Shown here: positions 1 to 64,000 of the stretch, in pieces
Numbering within the stretch: the stretch's first letter is position 1
Layout: every line of letters starts with the position of its first letter
The notes under the pieces: model-generated
The model's database searches: none
The model's input: the letters and a program-made list of their open reading frames with translations, nothing else
What the model was told of the DNA's origin: nothing
Program-made: the position numbers and the translations under genes
IMG/VR virus record: IMGVR_UViG_3300029787_000002
Coordinates: 1-64,000 of that record
Reading direction: 5' to 3' (one strand)
DNA: 64,000 bases
Origin: a virus

Positions 1-1479
1 ATATCACAGGGTGCTATTACAGGTATTAATATTACCGACCCAGGTGAAGGATATACTTCTGTACCAAATATTATCTTCACTAAACTTGTAAATCTTAAGC
101 GTAAGACTAGAGCAAGACAAGCATTTAACTCTAGTGCAATTTACCTTACTGGTCTTATCAAAGATGTTACTGCAAATGATACAAACATATATGTTGACTC
201 AACAGATGCATATCCTGGATCTGGTCAAATCATTGTCAACAAAGAGACTATTGCATATACTAGTAAAACTGCAGGTAGATTTACTGGTCTAACTCGTGGT
301 GTAAACTTCAACTACGATCAGAGAGTTGTATTAGATACTATTCAGAACTTACCTAATGGAACTTCTAACTATAAGTTCAACGTTGGTGATAGAGTTATAC
401 GTCGTGTTGAGAATGCTAATAATAAAATTGCAAAAGTATATGATTTCGACGCTGCTACTAGAGAACTTCTAGTTACATTTGAAGTTGATGAACTAGCATT
501 TATTGATGGTGGTAGACCTTCGACTGAGGATGCTATTGTACAGTTTGATGCAGGTGTTGCAGCATCTTCTGGTGCAGGTATTTTACCACACGTCGTTATT
601 GATTCTGTAGGAAATAGTATTCCTACATTTACAGTTCCTCTCGGAACATTAACTGATAAAGACTTCCAAGATGATGATGAGAATGCAGGAGCAGGTGATG
701 GTATTCCTGACCTGGTGAATACTTCTACTGACTATGCTAATCAAATTAGTCTTGATGGTGGTATATTCAGTTCACTTTATGGTATTGAGGAGACTCAAGG
801 TGGTACTAACACAACTCTATTCCAAGTTGGTGACAGTATTAAGGATGCTGACATTCCATTCAAGTACGCAACTGTCGTTGAGGCAGGTGGACTTGCTGAC
901 GGTGTAGCACACCCTTCTGTCCTAAATATCACATTAGATGTTGCAAGTGGTAATGCACAAAACTTCCAGACTAATGAAGTTGTAACTGGTGCTATTTCTG
1001 GCGTTAGAGCAACTGTTGTTTCTTGGAATTCTACAACTGGAGTTTTACAAGTCAACAATGTTATACCCTTTAATACTGGAAATGTTAACATCGGTATCGC
1101 AGGATTACTTTATGAGTTCTCTCAAAATAGCAGTATAGTTGACTTTATCATTGCAAATCCTGGAACTAACTATACTGGAGTGCCAACAATAGCAATCGAG
1201 AACACAGGTGATATACAGGCAACTGGTACTGTAGTTATGACGACTGCAGCAGACCAAGTTGCATCTATTACTATCAGTAATGGAGGGTATGGAATCCCTC
1301 AAACTGTAGATGGCACCTACAATCTACACCCAACAGTCACATTCTCAAATGCGAGTGGTGACACTACAGGAGCGAACGCTGCAGCACAAGCAGTATTAGG
1401 TGGTGAAGTTCTTAATGGTAATGGCGGTGCCTCTTATAGAATTAAGAGTATCGATTATCTTACAACTGTTCGCTCGTAA
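1..1479 (+). CDS. Virion structural protein, C-terminal part (baseplate wedge gp7-like by position)
   Basis: The frame is open from the first base to the TAA at 1477-1479, so this is the C-terminal 492 residues of a larger protein. It lies directly upstream of gp8, where T4 has gene 7; that position, not detected similarity, suggests a baseplate wedge role. Visible modules: around 139-345 a beta-rich unit ending in a 'FTGLTRGV' motif that recurs in gp15 and the DUF4815-type protein, then around 964-1110 a 'TNEVVTGAISGVRATVV' unit that recurs in gp8, gp14 and others, then GTNYTGVPTI-type glycine repeats. Composition (Gly, Thr, Ser, Val rich) fits a tail or baseplate protein. Function beyond virion structure is not established. 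Confidence 0.75.
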   Translation: MSQGAITGINITDPGEGYTSVPNIIFTKLVNLKRKTRARQAFNSSAIYLTGLIKDVTANDTNIYVDSTDAYPGSGQIIVNKETIAYTSKTAGRFTGLTRGVNFNYDQRVVLDTIQNLPNGTSNYKFNVGDRVIRRVENANNKIAKVYDFDAATRELLVTFEVDELAFIDGGRPSTEDAIVQFDAGVAASSGAGILPHVVIDSVGNSIPTFTVPLGTLTDKDFQDDDENAGAGDGIPDLVNTSTDYANQISLDGGIFSSLYGIEETQGGTNTTLFQVGDSIKDADIPFKYATVVEAGGLADGVAHPSVLNITLDVASGNAQNFQTNEVVTGAISGVRATVVSWNSTTGVLQVNNVIPFNTGNVNIGIAGLLYEFSQNSSIVDFIIANPGTNYTGVPTIAIENTGDIQATGTVVMTTAADQVASITISNGGYGIPQTVDGTYNLHPTVTFSNASGDTTGANAAAQAVLGGEVLNGNGGASYRIKSIDYLTTVRS

Positions 1480-1483
1480 CTAC

Positions 1484-1491
1484 GATAAATA
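1484..1491 (+). promoter_or_regulatory. T4-type late promoter GATAAATA upstream of gp8
   Basis: The octamer GATAAATA lies in the short gap before gp8, 26 bases upstream of its ATG. It matches the NATAAATA late promoter recognised by the gp55 sigma factor in T4-like cyanophages. Activity is inferred from motif and position. Confidence 0.6.
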
Positions 1492-1517
1492 AACAAGAGG
1501 ACAAATAGTATCCGCAA

Positions 1518-3050
1518 ATGGCAGCCCTATTAACTGATCAGTTTAGAATATTTTCTGCGAAAAAGTTCATCAAGGCACTTGAAGGTCCCGACGCGACTCA
1601 AAGTGACGATGTAGCAGGTACGACGAGAGATCGTTTGTATCTGTTTATTGGAAGACCGCAACCCTGGGATAATGAGAACTCACCGCCTCAGGCAGTGGAC
1701 TCTTTCTCAGAGTTTTCTGGTTCTTATGACGACATGGTATCAATGAAACGTGTCCTCGCTTCAGATACCGTTCAAGTTTGTCGTAGAATCGACTGGGTTT
1801 CTCCAGAACAAACTACTGGTGGATTGGGTTTTACTTATGACATGTATCGTCATGACTATTCCCCAAGTAAGACTGCTGCTTCAGGTGCTACTAAACTCTA
1901 TGATTCTGATTTTTACGTTGTAAACTCTCAGTATCAAGTATACAAGTGTATCTACAATGGTACATCACCCTCTGATCCAAATGGCAAACCTTCTACTGTC
2001 GAGCCTACTGGGACTAGCACTAGCATCATCACTACTGGCGACGGGTATCGTTGGAAGTATATGTACACTATTCCAGTTGCAAGCGTACTTAAGTTTTTCT
2101 CAAACGACTACATGCCCGTCTTCACCAACGCAGCGGTTCAAACCAATGCAGTCGCAGGTGAAGTCGATACTGTTGTTATCAACGCTGCAGGGTCTGGTTA
2201 CAACAATGGTACTTACGACAACGTAGCGATCAACGGTGACGGAACTGGTGGTCGTGTTTCAATCGTTGTTGACGGTGGTAAAGTTATCTCTGCTACTGTT
2301 ACATCTGGTGGTACTGGATATACATTCGGTAAAATCAGTATTGATAATATCACTGGTATCGGTACTGGTACTGGTGGACAGGTTGACGTTATCTTGCCTC
2401 CTCCTGGTGGGCATGGTGATACTGCTGTTACTGAAATCGGTGCCTTTAGGGTAATGATTAATGCCAAACTCTCATATGATGAGGGTGCGGGTGACTTCCC
2501 TGTCGATAACGACTATCGTCGTATCGGTTTGATTACAAACCCACTTAAATATGGTACATCTGAACTTATCTCTGACTTGACGATCTCTGCTGCTAAAGCA
2601 GTTATCTTCTCTCCTACATTCCAAGGTAACTATGTTCCTGATGAAATTGTTACACAAACACGAGTTGTTGGTGGAACCAACGTTACTGCTCGTGGTAGAG
2701 TAATTTCTTGGAATCCCACAACTAAACTTCTGAAGTATTATCAGAACGCAGTTGATGGTATCTTCCCAGAAGTTACAGGTACACAGAATGAGTTTGACGG
2801 TTCTAACGTTATCAGTGGTGCAACCTCTGGTGCTGCAGGACAACCCGACGTCAATTTCCCTGCTGTTCCAAACTCATCTTCTAGAACTATCAACAATACA
2901 GAATATGATCTGGGTATGAAGTTCAACAACGGTTATGCAAAACCCGAAGTTGCTTCAAACACTGGTCAGGTTGTGTACATAGATAATAGGAGATCAATCA
3001 GTCGTGCTAACGACCAAGTAGAAGACATCAAAATCGTAATCGAGTTCTAA
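1518..3050 (+). CDS. 8: Baseplate wedge subunit gp8
   Basis: Part of the T4-type baseplate wedge. It shares with T4 gp8 the N-terminal block (FRIFSAKKF, then LYLFIGRPQPW), the GDGYRWKYMYTIP block near residue 175, RIGLITNPL near residue 336 and the terminal YIDNRRSISRANDQVEDIKI block. At 510 residues it is much longer than T4 gp8 (334). The extra length includes a glycine-rich segment of GSGYNNGTY and GGTGYTFGK units (about residues 205-300) and a 'VISWNPTTKLLKYY' beta module near 385-440. The stop codon overlaps the ATG of the next gene (TAATG), so the two are probably translationally coupled. A late promoter precedes it. Confidence 0.93.
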   Translation: MAALLTDQFRIFSAKKFIKALEGPDATQSDDVAGTTRDRLYLFIGRPQPWDNENSPPQAVDSFSEFSGSYDDMVSMKRVLASDTVQVCRRIDWVSPEQTTGGLGFTYDMYRHDYSPSKTAASGATKLYDSDFYVVNSQYQVYKCIYNGTSPSDPNGKPSTVEPTGTSTSIITTGDGYRWKYMYTIPVASVLKFFSNDYMPVFTNAAVQTNAVAGEVDTVVINAAGSGYNNGTYDNVAINGDGTGGRVSIVVDGGKVISATVTSGGTGYTFGKISIDNITGIGTGTGGQVDVILPPPGGHGDTAVTEIGAFRVMINAKLSYDEGAGDFPVDNDYRRIGLITNPLKYGTSELISDLTISAAKAVIFSPTFQGNYVPDEIVTQTRVVGGTNVTARGRVISWNPTTKLLKYYQNAVDGIFPEVTGTQNEFDGSNVISGATSGAAGQPDVNFPAVPNSSSRTINNTEYDLGMKFNNGYAKPEVASNTGQVVYIDNRRSISRANDQVEDIKIVIEF

Positions 3051-6000
3051 TGGCACAAAACACCAATCTAAACGTCACTCCATACTACGACGATTTCGAT
3101 AAGAGTAAGAACTTTTATCGAGTGCTATTTCGTCCTGGGTTCCCTATCCAAGCACGAGAACTTACTACCATGCAGAGTATTCTGCAGAATCAGGTAGAGA
3201 ACGTCGGATCGCATCTATTTAAAGATGGATCGATGGTCATTCCTGGTCAAGTAGGTTATGATCTAAATGTCGAAGCTATCCAGTTACAAGAATCATTCTT
3301 GGGTGCTGATGTCGAAAACTATCGTACTCAGTTGAATGGCAAGATCATCTCTGGTCTTACATCTGGTGTAAAAGCAAAAGTATTATTTAGTATTTCTGCT
3401 TCAGATTCCACAAAAGGATATATCACACTCTACGTTAAGTATATCGAATCTGGTGGCACACAGAATACACAACAAACATTCTCAAATAACGAGCAGTTAG
3501 TTACTGACACTGAGATCACTTTCGGTACAACTTTGATTGAAGTTGGATCGCCATTTGCTCAGTTGTTACCTACTGCTGCACTACAGAAAGGTTCCGTAGC
3601 ATATATTCAAGAAGGTGTTTACTTCATCAGAGGATTCTTCGTTGATGTAGCATACCAGTACTTACTATTAGATCAGTATGGAAGTAACCCCTCCTATCGT
3701 ATCGGACTTGATATTCAAGAATCCATTATTACTCCAGAGGATGACCTTAGTCTCAATGATAACGCTGCTGGAACAAGTAACTATGCTGCTCCTGGTTCTC
3801 ATAGATTTAGAATCTCTACAAGATTAGTTAAGAAACTACTCACAGACGATGCTGATAAGGACTTCCTAGAACTATTAAGAATCAACAATAGTAAAGTTGA
3901 AAAACTTGTTGATAGAAGTGCATATGATGAACTAGAAAGATCCATGGCAACCAGAACTTTTGAAGAGTCTGGTGACTATGTTGTTAAAGATTTTAAAATC
4001 ACTGCTAGAGAAAACCTTGATGATGGTTTTAACAACGGTGTATATGAAACAGGTTCTACAACTGCTCAGGGTAATACCACTGCAGAAAGAATGTATGCTG
4101 TTGAGTTCGGACCTGGAACTGCATATGTTAGAGGATATAGAGTTAAGACTCTATCACCAACCTATGTTGACTTAGATAAACCCAGAGATACTGCAGCATC
4201 ACAGAATACTATTATCCCATTTGAGATGGGTAATAACATTATTGTGAATAATGTTTATGGTTTCCCTAACTCCACAGGTTCATCTCTTGGTAATGCATAT
4301 CAAACTATTGAATTAAGAGATACTTTCTCTTCAACTCCTGGAAACGGTGCAGGTCAAATTATTGGTTTTGCAAGACTTGCTTGTATGGAGCATACCTCTG
4401 ATGGTGATGACACTACTTTCGGTAATGCTGATGACACTTACAACGTCAACATCTTTGATGTTCAGATGTTTAATGTTCTTGAGTTAGCATCTGCTGTAAC
4501 TATTCAAGCAGGTTCTGTACTGATCGGTGCAACCTCTGGTGCAAGAGCATATCTTGTAGATGGTGTTTCTGCTACAGATCATATTAGTTGCTATCAAGTT
4601 GAGGGTGCTTTCACTGTTGGTGAAATGATCGTAGTTGATGGTTTAAACGTTGATACTGTTGAAGTTTCTCATACTTATGCATTCTCTGATACTAGACAGA
4701 TTGTATCTAGAGATGAAAGTACAAATGCTGTAGAGTTTACTTCAGATATTATCTTAGATGATCTTCAGGTTGTTCAAGGTACTACATTCACTTATGATGC
4801 TACAGGTTCTGCTGAAAAAATCACTGGTCAATCTTCTAACTTTGCGTTAGATCTTAAACCTGGTGACAGAATCTTCTTTAATGGAACTCAGTATGTTGAT
4901 GTTGATAAGATCAACCCAACCTCATTAACTGGTTCTCAAATTTCAACTATCTTTGACTATCAAGCACAGACAGTTAATGTAACTCCTGGACCTGGTGGTG
5001 CTGCTCCTTCTGCAGGAACTTACTCTGCCTTACTCAGACAACGTTCTAGGTTGAACAATGTTCAGAATGCAGATCTCTTAAGTGAGATGCCTAAGAAGTA
5101 CATCAAGAGTATTTCTGATGAATCAATGATTGTCAGAAGAACTTTCGATGCTCAAACAGTTGCTTCTAACTCTATCTCCATTACTCTTCCTGAGAATGAA
5201 CAGTTCCAAGCAATCTCCGATGCCAATTATACCCTTACTGTACTTGCAGGTACAAACAGCACTCACCCTGTCGGTGATCAAATCACTATCAACACTGTCA
5301 GTTCTGGTACTATTGGTTATACCACGTTCACCTCTTCTGATAGAACAACTATTCAGATTGATAACTTAACTAACATTACTTCGATTAAAGTTACTGCAAC
5401 TATCTCGAAGAACGTTACTCAAAGAAAAACAAAATCTGGTCAGCAGATGTTTGTTATTAAAACCATTAAGACAATTGAAAATCTTGACAAGCAAAATTAT
5501 AATCTAACTTATTCAAACCTTTACGGTACTAGAATTCAAGATAGGGATCTTTCTCTTGGTCTTGTAGATGCTTACAGATTACATGCTGTATATGAATCTA
5601 ACGATGACAATGATCCTGTTCTTCCTTCTGTAACTCTGGTTGAACCAACTTTCTTTGCTACAGGAACTATCGTTACTGGTAGAACTTCTAAAGCAAGAGC
5701 AAAGGTAGTTGCATTTAGTTCTGGAACTCTAAAACTAAGTCTTGTTTATCTCAGCGGTCAATTACAGTCGGGTGAAACCATTGATGGTTTTGACAGTGCA
5801 GGTACTGCTATTAATGCGATTATCAATGATAGTGTTGGATCTGTTATTGAAGGATCAAAAGTTATCACTGATAATTACTTCTTAGAAGTAGCACAAACTG
5901 GTTTCATCTATGATGTTTCTAGAGTTACTCGTAAGAAAGGTGTTGCAACTCCAATCAGAAAACTTCTGATGGTTATTGACTACTATACACATTCTGCAAC

Positions 6001-9000
6001 TGGTGATTACTTCGGTGGTCAATCATATCTTGACACAACATATGGTGATATTCCATTCTTTGAGACTAGGTTCCTCTCAGATTACTTAGACTTTAGACCA
6101 GGATGTAAGAATCTTTACAGTGGTACTGGTACAGTTGCATCTCCTGCCTTTGTTAACTGCTCAACATTTGACTTTAAGTCAAGAGTGTTTAATGTATCTG
6201 GATCTCCGAATGCTACTATCTTCGACGTTCCTAAAATTAACAGCGACTTCCGTGCAGACTTTGACTGGTATCTACCTAGAATTGATAAAGCATTCTTAAC
6301 ACCTGCAGGTGAGTTCCAAGTTATTAAAGGTAAGTCTTCTGAGTTACCTCAAGAACCTGATAATCTGAAGGATGGTATGCTATTAGCAACCATCTCTCAT
6401 AAACCATACGGTTTTGATCCTGAGTCTGACATTGTTATCACTAGATCGGATAACAGACGTTATACCATGCGTGACATCGGTGGTATTGAACGTAGATTAG
6501 ATCAAGTTGAATACTATACTTCACTCAACATGCTTGAGTCTGATACTTTCAACACTAAGATTATTGACTCTGATGGTAAAGATAGACTTAAGAATGGATT
6601 TATTGTAGACGATTTCTCAGATCATAGTAAGTCTGAAACTTCTCATGAAGATTTCAATGCTGCATTAGACTTTGCAGGTGGTCAGTGCCATCCTTCACAC
6701 TATACAACTAACATTCCTTTACAGGTTAATACAACCTTATCTCAAAACTATCAGCAGACTGGACCGATTATCACTCGACCATATAGTGAGTTGACAATCA
6801 TTAATCAACCATATGCTTCTAGAGTTGAGAACATCAACCCATTCAACGTATTCACTTACATTGGACGTATTGATTTAACTCCTGCATCTGACGACTGGTT
6901 AGATACACAAAGATTGCCAGCAAGAGTCACTCAAATTGAAGGTGATTTTGAATCTGTATCATCTGAAATGAGAGTTGACCAAAATGGTTTTGCTCCTATT
7001 CAGTGGAACGCATGGAGAGATCAGTGGACTACAAATAGAACTATTGGATCTAGAGTTACTAGAAACTCCTTCTGGTTAGAGATGGACGTTGGTAGATCTC
7101 CTAGACCTGATGTATGGGCTGGTCGTGGTATGCGTCGTATTAATAGAACGACATCTTTCCTTGCCACTACTAGACAAACTAGATCTGGTATTAGATCCAG
7201 AGTTATTCCTAGAATTGACAGACAATCTCTTGGTGATAGCGTCATTTCTTCTACTTCTATTCCTTGGATTAGATCCAGAAACGTTAAGGTTAACGTTGAA
7301 AGACTGAAACCCAGAACTCGTTTCTATTCATTCTTCGATGGTAAGAAGGTATCTGATTACTTCACTCCTAAGTTGATTGAACTTATTAAGAACCCTTCTA
7401 CTGATGCTCGTACAAACTCTACACCTTTCATTCCTGGTGAGACTGTAAGAGGACAAAGTAGTGGTTGTGTTTTAAAAGTTGCAAACCCTGATGATCTATA
7501 TGTAAACAACCCATATGATGATACTGCGATGGCAACATCATATGCTTCTACTACTGCATACTTGAACATTGATACTGATGCACTAGCATCTAACGCTGTT
7601 GGTGAGTTCTATGGTAATGTGCAAGTTGGTGAAGTATTAGTTGCTAACTCTGGTGCTAGAGCAATTGTTAAAGATCGTCGTCTTGTTTCAGACCGTTTTG
7701 GTAAGTTCCAAGCATCATTCTTTATTCCACCTCCATCTTTAGATACTAATCCACGTTGGGCAACTGGTACAAGATCCATTAGACTTTCTACTTCTGATAC
7801 TGATTCACGTCTTGCAGGTGCAGTTGCATCTTCTGCTGAAGCAGAATACGAAGCAAGTGGTACATTGAACAGAGTTCGTGAGAACGTTCTTGCTGTTAGA
7901 AATGCTGAAGTTGTTCGTGACACTGTTAACCAGACTAGAAACTTCAATACAATCAGAACTGAGACTAGGCAGATTGGTTGGTATGACCCTCTTGCTCAGT
8001 CATTTATTTCTGATGAAGAAGGTGGTGTGTTTATTACATCTGTCGAAGTATACTTCTTTAAGAAAGACACAAATATTCCTGTATCCATGCAGATTAGAAC
8101 CATGGAAAATGGATACCCTACCACAAGTATCCTACCTTTCTCTGACGTAACCTTAGAACCAAGTGTTGTTCAGTTATCTGAAACTGCTGCTGTTGCAACT
8201 AAGTTTACCTTTAAGGCACCTGTCTATATTCCACAGTCGATCGAACATTGTTTCGTTCTTCTTTCTGACTCTAACGAGTATCAGATCTGGATCTCTAGAA
8301 TGGGTGAGATTGATATTACTGGTGACAGAACTATTTCTGAGCAACCATATGCAGGTGTGCTGTTCAAATCACAGAACGCATCTACATGGACTGCTGACCA
8401 GTATGAAGACTTGAAGTTCAAAGTCAATAGAGCAGAGTTTGATACTACTTCATTATCTACTGTTACTCTTAATAATGCTCCTCTTGATATTGGTAACGGT
8501 GGTAAGTTAAGGTTACAACCAGATCCAATCCAGACATTCATTCCTGAGATTGATCTTGTTCTTAACTCTACTTCACTTCCATATACTATTGGTGCTAGAA
8601 TCTATCAGAAGACTACACTTGCTCAAGGTACTATTGCCAAGAGAACTGTAACATCTGGTGGAGTTGTCTTGACAATCAAAGACATCACAGGAACGTTTGC
8701 TGCAGGATCTAACACTGGTGGTGTTATTACAAACAGAATCGTATCTTCTAAAACAACAGCAACTCTCATAGTTACTGGTGCATCTGGTGACTTTACTGTT
8801 GGTGAGACAATTACAGGTAACTCTGCTACTGCTCCTACTGCTGAAGTTGTAACTTGGACTACAGGTACAAACACTCTTGAATTGAAGTTTATTTCCACAG
8901 ACTTTATTACTTCACCTGCTGAAACTATCACTGGTGGAACATCTACTGTTACTGCAACTGTTTCATCCGTAACTTATTCTGGTGACTCTGTTGAAGCATC

Positions 9001-10279
9001 AGCAATTAGTGACGCTTATCCTACTGCAACTCCAACGTACTCTACTTCCCAAAGAAAAGTTCGTATTGCACATAGCAATCACTCCATGTATTCTGCATCA
9101 AATAACGTTATCATTTCTGATGTTAAATCAGAAGTGTCTCCTACTTACTTGACTGCTGCTATCTCAGCAACTGATACATCTCTGAATGTTAATGATGCTT
9201 CTGCATTCCATACAGTCATTAATGGTGCAAATGTCGGTAGTACTAATAAAGGATATGTAAGAATCATTAGTAATGCAGGAACTGAGGTTGTTTCATACAC
9301 TGGTATCTCAAGTGACTTCCAAACAATCACTGTAAGTGAAAGAGGACTTGATGGTACAACTGCAGTATCTCACATTGATGAGTCTGTAGTTGAGTGTTAT
9401 AACCTTGATGGTATTCCTCTGATTGAAATCAATAAGACTCATCAGGGTATTCTTAATCCAACTCTTGATACTTACGAGATCTCCACAAGTTCTATTGCTA
9501 GACTTGGTATTAGATCTGGTGGTCCACTTGCGATTGCTACACAGAACGTTCAGTATGACATCTTGGTTCCACAAGTTGAGAGAATGTTATTACCTGAAAC
9601 AGGAATTACTGCAAGAATTAATGGCATTAGTGGTACATCTATCAATGATGGTACTACTAGATTACAAGAATCGTTCTCTAATGATGGCGTATTCTCTGAT
9701 ATCATCTTGAGTGAGGATAATACATTAGGTTCTCCTCAACTTATATGTTCTGCTATTAACGAATCTAGTGAACTTGCAGGTGCTAAGTCATTCAGATTGG
9801 ATCTGACAATGACTAGTGGTAAGTCAAATGTATCGCCTTTAATTGATACAGACAGAATGTCAATGACTACTGTTATGAACAGGATTAATAATCCTGCTAA
9901 TCCTAACACTGCTAAGTTAAGTGTTGGTGATTCACATGATGCAGTATACATTACTCGTGCTGCTGACCTTATTAATCCATCAGGTGCAATCAAGGTTCTG
10001 TTCACAGGTTATCGCCCTGCAAACACTTTCATAAAGGTGCTATATAGAGTACGTCCAACTGGTTCTACCGATCACATCACGACATTTGGTTTCGAGTTCT
10101 TCCCTGATGCACAGGCACAAATTCCTGCTACTACAGAGAAAACTATCTTTAAAGAGTACGAATACGAAGTGTCTGGTTTAGCATTTGATCAATATCAAAT
10201 CAAGATTGTGTTCACATCACCGAATCAGTCTTTAACTCCTGTTATCCAAGACTTCCGAGCAATTTCTCTCGCTGTATAA
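3050..10279 (+). CDS. Giant virion structural protein, DUF4815-type
   Basis: A 2409-residue baseplate/tail protein conserved in T4-like cyanophages. The N-terminus (YYDDFDKSKNFYRVLFRPGFP, then QARELTTMQSILQNQVENVG) is what I recognise as the DUF4815 domain. The middle (about residues 1000-1500) carries the conserved core with RRLDQVEYYTSLNMLE and WGRG-type patches. Dispersed 'GETITG.TSG..A.V' beta modules occur near 3340-3460, 4497-4640, 5650-5795, 7425-7640 and 8790-8960, and a 'DTSLNVNDASAFH ... VSERGLDGTTAVSH' module near 9150-9370. It follows gp8 with a TAATG overlap, in the position of the T4 gene 9-12 fibre/baseplate cluster. Its exact role (fibre connector or gp10-like) is not shown. 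Confidence 0.85.
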   Translation: MAQNTNLNVTPYYDDFDKSKNFYRVLFRPGFPIQARELTTMQSILQNQVENVGSHLFKDGSMVIPGQVGYDLNVEAIQLQESFLGADVENYRTQLNGKIISGLTSGVKAKVLFSISASDSTKGYITLYVKYIESGGTQNTQQTFSNNEQLVTDTEITFGTTLIEVGSPFAQLLPTAALQKGSVAYIQEGVYFIRGFFVDVAYQYLLLDQYGSNPSYRIGLDIQESIITPEDDLSLNDNAAGTSNYAAPGSHRFRISTRLVKKLLTDDADKDFLELLRINNSKVEKLVDRSAYDELERSMATRTFEESGDYVVKDFKITARENLDDGFNNGVYETGSTTAQGNTTAERMYAVEFGPGTAYVRGYRVKTLSPTYVDLDKPRDTAASQNTIIPFEMGNNIIVNNVYGFPNSTGSSLGNAYQTIELRDTFSSTPGNGAGQIIGFARLACMEHTSDGDDTTFGNADDTYNVNIFDVQMFNVLELASAVTIQAGSVLIGATSGARAYLVDGVSATDHISCYQVEGAFTVGEMIVVDGLNVDTVEVSHTYAFSDTRQIVSRDESTNAVEFTSDIILDDLQVVQGTTFTYDATGSAEKITGQSSNFALDLKPGDRIFFNGTQYVDVDKINPTSLTGSQISTIFDYQAQTVNVTPGPGGAAPSAGTYSALLRQRSRLNNVQNADLLSEMPKKYIKSISDESMIVRRTFDAQTVASNSISITLPENEQFQAISDANYTLTVLAGTNSTHPVGDQITINTVSSGTIGYTTFTSSDRTTIQIDNLTNITSIKVTATISKNVTQRKTKSGQQMFVIKTIKTIENLDKQNYNLTYSNLYGTRIQDRDLSLGLVDAYRLHAVYESNDDNDPVLPSVTLVEPTFFATGTIVTGRTSKARAKVVAFSSGTLKLSLVYLSGQLQSGETIDGFDSAGTAINAIINDSVGSVIEGSKVITDNYFLEVAQTGFIYDVSRVTRKKGVATPIRKLLMVIDYYTHSATGDYFGGQSYLDTTYGDIPFFETRFLSDYLDFRPGCKNLYSGTGTVASPAFVNCSTFDFKSRVFNVSGSPNATIFDVPKINSDFRADFDWYLPRIDKAFLTPAGEFQVIKGKSSELPQEPDNLKDGMLLATISHKPYGFDPESDIVITRSDNRRYTMRDIGGIERRLDQVEYYTSLNMLESDTFNTKIIDSDGKDRLKNGFIVDDFSDHSKSETSHEDFNAALDFAGGQCHPSHYTTNIPLQVNTTLSQNYQQTGPIITRPYSELTIINQPYASRVENINPFNVFTYIGRIDLTPASDDWLDTQRLPARVTQIEGDFESVSSEMRVDQNGFAPIQWNAWRDQWTTNRTIGSRVTRNSFWLEMDVGRSPRPDVWAGRGMRRINRTTSFLATTRQTRSGIRSRVIPRIDRQSLGDSVISSTSIPWIRSRNVKVNVERLKPRTRFYSFFDGKKVSDYFTPKLIELIKNPSTDARTNSTPFIPGETVRGQSSGCVLKVANPDDLYVNNPYDDTAMATSYASTTAYLNIDTDALASNAVGEFYGNVQVGEVLVANSGARAIVKDRRLVSDRFGKFQASFFIPPPSLDTNPRWATGTRSIRLSTSDTDSRLAGAVASSAEAEYEASGTLNRVRENVLAVRNAEVVRDTVNQTRNFNTIRTETRQIGWYDPLAQSFISDEEGGVFITSVEVYFFKKDTNIPVSMQIRTMENGYPTTSILPFSDVTLEPSVVQLSETAAVATKFTFKAPVYIPQSIEHCFVLLSDSNEYQIWISRMGEIDITGDRTISEQPYAGVLFKSQNASTWTADQYEDLKFKVNRAEFDTTSLSTVTLNNAPLDIGNGGKLRLQPDPIQTFIPEIDLVLNSTSLPYTIGARIYQKTTLAQGTIAKRTVTSGGVVLTIKDITGTFAAGSNTGGVITNRIVSSKTTATLIVTGASGDFTVGETITGNSATAPTAEVVTWTTGTNTLELKFISTDFITSPAETITGGTSTVTATVSSVTYSGDSVEASAISDAYPTATPTYSTSQRKVRIAHSNHSMYSASNNVIISDVKSEVSPTYLTAAISATDTSLNVNDASAFHTVINGANVGSTNKGYVRIISNAGTEVVSYTGISSDFQTITVSERGLDGTTAVSHIDESVVECYNLDGIPLIEINKTHQGILNPTLDTYEISTSSIARLGIRSGGPLAIATQNVQYDILVPQVERMLLPETGITARINGISGTSINDGTTRLQESFSNDGVFSDIILSEDNTLGSPQLICSAINESSELAGAKSFRLDLTMTSGKSNVSPLIDTDRMSMTTVMNRINNPANPNTAKLSVGDSHDAVYITRAADLINPSGAIKVLFTGYRPANTFIKVLYRVRPTGSTDHITTFGFEFFPDAQAQIPATTEKTIFKEYEYEVSGLAFDQYQIKIVFTSPNQSLTPVIQDFRAISLAV

Positions 10280-10503
10280 TGTATCAACCTGTAAAAGGAC
10301 ATGATAATTGGTTTAGGGACTCCTCATCGGGGTTCTTTAACTGTGCTGATGAAGATACTTACACAAAGTATATGAAGGCATATGCAGCAGAGGCGAAAAC
10401 GAAAGCGGATTTTAACACTTTACAAAATGAAGTTTCTGAGTTAAAATCGGATATGAGTGAGATTAAATCACTTCTACTAACGTTAGTCCAAAAATCTGAT
10501 TAA
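10279..10503 (+). CDS. Small conserved-looking protein, unknown function
   Basis: A 74-residue ORF starting in a TAATG overlap with the giant structural gene. The N-terminal half contains HDNWFRDSSSGFFNCADEDTY. The C-terminal half is a predicted coiled coil (heptad-like LQNEVSELKSDMSEIKSLLLTL). The tight overlap and late-gene setting suggest a small virion or assembly protein. I do not recognise a family. Confidence 0.7.
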   Translation: MYQPVKGHDNWFRDSSSGFFNCADEDTYTKYMKAYAAEAKTKADFNTLQNEVSELKSDMSEIKSLLLTLVQKSD

Positions 10504-10506
10504 ATT

Positions 10507-10737
10507 ATGACAACATCAGCACCTGTTGAAAAGGTTTCTCAAGACGAGATGCTTAAACAGTTCAAAGAACAATACGCAGGATTTATTAAAGAGAACCAAG
10601 AACTCTCTGCAAAAATCAAACAGAATGAAGTCCAAGCACTGAAACTTCAGGGGGCAATCGAGACCCTTGAATACTACAGTGTAGGAGACGAACCTGAAAC
10701 AATGTCACATCCTCCTGACCCAGAAACGGAAGAATAA
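10507..10737 (+). CDS. Small coiled-coil protein, unknown function
   Basis: A 76-residue acidic protein starting 3 bases after the previous stop. Residues 10-60 form a likely coiled coil (EMLKQFKEQYAGFIKENQEL, then ALKLQGAIETLEYY), followed by an acidic, proline-containing tail. It is the last gene before a strong terminator, so it closes the gp8 transcription unit. This Gln/Glu-rich pattern is common in small accessory proteins of cyanophage tail operons. No specific function can be assigned. Confidence 0.7.
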   Translation: MTTSAPVEKVSQDEMLKQFKEQYAGFIKENQELSAKIKQNEVQALKLQGAIETLEYYSVGDEPETMSHPPDPETEE

Positions 10738-10743
10738 TGACAG

Positions 10744-10766
10744 GGGGTTCATAGGAACCCCTTTTT
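10744..10766 (+). terminator. Rho-independent terminator after the gp8 operon
   Basis: Perfect 7-bp stem GGGGTTC (10744-10750) and GAACCCC (10755-10761), loop ATAG, followed by five T. It sits 7 bases after the last stop and 6 bases before the late promoter of the tail fibre gene. Confidence 0.85.
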
Positions 10767-10771
10767 ACTAG

Positions 10772-10779
10772 CATAAATA
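10772..10779 (+). promoter_or_regulatory. T4-type late promoter CATAAATA upstream of tail fibre
   Basis: CATAAATA is immediately downstream of the terminator and 38 bases before the tail fibre ATG. It matches the cyanophage late promoter NATAAATA. The terminator followed at once by a promoter isolates the fibre gene as a new transcription unit. Confidence 0.6.
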
Positions 10780-10817
10780 ACTTGGAAGCATAAACCGTAT
10801 AGAGTTGTCCTAACAAA

Positions 10818-13800
10818 ATGGCAAATAGAATTCAGTTAAGAAGAGGGGGTGCCCAAGAATGGGCAAACTCAAACCCAACCCTTGCTCAAGGTGAACTTGG
10901 CATTGAACTTGACACTGGTCGTTTTAAGATTGGTGATGGAGTTACTGCGTGGAACACTCTTCGGTACGAACGACCTGTCGAATCGACGTCTAATACTGCA
11001 AACACTCTTGTTCAGCGTGATGCTGATGGTAACTTCGCTGCAGGTACGGTAACTGCAACTCTTATTGGTAACTCTTCTACTGCTGCACGTCTTGCTTCAA
11101 CTAGACAAATTCAACTCTCTGGTGACGTACAAGCATCTGGTGTATTTGACGGTTCACAAAACCTTAACTTAACGTCTTCTATCAGTCTGATTTCTACATT
11201 ACCACATTATGATGGTACTGATACTGCTACAGGAACTTATACAAAAGTAACTATTGATGCTAAAGGTAGAGTTACAAATGCTACAAACCCAACAACTCTT
11301 GCAGATTATAACTTAAACGGAACTGTAGAAGGATCTTCTGCTCAACCGTATGACTTAGACCTTGTTGCTGTTGCAGGTCTTACCACTACAGGTTTGATTT
11401 CTAGAACTTCTGGTGGTGCAATGTCAACCAGAACTATTACAGGTACAGCAGGTAGAATCTCTATCAACGATGGTGGTGGTATCAATGGGAACCCCACAAT
11501 CGATATTATTACAACAGCAGTTGTCCCAGGAGATTATAATACTGAATCTTTAACATCTGTCTCAGGTGTGGGATCCAACTCAGAACCATTCGGTACTCAA
11601 ACTGTAAACGCTACGAAATTTACAGTGGACGACAGAGGTCGTCTAACTAGTGCTACGAATGTACCAATCGCTACTGCGACTGAAGGTAGTAAGTACAATA
11701 ACTATGCTGCAGGTACTACTTACGTTAGATATGATATCATTCAGAATGCCTCTAAGGTATACCAAGCAATCACTGGTATTGCTGCAGGTTCAGGTGCTCC
11801 TACTCATACTAGTGGTGATTCAGGCGGGTGGAGATATCTCGCTGCCGAGGCGACTGAACAGAAGGGACTTGCGTCCTTTGCACAGGAAGACTTTGACGTC
11901 GATGCCAATGGGCACGTTACAATCGCTGCAGTAGGTGTAGATAATAATCAATTACAAAACAATAGAATCGGTTTTGCTGATGGCAATACCGTAGAAAATT
12001 TTGAACTAGATCAAGAACTTACAGCAACATCTGGTTACAGAGGATTTAACTATCTAAATTATGTTAAGGTTAATGATACTAGTGGTAACCTACTGTTTGG
12101 CGCAAATAATACGGGGGACAGCGGAGCTGGCGAAGTTGATATCAATGTCCGTACCGTTATATCTGATCCTGACATTCTTCTTGATGGAGCAACTGCTCAA
12201 CAAATTGATAAGACTGGGGATGGAAACCTCAATATTGAACTGACACAGAATACTTCTTCTGCTAGAAACTTAACTATTGCTTCTACTAATGCAGGATCTG
12301 GTACAAGTACATTAACTGTTACTGCAGAAGATGTTGTTGACATCGATGCATCTGCTGCTACTGGTAAAGTACACGTTGAAGATTCAAGATTCCAAGATAA
12401 TTATATTGCAACTTCTAATGCTACCATGCACCTCGATCCAGGTGATGATAGAGCAATCACTGGATTAGTCAGAGTTCATGGAGATTTACAAGTAGATGGA
12501 ACAACTACAACAGTTAATTCAACGGTTACGACAGTTGATGATCCCATCATTACTCTCGGTGGTGACACTGCTCCTGCTAGTGATGACAATAAAGATCGTG
12601 GAGTTGAGTTCAGATATTTCGACTCTCAGGCAAGATTGGGATTCTTTGGTTACGATGATTCGTACACAGATCTCGGAGGACACGTCGGAGGATTCTCATT
12701 CCTCCACGACGCCACTAATACCTCAGAGGTCTTTAGCGGGACAGCGAGTGGTCTAGTTGCAGGTAACTTAAAACTTACAACAAATACAAACTCAACATCC
12801 AACACTACTGGAGACTTGGTAGTTGCAGGTGGTGCAGGTATTGGAGACGATGTTAATATTGGTGGATTACTAGATGTTGACGGGACATTCAGGGCAAACA
12901 GTACATCTAGATTTGATGATAATATTGTATTCCAAGGTGCTTCTAAAACACTACAAATTAATAATGGATCTGGAACTACAAAGATTGAGTTCCAATCTAC
13001 AACTGGTAACGCATCTATTGGCGGTGTAACTGATGTTACAGGTAACTTCAACGTTAACACTAACAAGTTCAATGTTGTTGCTGCTTCTGGTAATACTACA
13101 GTTGCAGGTACACTGGGTGTTACAAGTATTGCAACCTTCTCTAATAATATTGATGCAAACGGTGACGTTGCAATATCAGGTAACATTCACTCAGAAAGCA
13201 CAAATGATATTACTGCTGCCAAGAACGGAACATCTGGTGCTTGGGAGATCCAATCAAATGATTATGGTTCATTAAGAGTTGATGGTGGTGCATACGTTGC
13301 AGGTTCTGCTCTGATCGATGGTACGTTACACGTTAACGGTCCTCTTGAGATTAAGGATAGTGCGACAGAGACTGAATCTAGATTGAACTGGTTGAGAGTT
13401 AGATACAGAGGTCGTTTCGGTGATACTTATCAGGCATCTCCTTCCTACGCATCTCATAACTTCTCCACCTTAAAAGCACACGGTGGTGCAGGTATTATGA
13501 AATCCCTGTACGTTGGTGCTACAGGGTCAGGAGAGAAGTTCTCAGTTGGTAAAAAAGAAAATAGTGATACTGAGAAGTTTAGCGTTATTGGTGCAAGTGG
13601 TAACACAACTATTCAAGGTACATTACTTGTTGAAGATAATGTAAACTTCAATGGCACTCTCGATGTTGATGCTGATTTTGCAGTTAGAAACGGAACGACT
13701 GATAAGTTCTTTGTTGATAACGTAACTGGTAATACTAACATTGAAGGTACACTGACTGCTGATGGTCACACAGAATTAAATAGTACTCTTAACGTTGATA

Positions 13801-16800
13801 ACAATACAACACTTGGTGGTACACTTGTAGTTACAAGCACATCTGAGTTCAACGGAACCGTAGATGTTGATGCAAACTTTGCAGTCAGATCAGGTTCAAC
13901 TGATAAGATGACTGTTGCATCTTCCACAGGTAACATTGCAACTGATGGTACACTAACAGTTCAAGGTGAAACACAGATCATTGACTCTTTAATTGTCAAT
14001 GCATCTAATGAAAACTTCAAGATTCAAAATGGATCTGCAGTTGATAAGTTCACAGTTGATACTGATAACGGTAACACTGTTATTGCAGGTGAAACAACGA
14101 TTGGTGGTGCTACTCAAATTAATAATACTGTTGGTATTACTAATGTCACTTCAATTACTAGAAACACTCAGCAAACTCTGACTGGAAGTTATGCTGCTGA
14201 TGGTGCATTCCGTTTAACTGGTGGTGCAGGTATCGGTAAGAACCTTGCTATCGGTGAAGGATTAAGAGTCTATGGTGGAACAGAATTAACAGGTGCACTT
14301 GACCTTAATAGTAGTGCTGATATCTCTGGAGGATTAGTAACTCATGATAACGTAACGGTTACAGCAGATAATAAGTTCTTTAAAGTTCAGAACGGTTCTG
14401 GTGTAGACAAGTTTACTGTTGATACAGACAATGGTGATGTAGTTTCTCAAGGTCAACTAACTGTTGCAGGTGATACCGCATTACAATCTGATCTTGTTGT
14501 TACTGGAAACCTCACCGTTAACGGTACAACTTCTACTATTAACAGCACTGTTACTACAATCGATGATCCTATCATCACTGTTGGTGGCGACACTGCACCT
14601 GCATCTAACGATGGTAAAGATCGTGGTGTTGAATTCCGTTACTTTGATGGTTCTGCTAAACTCGGTTTCTTCGGTTTTGACAGATCCTCCTCAGAATTCG
14701 CACTCTTAACTAGTGCAAGTAACTCTTCTGAAGTATTCAGTGGTACTGACGGTGCATTAAGAATTGGTTCTATTCATGTTACAGGTGCAGGTACATCTGT
14801 TGACATTGATAATAACTTAAATGTTGATGGTACAGCAACAGTAGATGGTCAGATTATCTCTCAGGTATCATCTGGTCCTGCTCTTGTCATTCCTACAACT
14901 GACAAAATTAATAATCTTAACGCAGACTTACTCGATGGTATGACAACTGCGACTGCTGCAACAGTCTCTACAGTTGTAAATCGTGACTCATCTGGTGACT
15001 TTGCTGCTAATCAAATCACTGCTGCTAGTGCTACAGGATCTGGTGCAGGTTTCTTAGGTAACGCATCTACTGCTGATGCATGGAAGACTGCTAGAACATT
15101 CACCCTTAATGGTGTTGTTCAAGGTTCTGTATCTGTAGATGGTAGTGCTGCTCCAACAATCACAACAACATTCGTTGATGCTGATAGCACTGGTCTTGCT
15201 GCTATGTCTGGAACTGGTTATGTCGTAAGGACAGGAACTGGAACCTATGCACAGAGAACACTTGCTGTTACAGCATCCTCTGGTATTACACTTACTAATG
15301 CCGATGGTGTTGCAGGTAACACTACAATTAACGTTGCTTCTGCATCTACCAACTCTTCTAACAACCTTGTAATCAGAGACGCATCTGGTAACTTTGCTGC
15401 AGGAACTATCACTGCAAACCTTACTGGACAAGTTTCAGATATCTCAAACCATGATACTGGAGATCTAACAGAAGGATCTAATCTATATTACACTGACGAA
15501 AGAGTTGACGATAGAGTCAATGCTCTTATTACAGCAAGCACTGGTATTACTAAAGTTTATGATGACACTGCTAATACATATACACTCTCGGTCACTCAGT
15601 CCGATATCAATACTGATACAATAACTGAAGGATCAAGCAATCTCTTTACTACTGCTGCAAGAACTAGAACTCACTTTACATACGGAACTGGTATTACTCA
15701 TAGTTCTGGAACTCTATCAGTAACTCAAGCAGATATCGATACAGACAATGTAACTGAAGGATCAAGCAACCTGTTCACCACTGCTGCTCGGTCAAGGACA
15801 CACTTTACCTACGGAACAGGTATCGAATTGTCTGGTAGTGGTGAACTTTCTGTCACTCAAGCAGATATCAACACTGCTAATATCACTGAAGGATCTAATC
15901 TCTTCTATACTAATGCTAGGTTCGATACCCAATTAGCAACTAAGACTACTGCGAATCTTACTGAAGGATCTAACCTTTACTATACAAATGCTCGTGCTGA
16001 TGCAAGAGTTAACTTACAGACTGGTGCAAACTTAGACCTATCTAGTAAGTCTACTACTAACCTTTCAGAAGGAACTAATCAATATTATACAGAAGCAAAA
16101 GTTCAAACAAAACTTGACAGTGCATTTGAACAACTAAGAGCAATGTTAAACAACCTTGCTACATCAACTACACTTACACTAGGACTTAGTGGAGATCCAA
16201 CACCTGGTGCAGTTGTTACAACAGGAGTCAGTGTTGGTGGTGGCGGGGGATTCACAGGAGCAACAGGAGTCGCAACTTCTGGTGGAACTGGATCTAGTTT
16301 GACTGTTAATACTACAGTTGATTCTGATGGAAACATTACTGCTGCTGCAGTAAACGCAGGTGGTTCTGGATATCTAATCTCAGACACCGTTACAATCACC
16401 AATGCTAATGCAGGTAAGGTTCTTACATTAAACTTAGCAACATTATCTGGTGGAACAGGTTACACATCTGCAACTGGAGTCGCAGTTACTGGAGGATCTG
16501 GTTCTTCTATGACTGCTGACATTACAGCATCTGGTGGTGCTATTACTAACGTAACAGTTAATAATGGTGGAACTGATTTTGCTGCAGGTGAAACCATAAC
16601 TATTGTTAATGCTAATGCTTCTGGAATTAAGACTGTAGGTAACTTTGGTGCAACTGATGCAGCAAGAACTCCTGGCACTTATACCTTAGGCACATCTGAT
16701 TATTCTACTCAAGCATCTGGTGCTAGCGCAACATTTACCGTTGTGATTGGCACTGGTGGAACTGTTGATTCTGTTACCGTCACAGATGATGGATCTGGAT

Positions 16801-17129
16801 TCATTGTCAATGAGACTGTCACAGTTGCTGATGCACAACTTGGTGGTGGTGGCGGTGCTGCTCTCACCTTTGATGCTACAGCAATTCATGGTAATGGTGC
16901 AACAGTTAATATTGCTACCGTTGCAACTAATGCAACATTAACTCTTACTGACATCACAACGATGGAAGTTGGAGCAACAGTTACTGGAGCAACCTCTGGT
17001 ACTACTGGAGTTATAACCGCTATCGGTTCTACCTCAGTAACACTTGATAATGTTGACGGATTCTACAAAAAAGGAGAAGTCGTCAGTGCTAATGATGTTA
17101 CTACTTTGACAATATCCTCATTCAGTTAA
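10818..17129 (+). CDS. Large repetitive tail fibre protein
   Basis: A 2103-residue protein, probably a host-contacting fibre. The first 50 residues (RIQLRRGGAQEWANSNP, LAQGELGIELDTGRFKIGDG) match the N-terminal fold seen in major tropism determinant and many cyanophage fibres, which attaches the fibre to the virion. The body has many imperfect repeats: 'DGNFAAGT(V/I)TA' units, 'GNTTVAGTLGVTS' beta-helix-like strands, a long duplicated segment (12483-12742 and 14506-14747), six 'TEGSNLYYTNAR' units (15467-16110) and two glycine-rich 'GGTGYTSATGV' units near the C-terminus (16220-16640). The last 60 residues carry another TGATSGTTGV beta module. It has its own late promoter. Confidence 0.85.
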   Translation: MANRIQLRRGGAQEWANSNPTLAQGELGIELDTGRFKIGDGVTAWNTLRYERPVESTSNTANTLVQRDADGNFAAGTVTATLIGNSSTAARLASTRQIQLSGDVQASGVFDGSQNLNLTSSISLISTLPHYDGTDTATGTYTKVTIDAKGRVTNATNPTTLADYNLNGTVEGSSAQPYDLDLVAVAGLTTTGLISRTSGGAMSTRTITGTAGRISINDGGGINGNPTIDIITTAVVPGDYNTESLTSVSGVGSNSEPFGTQTVNATKFTVDDRGRLTSATNVPIATATEGSKYNNYAAGTTYVRYDIIQNASKVYQAITGIAAGSGAPTHTSGDSGGWRYLAAEATEQKGLASFAQEDFDVDANGHVTIAAVGVDNNQLQNNRIGFADGNTVENFELDQELTATSGYRGFNYLNYVKVNDTSGNLLFGANNTGDSGAGEVDINVRTVISDPDILLDGATAQQIDKTGDGNLNIELTQNTSSARNLTIASTNAGSGTSTLTVTAEDVVDIDASAATGKVHVEDSRFQDNYIATSNATMHLDPGDDRAITGLVRVHGDLQVDGTTTTVNSTVTTVDDPIITLGGDTAPASDDNKDRGVEFRYFDSQARLGFFGYDDSYTDLGGHVGGFSFLHDATNTSEVFSGTASGLVAGNLKLTTNTNSTSNTTGDLVVAGGAGIGDDVNIGGLLDVDGTFRANSTSRFDDNIVFQGASKTLQINNGSGTTKIEFQSTTGNASIGGVTDVTGNFNVNTNKFNVVAASGNTTVAGTLGVTSIATFSNNIDANGDVAISGNIHSESTNDITAAKNGTSGAWEIQSNDYGSLRVDGGAYVAGSALIDGTLHVNGPLEIKDSATETESRLNWLRVRYRGRFGDTYQASPSYASHNFSTLKAHGGAGIMKSLYVGATGSGEKFSVGKKENSDTEKFSVIGASGNTTIQGTLLVEDNVNFNGTLDVDADFAVRNGTTDKFFVDNVTGNTNIEGTLTADGHTELNSTLNVDNNTTLGGTLVVTSTSEFNGTVDVDANFAVRSGSTDKMTVASSTGNIATDGTLTVQGETQIIDSLIVNASNENFKIQNGSAVDKFTVDTDNGNTVIAGETTIGGATQINNTVGITNVTSITRNTQQTLTGSYAADGAFRLTGGAGIGKNLAIGEGLRVYGGTELTGALDLNSSADISGGLVTHDNVTVTADNKFFKVQNGSGVDKFTVDTDNGDVVSQGQLTVAGDTALQSDLVVTGNLTVNGTTSTINSTVTTIDDPIITVGGDTAPASNDGKDRGVEFRYFDGSAKLGFFGFDRSSSEFALLTSASNSSEVFSGTDGALRIGSIHVTGAGTSVDIDNNLNVDGTATVDGQIISQVSSGPALVIPTTDKINNLNADLLDGMTTATAATVSTVVNRDSSGDFAANQITAASATGSGAGFLGNASTADAWKTARTFTLNGVVQGSVSVDGSAAPTITTTFVDADSTGLAAMSGTGYVVRTGTGTYAQRTLAVTASSGITLTNADGVAGNTTINVASASTNSSNNLVIRDASGNFAAGTITANLTGQVSDISNHDTGDLTEGSNLYYTDERVDDRVNALITASTGITKVYDDTANTYTLSVTQSDINTDTITEGSSNLFTTAARTRTHFTYGTGITHSSGTLSVTQADIDTDNVTEGSSNLFTTAARSRTHFTYGTGIELSGSGELSVTQADINTANITEGSNLFYTNARFDTQLATKTTANLTEGSNLYYTNARADARVNLQTGANLDLSSKSTTNLSEGTNQYYTEAKVQTKLDSAFEQLRAMLNNLATSTTLTLGLSGDPTPGAVVTTGVSVGGGGGFTGATGVATSGGTGSSLTVNTTVDSDGNITAAAVNAGGSGYLISDTVTITNANAGKVLTLNLATLSGGTGYTSATGVAVTGGSGSSMTADITASGGAITNVTVNNGGTDFAAGETITIVNANASGIKTVGNFGATDAARTPGTYTLGTSDYSTQASGASATFTVVIGTGGTVDSVTVTDDGSGFIVNETVTVADAQLGGGGGAALTFDATAIHGNGATVNIATVATNATLTLTDITTMEVGATVTGATSGTTGVITAIGSTSVTLDNVDGFYKKGEVVSANDVTTLTISSFS
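12483..12742 (+). repeat. Tail fibre internal repeat, copy 1
   Basis: Encodes a unit starting VDGTTTTVNSTVTTVDDPII and continuing through GGDTAPAS, KDRGVEFRYFD and LGFFGYD to EVFSGT. It is matched by a second copy about 2 kb downstream with mostly conservative changes. This is an intragenic duplication of a beta-structured fibre domain. Confidence 0.75.
14506..14747 (+). repeat. Tail fibre internal repeat, copy 2
   Basis: Second copy of the unit at 12483-12742: VNGTTSTINSTVTTIDDPII, GGDTAPAS, KDRGVEFRYFD, LGFFGFD and EVFSGT are all retained. A short stretch present in copy 1 (the DLGGHVGGFSFL region) is missing or replaced. Confidence 0.75.
15467..16110 (+). repeat. Six tandem TEGSN(L)YYT tail-fibre units
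   Basis: Six spaced copies of a unit of the form (T/S)EG(S)(S/T)N(L/Q)(Y/F)(Y/T)T..(A/E)(R/K) lie in the C-terminal third of the fibre. Two copies are nearly identical, each followed by THFTYGTGI. Repeats of this type are widespread in phage fibres and allow length variation by recombination. Confidence 0.75.
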
Positions 17130-17135
17130 TAAAAA

Positions 17136-17942
17136 ATGTCTGCTACTAGACCCGCAAGTAAAACCGAATTAAAGAACTATGCTCTTCGTAGATTAGGATA
17201 TCCTACGATAGACATCAACGTTGCGACTGAACAACTTGATGATCTAATCGAAGAAGCAATTGATTATTACCAAGAGTATCACTACAATGGTAGTTATAAA
17301 ACCTTTATGAAAATTGAGGTTACTGATGCGATTAAGACTGCAGCACAAGGAAATACACAAGCAGGTTCTTCGGCATGGTATGAGCAAGATAATTATGTCG
17401 ATCTACCACCTGGAACTTTAGGAGTGAACCATGTATATTCTCAGATCGGTGCATCAAGTATCGTTCCTGGAAATATCTTTAACATTAAGTATCAAATCTT
17501 TTTGAATGACATCTATGCTATGACGCATGGTCACATTCTACATTACTTCTTAACTTCACAGTATCTTGAAACTCTTGACTGGGTAACTAACTCACAAAGA
17601 GATCGTAGAGTAAGATTTAATGAACATCAAGGTAGATTATATCTTGATATGGATTGGGGAGACATGACAGCAGGTGACTTCTTATTAGTTGAATGCAGTC
17701 TCAGACAAGATCCAGTTACATTCACAAGCATGTTTAATGACAACTGGTTGAAGGATTATGTGGAAGCATTATTCCAACAGCAGTGGGGAAGAAACCTAAG
17801 TAAGTATGATGGTATTCAAATGCTAGGCGGTGTCACCTTAAATGGTAGACAGATCTTAGATGATGCAAGTAAGTTCAAGACAGATCTTGAAGAAACACTT
17901 CGTACAACTTATGAACTTCCACCTTTAGACTTGGTAGGGTAA
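17136..17942 (+). CDS. 13: Neck protein gp13
   Basis: Head-completion/neck protein that caps the portal and joins head to tail. The N-terminus (KTELKNYALRRLGYPTIDIN, then DLIEEAIDYYQEYHYNGSY) is the conserved gp13 signature of T4-like cyanophages, and the WAVE-like 'LDWVTNSQRDRRVRFNEHQGR' region follows near residue 150. Length 268 residues, somewhat shorter than T4 gp13 (309). It lies 6 bases after the fibre gene and 6 bases before gp14, the usual gp13-gp14-gp15 order. Confidence 0.92.
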   Translation: MSATRPASKTELKNYALRRLGYPTIDINVATEQLDDLIEEAIDYYQEYHYNGSYKTFMKIEVTDAIKTAAQGNTQAGSSAWYEQDNYVDLPPGTLGVNHVYSQIGASSIVPGNIFNIKYQIFLNDIYAMTHGHILHYFLTSQYLETLDWVTNSQRDRRVRFNEHQGRLYLDMDWGDMTAGDFLLVECSLRQDPVTFTSMFNDNWLKDYVEALFQQQWGRNLSKYDGIQMLGGVTLNGRQILDDASKFKTDLEETLRTTYELPPLDLVG

Positions 17943-17948
17943 ACCGTA

Positions 17949-18875
17949 ATGGCAATTTCCAACACTCCCGCACAGGATTATGTACAATCAGACTATAGCA
18001 ACAGTGCAAGACTAAACATCAATGGTTCTGCTCAAGAGCAAAAGTTTATCGAAAACCTTATTGTAGAAACTATTGAGATTTATGGGCAAAACATTTACTA
18101 TGTTCCGAGAACGCTTGTCAACCGCGATTCGGTCTTTGGAGAAGACTCGGATTCAAAATTTGAAAGCGCGAAACCTATTAGAGCATACGTCAATAATGTT
18201 GAAGGATGGGAAGGACAAGGTGAGTTACTTAGCAAATTTGGAATCCGTATCGAAGACAAGACAACTTTTATATTCTCCCGTGAAAAATTTAAAACTGCTG
18301 TGGACGACAGTACGGTCCTTAACGTCGAAGGACGACCGAACGAAGGGGACTTAATTTGGTTTCCAGTAACTAAACACCTATTCTCAATCCAGTTTGTAGA
18401 AGCAGAAAAACCTTTCTATCAATTAGGAAAAGGATATGTTTGGGAATGTCAGTGTGAACTCTTCGAGTACAGCGACGAGGAAATCAATACTGGTATTGCA
18501 GATCTCGATGCTGTAGAAACTGCATTCGCAAATGCGATTACAGTTGGTCTTGTAGCAGGAGGTTCTGGTACATTTACAGCAGGTGAGACTATCACTGGTG
18601 GAACATCAAATGTAACTGCAGAGGTTAAGTCCTTTGATGCTGCTACTAGGACATTAATCGTAATCAACAGATCAGGCACCTTCCAGGTCCCTGAGACGGT
18701 CACTGGTGGCACTTCTAGTGCATCTTGGACAACTGCTACATATAATACGATTCAAAATGTCAACTCAGAGTTCGACCAGAACAACGACTTTGAGACTTTA
18801 GATAATGACATCATCGACTTTACCGAATCAAATCCATTTGGTTCAGTCGGATCAACAACTGATACTACAATCTAA
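17949..18875 (+). CDS. 14: Neck protein gp14
   Basis: Second neck protein. The conserved core covers about residues 1-190: FIENLIVETIEIYGQNIYYV near residue 30, the VFGEDSDSKF patch, and FIFSREKF. It is 308 residues against 256 in T4. The extra length is mainly a C-terminal beta module (about 18540-18750, two GETITGGTSNVTAEV / ETVTGGTSSASW units) of the kind found in the baseplate and fibre proteins of this window. The final acidic tail (FDQNNDFETLDNDIIDFTE) is typical of cyanophage gp14. The stop overlaps the gp15 ATG (TAATG). Confidence 0.92.
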   Translation: MAISNTPAQDYVQSDYSNSARLNINGSAQEQKFIENLIVETIEIYGQNIYYVPRTLVNRDSVFGEDSDSKFESAKPIRAYVNNVEGWEGQGELLSKFGIRIEDKTTFIFSREKFKTAVDDSTVLNVEGRPNEGDLIWFPVTKHLFSIQFVEAEKPFYQLGKGYVWECQCELFEYSDEEINTGIADLDAVETAFANAITVGLVAGGSGTFTAGETITGGTSNVTAEVKSFDAATRTLIVINRSGTFQVPETVTGGTSSASWTTATYNTIQNVNSEFDQNNDFETLDNDIIDFTESNPFGSVGSTTDTTI

Positions 18876-19906
18876 TGTTAGGAAATTATTCATACCACGA
18901 AATATTCAGAAAGACTATTGTTGCGTTTGGTACGCTATTCAACAATATCGAACTTCGTCGTCAAGATGAAGTGATGAAGGTGCCTTTGGCATATGGACCA
19001 AAAGATAAGTTCTTAGCACGTCTAGACCAAGTACCCGATCCTACAAACAAACGGGTGTCAATTACTCTACCCCGTATTGGTTTTGAGATCACTGGTATCA
19101 CCTACGATTCTTCTAGAAAGGTAGCACCAACACAGAAAATTAAAATTGCAAGTACAGCATCAAAGAATAAAAATACTTTTATGCCTGTCCCATATAATAT
19201 TGGGTTTGAATTAGCAATCATCTCTAAGAATCAGGAAGATGGATTGCAAATTATCGAACAAATTCTACCAGTATTTCAACCTCATTATAATCTTGCAGTT
19301 AAGTTACTGCCCGAAATGAGTGAGATCAGAGATATCCCTGTTGTGTTAAACGATATTGATTATGAAGATTCATATGAGGGAGACTTCTCTACCCGTAGAG
19401 CAATCATTTATACTTTACAATTTACTGCAAAGACATACTTATACGGACCTGTTACATCAGCATCGACTATCAAAAAGTCCACTCTCGAATACTATTCAAG
19501 TACCGATACAACAAAAGCACCAAGAGAGGTACGTTACCAAGCAACACCTATATCCTTACAGGATAGAGATGGAGTTGTTGCTACTACTCTTTCTTCTGCT
19601 ACAGATACAAATGATAATCTAATAGCAGTTGCTGATGCTAGTGGTATCGCTAAGTTCGATCACATCTATGTTGATACTGAACTTATGAGAGTTAGCAAGA
19701 AAGATGGTAACAATCTCACAGTAATTAGAGCACATGAAGGAACTGCTGCTGCAGCACACACTTCTGGTTCTAGTGTATTCTTAGTCAATACAGCAGATGC
19801 GGATCTCCTAGATAGTGACGACGACTTTGGTTTCGGTGAAATGAAATCTGAGTTTACAGATAATAAGAAACGAAACTTCGTAAGTGGTAATGATGAGGCA
19901 ATTTAA
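18875..19906 (+). CDS. 15: Tail sheath stabiliser / completion protein gp15
   Basis: Forms the terminal ring on the tail that stabilises the sheath and contacts the neck. The conserved gp15 core is clear: YHEIFRKTIVAFGTLFNNI, VPLAYGPKDKFLARLDQ, ITLPRIGFEI and YNIGFELAIISKNQEDGLQI. At 343 residues it exceeds T4 gp15 (272). The surplus is a C-terminal module (about 19560-19790) ending in a 'VIRAHEGTAAAAHTSG' motif, related to modules in the truncated first gene and the giant structural protein. It overlaps both neighbours by one base. Confidence 0.93.
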   Translation: MLGNYSYHEIFRKTIVAFGTLFNNIELRRQDEVMKVPLAYGPKDKFLARLDQVPDPTNKRVSITLPRIGFEITGITYDSSRKVAPTQKIKIASTASKNKNTFMPVPYNIGFELAIISKNQEDGLQIIEQILPVFQPHYNLAVKLLPEMSEIRDIPVVLNDIDYEDSYEGDFSTRRAIIYTLQFTAKTYLYGPVTSASTIKKSTLEYYSSTDTTKAPREVRYQATPISLQDRDGVVATTLSSATDTNDNLIAVADASGIAKFDHIYVDTELMRVSKKDGNNLTVIRAHEGTAAAAHTSGSSVFLVNTADADLLDSDDDFGFGEMKSEFTDNKKRNFVSGNDEAI

Positions 19907-20334
19907 TGGCAGATCCCTTCAGTGGTTTGAATGAAACGTTCGGAGCAGAACCCTCTGAACTACAGAAACATGTAGAAAATGTAAAACCAACTCTTAAGAA
20001 AACAGATTCTCAAGATGTAAAGCAGGACTATGAAATTAGTCGCGCTCAACTACATAATCTTGTAATGAAAGGACAGGAGGCAGTAGATGGAATACTTGAT
20101 GTGGCACGAGCGTCAGATCATCCTCGTGCTTATGAGGTGGCAGGGCAACTCATCAAGAATGTGGGAGATGTAGCAGACAAGTTAATTGATCTTCAGAAAA
20201 AGATGAAAGAACTTGATGCTGATGAAACTAAGATTACACATAATACTACTAATGCTTTGTTCGTTGGTAGCACTGCTGAGTTACAGAAAATGTTAAAGCA
20301 GCAAAAAGAGATAAATAAAAAGGACACGAAATAA
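19906..20334 (+). CDS. 16: Terminase small subunit gp16
   Basis: DNA-packaging small terminase that regulates the gp17 motor. The 142-residue protein is mostly helical, with the conserved stretch DYEISRAQLHNLVMKGQEAV and a central coiled coil (GQLIKNVGDVADKLIDLQKK), the arrangement expected for the oligomerising helical core of T4 gp16 (164 residues). It starts in a TAATG overlap with gp15. Unlike T4, gp17 is not adjacent: about 5.2 kb of accessory genes separate the two. Confidence 0.9.
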   Translation: MADPFSGLNETFGAEPSELQKHVENVKPTLKKTDSQDVKQDYEISRAQLHNLVMKGQEAVDGILDVARASDHPRAYEVAGQLIKNVGDVADKLIDLQKKMKELDADETKITHNTTNALFVGSTAELQKMLKQQKEINKKDTK

Positions 20335-20346
20335 CACGACACGACA

Positions 20347-20886
20347 ATGCCTGTATTAAAAGTATTAAGTACTAACGCTATCTCTGGATCAGCAACAGAA
20401 TATCAAGTAGTACAAACAGGATATTATAGAGTGCTTGCAACAGCAGCAGCATCTACAGTATCATTTAACGGTGGACCTGCTATCACACTGGTACAGAATG
20501 AAGCAATCCTCCTTAAGTCAGGAGCAAAACCTGGTCAAGCAAGAATTACTAAAGCAGTAGATGATAGTACTGCTGATTATCAACTTGGAGTTAACCTTGG
20601 TGAGATGACAAATACTCATCCATTCTCTGTTGATGATTTCATCGCTGTAGAAGATGATGGAACATCTCCTGCAATCAACTCAAACTTCCTATCTGCAGGA
20701 ACAGTAGGTAAGAAAGTTACTGCTGTAACTCCTAATAGCATTAGTACTGATGTTGATTCATCTAGTGCGCCTGCTGATTACAGTTTTGCATACTCTGGTA
20801 AGCAAGCAATAGTCAAGCGTGCAGTTGGAATCACTGCAGGTTCTGGCGCAATCATCGTTGAGGAAATCCAAGTAGTCGGAGGTTAA
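20347..20886 (+). CDS. Probable virion structural protein, unknown
   Basis: A 179-residue, Ala/Ser/Val/Thr-rich protein with alternating hydrophobic pattern suggesting an all-beta fold (VVQTGYYRVLATAAASTVSF, then KRAVGITAGSGAIIVEEIQV). It lies 12 bases after gp16 in the late region, so it is probably a virion component, perhaps a head decoration protein. No family is recognised with certainty. The stop is followed almost at once by the GTG of the next gene. Confidence 0.65.
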   Translation: MPVLKVLSTNAISGSATEYQVVQTGYYRVLATAAASTVSFNGGPAITLVQNEAILLKSGAKPGQARITKAVDDSTADYQLGVNLGEMTNTHPFSVDDFIAVEDDGTSPAINSNFLSAGTVGKKVTAVTPNSISTDVDSSSAPADYSFAYSGKQAIVKRAVGITAGSGAIIVEEIQVVGG

Positions 20887-20887
20887 C

Positions 20888-21553
20888 GTGGCAACGGTTA
20901 ATCAAGAGGCAGAACGTATTGTTCGTGGGATGAAAAAGAACCAACATAGGTTCAAAAAACTCTACGGAAAACGTGACAAAGAAGTAATGTACGCAACTGC
21001 AAACAAACTTGCACAAAAAGAACAATTGAAAGTTATGTATTACAAAGATTTTATTAACATTGTAGAAGGCAATCCCACTACTAGAATGCTAACCAAGTCT
21101 AAGACAAAACAGACTGGAAACATTTCTGCTGACAGAGGAACCGATGAAAAGAAAAACAGAGAGAGTAGAAAAGGACTTGAGAAAGACCTTAAAAAGAAAG
21201 GCATCGGTTACAAAAAGGGTGTCGGTGAGTATAAATATTCCTCAGGCGAAGGCACAGGACGTGAGGTTTCATACCAAACAAGTCCTGGCAAAGGAATGTC
21301 GAAGCGTCGTTTCGGCAAAGTCATGCGTCGTCTCGGTAGAAAGCATGGTCAGGAATCTGTAATCACTAAAGATAAGGACAAACCTGCAAGACTGCATGAT
21401 ACTGAATCTAAGAAGGGTAAAGAATATAAGTCTTTCGCTTTAGGTAAATCAAAGGCAGGAAAGAATCCTTCTGGTCAAGGAGAAACTTCTGGAACTAAAG
21501 TTAGAAGTGGAAAACTTGGAAAAACTAACAAACCTGCAATGCATTATAACTAA
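20888..21553 (+). CDS. Lysine-rich protein, unknown (GTG start)
   Basis: A 221-residue highly basic protein starting at GTG 1 base after the preceding stop. The N-terminal 60 residues look helical (EAERIVRGMKKNQHRFKKLY, DFINIVEG). The C-terminal two thirds carry GIGYKKGVGEYKYSSGEG, VSYQTSPG and a block FGKVMRRLGRKHGQESVIT. That G..Y...GEG....YQ...GRK.GQES pattern is reminiscent of the DUF3293 family; this is tentative. The strong positive charge suggests nucleic-acid contact, perhaps a packaged internal protein. Confidence 0.65.
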   Translation: MATVNQEAERIVRGMKKNQHRFKKLYGKRDKEVMYATANKLAQKEQLKVMYYKDFINIVEGNPTTRMLTKSKTKQTGNISADRGTDEKKNRESRKGLEKDLKKKGIGYKKGVGEYKYSSGEGTGREVSYQTSPGKGMSKRRFGKVMRRLGRKHGQESVITKDKDKPARLHDTESKKGKEYKSFALGKSKAGKNPSGQGETSGTKVRSGKLGKTNKPAMHYN

Positions 21554-21555
21554 TC

Positions 21556-22815
21556 ATGAAATGTGCACCTGCCACTAAAGGAGAAAAAAGATACTGCAGA
21601 CTATGCAGTAAAAAAGAAACACGCAATCAGTGTGCCTATGGTGGTAGGATGTGGGATAGATACGCAGTAAAAGATGCAACTAAAGAAGAAACAGAAGCAG
21701 CAGCAGAAGAATCAGGTATCACCAATGGGTCTTCTGAAGGTGGTGAAGGAGGCATGTCTGAACACTGGATCGACAAGTTCGAGAAAGGGATTCTCGAAGC
21801 GAACAAAAGTGGTGATAGTTCTCTGCGTGACTGGTTTTCTAAGAGTCGCTCTAGTGATGGGAAGCCTGGTTGGGTTCAACTCGGTGGTAAATACGCAGGT
21901 AAACCCTGTGCCAAACAACCTGGACAGACCACAAAACCAAAGTGCGGTTCCAGTAAAATGAAAAAGAACCTAAATAAAGATGAAGAAGACTCAGCGTTTC
22001 GTCGTAAACAAAAACAAGATCCTAACCCAAATAGAAAAGGAAAAGCGATTAACGTGAAAACAGAATCTACACAAATACACGAAGGCGAAAAGGATGCCTG
22101 TTACACTAAAGTAAAATCTCGTTATTCAGTTTGGCCAAGTGCTTATGCAAGCGGTGCACTTGTCAAATGCCGAAAAGTTGGTGCAAAGAATTGGGGAAAC
22201 AAGAGTAAGAAAGAAGAGTTTGAAGGACTTAAATCTTTCTCTGAGTTTCAATCAGAATGTTGGAAGACACACAAAAAAGTTGGTATGAAAATGAAAGGTG
22301 GTAAGTTAGTACCTGACTGTCGCCCTAAGAATGAAGCAAAAGAATATACAGGACCAGATAAAGAAGATAGAAAAGTTATCAAGAAATCAGATAACAAAGA
22401 TTTTGCTTCTAAATTAGCAGACTATGAAAAGAACATGGATCCTAAGAAGCGTCAAGCACTTAAGGATAAAGCGACTAAGGGTATGAAGTTTACCCATGAA
22501 GGAACATCTTTAAAACTTTTCGGTAAAACATACAACCGCTGCGTAAAAAAAGAGGAGACATCTAATGTCGAAGAAGGAGCAGCATGGACAAAAAAATCAG
22601 GAAAGAACTCCGAAGGAGGACTTAACGAAAAAGGACGAAAGTCTTACGAAAAGGAAAATCCAGGATCTGACCTTAAAGCACCAAGCAAAAAGGTTGGAAA
22701 TCCCAGGAGGGCATCCTTCTGCGCTAGAATGAAAGGCATGAGAAAGAGACAGAAACCATCTAATAACACAGGTGATGATAGACTATCTAAGTCACTGCGT
22801 GCTTGGAATTGTTAA
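21556..22815 (+). CDS. Lysine-rich multi-module protein (DUF5872/DUF6321-like)
   Basis: A 419-residue basic protein built from short modules that I recognise as small domains found elsewhere singly. These are a Cys-bearing N-terminus (CAPATKGEKRYCRLCSKKE), a 'GLRDWFSKSRSSDGKPGWVQ'-type unit with CAKQPGQTTKPKCGSSKM (about residues 90-135), a DUF5872-like unit KDACYTKVKSRYSVWPSAYA (about 180-215), a GGKLVPDCRPK unit (about 250), and a C-terminal DUF6321-like unit running from AAWTKKSGKNSEGGLNEKGR to RRASFCARMKGMRK and LRAWNC. Function unknown; the charge suggests DNA or RNA binding. The neighbours are the other Lys-rich gene and a 52-aa ORF overlapping its stop. Confidence 0.75.
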   Translation: MKCAPATKGEKRYCRLCSKKETRNQCAYGGRMWDRYAVKDATKEETEAAAEESGITNGSSEGGEGGMSEHWIDKFEKGILEANKSGDSSLRDWFSKSRSSDGKPGWVQLGGKYAGKPCAKQPGQTTKPKCGSSKMKKNLNKDEEDSAFRRKQKQDPNPNRKGKAINVKTESTQIHEGEKDACYTKVKSRYSVWPSAYASGALVKCRKVGAKNWGNKSKKEEFEGLKSFSEFQSECWKTHKKVGMKMKGGKLVPDCRPKNEAKEYTGPDKEDRKVIKKSDNKDFASKLADYEKNMDPKKRQALKDKATKGMKFTHEGTSLKLFGKTYNRCVKKEETSNVEEGAAWTKKSGKNSEGGLNEKGRKSYEKENPGSDLKAPSKKVGNPRRASFCARMKGMRKRQKPSNNTGDDRLSKSLRAWNC

Positions 22816-22973
22816 TGGGATTACCAGACAAGACTCAAAAAATCTTTGACAAGGTAGTTTCCTGGGATAGGAATCTCGCAAAGAAATTACAAAACAAGTT
22901 TAACTTGACAGATTACCAGATGCTTTGTATAGCATTTGCTAAAGGTTTGCTCATAGGGGCAATTCTGCTATAA
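22815..22973 (+). CDS. 52-aa hydrophobic-tailed small protein
   Basis: ATG at 22815 overlaps the preceding TAA (TAATG). The product starts MGLPDKTQKIFDKVVSWDRN and ends in a hydrophobic stretch (MLCIAFAKGLLIGAILL), giving an amphipathic N-terminus and a C-terminal membrane-like tail. It is too short for most gene callers. Coding status rests on the overlap and the clean composition; function unknown. Confidence 0.6.
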   Translation: MGLPDKTQKIFDKVVSWDRNLAKKLQNKFNLTDYQMLCIAFAKGLLIGAILL

Positions 22974-22975
22974 AC

Positions 22976-22983
22976 GATAAATA
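22976..22983 (+). promoter_or_regulatory. T4-type late promoter GATAAATA
   Basis: GATAAATA in the gap after the 52-aa ORF and 25 bases before the next ATG (23009). Matches the cyanophage late promoter motif. Confidence 0.55.
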
Positions 22984-23008
22984 ATACTACAACAACGCAT
23001 ATCAAATT

Positions 23009-23254
23009 ATGGACTCTTTTACTGCACAGGAGTGTCCCCACTGTAATGCCAAATGGATGGGTGGACAACTCTTTTGGTCAACTGGGAAAGAAGGATGCCC
23101 TCATGATCTAGCAGGACTAGTATGCAATGATCATGGTGATGAAAGATGTATCAACCCATGCAAAGGTTCTACAAGCGGACAGACATGGGAATTTCGTCGT
23201 GGAATGATTGCAGGATTGATGCAAGAACATGACAGGAAATCCGAACTTGACTGA
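23009..23254 (+). CDS. Small Cys/His-rich protein, putative zinc ribbon
   Basis: An 81-residue protein with CPHC near the N-terminus (residues 9-12), then CPHD, CNDHGDERC and NPC. This spacing of cysteines and histidines suggests metal binding. The C-terminal part (WEFRRGMIAGLMQEHDRKSE) is probably helical. It has its own late promoter. Its 3' end contains the -35 box of the promoter for the next tiny ORF. No family is recognised. Confidence 0.65.
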   Translation: MDSFTAQECPHCNAKWMGGQLFWSTGKEGCPHDLAGLVCNDHGDERCINPCKGSTSGQTWEFRRGMIAGLMQEHDRKSELD

Positions 23255-23275
23255 GTAATAATACTCTGTTACAAT
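23247..23275 (+). promoter_or_regulatory. Sigma70-type promoter TTGACT-N17-TACAAT
   Basis: TTGACT (23247-23252) and TACAAT (23270-23275) are separated by exactly 17 bases. The -35 overlaps the last codons and stop of the upstream gene. The ATG of a 30-aa membrane peptide lies 32 bases downstream. Host-type promoter inferred from motif match. Confidence 0.5.
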
Positions 23276-23306
23276 TATACATAGTTACACCATTATATGC
23301 TAAACT

Positions 23307-23399
23307 ATGGAAAGACATACAGTCGTCTCAGCAGCAATTTTATTTGGTATTATTGGAACTGTCATGGTTACTCTAGTCCCACTAGCGTATACGACGTAA
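23307..23399 (+). CDS. 30-aa putative membrane peptide
   Basis: ATG at 23307, TAA at 23397-23399. After MERHTV the peptide is almost entirely hydrophobic (VSAAILFGIIGTVMVTLVPL), i.e. one transmembrane helix. Tiny single-helix peptides are common in cyanophages. It is supported by the promoter-like sequence just upstream and absence of any other feature in the gap, but the coding evidence is limited by its size. Confidence 0.4.
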   Translation: MERHTVVSAAILFGIIGTVMVTLVPLAYTT

Positions 23400-23422
23400 C
23401 TTTAAAATAAAACTATTTTACT

Positions 23423-23662
23423 ATGAAAATCAGACCTAAAGAAACTGAAAACCCAGAACAGTTACTGGCACGTTTCGATAAACGTATCCAACAACTGACT
23501 GCAAGAAAGGATGAATTGCAAGGGTGGTTTGATGAGTATGTCAAACTTGAAAAGGACTTGCAGAGACTGCAGGGATCTGTAGATGCTGTTACCTATATTT
23601 CTACTGGTGCTTTGCCAGGAGATGGTAACCATACTGGTATGCAAGACCACAAACCAAAATAA
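23423..23662 (+). CDS. Small coiled-coil protein, unknown
   Basis: A 79-residue protein, residues 12-52 forming a strong coiled coil (LLARFDKRIQQLTARKDELQ ... VKLEKDLQRLQG), followed by a short Gly-rich tail. The N-terminal PKETENPEQ segment is polar. It lies in a run of small late genes between gp16 and gp17. The stop codon is part of a downstream AATAAATA motif. No recognised family. Confidence 0.65.
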   Translation: MKIRPKETENPEQLLARFDKRIQQLTARKDELQGWFDEYVKLEKDLQRLQGSVDAVTYISTGALPGDGNHTGMQDHKPK

Positions 23663-23665
23663 ATA
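23658..23665 (+). promoter_or_regulatory. Late-promoter-like AATAAATA
   Basis: AATAAATA overlaps the preceding stop codon and lies 22 bases upstream of the ATG at 23688. Matches NATAAATA. Confidence 0.45.
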
Positions 23666-23687
23666 ATACACTATATCAAGGAGAGTT

Positions 23688-23861
23688 ATGCACCACTACA
23701 CAGTAGGTTGGCATGACAACCAACAGCATCAATTTGAAATTTGTGAGTATGCCGAAGATGCTTTCAATGCTTTAAGACAAGCAAAGGAAGACATCCCATC
23801 TTTTAAAAATAGTCACATGGCAGAATATTGCATCAAAGAGGATGATATTAAAACCCCTTGA
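23688..23861 (+). CDS. 57-aa protein, unknown
   Basis: ATG at 23688 behind a good Shine-Dalgarno (AAGGAG, 7 bases upstream), TGA at 23859-23861. The sequence MHHYTVGWHDNQQHQFEICE continues into a probable helix (AEDAFNALRQAKEDI). It looks like a small ferredoxin-free alpha/beta domain, of the 'response to XX' type often seen in cyanophage genomes. The strong ribosome site makes it a credible gene. It overlaps the next ORF by 20 bases. Confidence 0.6.
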   Translation: MHHYTVGWHDNQQHQFEICEYAEDAFNALRQAKEDIPSFKNSHMAEYCIKEDDIKTP

Positions 23862-24048
23862 GCATCAAAGTGATCCCGTTTGGTCCGTAATTATTATGCT
23901 TATCATACTCCTCATTGGGGTATCTTGGTACATCTACTATATACTAAGCATGTCCTTTAAGGAGTTACAGAACGATGGGAGCAATGATACCCCCAAGCAG
24001 GAAGAGTTGTTACAACTTCCGAGTGACGGAGATAAACCGTGTTCTTGA
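23842..24048 (+). CDS. Small single-pass membrane protein
   Basis: A 68-residue ORF with one clear transmembrane segment (VIIMLIILLIGVSWYIYYIL, about residues 16-35) and a polar, acidic C-terminal half (DGSNDTPKQEELLQLPSD). The start at 23842 overlaps the preceding gene by 20 bases with an adjacent AGAGG. The end overlaps the thermonuclease N-terminus by 74 bases, more than usual here, so either this C-terminus or the nuclease start may differ. Confidence 0.5.
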   Translation: MILKPLEHQSDPVWSVIIMLIILLIGVSWYIYYILSMSFKELQNDGSNDTPKQEELLQLPSDGDKPCS

Positions 24049-24433
24049 CGGTGATACTATTGACGTCACCATTGATCTTGGGTTTGACTTATACAAGAAA
24101 GAAAGAGTTAGAATTGCAGGAGTTGATACACCTGAAAAAAGGACACGAGATCTCGAAGAAAAAGCGTTGGGTATCGACGCAACTAACTGGCTTAAGGAGA
24201 AACTTGAGGGGGCAATAGAAGGAGACGAAGAACTTTCAATTAGAACAGAACTTAAAGGAGGTGTCGGTAAATATGGCAGACTCCTAGGATGGTTATATAT
24301 TGGTGATGCACAAATGTCTCTCAATGAGGCAATGATTGATGAAGGTTATGCTTGGGAGTATGATGGTGGCACAAAACAAAAGAACTTTGATGACCTTAGG
24401 GAAATTAGAAGACAGAGAGGGACTATGCTCTGA
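23975..24433 (+). CDS. Thermonuclease (SNase-like endonuclease)
   Basis: A staphylococcal-nuclease-fold enzyme that hydrolyses DNA/RNA with Ca2+. The catalytic set is complete: LDGDTIDV (D25, D27), VRIAGVDTPEKR (R47, D51, E54) and GKYGRLLGWLY (R102). There is no signal peptide, so it acts in the infected cell, perhaps in nucleotide scavenging or repair. Thermonucleases recur in cyanophages. The start may be ATG 23975 or ATG 23984; both precede the conserved strand. It overlaps the upstream membrane ORF and the start region of pcyA. Confidence 0.88.
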   Translation: MGAMIPPSRKSCYNFRVTEINRVLDGDTIDVTIDLGFDLYKKERVRIAGVDTPEKRTRDLEEKALGIDATNWLKEKLEGAIEGDEELSIRTELKGGVGKYGRLLGWLYIGDAQMSLNEAMIDEGYAWEYDGGTKQKNFDDLREIRRQRGTML

Positions 24434-25094
24434 TCTAGATATTCTTATTAGAGCAGCAACTATAGGTCTACCTGATTGTAATGAAGAGTTTGCCACTGAA
24501 TACTCAGAGGTTCATAGAGATGGTGTCTCCATTTACAATCGTATGTGGAATTGTAGAGGACTGAGAAGAATACATTTAGAAAGAGCAATCACACCTAAAG
24601 TAGAGATACTTCATGCAGTCTTTTGGCCAGATCCAAACTTCAATCTACCTATCTTCGGATGTGATATTGTAAGTGCAGGTGGTAATATAACTGCTGCTAT
24701 TGTAGATATCTCTCCTGTTCGTGGCACAGAAGATATGTACGAGGAGATTGCTAAGGCAAGTAATCGCTATAAATTTAGTAATGTCAGGCATTTACCAGAA
24801 TGGGGAGATGTGTTTTCACCCTACTGTAAGTTCCAAAGATTGAAGACAAGTGATGATAGATACAACTTTTATGCCTGCTGTAAAGAATACATACAGATAT
24901 ACACTCAAATGGTTCGGGAATCTGATGGAGACTTTGAATGGATTGATATCATGAAACGATATGATGATCAAGCATACTATGTTAGTCAACAAAGAAAGAA
25001 TACCAAAACTAAAGCAGTGTTAAGTCAATGGTTTGATGATGTTTGGGCGGACACCTATATAGAGCAGGTACTATTTGATAACCCAAAGTTATGA
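24390..25094 (+). CDS. pcyA: Phycocyanobilin:ferredoxin oxidoreductase
   Basis: Ferredoxin-dependent bilin reductase, converting biliverdin IXalpha to phycocyanobilin in cyanobacteria. The match to host PcyA is extensive: RRIHLERA, ILHAVFWPDPNFNLPIFGCD, NITAAIVDISPV, HLPEWGDVFSPYC and the terminal QQRKNTKTKAVL / VLFDNP. The key residues are present: E64 (HLE), H75 (ILH) and D92 (GCD) counted from this start. I chose ATG 24390, giving 234 residues starting just before the conserved fold. An in-frame ATG at 24339 has a better ribosome site (GAGG, 9 bases) but overlaps the nuclease by 95 bases. The sequence resembles PcyA more than PebS. It overlaps the next gene (ATGA). Confidence 0.9.
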   Translation: MTLGKLEDREGLCSDLDILIRAATIGLPDCNEEFATEYSEVHRDGVSIYNRMWNCRGLRRIHLERAITPKVEILHAVFWPDPNFNLPIFGCDIVSAGGNITAAIVDISPVRGTEDMYEEIAKASNRYKFSNVRHLPEWGDVFSPYCKFQRLKTSDDRYNFYACCKEYIQIYTQMVRESDGDFEWIDIMKRYDDQAYYVSQQRKNTKTKAVLSQWFDDVWADTYIEQVLFDNPKL

Positions 25095-25306
25095 GAGAGC
25101 AGTTAATTCGTGCACTTATTGCCCATGCACAAGGAGACATCCAAAAGCATAAAGCAAATGTGGAAGTATACCTTACTCATCCAGTAGGTATTGGTGAGCA
25201 CTCTAACATCGTTGAAGCAATCGAACAAGAACTTGACATGATTGCTAAGTATCAAGACCAGATTGACGTTATTAACAAATACTTTAACAAAAAATCCGAT
25301 CAATGA
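25091..25306 (+). CDS. Small helical protein, unknown
   Basis: A 71-residue protein starting in an ATGA overlap with pcyA. The sequence is helix-rich (REQLIRALIAHAQGDIQKHK ... VEAIEQELDMIAKYQDQIDV). It recurs next to gp17 in T4-like cyanophages as I recall, so it is probably a packaging or virion accessory protein rather than part of bilin metabolism. It overlaps the next ORF by 4 bases. Confidence 0.7.
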   Translation: MREQLIRALIAHAQGDIQKHKANVEVYLTHPVGIGEHSNIVEAIEQELDMIAKYQDQIDVINKYFNKKSDQ

Positions 25307-25527
25307 TAGACGACCATCCAGATTTCGATGAGATAGATGATCATGATTATCATCTAAAACTATATCATCAAGATCTTAGACTACTACACAGTTGTGTAGA
25401 ACACTCTCTTAAGACTTGGCCAGGCGGTGACGCTAGAGAGCAAGAAGCAATGTTTGTGATGCGAGATATTTTATATAAAGGTTTATTGGAACACCAATAC
25501 CATCAATTGAGTGTAGAAGAAGACTAA
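25303..25527 (+). CDS. Small acidic protein upstream of gp17, unknown
   Basis: A 74-residue protein rich in Asp and His at its N-terminus (MIDDHPDFDEIDDHDYHLKL), then helical. It overlaps the preceding gene by 4 bases (ATGA) and the gp17 ATG by one base (TAATG), so it is translated together with the terminase. No family is recognised. Confidence 0.7.
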   Translation: MIDDHPDFDEIDDHDYHLKLYHQDLRLLHSCVEHSLKTWPGGDAREQEAMFVMRDILYKGLLEHQYHQLSVEED

Positions 25528-27179
25528 TGGCAGTTAAACAGGAAATCTACTTAGGTAATCCTAATCTAAAAAAGGCAAACGTTTCTACGAACTTTACGAA
25601 GAAACAGATTGCTGAGTATTTGAAGTGCGCTCAAGATCCTGTTCATTTCATTAGAAAATATATCAAGATTGTTTCTCTTGATGAGGGTGTCATACCATTT
25701 ACAATGTATGACTTCCAAGAAGACATGGTAACTAAGTTCCATGAGAACAGATTTAATATTGCCAAACTTCCAAGACAGTCTGGTAAATCTACAATCGTTA
25801 CAGCATATCTACTATGGTATGTACTATTCAATGACAACGTAAATGTCGCAATCCTCGCAAACAAGGCAGCAACTGCAAGAGAGATGTTGGGACGCTTACA
25901 GTTATCTTACGAGAATCTTCCTAAATGGTTGCAACAAGGTATACTGGGGTGGAACAAAGGATCCCTCGAACTGGAGAACGGTAGTAAGATTTTGGCTGCA
26001 AGTACTAGTGCTTCTGCTGTTCGCGGTATGTCCTTTAACGTTATTTTTCTGGACGAATTCGCGTTTGTTCCGAATCATATTGCTGACCAGTTTTTCAGTT
26101 CTGTCTATCCTACTATATCTTCTGGTAAGTCCACAAAGGTTATTATCATTTCTACCCCTCACGGGATGAACATGTTCTACAAGTTGTGGCATGATGCGGA
26201 ACGTGGGCAGAATGAATATCTACCAACAGAAGTCCATTGGTCACAAGTTCCAGGCAGAGATGAAGTCTGGAAAGAACAAACAATCAAGAACACATCAGAA
26301 GCACAGTTTAAAGTTGAGTTTGAATGTGAATTCCTGGGCTCTGTTGATACATTAATCAGTCCTAGTAAACTCAGGACTATGGCATACCATGATCCGATTA
26401 AGGAGAATAGAGGTCTCGCACTGTTTGAATCTGTGCAAGAAGATCATGATTACATACTAACTGTTGACGTGTCTCGTGGTGTAGGACATGATTACTCAGC
26501 ATTCGCAGTATTTGATACCTCACAAATGCCATACAAAATGGTTGCTAGATATAAGAACAACGAGATCAAACCTATCGTCTTACCAAATGTTGTGGTGGAC
26601 GTAGCAAAGAATTTTAACAATGCATACATCCTATGTGAAGTAAATGATATTGGTGGACAGGTTGCGGATATTATTCAGTATGATCTGGAGTATGAGAATC
26701 TACTGATGGCATCGATGCGTGGTAGAGCAGGACAACAATTAGGTCAAGGGTTCTCTGGTAAGAAGACTCAACTAGGTATCAAGATGTCAAGTGCTACAAA
26801 GCAAGTTGGATGTTCTAACCTTAAAGCATTAATTGAAGATGATAAATTAACGATTCCAGACTACGATACTATTGCAGAACTAACTACCTTTATCGCAAAA
26901 GGTTCATCATTCCAAGCGGAAGATGGGTGTAACGATGACCTAGCAATGTGTCTGGTTATATTCTCATGGATGGCAACACAACCATACTTCAAAGAGATGC
27001 ATGATAATGATGTGCGTGCGCGGATCTATGAAGATCAACGAGACGCAATCGAACAAGATATGGCACCTTTTGGGTTCGTTTCCGATGGTATGGATGATGA
27101 GTACTTCGCAGACGCTCAGGGCGATGTCTGGAAAGTCGCGGAATATGGAGATAAATCATACATGTGGGACTATAGGTAG
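25527..27179 (+). CDS. 17: Terminase large subunit gp17
   Basis: ATP-driven DNA packaging motor and nuclease. The ATPase half has Walker A PRQSGKST (82-89) and Walker B VIFLDE (172-177). The nuclease half has an RNase H-like core beginning ILTVDVSRGVGHDYSA (D314) and a later acidic pair in CNDDLAM (about residue 470). Length 550 residues, slightly shorter than T4 gp17 (610). The gene is the last of its block and is followed by a perfect late promoter for gp18. Confidence 0.96.
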   Translation: MAVKQEIYLGNPNLKKANVSTNFTKKQIAEYLKCAQDPVHFIRKYIKIVSLDEGVIPFTMYDFQEDMVTKFHENRFNIAKLPRQSGKSTIVTAYLLWYVLFNDNVNVAILANKAATAREMLGRLQLSYENLPKWLQQGILGWNKGSLELENGSKILAASTSASAVRGMSFNVIFLDEFAFVPNHIADQFFSSVYPTISSGKSTKVIIISTPHGMNMFYKLWHDAERGQNEYLPTEVHWSQVPGRDEVWKEQTIKNTSEAQFKVEFECEFLGSVDTLISPSKLRTMAYHDPIKENRGLALFESVQEDHDYILTVDVSRGVGHDYSAFAVFDTSQMPYKMVARYKNNEIKPIVLPNVVVDVAKNFNNAYILCEVNDIGGQVADIIQYDLEYENLLMASMRGRAGQQLGQGFSGKKTQLGIKMSSATKQVGCSNLKALIEDDKLTIPDYDTIAELTTFIAKGSSFQAEDGCNDDLAMCLVIFSWMATQPYFKEMHDNDVRARIYEDQRDAIEQDMAPFGFVSDGMDDEYFADAQGDVWKVAEYGDKSYMWDYR

Positions 27180-27190
27180 CATTTCATTTT

Positions 27191-27198
27191 TATAAATA
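27191..27198 (+). promoter_or_regulatory. Late promoter TATAAATA upstream of gp18
   Basis: Exact T4 late promoter octamer TATAAATA, 46 bases upstream of the gp18 ATG, in a 65-base gap that also holds the AGGAGTTTT ribosome site. Confidence 0.75.
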
Positions 27199-27244
27199 AT
27201 CCTAGACAACAAGTGCAGGGCACTAAATCTAGGAGTTTTAAACA

Positions 27245-29500
27245 ATGGCAGCTAATCAATCCTCACCTGGAGTCGTAGTCCAGGAAAGAGATCTGACAAC
27301 TATTACAACATTATCCACCGCGAACGTTGGTGTGATTGCAGCACCTTTTGAGTTGGGTCCTGTCGAATCAGTGTTGGAAATCGGTTCGGAAAGAGAACTT
27401 GTAGCACAGTTTGGTGAACCAAATGACTATAACTACGAGTACTGGTACACTGCAGCACAATTTTTATCATACGGTGGAGTTCTTAAAACCATCCGTGCTG
27501 ACAGCGATACTTTGAAGAATGCTGTTGATACAGGCACTGCACCAAAGATTAAGAATTTACAAGACTACGAGACAACATACGAGACTGCAAGTAACAACTG
27601 GAATTGGGCAGCGAGAACTCCTGGTACTAAAGGAAACTCAATCGGTATCTTTATGACAGACTCTGGTGCTGACCAGATCGCTGTTGTTCCTGCTCCTGGA
27701 TCAGGTAACGATCATGAGTTCGTTTCTGGTGAAGCACTTAGCGTTTCTGCTACTGGTGCAGCAGGTAAAGTTTTCAAATATAGCATCGTTCTTACAGTTG
27801 GATCTATTGTAGGTACATTCGTTCCTGGAACAACAACTTCAATCAGTATTTCTGGTTCTGCACAAACAGTTAATGTACTTGCATACGATGCAGGCAACAA
27901 AAAGATTGAAATCGGTCTTCCTTCTGGTGGTGTTACTGGTATCATTGCTGATGGTCAGACTATTACTCAGGGTTCTAACACTGCAGTAATCGAAACTTCT
28001 GGTATCGAAAGACGTGTTTATATCGCAAAAGACAAAAGTTCAGTAGACTTTGCTGCTGCTGATAGTATCGCTGATACTAACTCTACTGCTGTTGCAGTCA
28101 CTTTAGTAAGAGTTGAGTATGATGAGCGTGAGTATCTTCCAGGTCAGAAATGGGTTGAAGTTGCTCCTAGACCTGGAACTTCTTCTTTCACTAGTGCAAA
28201 CGGTGGATTCAGAGATGAAATTCACATCTTGGTAACTGACGTTGATGGTAAGATCACTGGTAACGCAGGTACTGTTCTTGAGAGATACATCGCTGTTTCT
28301 AAAGCATCTGATGGTAAGTCTTCTCTTGGAGAGACCAATTACTACGTTGAAGTTATTAAGCAGAAATCTGCTTACATCTTCTGGGGTGAGCACGAAACTA
28401 CACTGTTTGCTGCTACTGCTTCTGCTTCTGCAGGTAACTGGGGACAAAGTGCTGCTTCAAGACAGTTCAACTTACTTCGCTCAACTGTAGGTACTGTAGA
28501 TTATCCTGCAGGTACGGTTACTCTTGGATCTGATGAAAACGCCACTTTCTACTATCGCCTCGGAAGCGGTGCTGACTATGCACTTTCTGGTGGTGAGTAT
28601 ACTATTACTTCTGCTGGTCTTGCAACTGCATATGGATTGGTGGATGACCCAGAATCACAAGTCATCGACTTCATCTTAGCAGGTCCTTCTGGCGCAACTG
28701 ATTCTGCTGCTGTCTCTAAGGTTGCTTCTCTAGTCACTATTATTGAAGAAAGAAGAGACTGTATGCTATTCGTTTCTCCTCGTAGAGCAAACGTGATTGG
28801 CGTCAGTAGCGCAGCAACTCAAACTGCTAATATCATTAACTTCTTTGATCAACTACCTAGTTCTTCTTACATGGTATTTGACTCTGGTTATAAGTACATT
28901 TACGATAAGTACAACGACGTATACAGATACGTTCCTTGTAACGGTGACGTTGCAGGTCTTTGCTTACAAACAACTGAAGTTGCAGAACCATGGTTCTCAC
29001 CTGCAGGTTTCGCTCGTGGTCAAGTTAGAAATGCTATCAAACTTGCATTCACTCCTAACAAGACTCAGCGTGACAGACTTTACTCTGCAAGAGTTAACCC
29101 AATCGTTTCCTTCCCAGGTCAGGGTATCGTTCTTTACGGTGACAAGACCGCACAGGCATTTGCTTCTGCATTCGATAGAATCAATGTTAGACGTCTCTTC
29201 CTCACTATTGAGAGAGTTATCTCTGGTGCTGCTAAGTCACAACTCTTTGAACAGAACGATGAGCAACAAAGAGGACTCTTCCTCAACATTGTTGAACCAT
29301 ACTTGAGAGATGTTCAAGGTCGTCGTGGTGTAACTGACTTCTTAGTTAAGTGTGACAGCGAGAACAACCCACCTGAGTCTGTTGACAGAGGTGAGTTCAA
29401 CGCTGAAATCTTTGTGAAACCAACAAGGACTATCAACTACATTACTCTGACTTTCGTTGCTACTAGAACTGGAGTTTCTTTCCAAGAAGTCGCAAGTTAA
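27245..29500 (+). CDS. 18: Contractile tail sheath protein gp18
   Basis: The subunit that polymerises around the tail tube and contracts on infection. The N-terminus SSPGVVVQERDLTTITTLST is the canonical sheath start. The C-terminal domain contains FARGQVRNAIKLAFTPNKTQRD and INVRRLFLTIERVI, followed by ISGAAKSQLFEQND, characteristic of gp18. At 751 residues it is longer than T4 gp18 (659), with additional beta-rich surface material in residues 140-300. It is flanked by a late promoter and a terminator, so it forms its own unit. Confidence 0.96.
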   Translation: MAANQSSPGVVVQERDLTTITTLSTANVGVIAAPFELGPVESVLEIGSERELVAQFGEPNDYNYEYWYTAAQFLSYGGVLKTIRADSDTLKNAVDTGTAPKIKNLQDYETTYETASNNWNWAARTPGTKGNSIGIFMTDSGADQIAVVPAPGSGNDHEFVSGEALSVSATGAAGKVFKYSIVLTVGSIVGTFVPGTTTSISISGSAQTVNVLAYDAGNKKIEIGLPSGGVTGIIADGQTITQGSNTAVIETSGIERRVYIAKDKSSVDFAAADSIADTNSTAVAVTLVRVEYDEREYLPGQKWVEVAPRPGTSSFTSANGGFRDEIHILVTDVDGKITGNAGTVLERYIAVSKASDGKSSLGETNYYVEVIKQKSAYIFWGEHETTLFAATASASAGNWGQSAASRQFNLLRSTVGTVDYPAGTVTLGSDENATFYYRLGSGADYALSGGEYTITSAGLATAYGLVDDPESQVIDFILAGPSGATDSAAVSKVASLVTIIEERRDCMLFVSPRRANVIGVSSAATQTANIINFFDQLPSSSYMVFDSGYKYIYDKYNDVYRYVPCNGDVAGLCLQTTEVAEPWFSPAGFARGQVRNAIKLAFTPNKTQRDRLYSARVNPIVSFPGQGIVLYGDKTAQAFASAFDRINVRRLFLTIERVISGAAKSQLFEQNDEQQRGLFLNIVEPYLRDVQGRRGVTDFLVKCDSENNPPESVDRGEFNAEIFVKPTRTINYITLTFVATRTGVSFQEVAS

Positions 29501-29521
29501 GTTTAAATAAAAACCTCTGAA

Positions 29522-29558
29522 AAAACGCTTTGTTCTAAATAATAGGACAAAGCGTTTT
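29522..29558 (+). terminator. gp18 terminator with a late-promoter motif in its loop
   Basis: A perfect 12-bp inverted repeat (AAAACGCTTTGT, 29522-29533; ACAAAGCGTTTT, 29547-29558), extendable by a T-G and a C-G pair, with 9-base loop TAAATAATA. The A-run before and T-run after make it a bidirectional Rho-independent terminator. The top of the hairpin spells TCTAAATA, a late promoter variant. Confidence 0.8.
29534..29541 (+). promoter_or_regulatory. Late promoter TCTAAATA upstream of gp19
   Basis: TCTAAATA sits within the loop of the gp18 terminator, 30 bases before the gp19 ATG. Nothing else in the 71-base gap resembles a promoter. Confidence 0.5.
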
Positions 29559-29571
29559 ATATTAACCTACC

Positions 29572-30177
29572 ATGGCAGGAATTCAATCATTTAAATCTAG
29601 AGTCAGCGGTGATTTTTCTAGACCTAACCTGTTCAAATGCGTCATTGACTTCCCATCGGTAGTCGCAGGAGGACAAGAGGCAGCAAAACTCGGTGAGTTT
29701 ACCGTAAGAGCAGCGAACTTACCCGCAACACAGTTGGGTATTGTCGAAGTTCCTTACAGAGGTCGCGTACTCAAGATTGCAGGTGACCGTACATTTGAAC
29801 CTTGGACCATCACCATCATGAACGATAAGGACTTCGTTCTTCGTAACGCATTTGAGAGTTGGGCACAGGGTGTTCAAGAGTATACTCAAAACGTTACTAC
29901 TGCAGGATCAGACGTTGGATCCTATTTCAAGGACATGAGAGTTATTCAGTATGATAGGTTTGGTGATCTAAAAGATTCAGCAGATGCAGAGGCAGATCCT
30001 AAGGTTCTTGCAGAGTATCGTTTCTATGATACTTTCCCAACTAACGTTGCTGCAATCGATCTTGATTACGGAAGCAATGACGCTATCTCCGAGTTTACCG
30101 TAGAACTTCAAGTCCAGTACTGGAAACCAGTTTACAAGGGTGAGAAGACTGAGGGTGGTAGACAGACTAGAAAATAA
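29572..30177 (+). CDS. 19: Tail tube protein gp19
   Basis: Hexameric-ring subunit of the inner tail tube. It shows the gp19 pattern GDFSRPNLFKCVIDFP at the N-terminus, RAANLPATQLGIVEVPYRGR, the strongly conserved IAGDRTFEPWTITIMND and the C-terminal SEFTVELQVQYWKPV. Length 201 residues against 163 in T4; the additional residues are mainly the C-terminal charged tail (KGEKTEGGRQTRK) and loops. It follows gp18 as in T4. Confidence 0.96.
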   Translation: MAGIQSFKSRVSGDFSRPNLFKCVIDFPSVVAGGQEAAKLGEFTVRAANLPATQLGIVEVPYRGRVLKIAGDRTFEPWTITIMNDKDFVLRNAFESWAQGVQEYTQNVTTAGSDVGSYFKDMRVIQYDRFGDLKDSADAEADPKVLAEYRFYDTFPTNVAAIDLDYGSNDAISEFTVELQVQYWKPVYKGEKTEGGRQTRK

Positions 30178-30188
30178 GGTTTTAGAAA

Positions 30189-30209
30189 GTTCCTAAATAA
30201 TACAGGAAC
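30189..30209 (+). promoter_or_regulatory. Hairpin-embedded late promoter upstream of gp20
   Basis: CCTAAATA (30192-30199) lies in a 6-bp inverted repeat GTTCCT (30189-30194) and AGGAAC (30204-30209), about 30 bases upstream of the gp20 ATG. This parallels the gp19 promoter, which also sits in a hairpin. There is no T-run, so this one is not an obvious terminator. Confidence 0.5.
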
Positions 30210-30228
30210 AACAATACTATAGTATAAA

Positions 30229-31821
30229 ATGTCTCAACTCTTCGGATTTTCACTCCAGAGAGCAAAGAAGGTTCCTAAGGGACCTTCTTTTGTTCAGAAG
30301 GATAGTATGGATGGTACGCAACCGATTGTCGGTGGCGGTCACTATGGATACTCTGTTGATTTTGATGGGACTATTCGTAATGAATATGAACTTATCTCTC
30401 GTTATCGTGAGATGGTTCTCCAACCAGAATGTGACAGCGCAGTAGATGATGTCGTTAACGAAACCATCTGCGGTAACTTTGATGATGTACCAGTTGAGGT
30501 TGAACTAAGCAACCTTAAGCAATCAGAAAAGATTAAGAAGTTAATAAGAGAGGAGTTCGATGAGATTCTCCGTCTTCTAGACTTTGATAATAGATCTTAT
30601 GAGATCTTCCGTCGTTGGTATGTTGACGGTAGATTATTCTATCATAAGGTCATTGACCCTAAGAATCCTCGTAGCGGACTTACAGAATTAAGGTATATCG
30701 ACCCTCGTAAGATTCGTAAAATAACTGAATTTGAATCGAAAGATCCAAGTGCAGTTCGTAGTGCCGACCTTAACACTCAACTTACACAACAGTCCCATAC
30801 TTACTATCTCTATAATCCTAAAGGATTAAGGAATACAACGAATCAAGGCATGAAAATTGCACCTGATTCAATCACTTATTGTCATTCTGGTATCCAGGAT
30901 CTCAATAAAAATATGGTGCTATCGCACCTACACAAAGCGATCAAGGCAGTTAACCAACTGCGTATGATCGAAGACTCTTTGGTTATCTACCGTTTGAGTA
31001 GAGCACCAGAACGTCGTATCTTCTATATTGATGTTGGTAACTTACCTAAGAACAAAGCGGAGCAATACCTTCGTGAAGTTATGGGTAGGTACCGTAACAA
31101 GTTAGTGTACGATGCAAACACTGGTGAGATCAAGGACGACAAGAAGTTCATGTCCATGATGGAAGACTTCTGGTTACCCAGAAGAGAAGGTGGAAGAGGA
31201 ACTGAGATCACTACTCTCCCAGGTGGACAAAACCTTGGAGAACTAGAAGACGTTAAGTACTTCCAGAAGAAACTTTATAAGGCACTAAACGTTCCTAACT
31301 CTAGATTAGAGTCAGAAGCGACATTTAATATTGGTCGTGCTGCTGAAATCACAAGAGATGAAGTTAAATTCCAGAAGTTCATTGCACGTCTCCGCAAGAG
31401 ATTTAGTGAACTATTCCATGATCTTTTAAAAACTCAACTCATTCTAAAGGGAATTATTTCCATTGAAGAATGGGAAACAATGAAGGAGCATATCCAATAC
31501 GATTATATTGCTGATAACTACTTTACAGAACTCAAGGAGATTGAGATCCGTAATGAGAGAATGAATCAAGTTAACGTAATGGATCCTTATGTTGGTAAAT
31601 ACTTCTCAGTGGAGTACTTACGAACACAAGTCCTCAAACAAACAGTACAGGAACAAAAGGAAATTGACAAACAGATTAAATCTGAACTTGAGTCTGGTGT
31701 TATACCTGATCCTGCAGCGGAAATGGATCCATCTATGGATCCTAATGCTGCCCCAGAAGAACAACAACAGGACGAACTTCCGCAAGTAGATCCAAGTGAT
31801 GCTCGCAGAGGAGAGTTCTAA
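30229..31821 (+). CDS. 20: Portal vertex protein gp20
   Basis: Dodecameric portal through which DNA is packaged; it initiates prohead assembly. Signature blocks are present: LISRYREMVLQPECDSAVDD, the IIDPKNPRSGLTELRYIDPRKIRK-like segment around residue 145, QLRMIEDSLVIYRLSRAPER, and MEDFWLPRREGGRGTEI with TLPGGQNLGEL. Length 530, close to T4 gp20 (524). The C-terminus is acidic and Gln/Pro rich (PEEQQQDELPQVDPSD). This gene is the usual diversity marker for cyanomyoviruses. Confidence 0.97.
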   Translation: MSQLFGFSLQRAKKVPKGPSFVQKDSMDGTQPIVGGGHYGYSVDFDGTIRNEYELISRYREMVLQPECDSAVDDVVNETICGNFDDVPVEVELSNLKQSEKIKKLIREEFDEILRLLDFDNRSYEIFRRWYVDGRLFYHKVIDPKNPRSGLTELRYIDPRKIRKITEFESKDPSAVRSADLNTQLTQQSHTYYLYNPKGLRNTTNQGMKIAPDSITYCHSGIQDLNKNMVLSHLHKAIKAVNQLRMIEDSLVIYRLSRAPERRIFYIDVGNLPKNKAEQYLREVMGRYRNKLVYDANTGEIKDDKKFMSMMEDFWLPRREGGRGTEITTLPGGQNLGELEDVKYFQKKLYKALNVPNSRLESEATFNIGRAAEITRDEVKFQKFIARLRKRFSELFHDLLKTQLILKGIISIEEWETMKEHIQYDYIADNYFTELKEIEIRNERMNQVNVMDPYVGKYFSVEYLRTQVLKQTVQEQKEIDKQIKSELESGVIPDPAAEMDPSMDPNAAPEEQQQDELPQVDPSDARRGEF

Positions 31822-31825
31822 GTTG

Positions 31826-31836
31826 CTAAATAAATA
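31826..31836 (+). promoter_or_regulatory. Late promoter CTAAATAAATA before the prohead core genes
   Basis: Overlapping CTAAATA and ATAAATA motifs immediately after gp20, 14 bases before the ATG of the next gene and upstream of its AGGAG ribosome site. Confidence 0.5.
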
Positions 31837-31850
31837 CAGTAGGAGTTATT

Positions 31851-32165
31851 ATGCCTAGCGAAATCGCACAAACCATTGTCAACCAAATCTTTGGTGACGA
31901 AAAAGCGAAAGCAGTTGATTCGGTAAACGATGCCTTATCTGCTGCTGCATACGATGCAGTTCAACAACGTAAAGTTGATTTTGCAAAGAGTATGGGTTTT
32001 GAACTTGATGATACTGCACAGGATGCTGCGGATAAAATTTCCGATGAACTTCCTGATAATGCAGAAGAAATCCCAGAACCTACACAAGGAAACGTCGAAA
32101 CCCCTGAGGTAACAGACGAAACACAACCCGAAACTGAGGAAGAATCCGATGAGACTAATAGCTGA
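31851..32165 (+). CDS. Prohead core-like small protein (gp67/gp68 position)
   Basis: A 104-residue protein between portal and prohead protease, where T4 encodes the core proteins gp67 and gp68. The N-terminal half is helical (EIAQTIVNQIFGDEKAKAVD, AAAYDAVQQRKVDFAKSMGF). The C-terminal 45 residues are extremely acidic and Pro/Thr-rich. That composition suits an internal scaffold peptide cleaved by gp21. Assignment is by position and composition, not clear homology. It overlaps gp21 by 17 bases. Confidence 0.7.
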   Translation: MPSEIAQTIVNQIFGDEKAKAVDSVNDALSAAAYDAVQQRKVDFAKSMGFELDDTAQDAADKISDELPDNAEEIPEPTQGNVETPEVTDETQPETEEESDETNS

Positions 32166-32793
32166 AGAAATTAACCAAGTCGACTTTCTTTGCGAAGAGA
32201 AAGAAGGCAAGAAGAATTACTTCATTGAAGGTGTCTTTTTGCAAGCGGAACTAAAAAACCGCAACAACAGAATGTACCCTCTCAAGACTCTTACTAAAGA
32301 AGTCGCTAAATATGATGAGAACTACATTCAAAAAGGGCGTGCCCTTGGAGAACTAGGTCATCCTGATGGTCCATCTATCAACCTAGATAGGGTATCACAT
32401 AAAATTCTCTCATTGAGAGAAGATGGAAACAACTTCATCGGAAAGGCGAAGTTACTTGACACCCCTATGGGAAAAGTCGCCAAGTCACTGCTAGACGAAG
32501 GCGTAAAACTCGGTGTTTCATCGAGAGGCATGGGATCTATCCGCAAGGAAGATAACTGCAACGTTGTTATGGACGACTTCATGTTAGCAACTGCTGCTGA
32601 TATCGTCGCTGATCCTTCAGCACCCGACGCATTTGTCGATGGTATTATGGAAGGAAAGGAGTGGGTTTGGGATAATGGAATCCTAAAAGAGTCTGCTGTT
32701 GCTCAATTAAAAACAGAAATCGATCATGCAACCCTTTTAAATCTACAAGAACGCAAAGTTTCCGCGTTTGAGTCATTTCTAAAGAGTTTGTGA
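32149..32793 (+). CDS. 21: Prohead core protease gp21
   Basis: Serine-type protease that processes scaffold and capsid proteins during head maturation. The conserved active-site motifs are visible: GELGHPDGP (H71) and LGVSSRGMGS (S124/S125), preceded by NRNNRMYP. Length 214 residues, close to T4 gp21 (212). It lies between the core-like peptide and the gp22 scaffold, the canonical head-gene order. Confidence 0.95.
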   Translation: MRLIAEEINQVDFLCEEKEGKKNYFIEGVFLQAELKNRNNRMYPLKTLTKEVAKYDENYIQKGRALGELGHPDGPSINLDRVSHKILSLREDGNNFIGKAKLLDTPMGKVAKSLLDEGVKLGVSSRGMGSIRKEDNCNVVMDDFMLATAADIVADPSAPDAFVDGIMEGKEWVWDNGILKESAVAQLKTEIDHATLLNLQERKVSAFESFLKSL

Positions 32794-32795
32794 TT

Positions 32796-32803
32796 TATAA
32801 ATA
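32796..32803 (+). promoter_or_regulatory. Late promoter TATAAATA upstream of gp22
   Basis: Perfect TATAAATA directly after gp21, 38 bases before the gp22 ATG. It would give strong transcription of scaffold and major capsid. Confidence 0.75.
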
Positions 32804-32841
32804 AATACAGACAACGCTAAAGCATAACGGAGTTTAAACAA

Positions 32842-33873
32842 ATGGCTGAGACCCTCGAAAAAAATCTTGATAACATGGATGAAGTGACCGAAGGTGCTAC
32901 CCAATCCAAAACAGCGGTTAACGACAAGGCAAAACCTGGTGACCCTATCGATACATCGAAAGGTGGTGCATCTAAGGTAATTGACGTTAACACTGATTCA
33001 GAAGAAGGCGCAAAAGGAACTAAGAACGCAGGTAAATCTGCAGCAGCACCAGTAGGTAAAGCACCTGTTCCGAGCACGAAACCTTCTGACGCATCCGCAA
33101 AAATGGAGGAAACCGAAGATGGCGAAGAAACAATCGCTGAAACCAAGTACGACTTTACTCAAGATGTTGACGCTCTTGTCGCTGGTGAAGAACTCTCAGA
33201 AGAGTTCAGAAACAGGGCAGTAACGATCTTCGAGGCAGTTGTAACTGAAAAGGTTAATGCTGAAGTTAAAGCGTTGCAAGAGGCATTTGAAGAGTCTCTG
33301 ACTGAAGAAGTCGAAAAAATCAAAACAGAATTGGCCGAGAAGGTTGATGACTACTTATCTTATGCTGCTGAGAACTGGATGAAAGAGAATAATCTCCAGA
33401 TCGAGCACGGTATTAAGAGTGAGATGAGTGAATCATTCTTCAATGGTCTAAAAAGTCTTTTCTTAGAGCACAACTTTAGTGTGCCTGAGGAAAAATTCAA
33501 TCTACTTGACGGTATGGTTGGAGAGCTTGATGATATGGAAAAGAAACTCAACGAAACAGTCGACACTAATGTTGCTTTAAACAAGCGCATCGGTGAGTTT
33601 ATTAAAATGGAAATCGTGAACGAGAGTGCTGTTGGTCTAGCAGAAACCCAAAAGGAGAAGTTAGCATCATTAGCAGAGGGTGTTGAGTTTGAGAATGAAG
33701 AAGATTTTCGTAAGAAGATCGAAACTATCAAGGAATCATACTTCACTAGGAAGGCTGAGATCGCAGAATCTGCGAAGGAACCCACCGAAGAAGCATCAGC
33801 ACCTTTGGTAGAATCAACAACAAGTGGCACAATGTCGAAGTACGTTGATGCAATCGCTCGTTGGTCCAAATAA
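32842..33873 (+). CDS. 22: Prohead scaffolding protein gp22
   Basis: Internal scaffold around which the capsid assembles and which gp21 later degrades. The protein is Glu/Lys/Ala-rich. Residues 1-100 are low-complexity (Ala/Pro/Thr), then come long helices (EFRNRAVTIFEAVVTEKVNA, LTEEVEKIKTELAEKVDDYL) and the conserved MKENNLQIEHGIKSEMSESF, FFNGLKSLFLEHNF and NLLDGMVGELDDMEKKLNE blocks of gp22. Length 343 against 269 in T4, the surplus being the low-complexity N-terminus. It immediately precedes gp23. Confidence 0.94.
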   Translation: MAETLEKNLDNMDEVTEGATQSKTAVNDKAKPGDPIDTSKGGASKVIDVNTDSEEGAKGTKNAGKSAAAPVGKAPVPSTKPSDASAKMEETEDGEETIAETKYDFTQDVDALVAGEELSEEFRNRAVTIFEAVVTEKVNAEVKALQEAFEESLTEEVEKIKTELAEKVDDYLSYAAENWMKENNLQIEHGIKSEMSESFFNGLKSLFLEHNFSVPEEKFNLLDGMVGELDDMEKKLNETVDTNVALNKRIGEFIKMEIVNESAVGLAETQKEKLASLAEGVEFENEEDFRKKIETIKESYFTRKAEIAESAKEPTEEASAPLVESTTSGTMSKYVDAIARWSK

Positions 33874-33904
33874 TTTAAACTACTTACTCTATTAGAAAAA
33901 ACTA

Positions 33905-35284
33905 ATGACAGTTCAAAAACTACAAGAGAAGTGGGCACCCGTTCTTAATCACGACGCTCTCCCAGAGATCGGTGACTCTTATAAGAAAGGCGTAGTCGCA
34001 CAACTCTTAGAAAACCAAGAAAAAGCACAAATCGAAGAAGGTCAAATCCTTTCTGAGACTTTACAAACTACTGGTTATACTGGTGGCAGTACCGCTACAG
34101 GTCCTGTTGCAGGTTTCGACCCAGTACTTATCTCATTGATCCGTAGATCAATGCCTTCTCTAATCGCTTACGACATCGCAGGCGTTCAACCAATGACAGG
34201 TCCTACTGGACTTATCTTTGCGATGAGAACTAACTACGGTGCAGAAAGAGATCCTAACGCATCTGGTTACGATGAAGCATTCTTCAACGAACCAAACGCA
34301 GGTTTCTCTGGTGGTGCAGGCGGTTCTTACGATCCTGGCGCATCTGGTTCTGCAAACAACGACGCTGAAGGCAACAACCCTGCTGTTCTTAACGACGGTT
34401 CTCCTGGAACTTACGAACAGACTGGTGATGCTGCAGGCATGTCAACTGCTACATCTGAAGCATTAGACGACAGTGCATCTAACACTGCGTTCAGAGAGAT
34501 GGGTTTCTCCATCGAGAAGGTGACTGTTACTGCTAAGGCAAGAGCTTTAAAGGCAGAGTACAGCATCGAACTTGCTCAAGACTTGAAAGCAATTCACGGT
34601 CTTGATGCCGAGCAAGAACTTAGCAATATTCTCTCTACTGAGATTCTTGCTGAGATCAACAGAGAAGTTGTTCGTACTATCTTTACGAACGCTGTTGCAG
34701 GTGCACAGAACAACACTTCTACTGCAGGTATCTTCGACCTTGACGTTGACTCTAATGGTCGTTGGTCAGTTGAGAAGTTCAAAGGACTTCTTTTCCAGAT
34801 CGAAAGAGATGCTAACGCTATCGGTCAGCAAACTCGTCGCGGGAAGGGCAACATCTTGATCTGCTCTGCAGACGTTGCTTCTGCTCTAGGTATGGCAGGC
34901 GTTCTTGATTACGCTCCAGGTTTACAAGGTAACAACGCACTTACAGGTGTAGACGATACTTCTTCTACTCTCGTTGGTACTCTTAACGGACGCATCAAGG
35001 TTTACGTTGATCCTTACTCTGCTAACGTTGCTGACAAGCACTTCTACGTTGCAGGATACAAAGGTACTTCACCTTACGACGCAGGACTATTCTACTGTCC
35101 TTACGTTCCGTTACAGCAAGTTAGAGCAATCAACCCTAACACCTTCCAACCAAAAATTGGTTTCAAGACTCGTTACGGTATGGTTTCTAACCCATTCTCT
35201 GGCGGACTTACTCAAGGTTCTGGTGCACTTACTGCTAACGCTAACAAGTACTACAGAAGAGTACAGGTTGCAAACCTTATGTAA
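33905..35284 (+). CDS. 23: Major capsid protein gp23
   Basis: Hexamer-forming shell protein with HK97-type fold. The conserved sequence PVLISLIRRSMPSLIAYDIA, then GVQPMTGPTGLIFAMR is the hallmark of T4-type gp23. A Gly/Ala/Asn-rich insertion follows (residues 110-185), and FREMGFSIEKVTVTAKARAL with KAEYSIELAQDLKAIHGLDA completes the core. Length 459 against 521 in T4. It ends with the typical GLTQGSGALTANANKYYRRV block and is followed by a terminator that also contains the promoter of a candidate RNA. Confidence 0.97.
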   Translation: MTVQKLQEKWAPVLNHDALPEIGDSYKKGVVAQLLENQEKAQIEEGQILSETLQTTGYTGGSTATGPVAGFDPVLISLIRRSMPSLIAYDIAGVQPMTGPTGLIFAMRTNYGAERDPNASGYDEAFFNEPNAGFSGGAGGSYDPGASGSANNDAEGNNPAVLNDGSPGTYEQTGDAAGMSTATSEALDDSASNTAFREMGFSIEKVTVTAKARALKAEYSIELAQDLKAIHGLDAEQELSNILSTEILAEINREVVRTIFTNAVAGAQNNTSTAGIFDLDVDSNGRWSVEKFKGLLFQIERDANAIGQQTRRGKGNILICSADVASALGMAGVLDYAPGLQGNNALTGVDDTSSTLVGTLNGRIKVYVDPYSANVADKHFYVAGYKGTSPYDAGLFYCPYVPLQQVRAINPNTFQPKIGFKTRYGMVSNPFSGGLTQGSGALTANANKYYRRVQVANLM

Positions 35285-35307
35285 TAGGCAATATTGCTTA
35301 TCTTTTG

Positions 35308-35334
35308 AGAGGGTGCTTGACACCCTCTTTTTTT
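35308..35334 (+). terminator. gp23 terminator
   Basis: An 8-bp stem AGAGGGTG (35308-35315) and CACCCTCT (35321-35328) with loop CTTGA and a seven-base T-run. It is 24 bases after the gp23 stop. The loop and 3' arm spell TTGACA, the -35 of the promoter listed next. Confidence 0.9.
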
Positions 35335-35344
35335 ATGCTATAAT
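35317..35344 (+). promoter_or_regulatory. Consensus sigma70 promoter inside the gp23 terminator
   Basis: TTGACA (35317-35322), 16-base spacer consisting mainly of the terminator T-run, and TATAAT (35339-35344) with an extended -10 (TGC directly before). The predicted start is about G35351. No credible coding gene follows for 250 bases, so it points to a non-coding transcript. Confidence 0.75.
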
Positions 35345-35539
35345 TTAAGAGTAACGACGGTTACGTCGGGAGTGACTGAATAAACTTACTGGCATATAGC
35401 TAGTTAAGGTGATGAGACACAGGTGGTGCTGCTACGAAAGTAGAATCGATTTACCAATCGGGTCTCAGGCAAGAATGTTTTTACTCTGTAGTAATGCCCA
35501 TTCTTTGTTGGTATACAGGATTCCAACCTCCCTCTATAT

Positions 35540-35547
35540 TATAAATA
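35540..35547 (+). promoter_or_regulatory. Late promoter TATAAATA near the 3' end of the candidate RNA
   Basis: Perfect TATAAATA, 52 bases upstream of the ATG at 35600. Transcription would start close to the terminator hairpin at 35556, so the late mRNA would begin with or just inside that hairpin. Confidence 0.6.
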
Positions 35548-35555
35548 AAATTAAT

Positions 35556-35579
35556 AGGACTCATTAGCAGTCCTTTTTT
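35556..35579 (+). terminator. Rho-independent terminator ending the candidate RNA
   Basis: A 6-bp stem AGGACT (35556-35561) and AGTCCT (35569-35574), loop CATTAGC, followed by six T. It ends 20 bases before the next ATG. Confidence 0.8.
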
Positions 35580-35599
35580 AATACCTTAAATTTTAATAC

Positions 35600-35899
35600 A
35601 TGTTATCTACCGCTTATCGCCTTCGACTAGAAGGCATATGTAAATCTATCGCAGCAGGAACGGAAGTAAGTATAGACGATATGATATGGGCACAGAAACT
35701 AGCAAAATCAAATACGTCCGCAAGAGGTATGCTGAGTACAGCAAGACGTATGAATACGAATCCAGACGATTCTTTTCTTAACGGTCTGAATATTGGTGAC
35801 CCCGATTCAGGCAACCACCGTAGGGGTTTCTTTAATCCAGAAGAAGTAGTAGACTGGTTTCATCAAGAACGTTCAGATGATTGGAGACAACGCGACTAA
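35600..35899 (+). CDS. Conserved-looking small protein, unknown
   Basis: A 99-residue protein: an N-terminal helical half (YRLRLEGICKSIAAGTEVSI, DDMIWAQKLAKSNTSARGML) and a C-terminal half with NGLNIGDPDSGNHRRGFFNP and EEVVDWFHQERSDDWRQRD. The arrangement resembles small cyanophage proteins encoded near gp23, but I cannot name a family. It has its own late promoter and its stop overlaps the next ATG (TAATG). Confidence 0.75.
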   Translation: MLSTAYRLRLEGICKSIAAGTEVSIDDMIWAQKLAKSNTSARGMLSTARRMNTNPDDSFLNGLNIGDPDSGNHRRGFFNPEEVVDWFHQERSDDWRQRD

Positions 35900-36102
35900 T
35901 GAACACACAAGCAATGTCAGCACAACTTGGTGCTATTGATTTATCGGACATAGAAGCACAAAGAGATGCTATTCCACCTATGAAAGTAAACGAAATGAAT
36001 CTTTTATCTGATGCATTGAGGGTTGAACTTAAACAACTTATTAATGAAGTTCTAGACGAGAGGCAACGAGAAAGACCATTTGGAGGACTTGGGGGTAAGT
36101 AA
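35899..36102 (+). CDS. Small helical protein, unknown
   Basis: ATG at 35899 overlaps the preceding TAA (TAATG). An in-frame TTG lies 18 bases upstream, but the overlapping ATG is the likelier start. The 67-residue product is mostly helical (MNLLSDALRVELKQLINEVL) and ends with GGLGGK. Its stop overlaps the next ATG in the same way, so three small genes form a coupled string. Confidence 0.65.
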   Translation: MNTQAMSAQLGAIDLSDIEAQRDAIPPMKVNEMNLLSDALRVELKQLINEVLDERQRERPFGGLGGK

Positions 36103-36308
36103 TGTTAGCAACGATCCTACTATTCAGTTGCATTCCATTTGTAACTGCCACTCTATGGTTTGGTACTAGGGGAGGATACTATGATACTGATGACTATGAT
36201 GGACATGGTACAGCACACAAAGTACTCTTAGATGATGAACCAAAAGTATACTGGTCAAGTGAAGCATTAGATCAGTTAGAAATGCTCCAGAAGAAAGAGA
36301 CTAAATAA
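36102..36308 (+). CDS. Small membrane-anchored protein, unknown
   Basis: A 68-residue protein with an N-terminal hydrophobic segment (MLATILLFSCIPFVTATLWF) and a polar, acidic remainder ending LDQLEMLQKKETK. The C-terminal 13 codons and the CTAAATAA that includes the stop are duplicated 418 bp downstream, flanking a minus-strand cassette. This indicates that the cassette entered at or next to the 3' end of this gene without destroying it. Confidence 0.65.
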   Translation: MLATILLFSCIPFVTATLWFGTRGGYYDTDDYDGHGTAHKVLLDDEPKVYWSSEALDQLEMLQKKETK

Positions 36309-36317
36309 AAAAAGAGA
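36265..36317 (+). repeat. 53-bp direct repeat, left copy
   Basis: Runs from CATTAGATCAGTTAGAAATG to ACTAAATAAAAAAAGAGA. Identical to the right copy at 36683-36735 at 51 of 53 positions. It spans the 3' end of the membrane-protein gene and a CTAAATA late-promoter motif. Confidence 0.85.
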
Positions 36318-36320
36318 TCG

Positions 36321-36599
36321 TCAAGATTGTACTTCTGGTGCTCTAAACTGCTGTGCATTAAAAGATTGAATTTCTGGATCAGTAATAATTTCCATAGAAA
36401 GAGGATTTCTTTTTTTGCCCCTTACGTTTGCAATTGCACATTTAAAATTATCAAGAACTTCATCAAATACATTATAAGTTTCTGCTGCAAATTTAAACTC
36501 ACCTCTTTCTCTTCCTGCTTGAAGAGTTTCTATCGCTTTGATAGATGTAACAAGATCCTTTATTTTCACGGATGCTCTTTGTGCTTTTTTGTTGGCCAT
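36321..36599 (-). CDS. Minus-strand moron-like small protein, unknown
   Basis: A 92-residue basic protein on the strand opposite to all neighbours. N-terminus ANKKAQRASVKIKDLVTSIK, a helical middle (YNVFDEVLDNFKCAIANVRG) and a polar C-terminus. It has its own consensus-like promoter (TTGACA, 16-base spacer, extended -10 TAAGAT) and is enclosed by 53-bp direct repeats, i.e. an independently expressed insertion. No signal peptide, membrane segment or recognised domain. The basic charge would fit a nucleic-acid or host-protein-binding effector, but that is speculation. Confidence 0.7.
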   Translation of the reverse strand: MANKKAQRASVKIKDLVTSIKAIETLQAGRERGEFKFAAETYNVFDEVLDNFKCAIANVRGKKRNPLSMEIITDPEIQSFNAQQFRAPEVQS

Positions 36600-36622
36600 A
36601 ATAAAATTTAATTAGTACTAGT

Positions 36623-36650
36623 ATCTTAACATAAAAAAAAGGAATGTCAA
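36623..36650 (-). promoter_or_regulatory. Minus-strand sigma70 promoter within a hairpin/T-run
   Basis: Reading the minus strand: TTGACA (36650-36645), 16-base spacer containing eight T, TGT extension, and TAAGAT (36628-36623). The -35 spans the CTTGA loop and 3' arm of hairpin GGAATG/CATTCC (36657-36641). The architecture is the same as the gp23-terminator promoter at 35308-35344. Confidence 0.65.
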
Positions 36651-36682
36651 GCATTCCTATAAAATTGATTTCATAATATACT

Positions 36683-36735
36683 CATTAGATCAGTTAGAAA
36701 TGCTCCAGAAGAAAGATACTAAATAATAAAAGAGA
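36683..36735 (+). repeat. 53-bp direct repeat, right copy
   Basis: Second copy of the 36265-36317 repeat, with two substitutions. It still encodes LDQLEMLQKKDTK and a stop in frame but has no upstream gene, so it is a 3' gene remnant. Its CTAAATAA (36719-36726) now serves as the late-promoter motif for the oxygenase gene at 36746. Confidence 0.85.
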
Positions 36736-36745
36736 ATGACTTATT

Positions 36746-37336
36746 ATGATCACTGACATCAGATATGATGGGTTCATCGGTATATTCGATACCGAATACA
36801 ATACCCAACCCTTGATTGATTATTGGGAATACCAAAACAAAGTGGGATCTACATTTAAACGTAAAGGTTTATTTGGTAGAGAACGCAAAGCACATGCTCG
36901 TAAAGATACATGTCTTGCCACTGAAGACTTTATGTTGGATCACAACTGCGGTTATCAGTGGATGCGGGAATATAATGAAGTTACTGGTAGATGCCTTGAA
37001 GAATACATTGATCAGTTTGAACATCTTCTACATTATAGATATCAACAAGTATATCTGAATGTACAAAAGACTTTACCACAGCAAGGATATCATAGTTGGC
37101 ATTCAGAAGATGGTTCTTTAGGATGTAATCGTCGGATCCTTGCCACTATGATGTATCTTAATGATATTGCTGAAGGTGGTGAAACTGAATTTTTATATCA
37201 GTCTTTGAGGTATAAACCCAAACGAGGTCAGTTTCTTATCTGGCCAGCAGGTTTTACTCATGTACACAGAGGCAATCCTCCTTTGTCTGGTGAGAAATAC
37301 ATTTCTACATCATGGTTAGAAAATATAAACGCATAA
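36746..37336 (+). CDS. 2OG-Fe(II) oxygenase family protein
   Basis: A 196-residue cupin-fold dioxygenase, probably a hydroxylase. Core features: HYRYQQVYLNVQ, then HSWHSEDGSLGCNRRILATM (metal-binding His in WHSED), LNDIAEGGETEFLYQS, PKRGQFLIWPAG, the distal THVHRGNPP and the closing EKYISTSW. The proximal motif is H-S-E-D, so the second ligand may be Glu rather than the usual HxD Asp. The substrate is unknown; relatives hydroxylate proline or other residues. It is encoded just downstream of the repeat-flanked cassette. Confidence 0.85.
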   Translation: MITDIRYDGFIGIFDTEYNTQPLIDYWEYQNKVGSTFKRKGLFGRERKAHARKDTCLATEDFMLDHNCGYQWMREYNEVTGRCLEEYIDQFEHLLHYRYQQVYLNVQKTLPQQGYHSWHSEDGSLGCNRRILATMMYLNDIAEGGETEFLYQSLRYKPKRGQFLIWPAGFTHVHRGNPPLSGEKYISTSWLENINA

Positions 37337-37337
37337 C

Positions 37338-37898
37338 ATGTCTGCACAAAACTGGTATCAAGAACAATTAACGAACAAGAACTTTCTATCTCCAATTGGA
37401 TTTGTATTCCTTTTGGAGAAAGCAAAGAAGGTTTCGTTTTTATGTCAGCGAGCAAGTATCCCAGAACTTAATGTTGGTGACATCCAAGTACCTACTAGAG
37501 GATTAGTCCGTGTTCCTATCGAAGGTAACATTGAATATGGAGACTTAACTCTAGAGTTTATCGTTGATGAAGATCTAAGAAATTATATGGAGATTCATAA
37601 CTGGTTGCGTGCATTAGGTACTCCTGATAATTACGGAGAAAGAACTTCATGGATGCAGGCAAACAGTGATAGAACATTTAATGACAGAGGATCTAAAGTA
37701 TCTGATGGCACATTACAAGTATTGAACAATAATAATATCGCAAACTTTGATGTAGTGTTTGAAGAGATGTTTCCAGTCAGTCTATCAACTCTGGACTTCA
37801 ACGTTACGAATACAGATACAGATTATCTTACAGCAAGTGTTACTTTTAAGTATCTTCTTTACGAGATCAGAAATACTAACCAACGTACTAGACGATGA
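37338..37898 (+). CDS. Tail tube-fold protein (gp3 position; possibly gp54-like)
   Basis: A 186-residue protein with the gp19-type tail-tube pattern: SPIGFVFLLEKAKKVSFLCQ, RASIPELNVGDIQVPTRG, IEYGDLTLEFIVDEDLRNYM and a C-terminal LTASVTFKYLLYEI strand. T4-like cyanophages encode gp3 (tail completion) between gp23 and uvsY, and proteins at this position are usually so labelled. The sequence pattern also fits the tube-initiator gp54. I regard tail-terminus or tube-initiator function as likely but cannot choose between them. It is followed by an ATGA overlap. Confidence 0.75.
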   Translation: MSAQNWYQEQLTNKNFLSPIGFVFLLEKAKKVSFLCQRASIPELNVGDIQVPTRGLVRVPIEGNIEYGDLTLEFIVDEDLRNYMEIHNWLRALGTPDNYGERTSWMQANSDRTFNDRGSKVSDGTLQVLNNNNIANFDVVFEEMFPVSLSTLDFNVTNTDTDYLTASVTFKYLLYEIRNTNQRTRR

Positions 37899-38272
37899 AG
37901 TTCGAGTTTGAACATCATTGGGGTGGAAATGACAATTGGTATACTAAATCTAAGCGATGGGCAAAGAAACAAAACCCATCCATGTCCCTCATTGCATCAA
38001 TTTTTATAGAATGGTTGCATAAATGGTGGATTGATGGTAAAATACAAATGGTCCTTGACGACGTTGATCGCCAAGTTGACCTGATACATTCCCAATGGGA
38101 GGCAAATGACACAGAACTCACCCCACACACAGTGGAGACAGGAGTATTTGGAGATGAAGGATGGTCTATCTCAATCACAAATCCGATTGTTGAAAGAAGG
38201 ACCGAACCAACTGTCTCAGGCATGGTTACTCCAAGCGATGCACAACGACTACAACAAGATGAAGGGGATTAA
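37895..38272 (+). CDS. Hypothetical protein upstream of uvsY
   Basis: A 125-residue protein starting in an ATGA overlap with the tail protein. It is Trp-rich (HHWGGNDNWYTKSKRWAKKQ, then FIEWLHKWWIDGKIQMVLDD) and ends with an acidic Gln-rich tail. No domain is recognised. The ORF in another frame across its 3' half (38106-38351) is probably not real over that length. Confidence 0.65.
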   Translation: MKFEFEHHWGGNDNWYTKSKRWAKKQNPSMSLIASIFIEWLHKWWIDGKIQMVLDDVDRQVDLIHSQWEANDTELTPHTVETGVFGDEGWSISITNPIVERRTEPTVSGMVTPSDAQRLQQDEGD

Positions 38273-38351
38273 AGAACCTCCTAGTAAAGAAAGTGGTGTC
38301 CAGACATCAATGAAAGAATGGTTTCAAAACAATAAAGAGCAAGGAACATAA
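38259..38351 (+). CDS. Possible 30-aa peptide upstream of uvsY
   Basis: ATG at 38259 overlaps the end of the preceding gene; the stop overlaps the uvsY ATG (TAATG). It encodes MKGIKEPPSKESGVQTSMKE followed by a charged tail. The double overlap suggests real translation, but the frame is also open upstream to 38106, so the start is uncertain and the evidence is weak. Confidence 0.35.
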   Translation: MKGIKEPPSKESGVQTSMKEWFQNNKEQGT

Positions 38352-38779
38352 TGAATCTGGAAAAACTGCAGGAACTGTGGAAGACAGATTGTCAGATCGA
38401 TACTGATTTGTATTGTGAAGAGTCAATCAAGATTCCACAGTTGCATCAAAGGTATTTGGAATTTTATAATACATACTCTCTTATGAAGAAGGAGAAAGAG
38501 GGTACGTTAAATGCATTAAAGAAAGATAAATGGTTATACTATAAAGGAAAAGCATCATCTCAAATCTACAAAGAGATGCCATTTGATTTAAAACTTACTA
38601 CTAAAGAAGAGATTTGGATGTTCATCGATGCAGATGAAGAGATCCGCAAGTTACGTTATAAGATTGATTATATCGATCAAGTATTATATTTCTTGGAAAA
38701 TGTTCTGAAGCAAATCAATACCAGAAATTTTCAAATTAAGAATGCTATTGAATGGACTAAGTGGAAAGAAGGTTCTTAA
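38351..38779 (+). CDS. uvsY: Recombination mediator UvsY
   Basis: Loads the UvsX recombinase onto gp32-coated single-stranded DNA. The 142-residue protein shows the UvsY pattern: MNLEKLQELWKTDCQIDTDL, KIPQLHQRYLEFYNTYSLMK and the central DKWLYYKGKASSQIYKEMPF block, ending in a helix. T4 UvsY is 137 residues. It is followed by uvsW, as usual in cyanophages. Confidence 0.95.
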   Translation: MNLEKLQELWKTDCQIDTDLYCEESIKIPQLHQRYLEFYNTYSLMKKEKEGTLNALKKDKWLYYKGKASSQIYKEMPFDLKLTTKEEIWMFIDADEEIRKLRYKIDYIDQVLYFLENVLKQINTRNFQIKNAIEWTKWKEGS

Positions 38780-38789
38780 TACTCTGATA

Positions 38790-38815
38790 CATAGTGTAGT
38801 GACTTGAACACTATG
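38790..38815 (+). promoter_or_regulatory. Hairpin covering the uvsW start region
   Basis: Perfect 8-bp inverted repeat CATAGTGT (38790-38797) and ACACTATG (38808-38815), loop AGTGACTTGA. The 3' arm includes the upstream in-frame ATG (38813-38815), and the second ATG at 38819 lies 3 bases beyond. There is no T-run, so translational control is likelier than termination. Confidence 0.5.
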
Positions 38816-38818
38816 TCA

Positions 38819-40285
38819 ATGGATCTTAAGATCAAGAAGAAGAATGAAGTCTATCTTAAGGTTCAAGCAGAACCTCATATAAATTACGAGTTATCGGATT
38901 TCTTTACCTTTGAGGTTGAGTCTGCAAAGTTTATGCAGAAGCAAAGAAGGTGGAAAGGATGGGATGGAAAGATAAGATTATTCTCTCCTGCTACAGGGGA
39001 GATCTATTGTGGTCTCTATGATTATTTGGTTGACTACGCAAAGAAAAAGGGATACGAGTATGAGACGGAGACCGATGAGAATTTTGGTCATCCTGAAGAT
39101 GTGAATAAGTTTGTGACTCCTGAGGCAGTTGCAGGTTATATGAAATCGTTGAATCTTCCTGTAAAGGTACGCGACTACCAATATCAAGCAGTATACGAAT
39201 GCCTGAGATACAACAGACGACTCCTATTGTCGCCAACTGCCAGTGGGAAATCCTTGATGATTTATTCATTGGTTAGGTATCATGAAAAATTAGACAGAAG
39301 AATTCTTATCGTAGTTCCTACGACGTCTCTTGTTGAGCAAATGTACAAAGACTTTGAATCCTATGGATGGAAAGCGTCTGACTATTGCCACAAAATATAC
39401 GCGGGGCAAGAAAAATACACGAACCATGAAGTAGTAATCACCACTTGGCAGAGTATTTACAAGGAACCTAGTCAATGGTTTAGCAAATTTGATGTCGTGA
39501 TCGGTGACGAGGCGCACCAATTCAAAGCTAAATCTCTTACTTCTCTTATGGGTAAGTTGCATAACTGTAAGTATAGGTATGGATTTACAGGGACACTTGA
39601 TGGTGCAAATGTAAATCAGTTGACTCTAGAAGGATTGTTTGGTAGATGTACACAAGTAACAAGAACTAATGAGTTAATGAAGCAAGGATATATTGCAAAA
39701 CTAAAAGTTAAAATTGTATTATTGAAGCACGAAGAACAACTCTTCGAGGGATATCAGGATGAGATGAGTTATCTTGTAGAGCATGAAGGACGAAATAGAT
39801 TCATTCGTAACCTTGCTACAGATCTAAAAGGGAACACATTGATCCTCTTTAACTATGTAGAGCGTCATGGGGAACCTTTGTTTAACTTGATAAATAGTCA
39901 TGTGGAACGTCCAGTACATTTCGTGCACGGTGGTGTAGATGTTGAAGATCGAGAAGTGATTCGACAACTTACTGAAGTGTCTGACGATGCTATCATCATT
40001 GCCAGTTACGGAACGTTCTCTACAGGGATTAATATCAAAAACTTGCATAATGTAATTTTTGCTTCTCCTTCAAAATCAAGAGTCAGGAACTTACAGTCCA
40101 TTGGGCGAGTATTAAGGAAAGGAGAAAACAAATCACAAGCGACTTTGTATGATATTGCGGATGATATTTCTACTGATCGTGGAAATAACTATACTTTAAA
40201 TCATCTATTAGAACGAGTGAAAGTATACAATGAAGAAAAATTTAATTATGAAATTATAGACGTAAAACTAAAAGCCTATGATTAA
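38819..40285 (+). CDS. uvsW: UvsW helicase (RNA-DNA / branch migration)
   Basis: Superfamily 2 helicase that unwinds R-loops and branched DNA and switches replication to recombination-dependent mode. Walker A LLSPTASGKSL (about residue 137), DEAH-type box VIGDEAHQF, motif III-like YGFTGTLDG, and motif VI SIGRVLRKGENK are visible. I chose ATG 38819 because the product (MDLKIKKKNEVYLKV) then aligns with the T4 start MDIKV. An in-frame TTG at 38804 and ATG at 38813 lie in an upstream hairpin. Length 488 residues, close to T4. It overlaps the next gene by 8 bases. Confidence 0.95.
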   Translation: MDLKIKKKNEVYLKVQAEPHINYELSDFFTFEVESAKFMQKQRRWKGWDGKIRLFSPATGEIYCGLYDYLVDYAKKKGYEYETETDENFGHPEDVNKFVTPEAVAGYMKSLNLPVKVRDYQYQAVYECLRYNRRLLLSPTASGKSLMIYSLVRYHEKLDRRILIVVPTTSLVEQMYKDFESYGWKASDYCHKIYAGQEKYTNHEVVITTWQSIYKEPSQWFSKFDVVIGDEAHQFKAKSLTSLMGKLHNCKYRYGFTGTLDGANVNQLTLEGLFGRCTQVTRTNELMKQGYIAKLKVKIVLLKHEEQLFEGYQDEMSYLVEHEGRNRFIRNLATDLKGNTLILFNYVERHGEPLFNLINSHVERPVHFVHGGVDVEDREVIRQLTEVSDDAIIIASYGTFSTGINIKNLHNVIFASPSKSRVRNLQSIGRVLRKGENKSQATLYDIADDISTDRGNNYTLNHLLERVKVYNEEKFNYEIIDVKLKAYD

Positions 40286-40721
40286 CCATGTAAAACACGA
40301 CGAAGATTTCTTTGGTATTTTTAAAATGACCAATGGAGAGGAAGTACTATCTCGCGCTGTCATCACAGTCGATCAAAATGAATCACTTATCTTTTTACAA
40401 GATCCAGTAATGGTTCATGTAATGACAAAACCTATGAGTGAAACCAAGATGGTGCGTGGAGTTGGATTTGTCAAATGGCAACAACTCTCCGATGAGGAAT
40501 TCTTTGTAGTGAAAGAAAAAGATGTAGTATGCATCGCCACCATGAGCAGAGAGGTTCAACTTTTGTATGAAGGTTACCTCATGACTGAAAATGGAGTCAA
40601 ACCAACGTCGTTCAAGGCAGGGTACCACATCAAACCAGATAAATCTATCGGATACGTTGGTAACACTGATGACTATAGAAAAAAATTAGAAGATATATTT
40701 AAAGCTACTGATAACCCTTGA
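40278..40721 (+). CDS. Conserved protein, possibly Sm-like fold
   Basis: A 147-residue protein beginning inside the uvsW end. The N-terminal 60 residues (FFGIFKMTNGEEVLSRAVIT, then LIFLQDPVMVHVM) have the five-strand 'G.EV.....' pattern of Sm/LSm-like domains, also seen in the proteins at 59202 and 59536. The rest includes FVKWQQLSDEEFFVVKEKDV and a C-terminal helix. Sm-like identity is inference. It lies between uvsW and the late sigma gene. Confidence 0.7.
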   Translation: MINHVKHDEDFFGIFKMTNGEEVLSRAVITVDQNESLIFLQDPVMVHVMTKPMSETKMVRGVGFVKWQQLSDEEFFVVKEKDVVCIATMSREVQLLYEGYLMTENGVKPTSFKAGYHIKPDKSIGYVGNTDDYRKKLEDIFKATDNP

Positions 40722-40748
40722 ACCCTTACAGTGTTATTGTACTCGGAA

Positions 40749-40776
40749 TTGACATCCTTGTCAAGTATGCTATAAT
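40749..40776 (+). promoter_or_regulatory. Consensus sigma70 promoter for gp55
   Basis: TTGACA (40749-40754), 16-base spacer, and TATAAT (40771-40776) with extended -10 TGC. The -35 is one arm of a palindrome TTGACA-TCCT-TGTCAA. The gp55 ATG lies 21 bases downstream. It would be read by host RNA polymerase before late transcription. Confidence 0.75.
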
Positions 40777-40797
40777 AACAACAGCACTTAAACACAC

Positions 40798-41271
40798 ATG
40801 AAGCGAGTCGCCAAGAAAAAACAACACTACGTTGATAACAAAAAGTTCCTAGATGCAATCGTCGAATACAAACGACGTGTTGATGTTGCTAAAGAAAAGG
40901 GACTGGATAAACCTCGTGTCAACGATTATATTGGCGGTTGCTTTCTTAAGATAGCAAATCATCTGTCATTCCGTCCTAACTTTATCAACTATATGTACAA
41001 GGACGATATGATTTGTGATGGTATTGAAAATTGTATTCAATATATCGACAACTTTAATCCTGAAAAATCCAAGAACCCTTTTGCATACTTCACACAGATC
41101 GTATACTACGCATTCCTGAGAAGGATTGCTAAAGAGAAACGGCAGATGGACATCAAAGATAAGATCATTGACAAGTATGGATACTCGGATGTATTCACAG
41201 TTGACGGATCAGCAACAACCGACTATAATAGTATCAAGTCTAATATCCAAGTTAAGACTCGTCGTCAATGA
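40798..41271 (+). CDS. 55: Late transcription sigma factor gp55
   Basis: Alternative sigma subunit that directs host RNA polymerase to TATAAATA late promoters together with the sliding clamp. The 157-residue protein carries the sigma region-2-like block NFNPEKSKNPFAYFTQIVYY followed by AFLRRIAKEKRQMDIKDK, diagnostic of gp55. T4 gp55 is 185 residues. Its own promoter is sigma70-like. It is consistent with the NATAAATA motifs seen before structural genes. Confidence 0.95.
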   Translation: MKRVAKKKQHYVDNKKFLDAIVEYKRRVDVAKEKGLDKPRVNDYIGGCFLKIANHLSFRPNFINYMYKDDMICDGIENCIQYIDNFNPEKSKNPFAYFTQIVYYAFLRRIAKEKRQMDIKDKIIDKYGYSDVFTVDGSATTDYNSIKSNIQVKTRRQ

Positions 41272-41278
41272 TTTCATT

Positions 41279-42310
41279 ATGAAAATACTCCTGATAACTG
41301 ATCAGCATTTCGGTGTCAGAGGAGACAATCAACACTTTATCAATCACTATAAAAAGTTTTATGGTAAGGTGGTGATTCCTTTTATCAAAGCATCGGGTAT
41401 TAAAGATATTATTTGTCTAGGAGATACGTTTGATAAACGTAGATCTATCAATTTTATGTCTCTGGACGAGGCAAAGAAAATGTGGTTTGATCCTATTGAC
41501 CAACTAGGATGTAGGATGACTATGCTTGTTGGTAATCATGACATTTACTACAAGAATACTTTGCGGGTGAATGCTGCAACTCAAATCTTAGGTGACTATG
41601 ATTTTAAAGTTGTTGAACAACCAACTGAACTGGAGTATGACGGTCTGAAGATCCTCATGCTTCCATGGATTTGTGATGACAATCGCGATGAAGTCTTTAA
41701 TATTGTAGCATCAACTGATGCGAAAGTATGTATGGGTCACTTAGAACTGAATGGTTTTGAGGCACACCCAGGACATGTCATGGAAAGTGGCATGGATAAA
41801 ACTTTGTTTGATAAGTTCAAACGTGTGTTCACTGGACACTATCATCAGAAATCTACTAAAGGTAATATCAGTTACCTAGGCAACCCTTATCAACTATATT
41901 GGAATGACTACGGATGCAAAAGGGGGTTTCACGTTTTTGATACGGATACTCTTAAGACTACTTTTTATAGGAATCCCTTTGACACTTTTCATAAATTGTA
42001 TTATAATAATGGAGTTAGTATCCCAGAGTCGGCAGAACTCGAAGGAGGTTTTGTAAAACTAATCGTTGAAGAAAAAGGCGATTACCAAAAGTTTGATTAC
42101 ACAGTCAAACAACTACAAAACATCGGTCTTGGAGATCTTAAGATTGTCGAAGACCTTAGTGCTGAACTAGAGTGTTCGGATACTACCCTTGAAACAGAGG
42201 ACACTATGACGTTACTCGAATCATACATAGATGAGATAGAACTAAAAGTCAATAAGACTAATATCAAATCTGTAATGAGATCTTTATACGTCGAAGCGTC
42301 TGAACTTTAA
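41279..42310 (+). CDS. 47: Recombination endonuclease subunit gp47 (Mre11/SbcD-like)
   Basis: Nuclease subunit of the gp46/gp47 complex that resects DNA ends and degrades host DNA. All phosphoesterase motifs are visible: ITDQHFGVRGD (D8, H10), CLGDTFDKR, VGNHDIYY, GHLELNG and FTGHYHQK. The true start is ATG 41279 (MKILLITDQHFG); the frame is open upstream through gp55, but that is shadow sequence. Length 344 residues, close to T4 gp47 (339). The stop overlaps the next ATG. Confidence 0.96.
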   Translation: MKILLITDQHFGVRGDNQHFINHYKKFYGKVVIPFIKASGIKDIICLGDTFDKRRSINFMSLDEAKKMWFDPIDQLGCRMTMLVGNHDIYYKNTLRVNAATQILGDYDFKVVEQPTELEYDGLKILMLPWICDDNRDEVFNIVASTDAKVCMGHLELNGFEAHPGHVMESGMDKTLFDKFKRVFTGHYHQKSTKGNISYLGNPYQLYWNDYGCKRGFHVFDTDTLKTTFYRNPFDTFHKLYYNNGVSIPESAELEGGFVKLIVEEKGDYQKFDYTVKQLQNIGLGDLKIVEDLSAELECSDTTLETEDTMTLLESYIDEIELKVNKTNIKSVMRSLYVEASEL

Positions 42311-42567
42311 TGTTTGTTTTAACCGAAGTTGGTACTGGTGGTGTCTATGCTTGCACTAATAAGGAAAAGCAGAAAACTGTAACTGTCTTTGAAAACGAAG
42401 ACGATGCTGAACGGTATGCTATTCTATTAGAAGCAACTGATTACCACAAAGAACTTGAACTCATGGAAGTTGATCCTGATATCATTGCCATGAACTGTGT
42501 TAACTACAACTATAAGTTTACAATCATTAAATCTAACGAACTGATCGTACCTATTATTAAAGAATGA
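42310..42567 (+). CDS. DUF3110-like protein
   Basis: An 85-residue protein inserted between gp47 and gp46. The sequence MFVLTEVGTGGVYACTNKEK, then VFENEDDAERYAILLEATDY resembles the cyanobacterial DUF3110 family, in which a short strand is followed by an 'F.DEDDA.RYA..L' helix. This suggests a host-derived small domain. Function is unknown. It overlaps gp46 by 4 bases (ATGA), so it is co-translated with the nuclease complex. Confidence 0.75.
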   Translation: MFVLTEVGTGGVYACTNKEKQKTVTVFENEDDAERYAILLEATDYHKELELMEVDPDIIAMNCVNYNYKFTIIKSNELIVPIIKE

Positions 42568-44285
42568 TTACCTTTGAAACACTTCGTTGGAAGAACTTTC
42601 TTTCGACAGGTGACCAATGGACCGAAATCGATTTAGATGGAAGTCCTTCTACATTAATCGTGGGCAGTAATGGCAGTGGGAAATCGACTATGCTCGATGC
42701 CCTTTGTTTTGCTTTGTTCAACAAACCCTTTAGACAGATTACTAGGGGACAACTAGTAAACAGTATCAATGAAAAGGGACTCAAAGTAGAGGTGACATTC
42801 TCTATTGGTAAGGATGATTATAGAGTATTCAGGGGTGCAAAACCTAACGTCTTTGAACTGTACAGGAATAATAAACTAGTTGATCAAGATGCTGCAGCAA
42901 AAGATACGCAGAAATATCTTGAGCAATCAGTTCTTAAACTTAACTATAAGTCTTTCACACAAGTTGTCATCTTAGGTTCATCAACCTTTGTACCTTTTAT
43001 GCAACTCAAAGGACCTCATAGGAGAGAAGTTATTGAAGATCTACTGGACATCAAGATCTTTTCACAAATGAATCTGTTGCTTAGGGATAGAGTCCGAGCA
43101 ACCATGGCATCAAGCAAAGAATGTGATCACCTGTTGACTGTAGCAGAACAACAAGTATCATCACAACAGAAATTATTAGATAACTTGACCGAGATCAATA
43201 AGTCTCGTCAGGATGAAAGAGAAAAAAAGATCAAAGACAATCGAGTAATGATTGAAGGTCTTGAAAAAGAAAGAGAAACTAAAAAGAAAGAACTATCTGA
43301 ACTCGAAGTTAAGTTAGTTGATGTTGAAGATAAGAGAAGTTCAATGTCAGATCTTAAAAGCGACAAAGCAGATATCACTGCAGAACTAAAATTGGCAAGG
43401 AAAGATATTAAGTTCTTGGAATCTCATGAAGAGTGTCCTACATGCAATCAACTTATTGAAAATGATTTTAGGCAGGCAAGAGTTGGTGTTCTACAAGGCA
43501 AATCTAAAATACAATTAAAGGAACTAGATAAAATTAAGAATGGTATTGATGATCTATTCAGGTCTATTGCTGAAGCAGATGATATGTCTATGCAATGCCA
43601 TGAAAAGAGAAGTGAAATTAGTCAAAGTGAACGTGATATTGTAAGAGTTGAAATGGAAACTCTTAAGATTCAGGATGAGTTGTTTAATCTGAGAGAGAAT
43701 CGTCCATCTATTGATAAGGAAGAGAAAGAACTTAAGGTCTTGCAGAAAGAACTTGCAGAAACTCAAGAAGGGTGTGCAAAAATTAGTAAGAAACTGGATG
43801 AGTTCCAAGTTGTATCACATTTATTGCGTGATGGGGGCATCAAAAGTCAAATCATTAAGAAGTATGTGCCAGTTTTTAACAAACTAATTAATAAATACCT
43901 TAACAACATGGACTTCTTTGTTAATTTTACTCTTGATGAAGAGTTTAACGAGACATTGAAGAGCAGATTTAGGGATGAGTTTACATATTCTTCTTTCTCA
44001 GAAGGTGAAAAGCAGAAGATTGATCTAGCACTACTGTTTACATGGAGAGAAGTTGCTAGAATGAAAAATAGTGTAGCAACTAATCTATTGATTCTTGATG
44101 AAGTATTCGATTCTTCTCTTGATGCAGGTGCAACTAACGAGTTACTTCAAATTTTGAGAGCACTAGGACATTCAACTAACCTATTTGTCATCTCACATAA
44201 AGGTGAGATCTTAGTTGATAAGTTTCTAAGGACTTTAAAGTTTGAAAAGATTAATGATTTCAGTAAAATGTCGGATGATTCCTAA
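42564..44285 (+). CDS. 46: Recombination endonuclease subunit gp46 (Rad50/SbcC-like)
   Basis: ATPase subunit of the gp46/gp47 resection complex. Walker A VGSNGSGKST (33-42), a long coiled coil (about residues 180-430) broken by the zinc hook CPTC (291-294), a C-terminal signature FSEGEKQKIDLAL, and Walker B LLILDEVFDSSLD (D512). Length 573, close to T4 gp46 (560). The stop overlaps the ATG of a 46-aa ORF. Confidence 0.96.
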   Translation: MITFETLRWKNFLSTGDQWTEIDLDGSPSTLIVGSNGSGKSTMLDALCFALFNKPFRQITRGQLVNSINEKGLKVEVTFSIGKDDYRVFRGAKPNVFELYRNNKLVDQDAAAKDTQKYLEQSVLKLNYKSFTQVVILGSSTFVPFMQLKGPHRREVIEDLLDIKIFSQMNLLLRDRVRATMASSKECDHLLTVAEQQVSSQQKLLDNLTEINKSRQDEREKKIKDNRVMIEGLEKERETKKKELSELEVKLVDVEDKRSSMSDLKSDKADITAELKLARKDIKFLESHEECPTCNQLIENDFRQARVGVLQGKSKIQLKELDKIKNGIDDLFRSIAEADDMSMQCHEKRSEISQSERDIVRVEMETLKIQDELFNLRENRPSIDKEEKELKVLQKELAETQEGCAKISKKLDEFQVVSHLLRDGGIKSQIIKKYVPVFNKLINKYLNNMDFFVNFTLDEEFNETLKSRFRDEFTYSSFSEGEKQKIDLALLFTWREVARMKNSVATNLLILDEVFDSSLDAGATNELLQILRALGHSTNLFVISHKGEILVDKFLRTLKFEKINDFSKMSDDS

Positions 44286-44425
44286 TGGTATGTAAAGTAA
44301 CACTGTATAAAGCAGGAACTGTATTCACTGAAGAAGTGATTGCTATTGATTACGAAGATGCGAAGAAAGTAGCACTTGCAAGAAACCCTGGTGCACAGGT
44401 GATGAGTGTAACTTCGGTCATGTGA
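44285..44425 (+). CDS. 46-aa small protein between gp46 and the vWA gene
   Basis: ATG at 44285 overlaps the gp46 TAA (TAATG); TGA at 44423-44425. The product MVCKVTLYKAGTVFTEEVIA continues into a helix DYEDAKKVALARNPG and ends with a strand MSVTSVM, a compact beta-alpha-beta pattern. Its stop is embedded in the repeated promoter element. The clean overlap and composition support coding. Function unknown. Confidence 0.65.
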   Translation: MVCKVTLYKAGTVFTEEVIAIDYEDAKKVALARNPGAQVMSVTSVM

Positions 44426-44444
44426 CAGTTGAATAAGTGGCACA
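44422..44444 (+). repeat. Promoter-associated 23-bp repeat, copy 1
   Basis: GTGACAGTTGAATAAGTGGCACA, matched at 22 of 23 bases by copy 2 at 46683-46705. Each copy starts on the stop codon of the upstream gene and lies just upstream of an extended -10 promoter. It contains an AAGTGGCACA element that recurs 6 bases later in this copy. Confidence 0.8.
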
Positions 44445-44449
44445 ACAAG

Positions 44450-44478
44450 TGGCACATGCTTGATCAGTCTGCTATAAT
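44450..44478 (+). promoter_or_regulatory. Extended -10 promoter for the vWA gene
   Basis: TGGCAC (44450-44455), 17-base spacer, and TATAAT (44473-44478) preceded by TGC. The ATG lies 21 bases downstream behind AAGGAG. Same layout as the CobS promoter at 46712-46740. Confidence 0.7.
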
Positions 44479-44499
44479 AGGTATATACAAAGGAGATAC

Positions 44500-46686
44500 A
44501 TGATCAATCCAGAAGTCAAAGGCACACTCGCAAAACTACTCGCAACTGAGAACCTTACTGTAGAGCACCGTAAAGTGACTACAGCATATTTTGATGTTGA
44601 GAAGCGTGTTCTTTGTCTGCCTATCTGGAAGACTGCATCTAACACTGTCTATGACCTTCTAGTTGGTCATGAGGTTGGACATGCTCTATACACTCCTAAC
44701 CAAGGTCTTGATGGTGTCAACAAAGGTTTCGTAAATGTTCTTGAGGACATTCGTATCGAGAAGATGATGAAGGTGACCTACCCTGGTCTTCGTAAATCTT
44801 TCTTCCAAGGATATACTGAACTATGGAAAGATGATTTCTTTGGTGTGAATGAAGAAGATATCACCAAACTTCCTTTCATCGATCGTATCAATCTTTTCTA
44901 CAAAGGCAATCCTGAGATTCAGTTCACAGAAGAGGAGCAAGTGTATGTAGATCGTGCTGCTAATACTAAAACATTTGATGATGTTCTACAACTTGCAGAA
45001 GATCTATTCGGTCGTGCAGAAGATATTGAAGATAACAAAATGGACATGCCTCTACCATCACCAGAAGCATCACCAGAAATGGGTGGACAAGGTGAAGGTG
45101 AAGTAACTCCTCAATCATCACAGAATGAACCAACCCAAGAAGGAGATGGTGCAGACCAATCTGCAGAATCTCAACCAAGTCAGTCTGACTCAGACGGTTA
45201 TGGTAATGAGAATGCAGTGATCACTACTAATGGTGTAAACTCATTTGGTCAGGAAGAGTATGATGAGACTGAAAGTATCACTCAAGAAGCATTCAATCAA
45301 GCACTAGAGACTCTTATCGATGACAATGCTAAAGAGTGGGTTTATCTAAGTCTTCCAACTGTAGATCTTAGTGAGGTTGTTATTGGTCACAAAGAAGTTC
45401 AAGAAGATCTTAACAAGCACTATATCTTGGCAGAGCGTCCAGAACTAGAGGGTTCTTATTCTAATCGCACTGAAAAAGAAGCAGGCGAGTACAAACAATA
45501 TGTTGGTGAGCAGGTACAGTTAATGCGTAACGGTTACGAATCATACAAAAAGAATGCAGCAAAATCTGTTAACTATCTTGTAAAGCAGTTCGAGATGAAA
45601 AAGTCTGCTGATGATTACAAGCGTCAGTCTACTTCTCGCACTGGTGTTATCGATACCAACTCACTGTACAAGTACAAGTTGACTGATGACATCTTCAAGA
45701 AGATCACAGTTGTTCCTGATGGTAAGAATCATGGTCTTGTAATGCACATTGACTGGTCTGGTTCTATGTCTAATATCCTTTTGGATACATTGAAGCAAAC
45801 TTACAATCTTGTTTGGTTCTGCAGAAAAGCAGGTATCCCATTCAGAGTTCTTGCATTCCAAGATTCATATCACCACTCTCGTGAAGAAAACCATGGCAAA
45901 CAGGGTGATCTAAACATTCATCAGTCTTTCAAACTTCTTGAGTTCTTCAACTCAAAGCAGAACAAACAGTCTCTTGACAAGTCTATGTTCTTGGTCTGGT
46001 GTCAGGTATGGTCCATGGGTGGATACAATGTTCAGGCACATAGCAAGTATGGTCTTGGCGGTACTCCACTTGCTGAAGCAGTTCTTTGCACTCGTCAAAT
46101 TGTTGACCAGATGAAGAGAGAAGAGAACATTCAAAAAGTAAATGTTGTTTGTCTTACTGATGGTGAAGCAAATCCAATGGCATTCAATGAGTGGTATGAA
46201 CCAGGTTCTGAGCACTACGAACCATACATGAAGAGATCTTCTCTTTGTCATCAAATGGGTAAGGTATTTTACCTTCGTGACCCTAAGACTGGTTTCACTA
46301 AGAAGATCAGCAACAGTCCTTACACTACAACTAAGGAGATTGTAGGTTTCCACAGAGAGATTACTGATTACAACTGGATTGGTATTCGTATCTGCAGTAA
46401 GAGTGAACTCGGTCGTGCAGTTCGTAACAACGTGGACACTGTACCTGCTGACATGGACAAGAAGTGGAAGAAGGAAAAGTTCTTCTCTATCTCAAAGCAA
46501 GCAGGATTCTCTGAGTCTTTCTACATCCCTGATAGAAATCTTGGTGCTGAATCTGAAGATCTTGCGGTTTCTCAAAAAGGTGAAGTTGCTACCAAGGCAG
46601 AACTACAACGTGCATTCAAAAAGCACATGGGTTCTAAGATGGGTAACAAGACTATCTTGAACAAGTTCATCGAACAGATCGCGTGA
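44500..46686 (+). CDS. vWA-domain protein with HExxH motif (CobT-like partner)
   Basis: A 728-residue protein found beside cobS in cyanophages and often labelled peptidase. The N-terminal domain has HEVGH (57-61) plus LEDIRIEKMM, a zincin-like metal site. An acidic, Gln/Ser-rich linker follows (about 170-260). The C-terminal vWA domain has the MIDAS motif DWSGS (418-422), a later GGTPLAEA threonine patch and VVCLTDGEAN. MoxR ATPases usually pair with vWA proteins as metal-insertion or remodelling machines, so this protein probably recruits the substrate for the downstream ATPase. It has its own promoter. Confidence 0.85.
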   Translation: MINPEVKGTLAKLLATENLTVEHRKVTTAYFDVEKRVLCLPIWKTASNTVYDLLVGHEVGHALYTPNQGLDGVNKGFVNVLEDIRIEKMMKVTYPGLRKSFFQGYTELWKDDFFGVNEEDITKLPFIDRINLFYKGNPEIQFTEEEQVYVDRAANTKTFDDVLQLAEDLFGRAEDIEDNKMDMPLPSPEASPEMGGQGEGEVTPQSSQNEPTQEGDGADQSAESQPSQSDSDGYGNENAVITTNGVNSFGQEEYDETESITQEAFNQALETLIDDNAKEWVYLSLPTVDLSEVVIGHKEVQEDLNKHYILAERPELEGSYSNRTEKEAGEYKQYVGEQVQLMRNGYESYKKNAAKSVNYLVKQFEMKKSADDYKRQSTSRTGVIDTNSLYKYKLTDDIFKKITVVPDGKNHGLVMHIDWSGSMSNILLDTLKQTYNLVWFCRKAGIPFRVLAFQDSYHHSREENHGKQGDLNIHQSFKLLEFFNSKQNKQSLDKSMFLVWCQVWSMGGYNVQAHSKYGLGGTPLAEAVLCTRQIVDQMKREENIQKVNVVCLTDGEANPMAFNEWYEPGSEHYEPYMKRSSLCHQMGKVFYLRDPKTGFTKKISNSPYTTTKEIVGFHREITDYNWIGIRICSKSELGRAVRNNVDTVPADMDKKWKKEKFFSISKQAGFSESFYIPDRNLGAESEDLAVSQKGEVATKAELQRAFKKHMGSKMGNKTILNKFIEQIA

Positions 46687-46705
46687 CACTTGAATAAGTG
46701 GCACA
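46683..46705 (+). repeat. Promoter-associated 23-bp repeat, copy 2
   Basis: GTGACACTTGAATAAGTGGCACA. Here CACTT and AAGTG form a perfect 5-bp inverted repeat around GAAT, so it could be a protein-binding operator. The TGA stop of the vWA gene is inside it, as in copy 1. Confidence 0.8.
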
Positions 46706-46711
46706 CACCCA

Positions 46712-46740
46712 TTGCACACAGCAGTTGTACCTGCTATAAT
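46712..46740 (+). promoter_or_regulatory. Extended -10 promoter for the CobS-like gene
   Basis: TTGCAC (46712-46717), 17-base spacer, and TATAAT (46735-46740) preceded by TGC. It lies 34 bases upstream of the ATG at 46775. Confidence 0.7.
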
Positions 46741-46774
46741 AAGTACATAACAAACAAACAATCCTTTTAATACA

Positions 46775-47845
46775 ATGACTTTCGCTCCAAACCCAGTTAC
46801 TACTGAACAACTCGTTGACTATCTTACCAATAAGGTTGGTACTGATGTTGGTTGTTCTGATATTCGTTCTGCTGCGAAGGTCCTCAAAGTTGGATATGAG
46901 ACTGCTTGCAGGAGACTCAAAGAATACAAGACAGGTATCGGTAAATGGAATCTTACTACTCAAGAGATCGAAAAAATTTACGAAGCACCTGCTGCACAAC
47001 CTGCAGTAGAACCAACCTACATCCCTGATAAAGATGCTTCCTATGTCCAGTTTGGTACTTACACACCGATTAAAAAGATTATCAAGTCTAAACTCTTTTA
47101 TCCTGCATTCATTACAGGTCTTTCTGGCAACGGTAAAACAATGTCCGTTGAGCAAGTTTGTGCAGACCTTGGTCGCGAATTGATTCGTGTAAACATTACT
47201 ATTGAGACTGATGAAGACGATCTTATTGGCGGTTTCCGTCTTGTTGATGGGTCAACTGTTTGGCATAACGGACCTGTCATCGAAGCACTCGAAAGGGGTG
47301 CAGTCCTGCTACTCGACGAGATTGACCTTGCTAGTAACAAGATCCTCTGCCTACAATCCGTTCTTGAAGGGAAGGGTGTGTATCTGAAGAAGATCGGTAA
47401 GTATGTTCGTCCTGCTAAAGGATTCACAGTTATCGCTACTGCTAACACAAAAGGTAAGGGCAGTGATGATGGTAGGTTCGTCGGTACTAATGTATTGAAT
47501 GAAGCATTCCTTGAGCGTTTCCCTATCACTATCGAGCAAGAGTATCCTTCTTCTGCTATCGAGACTAAGATTCTTGTTGCTAATGGATGTGATAAAAACT
47601 TTACTGAGAATCTTGTCAAGTGGGCAGGTGTTATCCGTAAGACATTCTATGATGGTGGTGTTGATGAAGTTATCACTACTCGTAGACTTGTGCACATTGC
47701 TAAGGCATACTCCATCTTCGGTGATCGTCTTCAAGCAGTTACTCATTGTGTGAACCGTTTCGACAATGACACTAAGCAATCATTCCTTGACCTTTATACA
47801 AAGGTTGACGCAGGAGAAGAAACAGAGTATAATGAAGAGGACTAA
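46775..47845 (+). CDS. cobS: CobS-like MoxR-family AAA+ ATPase
   Basis: A 356-residue AAA+ protein commonly called cobS in cyanophages. Walker A GLSGNGKT (115-122), a CobS-like insertion ETDEDDLIGGFRLVDGSTVW, Walker B LLLDEID (178-184), sensor FTVIATANTKGKG with VLNEAFLERFPITIE after it. An N-terminal helical domain (residues 1-80) precedes the ATPase. Real CobS is one subunit of cobaltochelatase; here the neighbour is a vWA protein and no other cobalamin gene is present in the window, so a general MoxR/vWA machine is at least as likely. Separate promoter. Confidence 0.88.
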   Translation: MTFAPNPVTTEQLVDYLTNKVGTDVGCSDIRSAAKVLKVGYETACRRLKEYKTGIGKWNLTTQEIEKIYEAPAAQPAVEPTYIPDKDASYVQFGTYTPIKKIIKSKLFYPAFITGLSGNGKTMSVEQVCADLGRELIRVNITIETDEDDLIGGFRLVDGSTVWHNGPVIEALERGAVLLLDEIDLASNKILCLQSVLEGKGVYLKKIGKYVRPAKGFTVIATANTKGKGSDDGRFVGTNVLNEAFLERFPITIEQEYPSSAIETKILVANGCDKNFTENLVKWAGVIRKTFYDGGVDEVITTRRLVHIAKAYSIFGDRLQAVTHCVNRFDNDTKQSFLDLYTKVDAGEETEYNEED

Positions 47846-47860
47846 ATCCTCTTCTATATT

Positions 47861-48142
47861 ATGAAGTATCAAGAAGATACGATACTTGAAGAACTACGAT
47901 CATACATCAGTTCGACGTATGGTCAACATTACTCTTCAGGTAATGACAGTATTCAGACTCTCGATTTGATTCAAGCATGTGGGGACGCTGAGGCATTCTG
48001 TCGTAGTAATATTCTTAAGTACGCTTCACGGTATGACAAAAAGGGATCTGCACAAATGGATCTCTTGAAGGTCATGCACTACGCTGTACTCCTTTACCAT
48101 TTTAATCAAAAAGACAAAGAAATCGAAACCTATCCTCAATGA
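47861..48142 (+). CDS. DUF3310-like small protein
   Basis: A 93-residue protein with the pattern TLDLIQACGDAEAFCRSNIL, then KYASRYDKKGSAQMDLLKVM, characteristic of the DUF3310 (SaV-like) phage family, in which an 'F..GN..KY..R...K' helix pair is followed by an 'L.KA..YL' helix. The family has been linked to nucleotide metabolism by annotation only, so function is open. It overlaps the gp45 start by 4 bases (ATGA). Confidence 0.7.
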   Translation: MKYQEDTILEELRSYISSTYGQHYSSGNDSIQTLDLIQACGDAEAFCRSNILKYASRYDKKGSAQMDLLKVMHYAVLLYHFNQKDKEIETYPQ

Positions 48143-48798
48143 CAGTAATCACTCCCCAAACAATTGAAGTCCTTAAAAACTTTTGTGCGATCAACAAATC
48201 AATCGTTATCAAACCAGGTAATACGATTTCTACTCTGAGCATTAACAAGAACATTCTTGCTATTGCTGAAGTTCAAGAACAGTTTGAATCTGAGATCAGC
48301 ATTTATGATTTGGGTCTTTTTGTTAACGGTCTCTCTCTTTTTGATCAACCAAAGATTGACACCAATAGCAAAAGTTTCGTAGTCGTTAGTGATGAAGTTG
48401 GTCGCTCTAAGACACGGTTCTTCTATGCTGATCCTGAAATCATTACTCAGGCACCTGAGGAAGAGATCAAACTTCCTGACATGGATGTTCACTTTCACCT
48501 AGATTCTGAAACCCATAAGCAACTCAATAAGGCAGCAGCAATCTATCAACTCCCAGACCTTTGTTTGTTTGGTGATGGTGAGGAGATGAATCTCTGTGTT
48601 ACTGACAAGAAGAACGAAACTTCTAATAACTTCTCAGTTAAGGTTGGAAACACAGATCAAACATTCTGTTATTGCTTCCGAGTTGAGAACTTGAAACTTC
48701 TTGCAGGTGCATATGATGTATCTGTTAGTAGTAAAAACGTTGCCAAATTCCAAGGAACTGGCATCAAGTACTATATCGCACTTGAACCTAATGAATGA
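48139..48798 (+). CDS. 45: Sliding clamp gp45
   Basis: Trimeric processivity clamp for the gp43 polymerase and co-activator of gp55 late transcription. Recognisable features: N-terminal TPQTIEVLKNFCAINKSIVI, then SIYDLGLFVNGLSLFDQPKI and the C-terminal strand GTGIKYYIALEPNE. Length 219 against 228 in T4. It is followed by gp44 with an 8-base overlap, keeping the T4 order 45-44-62-regA, although two extra genes are inserted before gp62. Confidence 0.95.
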   Translation: MTVITPQTIEVLKNFCAINKSIVIKPGNTISTLSINKNILAIAEVQEQFESEISIYDLGLFVNGLSLFDQPKIDTNSKSFVVVSDEVGRSKTRFFYADPEIITQAPEEEIKLPDMDVHFHLDSETHKQLNKAAAIYQLPDLCLFGDGEEMNLCVTDKKNETSNNFSVKVGNTDQTFCYCFRVENLKLLAGAYDVSVSSKNVAKFQGTGIKYYIALEPNE

Positions 48799-49735
48799 TG
48801 ATTTTCTCTGGGTTGAGAAATACCGTCCTAAAATTATTGACGAGTGTATTCTACCCCAGAATGTGAAAGACACCTTCACTAACTTTGTAGAGCAGGGGGA
48901 GATTCCTAATCTTCTTCTCTCTGGCACAGCAGGTGTAGGTAAGACAACTATTGCGAAAGCACTTTGTAATGAACTAGGAGCAGACTCTTATGTCATCAAT
49001 GGATCTGATGAAGGTCGATTCTTGGACACTGTACGCAATCAGGCAAAATCCTTTGCTGCTACTGTGTCTCTTACTTCTTCTAGCAAGCACAAGATTCTTA
49101 TCATTGATGAAGCAGACAATACGACACCCGACGTACAACTACTCCTTAGGGCATCGATCGAAGAGTTTCAAAAGAACTGTCGTTTTATCTTTACCTGTAA
49201 CTTCAAGAACAAGATAATCGAACCCCTGCATAGTCGAACAACTGTTATCGACTTCAATGCTCGTGGTAAGATCAAACAAGAACTTGCTGCATCATTCTTT
49301 GAAAGATGTCGTGACATTCTTACTTCCGAGAAGGTTTCATTCTCCGACAAAGTTGTTGCTGAGGTTGTACAAAAATACTACCCAGACTTCCGACGTACTC
49401 TCAATGAACTTCAAAGGTATGCTTCATCAGGAAGTATTGACACTGGTATCCTAGCAATCCTAGGTGATGCCAAGATCGATACTCTTGTTGGTGCTATGAA
49501 AACCAAGAAGTTTAATGATGTAAAGAAATGGGTACAACAGAATCTAGATTCAGATCCTGCTGCTATCCTAAGACAGATCTACGATAATCTATCATCTATT
49601 ATGGATGGTCCTAGCACTGCAGCAGCAGTTCTAATTATTGCAGACTATCAATACAAATCTGCATTCGTAGCAGATCAAGAAATTAATCTGTTAGCATGTC
49701 TAACTCAACTTATGATGGAGTGTAATTTTAACTAA
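48791..49735 (+). CDS. 44: Clamp loader ATPase gp44
   Basis: Catalytic subunit of the clamp loader (RFC-like). Start at ATG 48791 (MNDDFLWVEKYRPK), the normal gp44 beginning; the upstream open frame overlaps gp45 and is not coding. Walker A LSGTAGVGKTT (43-53), Walker B ILIIDEADN, sensor 1 FIFTCNFKNKII and an SRC-like PLHSRTTV motif. Length 314, as in T4 (319). Confidence 0.96.
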   Translation: MNDDFLWVEKYRPKIIDECILPQNVKDTFTNFVEQGEIPNLLLSGTAGVGKTTIAKALCNELGADSYVINGSDEGRFLDTVRNQAKSFAATVSLTSSSKHKILIIDEADNTTPDVQLLLRASIEEFQKNCRFIFTCNFKNKIIEPLHSRTTVIDFNARGKIKQELAASFFERCRDILTSEKVSFSDKVVAEVVQKYYPDFRRTLNELQRYASSGSIDTGILAILGDAKIDTLVGAMKTKKFNDVKKWVQQNLDSDPAAILRQIYDNLSSIMDGPSTAAAVLIIADYQYKSAFVADQEINLLACLTQLMMECNFN

Positions 49736-49974
49736 TGGGACCAGGAGAAATGCTCGCTATACGCGACCTAATCGCATCATGCCCACCAGTGTATACCCTA
49801 CCTGGAACTTGGACTAAGTGTAATGCAATCATCCCACATTACAATGCAGATCCAAACATTACTCTTGCTATCAGTGTAGGAGTTATCGTAGCACTTTTTA
49901 CCTTCTATGGTGTCTACCGAGGATTTTTTGCAAACGAAGGACTAGACGACCCATTTGACGATCATGACGACTAA
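49735..49974 (+). CDS. Small membrane protein, unknown
   Basis: A 79-residue protein starting in a TAATG overlap with gp44. It has one membrane segment (ITLAISVGVIVALFTFYGVY, about residues 42-61), two cysteines upstream and an acidic tail (GLDDPFDDHDD). An N-out topology is possible. It is the first of four genes between gp44 and gp62. No family is recognised. Confidence 0.65.
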   Translation: MGPGEMLAIRDLIASCPPVYTLPGTWTKCNAIIPHYNADPNITLAISVGVIVALFTFYGVYRGFFANEGLDDPFDDHDD

Positions 49975-50221
49975 ACGAGACAAAGTACGACATCAAGTGA
50001 AAAGTAGATTCTACTATCTGTTCTGGGGCACTGCTACTGTTGCAGTTGTTGCAGGACAAGTTTATGTTGGAGCAGGTTACAGAATGTATTCAAGGAGTTT
50101 GAATAGGTTATTCAATTCTATTGATGCTGTTATTATTCCTCAACCAAAACCCAGAGGATACTATGCACCTTTAGTTCCACCACCTCCTACTGGAGATCCT
50201 GGTTACATTGAATGGTTGTAA
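49964..50221 (+). CDS. Small membrane protein with proline-rich tail, unknown
   Basis: An 85-residue protein; I use ATG 49964 rather than the upstream in-frame TTG. Basic N-terminus (MTTKRDKVRHQVKSRFYYLF), a membrane segment FWGTATVAVVAGQVYVGAGY and a Pro-rich C-terminus (PQPKPRGYYAPLVPPPPTGD). It overlaps the preceding gene by 11 bases, and its stop overlaps the methyltransferase ATG (TAATG). Confidence 0.65.
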   Translation: MTTKRDKVRHQVKSRFYYLFWGTATVAVVAGQVYVGAGYRMYSRSLNRLFNSIDAVIIPQPKPRGYYAPLVPPPPTGDPGYIEWL

Positions 50222-51057
50222 TGACTGTAGCAACATCTTTAAAAACACCTCTTAGATATCCTGGTGGAAAATCTCGTGCTGTTAAAAAGATGGCACCATA
50301 CTTTCCTAATCTAAGTGAGTACACAGAGTATCGCGAACCATTCTTGGGTGGTGGTTCTGTTGCATTGTACGTTACACAACAATACCCTAACATTAGTATT
50401 TGGGTTAATGATTTGTATGAACCATTATATACATTTTGGAAACAGTTGCAGATCTCTGGAGACAAACTAACTAATGAACTCAAACAACTCAAATCAAGAT
50501 ACTCCGATCAGCAATCAGCACGAGGAATCTTCATTGAAGCACGAGAATACCTCAACCGAGAACTCTCTGACAGTGAACCCTTTTATCGTGCCATTAGTTT
50601 TTATGTTGTTAACAAGTGCTCTTTTTCTGGTCTCTCTGAGTCCTCATCCTTTTCTTCCCAAGCGTCCGACCAAAACTTTTCAATGCGAGGAATCGAAAAA
50701 CTCCCTTTCTATTCCCAACTCATCCAAAAGTGGCACATCACTAACTTGTCGTATGAGAAATTGATGACGGATGATGATACTGTATTCTTGTATCTGGATC
50801 CTCCATACTCTATCAAAGACAACCTGTATGGTAAGAAGGGTAGAATGCATAGTGGATTCTCTCATGAAACATTCCATAAAACTTGTGACAAGTATAAGGT
50901 AGATCAAATGATCTCTTACAACTCAGACAATCTAATCAAAGAACGTTTCCAAGGTTGGAAGGCACAAGAATACGATCACACATATACAATGAGATCGGTA
51001 GGTGATTACATGAAGGATCAAGAAAAAAGAAAAGAACTAATCCTATTAAATTATTAA
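50221..51057 (+). CDS. Adenine-specific DNA methyltransferase (Dam-like, D12 class)
   Basis: N6-adenine methyltransferase of the Dam/DpnM type. It shows the AdoMet motif PLRYPGGKS (10-18), REPFLGGGSVAL, the VNDLYEPLYTFW motif, and the catalytic DPPY (193-196) followed by YSIKDNLYG. I chose ATG 50221, whose A overlaps the preceding stop (TAATG); an in-frame ATG lies 9 bases upstream. The 278-residue length matches single-domain Dam enzymes. Target sequence is unknown; GATC is frequent in this DNA (for example 1536-1539), so it is not avoided. It is followed 1 base later by a nuclease-like gene. Confidence 0.9.
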   Translation: MTVATSLKTPLRYPGGKSRAVKKMAPYFPNLSEYTEYREPFLGGGSVALYVTQQYPNISIWVNDLYEPLYTFWKQLQISGDKLTNELKQLKSRYSDQQSARGIFIEAREYLNRELSDSEPFYRAISFYVVNKCSFSGLSESSSFSSQASDQNFSMRGIEKLPFYSQLIQKWHITNLSYEKLMTDDDTVFLYLDPPYSIKDNLYGKKGRMHSGFSHETFHKTCDKYKVDQMISYNSDNLIKERFQGWKAQEYDHTYTMRSVGDYMKDQEKRKELILLNY

Positions 51058-51058
51058 A

Positions 51059-51721
51059 ATGAACAAAGCACCATACAATCGAAGATCTATACACAAAGAT
51101 GTTTCACACCTACCTTTAGACCAGATTCAATATGCTATCACCCCTCCACTCTTGGAAGAGGAAATAGAACATTGCCGAAGGTCTGATGAGAAGAACCTTA
51201 CCAACTACGCAGGAAAAGTATGCGAAGATTTGGTAAAGTCTTACTGTGCAGAGAACAGATGGAATGTAGCAGAACCTGAGATTGATATGGGAATTGACTT
51301 GCTTATCAATAGAAGTAATAGGTGGGACAAAGTTCAAGTTAAGAAAGTTGTTTTCTGGGAAACTGACTATGGATTGATGACACAGAAGTTTCAGTTTCAA
51401 TCAGGTGGTATATCAAAGGATGTAAGATTACGTCATCGTCAATCAAGTCCTGATGACTTTGATTCATTCATTCATGTATTGTCAACTCCATATCGCCAAC
51501 TTATATTTGAGACTCCCGTAGATCAAATCCCTTTGAAAAAGGATGGTACTTTTATACAATCAAGAGGGACAGTTATTACTCAGAATTATAAGAAAGCACC
51601 GAAGGGGTATGTTGATTGGGGACAAAATATGGTAAGATGTTTATACCATCCTAAATTGTTTCTAACCTTCCCTGAGTTCTGGAACACAAGAGATAGCAAT
51701 CTTTCAACTTTATTATCATGA
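51059..51721 (+). CDS. Putative PD-(D/E)XK nuclease beside the methyltransferase
   Basis: A 220-residue protein. The central region has E56 in AGKVCEDLVKSY, then EPEIDMGIDLLI (D80) and, 12 residues later, KVQVKK (Q93, K95). The E...D...QxK arrangement is that of PD-(D/E)XK nucleases (Holliday-junction resolvase-like and restriction endonucleases). A VLSTPYRQLIFETP strand pair and a C-terminal domain follow. Adjacency to a Dam-like enzyme suggests a restriction-modification-like pair; specificity and activity are unknown. Its end overlaps gp62 (ATGA). Confidence 0.65.
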   Translation: MNKAPYNRRSIHKDVSHLPLDQIQYAITPPLLEEEIEHCRRSDEKNLTNYAGKVCEDLVKSYCAENRWNVAEPEIDMGIDLLINRSNRWDKVQVKKVVFWETDYGLMTQKFQFQSGGISKDVRLRHRQSSPDDFDSFIHVLSTPYRQLIFETPVDQIPLKKDGTFIQSRGTVITQNYKKAPKGYVDWGQNMVRCLYHPKLFLTFPEFWNTRDSNLSTLLS

Positions 51722-52122
51722 AATACGATGACAGATATCCTCTAAAGGATTATCTAAACTCTATCAATCTCAACAAAGAGGACTTGATGGACGGTGAAGA
51801 TCCTACATGGGAAAAGAAGTACCCTGCTTTCATTATTAATAAATGCATGTCTCATCATATGGACACAGTTCTATATGCTAACGAGATGAATATGTATCCA
51901 AACTTACCTAATCGTATGCAGTATGATTTTTTTATACATATAGTACGACCCCGAAAGAGATTCTCTCCTTGGGGAAAGAAGGAAAAGGTGAATGATCTTG
52001 AACTTGTCAAGGAATACTATGGTTATAGTAATGAAAAGGCAAAACAAGCATTGCGTATCCTATCTCCTAATCATCTAGACTACATTAAAGACAAACTGAA
52101 CAAAGGGGGTAAGAAAAGATGA
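51718..52122 (+). CDS. 62: Clamp loader subunit gp62
   Basis: Non-catalytic clamp loader subunit that joins gp44. Recognised by DPTWEKKYPAFIINKCMSHH followed by MDTVLYANEMN and the phage-typical FFIHIVRPRKRFSPWGKKE. Length 134, shorter than T4 gp62 (187) but usual for cyanophages. It overlaps both the nuclease-like gene and regA by 4 bases. Confidence 0.93.
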   Translation: MKYDDRYPLKDYLNSINLNKEDLMDGEDPTWEKKYPAFIINKCMSHHMDTVLYANEMNMYPNLPNRMQYDFFIHIVRPRKRFSPWGKKEKVNDLELVKEYYGYSNEKAKQALRILSPNHLDYIKDKLNKGGKKR

Positions 52123-52541
52123 GTGAAGGTAATGAAGTCCAATGGACTAAAGAGAATATGATTGAAGTGAACCTCAAGGAACCTGACGATTTCTTGAAAG
52201 TTCGCGAAACACTTACCCGTATTGGAGTTGCCTCCCGTAAGGAAAAGAAACTGTATCAGTCCTGCCACATTCTACATAAAAAAGGACAATACTATATCGT
52301 ACATTTTAAAGAACTATTTGCATTAGACGGAAAGAAAGCAAACTTATCAGACAACGATGTACAAAGACGAAACAGAATAATCAAACTATTATCTGATTGG
52401 GGTCTAGTCGAGATTGTAAAGGAAGACAGCATTAAAGGTGTAGCACCACTAAGTCAAATCAAAGTTATTGCATACAAAGAAAAGGGGGACTGGACACTAG
52501 AGTCTAAATACAATATCGGAAAGAAACGCACTACAGAATGA
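52119..52541 (+). CDS. regA: Translational repressor RegA
   Basis: RNA-binding protein that blocks initiation on many early mRNAs. The match with T4 RegA is strong: MIEVNLKEPDDFLKVRETLT, then RIGVASRKEKKLYQSCHILH and KKGQYYIVHFKELF, and a later IIKLLSDWGLVEIV. At 140 residues it has a 13-residue N-terminal and a C-terminal extension relative to T4 (122). ATGA overlaps link it to gp62 and to the next gene. Confidence 0.95.
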   Translation: MSEGNEVQWTKENMIEVNLKEPDDFLKVRETLTRIGVASRKEKKLYQSCHILHKKGQYYIVHFKELFALDGKKANLSDNDVQRRNRIIKLLSDWGLVEIVKEDSIKGVAPLSQIKVIAYKEKGDWTLESKYNIGKKRTTE

Positions 52542-53188
52542 GCGACTTTAATTATCATGTCCAGTGGTTTAAAAGTCCTGGATACCTACTAGCAGAGGTT
52601 CCCCCTGCAGTAGTTGAAGAATTACAGCATAGCATCAACACAGTCTCTAAGACCCCTGAGACGGACGCTAGAGGCATTCTGAGAGGGCATATAGAAGAAG
52701 AGTGGACTTTACCCCTATCTAAGGAGATAAGTGGGTTCACTCGCTGCCTTTCATACGAATATATCAAGCAGTTTGGTTTCCAACCTGCTATGGGTGTAGC
52801 AGAGACGATGAGAGAAATCAATGAGTGTGACTTTAAACTACAAAGACTTTGGGTAAACTTTCAAAGTAAATACGACTTCAACCCTCTGCATATACACAGT
52901 GGGTTATTTTCGTTTGTGATTTGGGTACAAGTTCCATACGACCTAGAAGAAGAGAGAAGGAGATATAAGACAAATGGAAATGAGACTGCAGCATTCATGT
53001 TCCAGTACAACACAGCACTAGGTGGACTAGATACAGAATACCTTTACATAGATAAAACTTGGGAATGGAAGATAGCATTCTTCCCTGCACGCCTTAATCA
53101 CGGTGTTAATCCGTTTTATACTACAGATGATCACCGCATCTCAATAAGTGGAAATCTTTATGTTATAGATAATAATACAATAGAATAA
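52538..53188 (+). CDS. 2OG-Fe(II) oxygenase-like protein
   Basis: A 216-residue protein. The signature NPLHIHSGLFSFVIWVQVPY, a following beta core, and FPARLNHGVNPFYTTDDHRI with SISGNLYV match cupin-fold 2OG-Fe(II) oxygenases encoded in cyanophages. The metal motif reads H-I-H, so His rather than Asp may occupy the second position; distal His is in LNHGV and the 2OG-binding Arg in DDHRI. Substrate unknown. It overlaps regA by 4 bases. Confidence 0.75.
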   Translation: MSDFNYHVQWFKSPGYLLAEVPPAVVEELQHSINTVSKTPETDARGILRGHIEEEWTLPLSKEISGFTRCLSYEYIKQFGFQPAMGVAETMREINECDFKLQRLWVNFQSKYDFNPLHIHSGLFSFVIWVQVPYDLEEERRRYKTNGNETAAFMFQYNTALGGLDTEYLYIDKTWEWKIAFFPARLNHGVNPFYTTDDHRISISGNLYVIDNNTIE

Positions 53189-53193
53189 TTATC

Positions 53194-53607
53194 ATGGCAG
53201 ATGCAGTTAAAAAAGAAGACCCTAAGAAGGGTATCTTAGGTAAACTTAAAGAAGCAGCAGAGGATAAAGAGGAGCAACTTGCTATCCTTTCTACCTTTGT
53301 GCGACTTGGAATTTTGATTTGGTCTGGTGGAATCTTAACATTAGCGTATGTTGATCTACCACCTGCATTGAAAATTCCTAAACAGGACATGGATCCAACT
53401 TTCATAGCTTCGGTCTTCACAGGAGTCGTAGCTACCTTCGGTGTCCAAGCGGGAGGTAAGAAAAAGAATGGTGATGGTGGTGGTAGTGCAAACATATCTA
53501 AAAAAGATATGGAGTTTCTTATCGCTAAGGCATCAGAGACTGCTCCTGCTCAAACTATAAGGATCGAACAAGGTCCTGTAAAAATTGTCCCTTCTGATAC
53601 TAAGTAA
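53194..53607 (+). CDS. Two-span membrane protein, candidate holin
   Basis: A 137-residue protein with a charged N-terminus (KKEDPKKGILGKLKEAAEDK) and two hydrophobic spans (FVRLGILIWSGGILTLAYVD about 35-54; FIASVFTGVVATFGVQAG about 70-87), followed by a basic, Gly-rich cytoplasmic-type segment (GGKKKNGDGGG). Two spans and this charge layout fit small holins, but no lysin is adjacent, so this is a hypothesis. It starts a run of membrane or exported proteins (53194-55220). Confidence 0.6.
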   Translation: MADAVKKEDPKKGILGKLKEAAEDKEEQLAILSTFVRLGILIWSGGILTLAYVDLPPALKIPKQDMDPTFIASVFTGVVATFGVQAGGKKKNGDGGGSANISKKDMEFLIAKASETAPAQTIRIEQGPVKIVPSDTK

Positions 53608-53612
53608 TCATC

Positions 53613-53849
53613 ATGCAAAAAATTATTAACGTTCTTGCCCTCGCATCATTCACTGTTTCTATTTCCGCTGTTGGTGGTGCTGTGTATGTGTATACACAGA
53701 AAGATGCCATCATCGAAGATCTAAAAGAGAAAGCGTTAGGTTCTTTAGGTGCAGGAATCTCTTCAGCACTCCCTAATGTAGTCGAAGGTATCATGCCTGA
53801 GACAACAGGACCTGCTATCCCAGATGTTAAATTGCCTTCAATGCCATGA
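53613..53849 (+). CDS. Small membrane-anchored protein
   Basis: A 78-residue protein with an N-terminal hydrophobic segment (IINVLALASFTVSISAVGGA) that may be an uncleaved anchor, then helix QKDAIIEDLKEKALGSLGAG and a proline-rich end. It starts 5 bases after the previous stop, and its end overlaps the next gene by 4 bases. It is conserved in context with the 204- and 260-residue proteins that follow. Function unknown. Confidence 0.6.
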   Translation: MQKIINVLALASFTVSISAVGGAVYVYTQKDAIIEDLKEKALGSLGAGISSALPNVVEGIMPETTGPAIPDVKLPSMP

Positions 53850-54460
53850 ACACTAAATGGATATCAATCGGTATAATCGGTAGTTTGTTTGCTGCTTCTC
53901 ATATCGGTATGATTGGTATGCTTGCAACTAGAAATGGTTCCAAACTACCTGAGTTAAACATGCCTGTAGGACCTTATACTTCTTATGTTGCTACTGCAGA
54001 CGAAGATGGGTATAAGATCAGTTACAGTGCCAATGATCCTAAGACGATGCACATCACTAAGGACATTGTGAAACCTTCTGGGTTTCTCGGATTCGGGAAA
54101 ACCAAGACACAAGTTGTTGAAGAGTATGTCATGGACGGATCAACCAATCAAGGTGGACCTGTATCTAATGCTCGCTCATGGCAAGATGGTAGTGCAGGAG
54201 GTAAATCAGGAATCTCAAAAAAGTCTGTCGCGTGTATCGAGGCGGTCGGTGGTGGCAAGCAAACGGGACGTCTTGTCGGTACTAGTGTAGGTGCTGCTGT
54301 TGCTCCTGCTGTCACTGGAATCCCATTTGTTGGTTGGTTAGCAGCAGGTTGGATTGCTATGTTCGGTGGAGAACAAGGTTCAGAGATAGGTGGTAATATG
54401 GTTAATGATCTTAATGATGCATGTGAGGTAACTGAAGATGTCGGAGATACCAACGATTAG
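53846..54460 (+). CDS. Membrane-associated protein with glycine zipper, unknown
   Basis: A 204-residue protein. The N-terminus (ISIGIIGSLFAASHIGMIGM) is a membrane anchor or signal segment. The middle is soluble (YTSYVATADEDGYKISYSAN). The C-terminal region KQTGRLVGTSVGAAVAPAVT, then FVGWLAAGWIAMFGGEQGSE is a glycine-zipper-like hydrophobic hairpin resembling lipoprotein or toxin-like membrane segments. It has ATGA and 23-base overlaps with its neighbours. Confidence 0.6.
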   Translation: MNTKWISIGIIGSLFAASHIGMIGMLATRNGSKLPELNMPVGPYTSYVATADEDGYKISYSANDPKTMHITKDIVKPSGFLGFGKTKTQVVEEYVMDGSTNQGGPVSNARSWQDGSAGGKSGISKKSVACIEAVGGGKQTGRLVGTSVGAAVAPAVTGIPFVGWLAAGWIAMFGGEQGSEIGGNMVNDLNDACEVTEDVGDTND

Positions 54461-55220
54461 GATTGACGGTGGTTCAATTAGAACCATCAATATCCGAAAC
54501 AATTTCATCAGTGATATACCGAAATGGTTAACATCGGATCCCCCTATGGCGATTCCGATATATCCTCCTGTCACTCAACAGATTGGTGTACCCATCATTG
54601 ACATTCCTGGATGTGTTGAGGCACATGAAAGTAGTGATAAGAATGATAATATTGTAGGTGACGATCCTAAAGGTGCGAAGATATTTTGTGATGCAGGTTT
54701 ACCTTCATTCAATCCTATTGATTACTCACCAGAACAGTTACAGTATGAAATGCAGGCACCAGTTCCACCTGTAGCACCTCCTCCAGATGATGTAGAAACT
54801 GATACTGATATACCTCCAGTCAAACCTCCACCTACTGAGTGCCCTGGACCTAATCAACCTAGAGTTGGTGACCTAACAGCAAGTGGAGATGAAAGAGTTA
54901 TTGGTCACGAACTAAGTGAAGATGGTAAAATCTGTGTAATATTATATGAAGATACAACTGCAGTTGAAAAATTTCTACCAACTGCAAATCAAGTTAGCAC
55001 TACTGCATCAATTGCTGTAGTAGCTACCGCTGCTGCTGCAGCAACACCATTATTATTGAGAGTTGTTAAACCTATAGTCAAGCAAATTATTAAAAAGGTT
55101 CAAAAGTTACTAGGTAAAGAACCTCGTCAACCTACTAGAATTGAAGTTAAGGCAAACGCGATCCGTCAAAAGAGAGGGTTACCTCCTTTAAAAGTGAAGC
55201 ATCCGAAGAAACCTCGTTAG
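54438..55220 (+). CDS. Proline-rich protein with a late hydrophobic segment, unknown
   Basis: A 260-residue protein. The N-terminal part (IRIDGGSIRTINIRNNFISD, PMAIPIYPPVTQQIGVPIID) is beta/Pro-rich, followed by a proline-rich linker (PVPPVAPPPDD, IPPVKPPPTE). Next come a small domain around 145-180, a hydrophobic helix STTASIAVVATAAAAATPLL (about 186-206) and a strongly basic tail. Its 3' end overlaps the convergent minus-strand gene by 74 bases. Confidence 0.65.
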   Translation: MSEIPTIRIDGGSIRTINIRNNFISDIPKWLTSDPPMAIPIYPPVTQQIGVPIIDIPGCVEAHESSDKNDNIVGDDPKGAKIFCDAGLPSFNPIDYSPEQLQYEMQAPVPPVAPPPDDVETDTDIPPVKPPPTECPGPNQPRVGDLTASGDERVIGHELSEDGKICVILYEDTTAVEKFLPTANQVSTTASIAVVATAAAAATPLLLRVVKPIVKQIIKKVQKLLGKEPRQPTRIEVKANAIRQKRGLPPLKVKHPKKPR

Positions 55221-56016
55221 GTGTAATCTTATGAACGTGGGGTTTAATAGTATTAACACCTTGTACTACCACGTCAGCACACACAGAATAATAAGGTGAC
55301 TTTGGATGGAAGGATATACCCTCTTTCATTAATGAACCGCAATTTTTCAATCTCGCGATCTCAAAATCCAAGCGTTTATTAGCATTCATCTGATTCATCA
55401 ATGCGATGTTTGATGCTGCTGCTTCTTTACATAGTTTCTGCAGTTTCTTATCCATGGGGTTAGACCATGTAGCAGACACACCTATACTTAAATTATAATT
55501 ATCTTTCTGTCCTGTTCTTGTTGGAACAAAATATAAAATCTCTCCTGGATTATCGGGCACTCCATTATCATCTGCGTCTAACATATTGTAGACTGGAGAA
55601 TCCCAGTATTGTTCGTTTGGTTTTTGTGCTGATGCACTACCTGTAATGTATGGCGTGACATTCATAGTCGGTCCTTGACATTGAATGCCATTACCATAAG
55701 TGTTAGTTATATATGGACCTTGTAAAACCTGAATAGCTTGATTGGTCACTGAGCCTGAACTATTCGCAACGGGAGCAGCAGTTGCACTTACACCACCAAC
55801 AGTCTCTGCGTTAACAGAAGGCATAAACCCAGTCATAGCAAGGGATGTTGCTACTGGGAGAAGATACTTGTGGTATCTGTTACGCTTGTAACCTCGGTAG
55901 TCCTCTGGATTACCGTGTGATTTGAAAGACCTGGGGATTGATAGGTCTCTGTGAACTGAAACGCTGCCCCTGGTGTTGTCTGTGTGAACGTTGGTTTCGT
56001 TCCTATTCCTGTCCAT
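55147..56016 (-). CDS. Exported protein, minus strand; start unresolved
   Basis: A 289-codon frame from ATG 56016. A good signal peptide begins only around residue 44: KRNRYHKYLLPVATSLAMTG, then FMPSVNA before the likely cleavage after A70. The preceding 43 codons lie wholly inside the upstream gene in another frame and look non-native, yet no ATG, GTG or TTG occurs in frame near the signal peptide. Start by an unusual codon, frameshifting from the upstream ORF, or a sequence error are all possible. The mature part has Tyr/Asn-rich strands, four cysteines in two widely spaced groups and a conserved EARLKNCG-like region. Function unknown. Confidence 0.6.
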   Translation of the reverse strand: MDRNRNETNVHTDNTRGSVSVHRDLSIPRSFKSHGNPEDYRGYKRNRYHKYLLPVATSLAMTGFMPSVNAETVGGVSATAAPVANSSGSVTNQAIQVLQGPYITNTYGNGIQCQGPTMNVTPYITGSASAQKPNEQYWDSPVYNMLDADDNGVPDNPGEILYFVPTRTGQKDNYNLSIGVSATWSNPMDKKLQKLCKEAAASNIALMNQMNANKRLDFEIARLKNCGSLMKEGISFHPKSPYYSVCADVVVQGVNTIKPHVHKITPNEVSSDASLLKEVTLSFDGSRLP

Positions 56017-56303
56017 GTCGAAGTCACTCCTTCAATAATTACGTTTGATTTCTCAGTGGTAGGGGATAGATTACCACTTGCAGATACGCCTGAACCAGTT
56101 ACCGAAAATTGATACCCAGTATTGTAGTCCATCGAATTGATGGTTTCTGTCACTTTTGATGTCGTTTCCGTGTGAGAAGTCATTGATCCCTGTTGGAAAT
56201 TTGGCACCACGGGGACAGCAATCGCAGGCGTAGTACTTACCAAAGTAATAACCGCACCTAGGACATATGTCCTCCTTGCTAATATATATGAAAGGTTCTG
56301 CAT
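55851..56303 (-). CDS. Exported Thr/Ser-rich protein, minus strand
   Basis: A 150-residue protein with signal peptide MQNLSYILARRTYVLGAVIT ... PAIAVPVV and a strongly Thr/Ser-rich mature part (TSHTETTSKVTETINSMDYN, TPGAAFQFTETYQSPG) of beta character. A ribosome site (GGAG) lies upstream of ATG 56303. It is the middle gene of the three-gene minus-strand cluster and overlaps the downstream exported-protein frame by 166 bases. No homologue recognised. Confidence 0.65.
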   Translation of the reverse strand: MQNLSYILARRTYVLGAVITLVSTTPAIAVPVVPNFQQGSMTSHTETTSKVTETINSMDYNTGYQFSVTGSGVSASGNLSPTTEKSNVIIEGVTSTWTGIGTKPTFTQTTPGAAFQFTETYQSPGLSNHTVIQRTTEVTSVTDTTSIFSQ

Positions 56304-56325
56304 GGTAATCTTTCTCCACTAAACT

Positions 56326-56874
56326 TTAGTCAAAGACAGAGATTTCACTAACAAATTGACCAGTAGTTGTAGTACCTGCTAGACCTGTACCTGTTAGAGT
56401 AACAGCGTGTCCGTTGGTAACAGTACCTGGTGCATTAGCAGACGCTGATACACTACCTGCAGTGTAGTGAACTTGATTACCAAACGTTGCTTCATCAGCA
56501 CCTGATCCTCCAACATCACCTTGTGTGAATGACTGACTGAAATTGAATGATCCTGAACATGCTAGGTCACTTCCTGAACTTGATCCTGTGCATCCATTTT
56601 GAACACCAGTAATTGCTCCAACTGTTCCAACACCCGTAGTAGCACTATAGGAGTTAATGCCAATACCACCATCTACAGCACTACCACCTGTTGGTGTATG
56701 TGTTGTGACTACATTCGTACCAGAGATTGAGAAAGCATTACCAACTCTATTGTAAGATTTGTACCCTGCTTCCACCGTATGTTGTAAACTAGACTGATGT
56801 TTACTAACTATTCCACCCGCATGAGCAGGAATTCCTGCCATGAGTAACATAACCAGAGGTAAAATTTTCTTCAT
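56326..56874 (-). CDS. Exported Gly/Thr/Ser-rich protein, minus strand
   Basis: A 182-residue protein with a textbook signal peptide (MKKILPLVMLLMAGIPAHA before GG). The mature part is Gly/Ser/Thr/Val-rich with two cysteines that could pair (NGCTGSSSGSDLACSG) and repeated beta-like strands (VGTVGAITGV, GHAVTLTGTGLAG). First gene of the minus cluster. Such composition suggests a surface or periplasmic adhesin-like or fibre-associated protein, but there is no recognised family. Confidence 0.65.
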   Translation of the reverse strand: MKKILPLVMLLMAGIPAHAGGIVSKHQSSLQHTVEAGYKSYNRVGNAFSISGTNVVTTHTPTGGSAVDGGIGINSYSATTGVGTVGAITGVQNGCTGSSSGSDLACSGSFNFSQSFTQGDVGGSGADEATFGNQVHYTAGSVSASANAPGTVTNGHAVTLTGTGLAGTTTTGQFVSEISVFD

Positions 56875-57026
56875 TTTTACTCATGATTGAGATCTACCAC
56901 TATATAGGTTAGGTATTTCCTACAAAAGGGTTCGGACTGTACACTATCAGTTAGGGACTGGAATGTAGTTAAATATAACTGTGATGCTTCGGGTCACACA
57001 TTCACACTCGCTTAATAAGGAGCACT
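56875..57026. other. Divergent intergenic region, exported cluster / hsp20
   Basis: 152 bases between the minus-strand exported-protein cluster and hsp20, so it must hold promoters for both directions. I see no clear late promoter. A weak inverted repeat TGTGA-N9-TCACA lies near 56980-57000, and TATAAC and TATATA matches to -10 boxes occur without good -35 partners. AAGGAG precedes the hsp20 ATG. Confidence 0.4.
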
Positions 57027-57476
57027 ATGACAAACTTACAAAAATGGTCCTCGAAGGACGTTAATGCAATTTTTGATGCAGCAAACCGCTACAGTGTAGG
57101 ACTAGATGATTTGTTCTACAGACTGCATTCATACGGAGCAGGATCTCCAGGTGGAGCATACCCTCCATACAATATCGTCAAAGAATCAAATGTTAAATGG
57201 CGTATTGAACTAGCACTAGCAGGATGGAAGAAAGAAGATATTGAAGTTACTACTGAATCTAACATTATGATTGTCAAATCAAAATGCCAAGAAGAAGCAC
57301 CAGATCAAGAACAATATCTACACAAAGGTGTGGCAGGTAGATCTTTCACACGAGGGTTCAACTTATCCGACGATGTAGAGATCGGTGAAGTTGCGTTTAA
57401 TAATGGTTTGCTAACAATCGAGTTAAAGAAAGTTATACCTGAACATCAAAAACTCAAGTCATACACTATCTCTTGA
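57027..57476 (+). CDS. hsp20: Small heat shock protein Hsp20
   Basis: A 149-residue alpha-crystallin-type chaperone. The alpha-crystallin domain spans about residues 45-140: PYNIVKESNVKWRIELALAG, WKKEDIEVTTESNIMIVKSK, and the core RSFTRGFNLSDDVEIGEVAF, ending in NGLLTIELKKVIPE. The short tail has no obvious IxI motif. Hsp20 is a core auxiliary gene of T4-like cyanophages, thought to support virion assembly or protect photosynthetic proteins. Confidence 0.95.
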   Translation: MTNLQKWSSKDVNAIFDAANRYSVGLDDLFYRLHSYGAGSPGGAYPPYNIVKESNVKWRIELALAGWKKEDIEVTTESNIMIVKSKCQEEAPDQEQYLHKGVAGRSFTRGFNLSDDVEIGEVAFNNGLLTIELKKVIPEHQKLKSYTIS

Positions 57477-57480
57477 AAAC

Positions 57481-57525
57481 CTTAAACTGACCTTTACCCA
57501 AAACTATGGGCAACTGTGCTATATT
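57481..57525 (+). promoter_or_regulatory. Pho-box promoter for the porin-like/pstS operon
   Basis: Three 8-bp units spaced by 3 bases: CTTAAACT (57481-57488), CTTTACCC (57492-57499) and the weaker ACTATGGG (57503-57510). An extended -10 TGC-TATATT (57517-57525) follows after 6 bases. This matches the cyanobacterial PhoB box, in which CTTAACCT-like repeats at 11-bp spacing replace the -35. Confidence 0.65.
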
Positions 57526-57577
57526 ACATAGGTGTTCTGATATACCAGAATACCTTGTAAATTTACACAAAAAACAA

Positions 57578-57937
57578 ATGAAAGCATTCGCAGTTGCCCT
57601 GCTCGGTTTGGCGATCTCCGCCCCCGTCATGGCAGGTCCATACGTTGAGTCCAAACACGAGTTCAAAGGGACTGATGAAGACTACAGTAAGGCAGTCCAC
57701 CAAGGACGTGTCGGTTATTCAACCAAGTCAGGTCGTTTCTCTCCATATATTGAAGGTGGTTTTGGTGTTTCCGTTCCTGAGAGTGGGGATAATGAAACAT
57801 TCAAAGTTATTGAAGTTGGTAGTAAAGTAAAGATCACTGACAAGTTCGGTGCTTATGGTAAGTGGGAGAACAAATTCCAAGATAGCGATGACACTCGCGA
57901 TTGGAAGTTTGAAGTTGGCACCAAGTACAAATTCTAA
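57578..57937 (+). CDS. Porin-like outer-membrane peptide
   Basis: ATG 57578 gives a 119-residue protein with signal peptide MKAFAVALLGLAISAPVMAG and a beta-barrel-like mature part with alternating strands (GRFSPYIEGGFGVSVPESGD, VIEVGSKVKITDKFGAYGKW) ending in the terminal Phe motif YKF typical of outer-membrane proteins. The in-frame ATG at 57506 lies in the promoter region and is rejected. It precedes pstS by 11 bases, so it is probably in the Pho regulon and may help phosphate cross the outer membrane. Confidence 0.7.
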   Translation: MKAFAVALLGLAISAPVMAGPYVESKHEFKGTDEDYSKAVHQGRVGYSTKSGRFSPYIEGGFGVSVPESGDNETFKVIEVGSKVKITDKFGAYGKWENKFQDSDDTRDWKFEVGTKYKF

Positions 57938-57948
57938 GGGATTGACCA

Positions 57949-58950
57949 ATGAAACGTTCACTCGCTTTAATCGCAGCAGGTTTGACTGCTGCTCTCGCTA
58001 TTCCTACAGGAGCAAACGCTTTCTGGTGGGGTGGAGAAGAAAAGAAAGAAGAATTTAGAATCAATGGTGCAGGTGCATCATTCCCTGCCATGTTGTATGC
58101 CAACTGGTTTAATTCATTCTCAAAAGAAACTGGTAACAAAGTCAACTACCAAGCAGTTGGTAGTGGTGCAGGTGTTCGTCAGTTTATTGCTAAGACAGTG
58201 GACTTCGGTGCCTCTGATGGTGCTGTAAAGGACAGTAAGCAACCTGCTGAAGGTATGGTTCACATTCCTATGACTGGTGGTGCTATTGTTCCTGCTTATA
58301 ATAATCCTGGTTGTGATCTGAAGATGACACAACTGGAACTTGCTGATGTCTTCCTTGGTAAGATTGCTGATTGGTCTTACTTCGGTTGTGAGGGTGGTGT
58401 TATTAAAACTGTTCATCGTTCTGATGGATCTGGTACTACTAAGGGTTTCACTAACTCTTTGTCAGCATTCTCTCCTGAGTGGAAGAAGACTGTAGGCACA
58501 GGTAAGTCAGTAAAATGGCCAGTTGGTATTGGTGGTAAAGGTAACAGTGGTGTTGCTGCTTCTATCAAACTTACACCTGGTGCTATTGGTTATGTTAACT
58601 ATGGTTATGTGCAAAATGAGGAAGCACTTGAGCAACCTGCACTTCAAAACAAGGCAGGTAACTTTGTGAAGGCATCTGCTGAGACTGCTTCTGCAGGTCT
58701 TGGTAAGATTATTCTTGATGATCAACTTCGTGGTGCTGATGCTAACCCTGCAGGTGATAACTCATACCCAATCGTTTCTTTGACTTGGATTCTTGCATAC
58801 CCTGAGTATGATAAGAATGAAGCAGTGAAGGAAACTCTTCGTTATGCACTGACTCCTACTCAACAGCAGAAGGCAGACAGTCTTGGTTATGTTCCTCTTC
58901 CTGAGGAGTTGAGATTGAAGGCACTTGAGGCAGTAGAAAGTCTCAAATAA
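57949..58950 (+). CDS. pstS: Phosphate ABC transporter substrate-binding protein PstS
   Basis: Periplasmic phosphate-binding protein. A signal peptide (MKRSLALIAAGLTAALAIPT, cleavage after ANA) is followed by the PstS pattern: INGAGASFPAMLYANWF, YQAVGSGAGVRQFI, DFGASDGA and HRSDGSGTTKGFTNSL. These provide the phosphate-binding loops (AGASFP, SGAG, SDGA, SDGSGTT). Cysteines in GCDLKM and FGCEG could pair. It works with the host PstCAB permease to raise phosphate uptake. The operon has a Pho box and ends with a terminator. Confidence 0.96.
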   Translation: MKRSLALIAAGLTAALAIPTGANAFWWGGEEKKEEFRINGAGASFPAMLYANWFNSFSKETGNKVNYQAVGSGAGVRQFIAKTVDFGASDGAVKDSKQPAEGMVHIPMTGGAIVPAYNNPGCDLKMTQLELADVFLGKIADWSYFGCEGGVIKTVHRSDGSGTTKGFTNSLSAFSPEWKKTVGTGKSVKWPVGIGGKGNSGVAASIKLTPGAIGYVNYGYVQNEEALEQPALQNKAGNFVKASAETASAGLGKIILDDQLRGADANPAGDNSYPIVSLTWILAYPEYDKNEAVKETLRYALTPTQQQKADSLGYVPLPEELRLKALEAVESLK

Positions 58951-58978
58951 TCTGCATACATAATAATGAAACTAAACG

Positions 58979-59004
58979 GAGACCTTTCGCAGGTCTCTTT
59001 TTTT
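58979..59004 (+). terminator. Rho-independent terminator after pstS
   Basis: A 7-bp stem GAGACCT (58979-58985) and AGGTCTC (58991-58997), loop TTCGC, seven T. It ends directly before the ATG at 59006. Confidence 0.9.
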
Positions 59005-59005
59005 A

Positions 59006-59236
59006 ATGAATATCTATTTGAATTTAAAACCAAATAATTACGATGGAGAATCGGATCTCCTAACATTAGACTTGCCAAAGGATCATTTAGATGATATAAT
59101 GCGTTATGTGAGACCAATTGCTGATAACACTAAGCAAGCAGATCACCAGGTCCTAAAGGATCTGATCAAAGAGTGTATGTTAACTATTTCACAAAGGAAC
59201 TATGAGCGTAAGAATCGTAAGAACAAAAAGCGGTGA
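59006..59236 (+). CDS. Small protein, unknown
   Basis: A 76-residue protein whose ATG lies next to the terminator T-run. Soluble N-terminal half (NIYLNLKPNNYDGESDLLTL), helix DDIMRYVRPIADNTKQADHQ, and a strongly basic end (NYERKNRKNKKR). The next gene starts 34 bases before its end. It could be a small regulatory protein, but no family is recognised. It begins the polymerase operon. Confidence 0.6.
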   Translation: MNIYLNLKPNNYDGESDLLTLDLPKDHLDDIMRYVRPIADNTKQADHQVLKDLIKECMLTISQRNYERKNRKNKKR

Positions 59237-59618
59237 AGATGTCATCTCTGACCTGTTCGAGGTAACTACTAAAGAGGACCCTGAGAAAGCAGTAGCATTT
59301 CAACTACGTTATCCTTATAATGTTTGGTTGGAGAATCGTGAGGAACCTGAGTTGCTTACGGAAGTTGAGGGTGAAGAACGTCTCAACAAAAACTCAAATC
59401 CCAATATTCGCTTTGAACCTTGGGCACCTTTATCAAAGGATAGAAGTATTATGTTGAAACTTGATGAAGTTGTCAGCGCATACGAAACCTATCCTGAGGT
59501 AGAGGAAAAATACAACAAAATCGTGGAGGCAGAAAGTGGAAGAGGAAATGCTGCAACAGGAGTTACGTTTGATCCTCCTGAAGGATCGTCCCCAGTATCT
59601 CTTGGGCAAAATAACTGA
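59202..59618 (+). CDS. Conserved protein, Sm-like N-terminus
   Basis: A 138-residue protein starting ATG 59202 inside the preceding gene. The first 60 residues (MSVRIVRTKSGEDVISDLFE, then VAFQLRYPYNVWLEN) show the 'G.DV.......P' pattern shared with the protein at 40278, consistent with an Sm-like barrel. The remainder includes NPNIRFEPWAPLSKDRSIML and a helix. Function unknown; it is located just upstream of gp43. Confidence 0.65.
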   Translation: MSVRIVRTKSGEDVISDLFEVTTKEDPEKAVAFQLRYPYNVWLENREEPELLTEVEGEERLNKNSNPNIRFEPWAPLSKDRSIMLKLDEVVSAYETYPEVEEKYNKIVEAESGRGNAATGVTFDPPEGSSPVSLGQNN

Positions 59619-59793
59619 ACTAGATGAAGAACCTAGCATCTTAATTGAAAAATGCTTTGAGGTCGTTGGTGATGAGGAAATCATACCCTTCCCCAAGTAC
59701 ACAGATCAACGAGATTTGTTCTTGACATCTGAGCAAATCTTTACTATACTGGAACCGAGTTCCAAACTTGTAGAGATCTACAACAATACATGA
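59536..59793 (+). CDS. Small conserved protein preceding gp43, possibly Sm-like
   Basis: An 85-residue protein read from GTG 59536, which has GGAGG 6 bases upstream; ATG 59548 is the alternative. The core LLGKITELDEEPSILIEKCF, then FTILEPSSKLVEIY follows an Sm-like barrel pattern (strand, strand, '...I..PS..L...Y'). It overlaps the upstream gene by 83 bases and gp43 by 4 bases (ATGA). It may be part of a set of three related small proteins. Confidence 0.6.
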   Translation: MEEEMLQQELRLILLKDRPQYLLGKITELDEEPSILIEKCFEVVGDEEIIPFPKYTDQRDLFLTSEQIFTILEPSSKLVEIYNNT

Positions 59794-62294
59794 GTTCATT
59801 CTATACAAACATTCAACTCGCAGGAGACACGATCCTTTATCGGGGATATGAGAACGGAGAACCCGTTCAATTTCGTACACAGTTTTCTCCTACATTGTAT
59901 GTTCTATCTAAGAATGCAACCGAAGAATACAAGACCCTTGATGGTCGCCCTGTAGCACCTATGCAGTTTCAGACTGCAAGGGAAGCAAGGGAATTTATCA
60001 AGACCTATGATGGGGTCGAAAGTTTTGAGGTGCATGGTTATGAAAGATTCGTATATCAGTATATCCGTCGTGAGTTTCCTGACGGTGTAGACTATGATAT
60101 CAAAAAAATCAAAATGTTTGCATTGGACATTGAGGTTCAATGTGACAATGGTTTCCCCTCAGTAGAGGAAGCAGCAGAAGAAATGCTATCAATCACCATC
60201 AAAGACATGGTGACAAAACAGTATTACACTTGGGCGATGCGTGAGTTTGATCCCCCTGAAGGAGTCAAGGCAAAGTTTTTCTGGACAGAAAATGAAATGC
60301 TTACTGACTTTATTACTTGGTGGGCACAGAACACTCCTGACATCTTGACAGGATGGAACGTCAATCTTTATGACGTCCCATACATTGCTCGTCGTGTAAA
60401 TAGAGTATTAGGTTCAAAGTGGACAAAATCATTGTCACCTTGGAATCGTGCAAACGAAAGGGAAGTTTATGTCCAAGGACGGAAGAACTATGCTTATGAC
60501 CTTAGTGGGATCAATATTCTTGACTATCTTGATCTTTATCGTAAGTTTACTTATAGTAACCAAGAGTCCTATCGACTCGACCATATCGCTTTCGTTGAGT
60601 TAGGACAACGTAAGGTTGACCATAGTGAGTATGAAAACTTCAAAGACTTCTATACAAAAGATTGGCAGAAGTTTATGGAGTACAACATCCAAGACGTTGA
60701 GTTGATCGACAGACTGGAAGACAAGATGAAGTTGCTTGAACTAGCAATCACTATGTCATATGATGCCAAGGCAAACTTTGAGGATGTATATTCTCAGGTT
60801 CGCATGTGGGATACTATCATCTATAACTATCTTACAGATCGAAAGGTCGTGGTGCCACCTCGAAAAGGTGCAGCAAGGAAGAACGAAAAGTATGCAGGTG
60901 CTTATGTTAAAGAACCGAAGACTGGATGCTATGATTGGGTGGTCAGTTTTGACCTTAATAGTCTGTATCCTCACCTTATTATGCAGTACAATATTTCCCC
61001 AGAGACCCTCGTCGAACAACGTCATCCAAAGGTTACAGTTGATCGAATCCTTAAAGAGGAACTAACTTTCGAGAAAGACTATTGTGTCTGTGCCAACGGT
61101 GCTCAATACCGTAAAGACGTCCATGGGTTCTTACCCGAAATCATGCAGAAGATCTATGATGAACGTACCATTTACAAGAAAAGGATGCTACAAGCAAAGC
61201 AGCATCTTGAACATGCCAAGACACCTGCAGAGACCTTGGCACTACAAAAAGATATATCAAAGTTCAACAACATCCAAATGGCAAGAAAGATCCAACTCAA
61301 CTCTGCCTATGGTGCCATTGGAAACCAATACTTCAGATACTACAATCTGGCAAATGCTGAGGCGATTACTCTCTCTGGGCAAGTAAGTATTCGATGGATT
61401 GAAAACAAAATGAACGAGTACCTCAACAAGGTACTCAAAACTGATGGAGATGATTATGTTATTGCTTCTGATACTGATTCTATCTACCTTAATCTTGGTC
61501 CTCTGGTCCAAGGTGTATTCAAGGGCGGAGAAACGGATGTTAAGAGGGTCGTTACTTTCCTTAACAAGGTGTGTGAGGTGGAATTTGAAAAATATATTTC
61601 GGATTCTTACCAAACGCTCGCCACATATGTCAACGCTTACGAGCAGAAAATGATTATGAAGCGTGAGAACATTGCTGAAAAGGGTCTATGGACTGCTAAG
61701 AAGCGATACATTCTCAACGTATGGGACAGTGAGGGTGTTCGTTATGAAACACCTAAACTTAAGATCATGGGTCTGGAGGCAGTTAAGTCTTCTACTCCTA
61801 TGGCATGTCGTGAGGCGATTCGTAAATGCTTTACCATTATCATGAATGAAGGTGAAGCAGAAGCACAGAAGTTTATCAAAGACTTCAAGACTGAGTTCTG
61901 TTCATTGCCAGTTGAAGACATCTCATTCCCAAGGGGATGCAACGGAATAAATAAGTGGGCGAACCCGACCACTATCTACAGCAAAGGCACACCCATTCAT
62001 GTTCGTGGTGCTTTGTTGTACAACTTTTACAACAAGAAAAACAAATTGACTCACAAGTATCCTCTGATACAAGATGGTGAAAAGGTCAAGTTTGTGTACA
62101 TGAAGACTCCAAACAAGATCAATGAAAACGTGATCAGTTACCTAAACACTTTCCCCAAAGAGTTTGGTCTTAACAATCATGTGGACTATGATCTACAGTT
62201 CTCTAAGTCTTTCCTTGAACCTGTAAAGGTTATCTTGGACACTATCGGGTGGAAACATGAAAAAGTAGCATCATTGGAGTTTTTATTTGCATGA
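59790..62294 (+). CDS. 43: DNA polymerase gp43 (family B)
   Basis: Replicative polymerase with proofreading exonuclease. ExoI MFALDIEVQ (D113, E115), ExoII LTGWNVNLYDVPYI, polymerase motif A FDLNSLYPHLI (D388), motif B KIQLNSAYGAIGN and motif C ASDTDSIY (D561, D563) are intact. The C-terminus (PLEFLFA-type, here VASLEFLFA) is the clamp-binding tail. Length 834, slightly shorter than T4 gp43 (898). It starts in an ATGA overlap and ends overlapping the next small ORF. Confidence 0.97.
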   Translation: MSSFYTNIQLAGDTILYRGYENGEPVQFRTQFSPTLYVLSKNATEEYKTLDGRPVAPMQFQTAREAREFIKTYDGVESFEVHGYERFVYQYIRREFPDGVDYDIKKIKMFALDIEVQCDNGFPSVEEAAEEMLSITIKDMVTKQYYTWAMREFDPPEGVKAKFFWTENEMLTDFITWWAQNTPDILTGWNVNLYDVPYIARRVNRVLGSKWTKSLSPWNRANEREVYVQGRKNYAYDLSGINILDYLDLYRKFTYSNQESYRLDHIAFVELGQRKVDHSEYENFKDFYTKDWQKFMEYNIQDVELIDRLEDKMKLLELAITMSYDAKANFEDVYSQVRMWDTIIYNYLTDRKVVVPPRKGAARKNEKYAGAYVKEPKTGCYDWVVSFDLNSLYPHLIMQYNISPETLVEQRHPKVTVDRILKEELTFEKDYCVCANGAQYRKDVHGFLPEIMQKIYDERTIYKKRMLQAKQHLEHAKTPAETLALQKDISKFNNIQMARKIQLNSAYGAIGNQYFRYYNLANAEAITLSGQVSIRWIENKMNEYLNKVLKTDGDDYVIASDTDSIYLNLGPLVQGVFKGGETDVKRVVTFLNKVCEVEFEKYISDSYQTLATYVNAYEQKMIMKRENIAEKGLWTAKKRYILNVWDSEGVRYETPKLKIMGLEAVKSSTPMACREAIRKCFTIIMNEGEAEAQKFIKDFKTEFCSLPVEDISFPRGCNGINKWANPTTIYSKGTPIHVRGALLYNFYNKKNKLTHKYPLIQDGEKVKFVYMKTPNKINENVISYLNTFPKEFGLNNHVDYDLQFSKSFLEPVKVILDTIGWKHEKVASLEFLFA

Positions 62295-62443
62295 CAACTA
62301 AATATGTGGTATCATATCAAAAAGCATTTGGTATCCCAGATAAGAGAGAGCAATCTTTCGAGGAAGAATCAGAAGCAAAATGGTTTGAGCGTGCCATGAA
62401 ACGTTCTAATTTTATTACAACTATGACGGAGGTCAAAGAGTGA
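62291..62443 (+). CDS. 50-aa small protein between gp43 and uvsX
   Basis: ATG 62291 overlaps the gp43 stop (ATGA); the TGA at 62441-62443 overlaps the uvsX GTG (GTGA). The product [20 protein letters not shown] continues into a charged helix [16 protein letters not shown]. It is bracketed by coupling overlaps on both sides, which supports real translation. Function unknown. Confidence 0.65.
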
Positions 62444-63447
62444 ACTCATTTCTAAAGGATGTATCAAGTGAAATTGATAATGATTATGCCAGTCTTGTCT
62501 CCGATGGAGTTTCAGCAGGAGATACTAGCAATTTCATTGACACTGGTAGTTATATCTTTAATGCTCTCGTTAGCGGAAGCATCTATGGGGGTGTACCAGG
62601 GAATAAGATCACTGCTATTGCGGGTGAGTCTTCCACTGGCAAAACTTTCTTTTGCCTTGGCATTGTTCAACATTTTCTTGAGTCTAACCCAGATGCAGGA
62701 GTGATCTACTTTGAGTCTGAGTCTGCTATTTCTAAGCAGATGATTGAAGATAGGGGTATTGATTCTACTCGTATGATGATTGTACCTGTAACTACAGTAC
62801 AAGAGTTTCGACATCAATCAATCAAGATCATTGACAAGTATATGGGACTTGATGATAAGAAACCTATGATGTTTGTTCTTGATTCTCTTGGTATGTTATC
62901 TACTTCTAAAGAAGTAACTGACAGTGAGGAAGGTAAAGAAACTCGTGACATGACAAGAGCACAAGTTGTTAAGTCTATCTTCCGAGTTTTGACTCTTAAG
63001 TTGGGTAAAGCAAATGTTCCTATGTTAGTTACTAACCATACCTATGATGTTGTAGGTGCCTACATTCCTACTAAAGAAATGGGTGGTGGAAGTGGACTTA
63101 AGTATGCATCTTCAAGTATCATCTTTCTCTCTAAGAAAAAAGAAAAGGATGGTAAAGAAGTAGTTGGTAATATTATCAAATGTAAGAATGCTAAATCACG
63201 TTTAACCAAGGAGAACTCGCAAGTTGAAACACGTCTTTATTACGACCGTGGACTGGACAGGTATTACGGACTACTGGAGTTGGGTGAGAAGTATGGAGTC
63301 TTCCAACGGAAGGGGAATCGCGTTGTTGTTGGGGAATCTTCCGTTTATCCTTCTGCTATTCTTGCCAATCCTGAGAAATATTTCACCGAAGAAATAATGA
63401 ACAAACTAGATGAAGCAGCAGCAAAAGAGTTTAGGTATGGCAACTAA
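62440..63447 (+). CDS. uvsX: RecA-like recombinase UvsX
   Basis: Strand-exchange recombinase for recombination-dependent replication. Walker A GESSTGKT (62-69), Walker [12 protein letters not shown], and the loop [20 protein letters not shown] are conserved. Length 335, shorter than T4 UvsX (391), mainly at the C-terminus. Start is GTG 62440, coupled to the preceding ORF. It works with UvsY and UvsW encoded at 38351-40285. Confidence 0.95.
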
Positions 63448-64000
63448 TTTAAAAGACTATGTTAGAACGTATGATCAATTGGTTGACGCTGATCTTTGTC
63501 AGAGGATACTTGAAGCGTTTGGAAAATCCAACGGTGAGTATATTGATCGAGAGCAGCGACCTTCCTTCACGGAACTGAATCTAACAAATAGACTCAGAGC
63601 AAAAGATCCTTTATGGTCTGATATTCATGTCAAACTAGAGGATGCTTTTATTGATGCTACACAAATGTATATGGAAGAACTGGATTTAGGTCCAGACTTT
63701 CCATCAAAGTATTGCTTTGAAGAATTACGATTAAAATATTATCAAAACAATGGGCATGACCAGTTCAAGAACCATGTCGATGTACAAGACTACAACAGCG
63801 CACGTCGTTTCCTTGTTTGTTTCTTGTACCTAAACAGTGTCGGGATGGGAGGTCAAACACATTTTCCAAAGTTGGACTGTACAATTGAACCGAAGTGTGG
63901 TAGGATACTATTGTTCCCATCTACTTGGCAGTACAGACATGCGGGTCTACCCCCTGAGTCCAACAACAAGTACATCGTTGGCACCTATTTGCACTATCTC
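63437..64000 (+). CDS. 2OG-Fe(II) oxygenase (prolyl 4-hydroxylase-like), 3' truncated
   Basis: ATG 63437 overlaps the uvsX end; the frame stays open to the last base, so at least 188 residues and the C-terminus is missing. The fold is clear: [20 protein letters not shown] (HxD iron ligands), [39 protein letters not shown] (distal His) and [12 protein letters not shown]. It resembles P4H-type hydroxylases and keeps the full H-x-D...H triad, unlike the two oxygenases at 36746 and 52538. Substrate unknown. Confidence 0.88.

Follow-up and report, generated by a model that had tools for sequence, protein, structure and literature searches.

A manA RNA with its own promoter behind the capsid gene of a T4-like cyanophage, a candidate trans-acting RNA gene

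The locus behind gp23 and the identity of its RNA

The window, that is, the whole stretch of 64,000 nucleotides that was analysed (positions 1 to 64,000 of virus record IMGVR_UViG_3300029787_000002), has metaG-MbCM1 as its nearest record, and the genes around the element described here are those of a T4-like cyanophage, as judged by Pfam and PHROG. According to the list of open reading frames (ORFs), a gap without genes extends from the stop of gp23 at 35284 to the next ORF start at 35600. The features of the locus are as follows:

33905–35284 (+), gp23 major capsid protein gene, upstream neighbour of manA (Pfam PF07068, E 2.6e-148; PHROG 138)
35307–35329 (+), gp23 terminator hairpin, from a pattern scan
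35317–35344 (+), sigma70-type promoter TTGACA-N16-TATAAT with extended -10 (TG), 12/12 matches
35350–35537 (+), manA RNA, RF01745, full length (cmscan 184.9 bits, cut-off 55.2, model positions 1–192)
35350–35365 (+), 5' hairpin of manA in the Rfam structure, starting about at the expected transcription start
35368–35532 (+), domain closed by GGGAG/CUCCC; one pair with an AU to UA exchange, the rest invariant
35413–35467 (+), multibranched element with GAAA loop at 35436–35439; in its closing helix 6/6 pairs double-changed in some relative
35424–35456 (+), possible loop-loop pairing of UGGU (35424–35427) with ACCA (35453–35456), complementary
35471–35505 (+), long hairpin; in its outer helix 7/7 pairs double-changed in some relative
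35540–35547 (+), TATAAATA, T4-type late promoter motif preceding the downstream gene (4 occurrences in the window against 3.3 expected)
35556–35574 (+), with T-run (T6) to 35580, terminator-like hairpin closing the RNA unit; weak, -6.1 kcal/mol
35600–35899 (+), downstream gene, 99 aa, no assigned function (PHROG 507, phrog_507, E 2.6e-44)

The preliminary description had reported a structured RNA with its own promoter and terminator behind gp23 and had recognised in it no known family. Promoter, fold and terminator-like hairpin were all recovered. The statement on the family fell with the Rfam scan, a good hit to a described RNA being one of the outcomes that the description itself had named as a refutation: the full-length match rules out an unknown RNA family and places the RNA in the known manA family RF01745, not in a new one. 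Our own covariance model, R1, scores it at 206 bits. The extent given earlier, 35308–35579, holds from about 35350, where the RNA proper begins, whereas its first position falls in the gp23 terminator. Up to E 0.05, manA was the sole Rfam match in the window, with no match to GOLLD, ROOL, 6S, tmRNA or other described RNAs, and it occurs once in the whole record of 172,907 bases; a local Rfam scan gave a sub-threshold L20-leader match over the region of the gp23 terminator. GOLLD and ROOL, structured RNAs of phages whose role is unclear and which often occur near tRNA genes, served as a working comparison only; the window RNA has no Rfam match to either, and manA is much shorter. The earlier judgement that the gap holds no credible coding frame was sound: a coding region inside the manA stretch was rejected, the only frames there being of 40–52 aa. 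It should be noted that small hypothetical proteins are annotated over manA in the public records of P-HM1 (PHM1_121), S-SSM5 (SSSM5_127), P-HM2 (PHM2_011 and PHM2_012) and P-SSM4 (PSSM4_169.1); these are probably not real genes.

In 2010 Weinberg et al. described the manA RNA in cyanophage and marine metagenome sequences, reported it from possible 5' UTRs of genes concerned with sugars, nucleotides, chaperones and photosynthesis, and graded it 'Y' as cis-regulatory and 'y' as a riboswitch (PMC2864571). Rfam, which types the family as Cis-reg, swapped its alignment in release 14 for the original one, with 48 significantly covarying pairs reported (PMC7779021), and the RNA has since been annotated once more in a cyanophage, S-CREM1 (PMC9964418). 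The window copy shares sequence, fold and cyanophage setting with the published RNA (PMC2864571), but here the RNA is provided with a promoter and a terminator-like hairpin of its own and does not stand in a leader that belongs to a gene for mannose, nucleotide or photosynthesis functions; at this locus the type Cis-reg is not supported. Two other families of structured RNAs from the same kind of phage, wcaG RNA (RF01761) and the glutamine riboswitch (RF01739), sometimes occur near manA, neither being present in the window; in two viral contigs, glutamine riboswitch aptamers lie a few hundred nucleotides upstream of manA (L019:312-360 and L039:2333-2381). Copies were also seen in a contig of a Flavobacteriales MAG and in a 189 kb Prochlorococcus single-cell contig (L122 and L123, one each), where they probably stem from phage DNA that was co-binned or co-amplified with the cell.

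A fold maintained by compensatory change

The stem-loop regions noted beforehand, including the multibranched element and its GAAA loop, agree with the family consensus, which places the closing stem of the domain at 35368–35372/35528–35532 and further hairpins at 35388–35404 and 35507–35527. Relatives were gathered by pattern from viral contigs, 52 diverse sequences (the window copy included) were aligned, and the pairs of the Rfam structure were counted as mapped onto this alignment. Standard pairs filled 91.7% of the cells, a value expected to be high as the structure was taken from the family consensus; the double changes are the stronger evidence. The covariation proposed earlier as a check proved strong among the 52 relatives, 29 of the 57 pairs changing on both sides, and double-change cells numbered 246, compared with a mean of 62 after shuffling and at most 61 when the partners were slid. 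The consensus secondary structure of manA is maintained by compensatory change. Its 5' hairpin varies in length and therefore aligns badly (48% paired), and the unpaired core is almost invariant. The pairing of UGGU with ACCA was not accepted as a covariation-backed pseudoknot, since it is invariant in all 52 sequences and covariation cannot judge it.

Folding energy was unconvincing as proof of structure in the window sequence (z = -1.56, with 17 of 200 shuffles equally good), and covariation was used in its place. That the energy of a single sequence barely beats shuffles would suit a functionless chance structure between two genes; we regard this explanation as scarcely credible in the face of the full-length family match, the compensatory changes and the promoter that accompanies 171 of 172 copies.

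Promoters, 3' ends and changing neighbours

The window promoter ends 5 nt ahead of manA and belongs to a class, TTGACA-N15-18-TATAAT, observed three times in the window where 0.07 would be expected by chance. It is fused with the gp23 terminator, its -35 box lying inside the loop and 3' arm of the terminator hairpin. Among the 172 manA copies with enough upstream sequence, all but one had a promoter of at least 10/12 matches just upstream, against 3.2% of random control positions, and 70 had, like the window, a T-run between the -35 and -10 boxes, which suggests that terminator, promoter and manA often move together as one unit. The fused terminator and promoter seem to recur as a module. Elsewhere in the window, a terminator at 36658–36623 (-) holds TTGACA in its loop and 3' arm, with a correctly spaced TAAGAT, and a perfect promoter with TTGACATCCTTGTCAA at 40749–40776 (+) overlaps a short inverted repeat.

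At the 3' side of the window copy, the terminator has a probability of about 0.85 with manA folded, and the two fold side by side. No convincing partner for an alternative pairing between them was found in the window, and antitermination by this route was rejected. To judge by the sequence, the RNA has the two marks of an autonomous noncoding RNA gene, a promoter and a predicted 3' end of its own; together with the covariation and the varied neighbours, they support the earlier suggestion of a separately expressed phage RNA. Within 60 nt 3' of manA, a terminator-like element was present in 28 of the 98 copies of a first sample, compared with 1.5% in the control, as counted with a relaxed scan, a stricter one having missed the window's own hairpin. 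The terminators of P-HM1/MED4-213, S-SSM5 and the window are mutually unrelated in sequence. Neither a terminator nor the companion hairpin described below occurs in 61 of the 98 copies, which run toward a gene, for example gp32 or talC. A late promoter behind manA was rejected as a general rule: the motif is modestly enriched there, following 17% of copies (3% of random positions), and it precedes 11% of other ORFs.

The companion is a conserved hairpin standing 7–19 nt behind about a quarter of manA copies (L012, L014, L034, L080 and about 90 further contexts) and absent from the window. It reads AGACC-UAAGA-UGC-ACUC-loop-GAGU-SGGGCA-GAU-GGUCU, its outer pair shows a coupled change from G-C to A-U (78 and 18 of 96), and about half of the examples have a T-run behind them. 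Wherever upstream sequence sufficed to tell, manA accompanied it in every case. The hairpin is not part of the Rfam manA model, has no Rfam match of its own, and in its UAA-GA/GA part recalls a k-turn.

Exactly one manA was found with the covariance model in each of 11 complete cyanophages, as well as one each in P-SSM3, P-TIM40, P-RSM1 and S-SSM7, and one in each of nine further records, some of them fragments. Several copies per genome, as suggested by blastn matches at two places in some records, were rejected, the covariance model having found one. The position of manA changes between genera though the copy number stays at one. It lies behind gp23 in the window, metaG-MbCM1, P-HM1, MED4-213, S-SSM5, P-RSM4 and P-RSM1, before gp32 in P-HM2, behind regA and before purL in P-SSM2, near talC in P-TIM68, P-TIM40, P-RSM6, P-SSM3 and P-SSM4, and between ferredoxin and carbamoyltransferase genes in P-SSM7. 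Neither a packaging element nor a tie to gp23 finds support, given that the RNA adjoins gp32, talC, regA/purL or tRNA genes in other phages. Most copies stand 10–100 nt ahead of an ORF, and the proteins encoded downstream (178 contexts) were gp32-like (51), TalC-like (23), HAD-like (13), cupins of the mannose-6-phosphate-isomerase type (6), ThyX-like (4) and many singletons; gp32 and talC were confirmed by annotation in P-HM2, P-RSM6 and P-TIM40, the other labels being readings of the sequence. In five contexts tRNA-Asn or tRNA-Gly follows manA by 5–19 nt, and in S-CREM1 manA fills the gap between tRNA-Leu and tRNA-Asn.

These surroundings bear on the published guess for manA, a cis-acting riboswitch or leader (Rfam type Cis-reg; grades 'Y' and 'y' in PMC2864571), which in the window would sense a metabolite and terminate, or not, at 35556–35574 ahead of the phrog_507 gene. 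The usual distance to the next ORF accords with a leader, and the conserved core resembles an aptamer. Against these stand neighbours without a common pathway, tRNA genes among them, the single copy per genome, terminators that differ between phages in sequence and position, and, in the window, the lack of a clear alternative terminator/manA pairing and of any visible expression platform. The setting itself is mixed: the gene at 35600 follows with the terminator-like hairpin in between, and elsewhere both leader-like and tRNA-flanked copies occur. We consider a riboswitch unlikely at this locus, if still a serious candidate.

A more general cis element could be a 5' structure that keeps host nucleases off the early phage mRNA, or an antiterminator-like read-through RNA. 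It would account for manA being always at the extreme 5' end behind a promoter, with any type of gene following, and host RNase E is reported to be induced by a cyanophage of Prochlorococcus MED4 (PMC9692554). For protection, though, a simple hairpin would suffice and some 190 conserved nucleotides would not be needed; a single copy per genome would serve one transcript only, and a terminator-like element stands immediately behind 28 of 98 copies. This explanation appears improbable to us. For gp32 leaders, of which a few were inspected by eye, sequestration of the ribosome binding site was discarded as not general.

Association with Prochlorococcus and mode of action

All 14 T4-like Prochlorococcus phages that we found carry manA, twelve as detected by the covariance model and two, P-SSM5 and P-RSM3, by a blastn match. 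Among 15 Synechococcus phages, which were hand-picked and include by name ACG-2014b, with no host on record, two carry it (S-SSM5 and S-SSM7) and 13 do not. The association with the host gives Fisher p=6e-6 when kinship is not counted. On the gp20 tree the state of manA changed at least five times, and of six independent host contrasts five (four in some pairings) ran in the same direction and none in the opposite one, which gives p ~0.06. Syn1 and Syn33, named 'Prochlorococcus phage', have Synechococcus hosts on record and lack manA. The phage collection holds 318 gp20-bearing records named after Synechococcus, and only four Synechococcus-named ones match manA by blastn, a search that misses divergent copies. 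Two positives lie outside the set of 15, S-CREM1 (host CB0101) and S-TIM4 (WH8102), the latter almost identical to P-RSM4 in this region; with S-SSM5 and S-SSM7 they are the exceptions to the host link.

Our preferred reading, to which we assign a probability of roughly 55%, makes the window manA an early noncoding RNA that is self-contained and acts in trans. Early in infection, the host RNA polymerase would produce it as a separate transcript of about 225 nt; this would fold into a compact multibranched domain, with the near-invariant unpaired core (GUGACUGAAUAAACUU, UAAGGUGAUGAG and GGUGGUGCUGC) as a binding surface, and its target in trans would be a host factor, most probably one connected with Prochlorococcus. 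Where manA is followed by a gene or tRNA with no terminator between, the RNA may be freed by processing or may double as a leader. The literature that we searched held no transcript map showing a manA transcript.

Several lines of evidence favour this trans-acting RNA: the RF01745 match with its covariation, the promoter fixed in place in 171 of 172 copies (control 3%), the one copy per positive record despite a shifting position, terminator-like elements that recur in 28 of 98 copies with sequences unrelated between phages, and the link to Prochlorococcus hosts. To these are added the conservation of manA in metaG-MbCM1, at 182/183 identical positions, as compared with 980/1000 for gp23 and 287/297 for the next gene, and the tRNA genes that follow manA immediately in five contigs and flank it in S-CREM1, where manA has no protein gene to lead. 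In metaG-MbCM1, substitutions were also seen in the arms of the gp23 terminator, which is weakened, and in the T-run behind manA, the promoter being intact. Against a trans-acting RNA count the 61 of 98 copies that run toward a gene, as a leader would, the weakness of the window terminator, and a host link that stands at p ~0.06 with kinship considered, draws on a hand-picked Synechococcus set and has four exceptions. For the family at large, we can put forward only tentatively, at somewhat less than even odds, that manA, rather than being a cis-regulatory leader, is an RNA gene that works in trans against Prochlorococcus, kept as one copy and moved with its promoter, to which some lineages add a 3' hairpin.

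The claim of novelty is thus corrected, the element being a case of a known RNA family, and it is the census of this family that gives reason to reopen the question of its function. Seen across many cyanophages, the surroundings of manA point to an RNA gene complete in itself, not just a switch of its neighbour. For an RNA that covaries, occurs once per genome and in 14/14 T4-like Prochlorococcus phages, and has its own promoter and no single gene attached to it, action in trans would fit better than a riboswitch, and this can be put to the test with cultured phage–host pairs.
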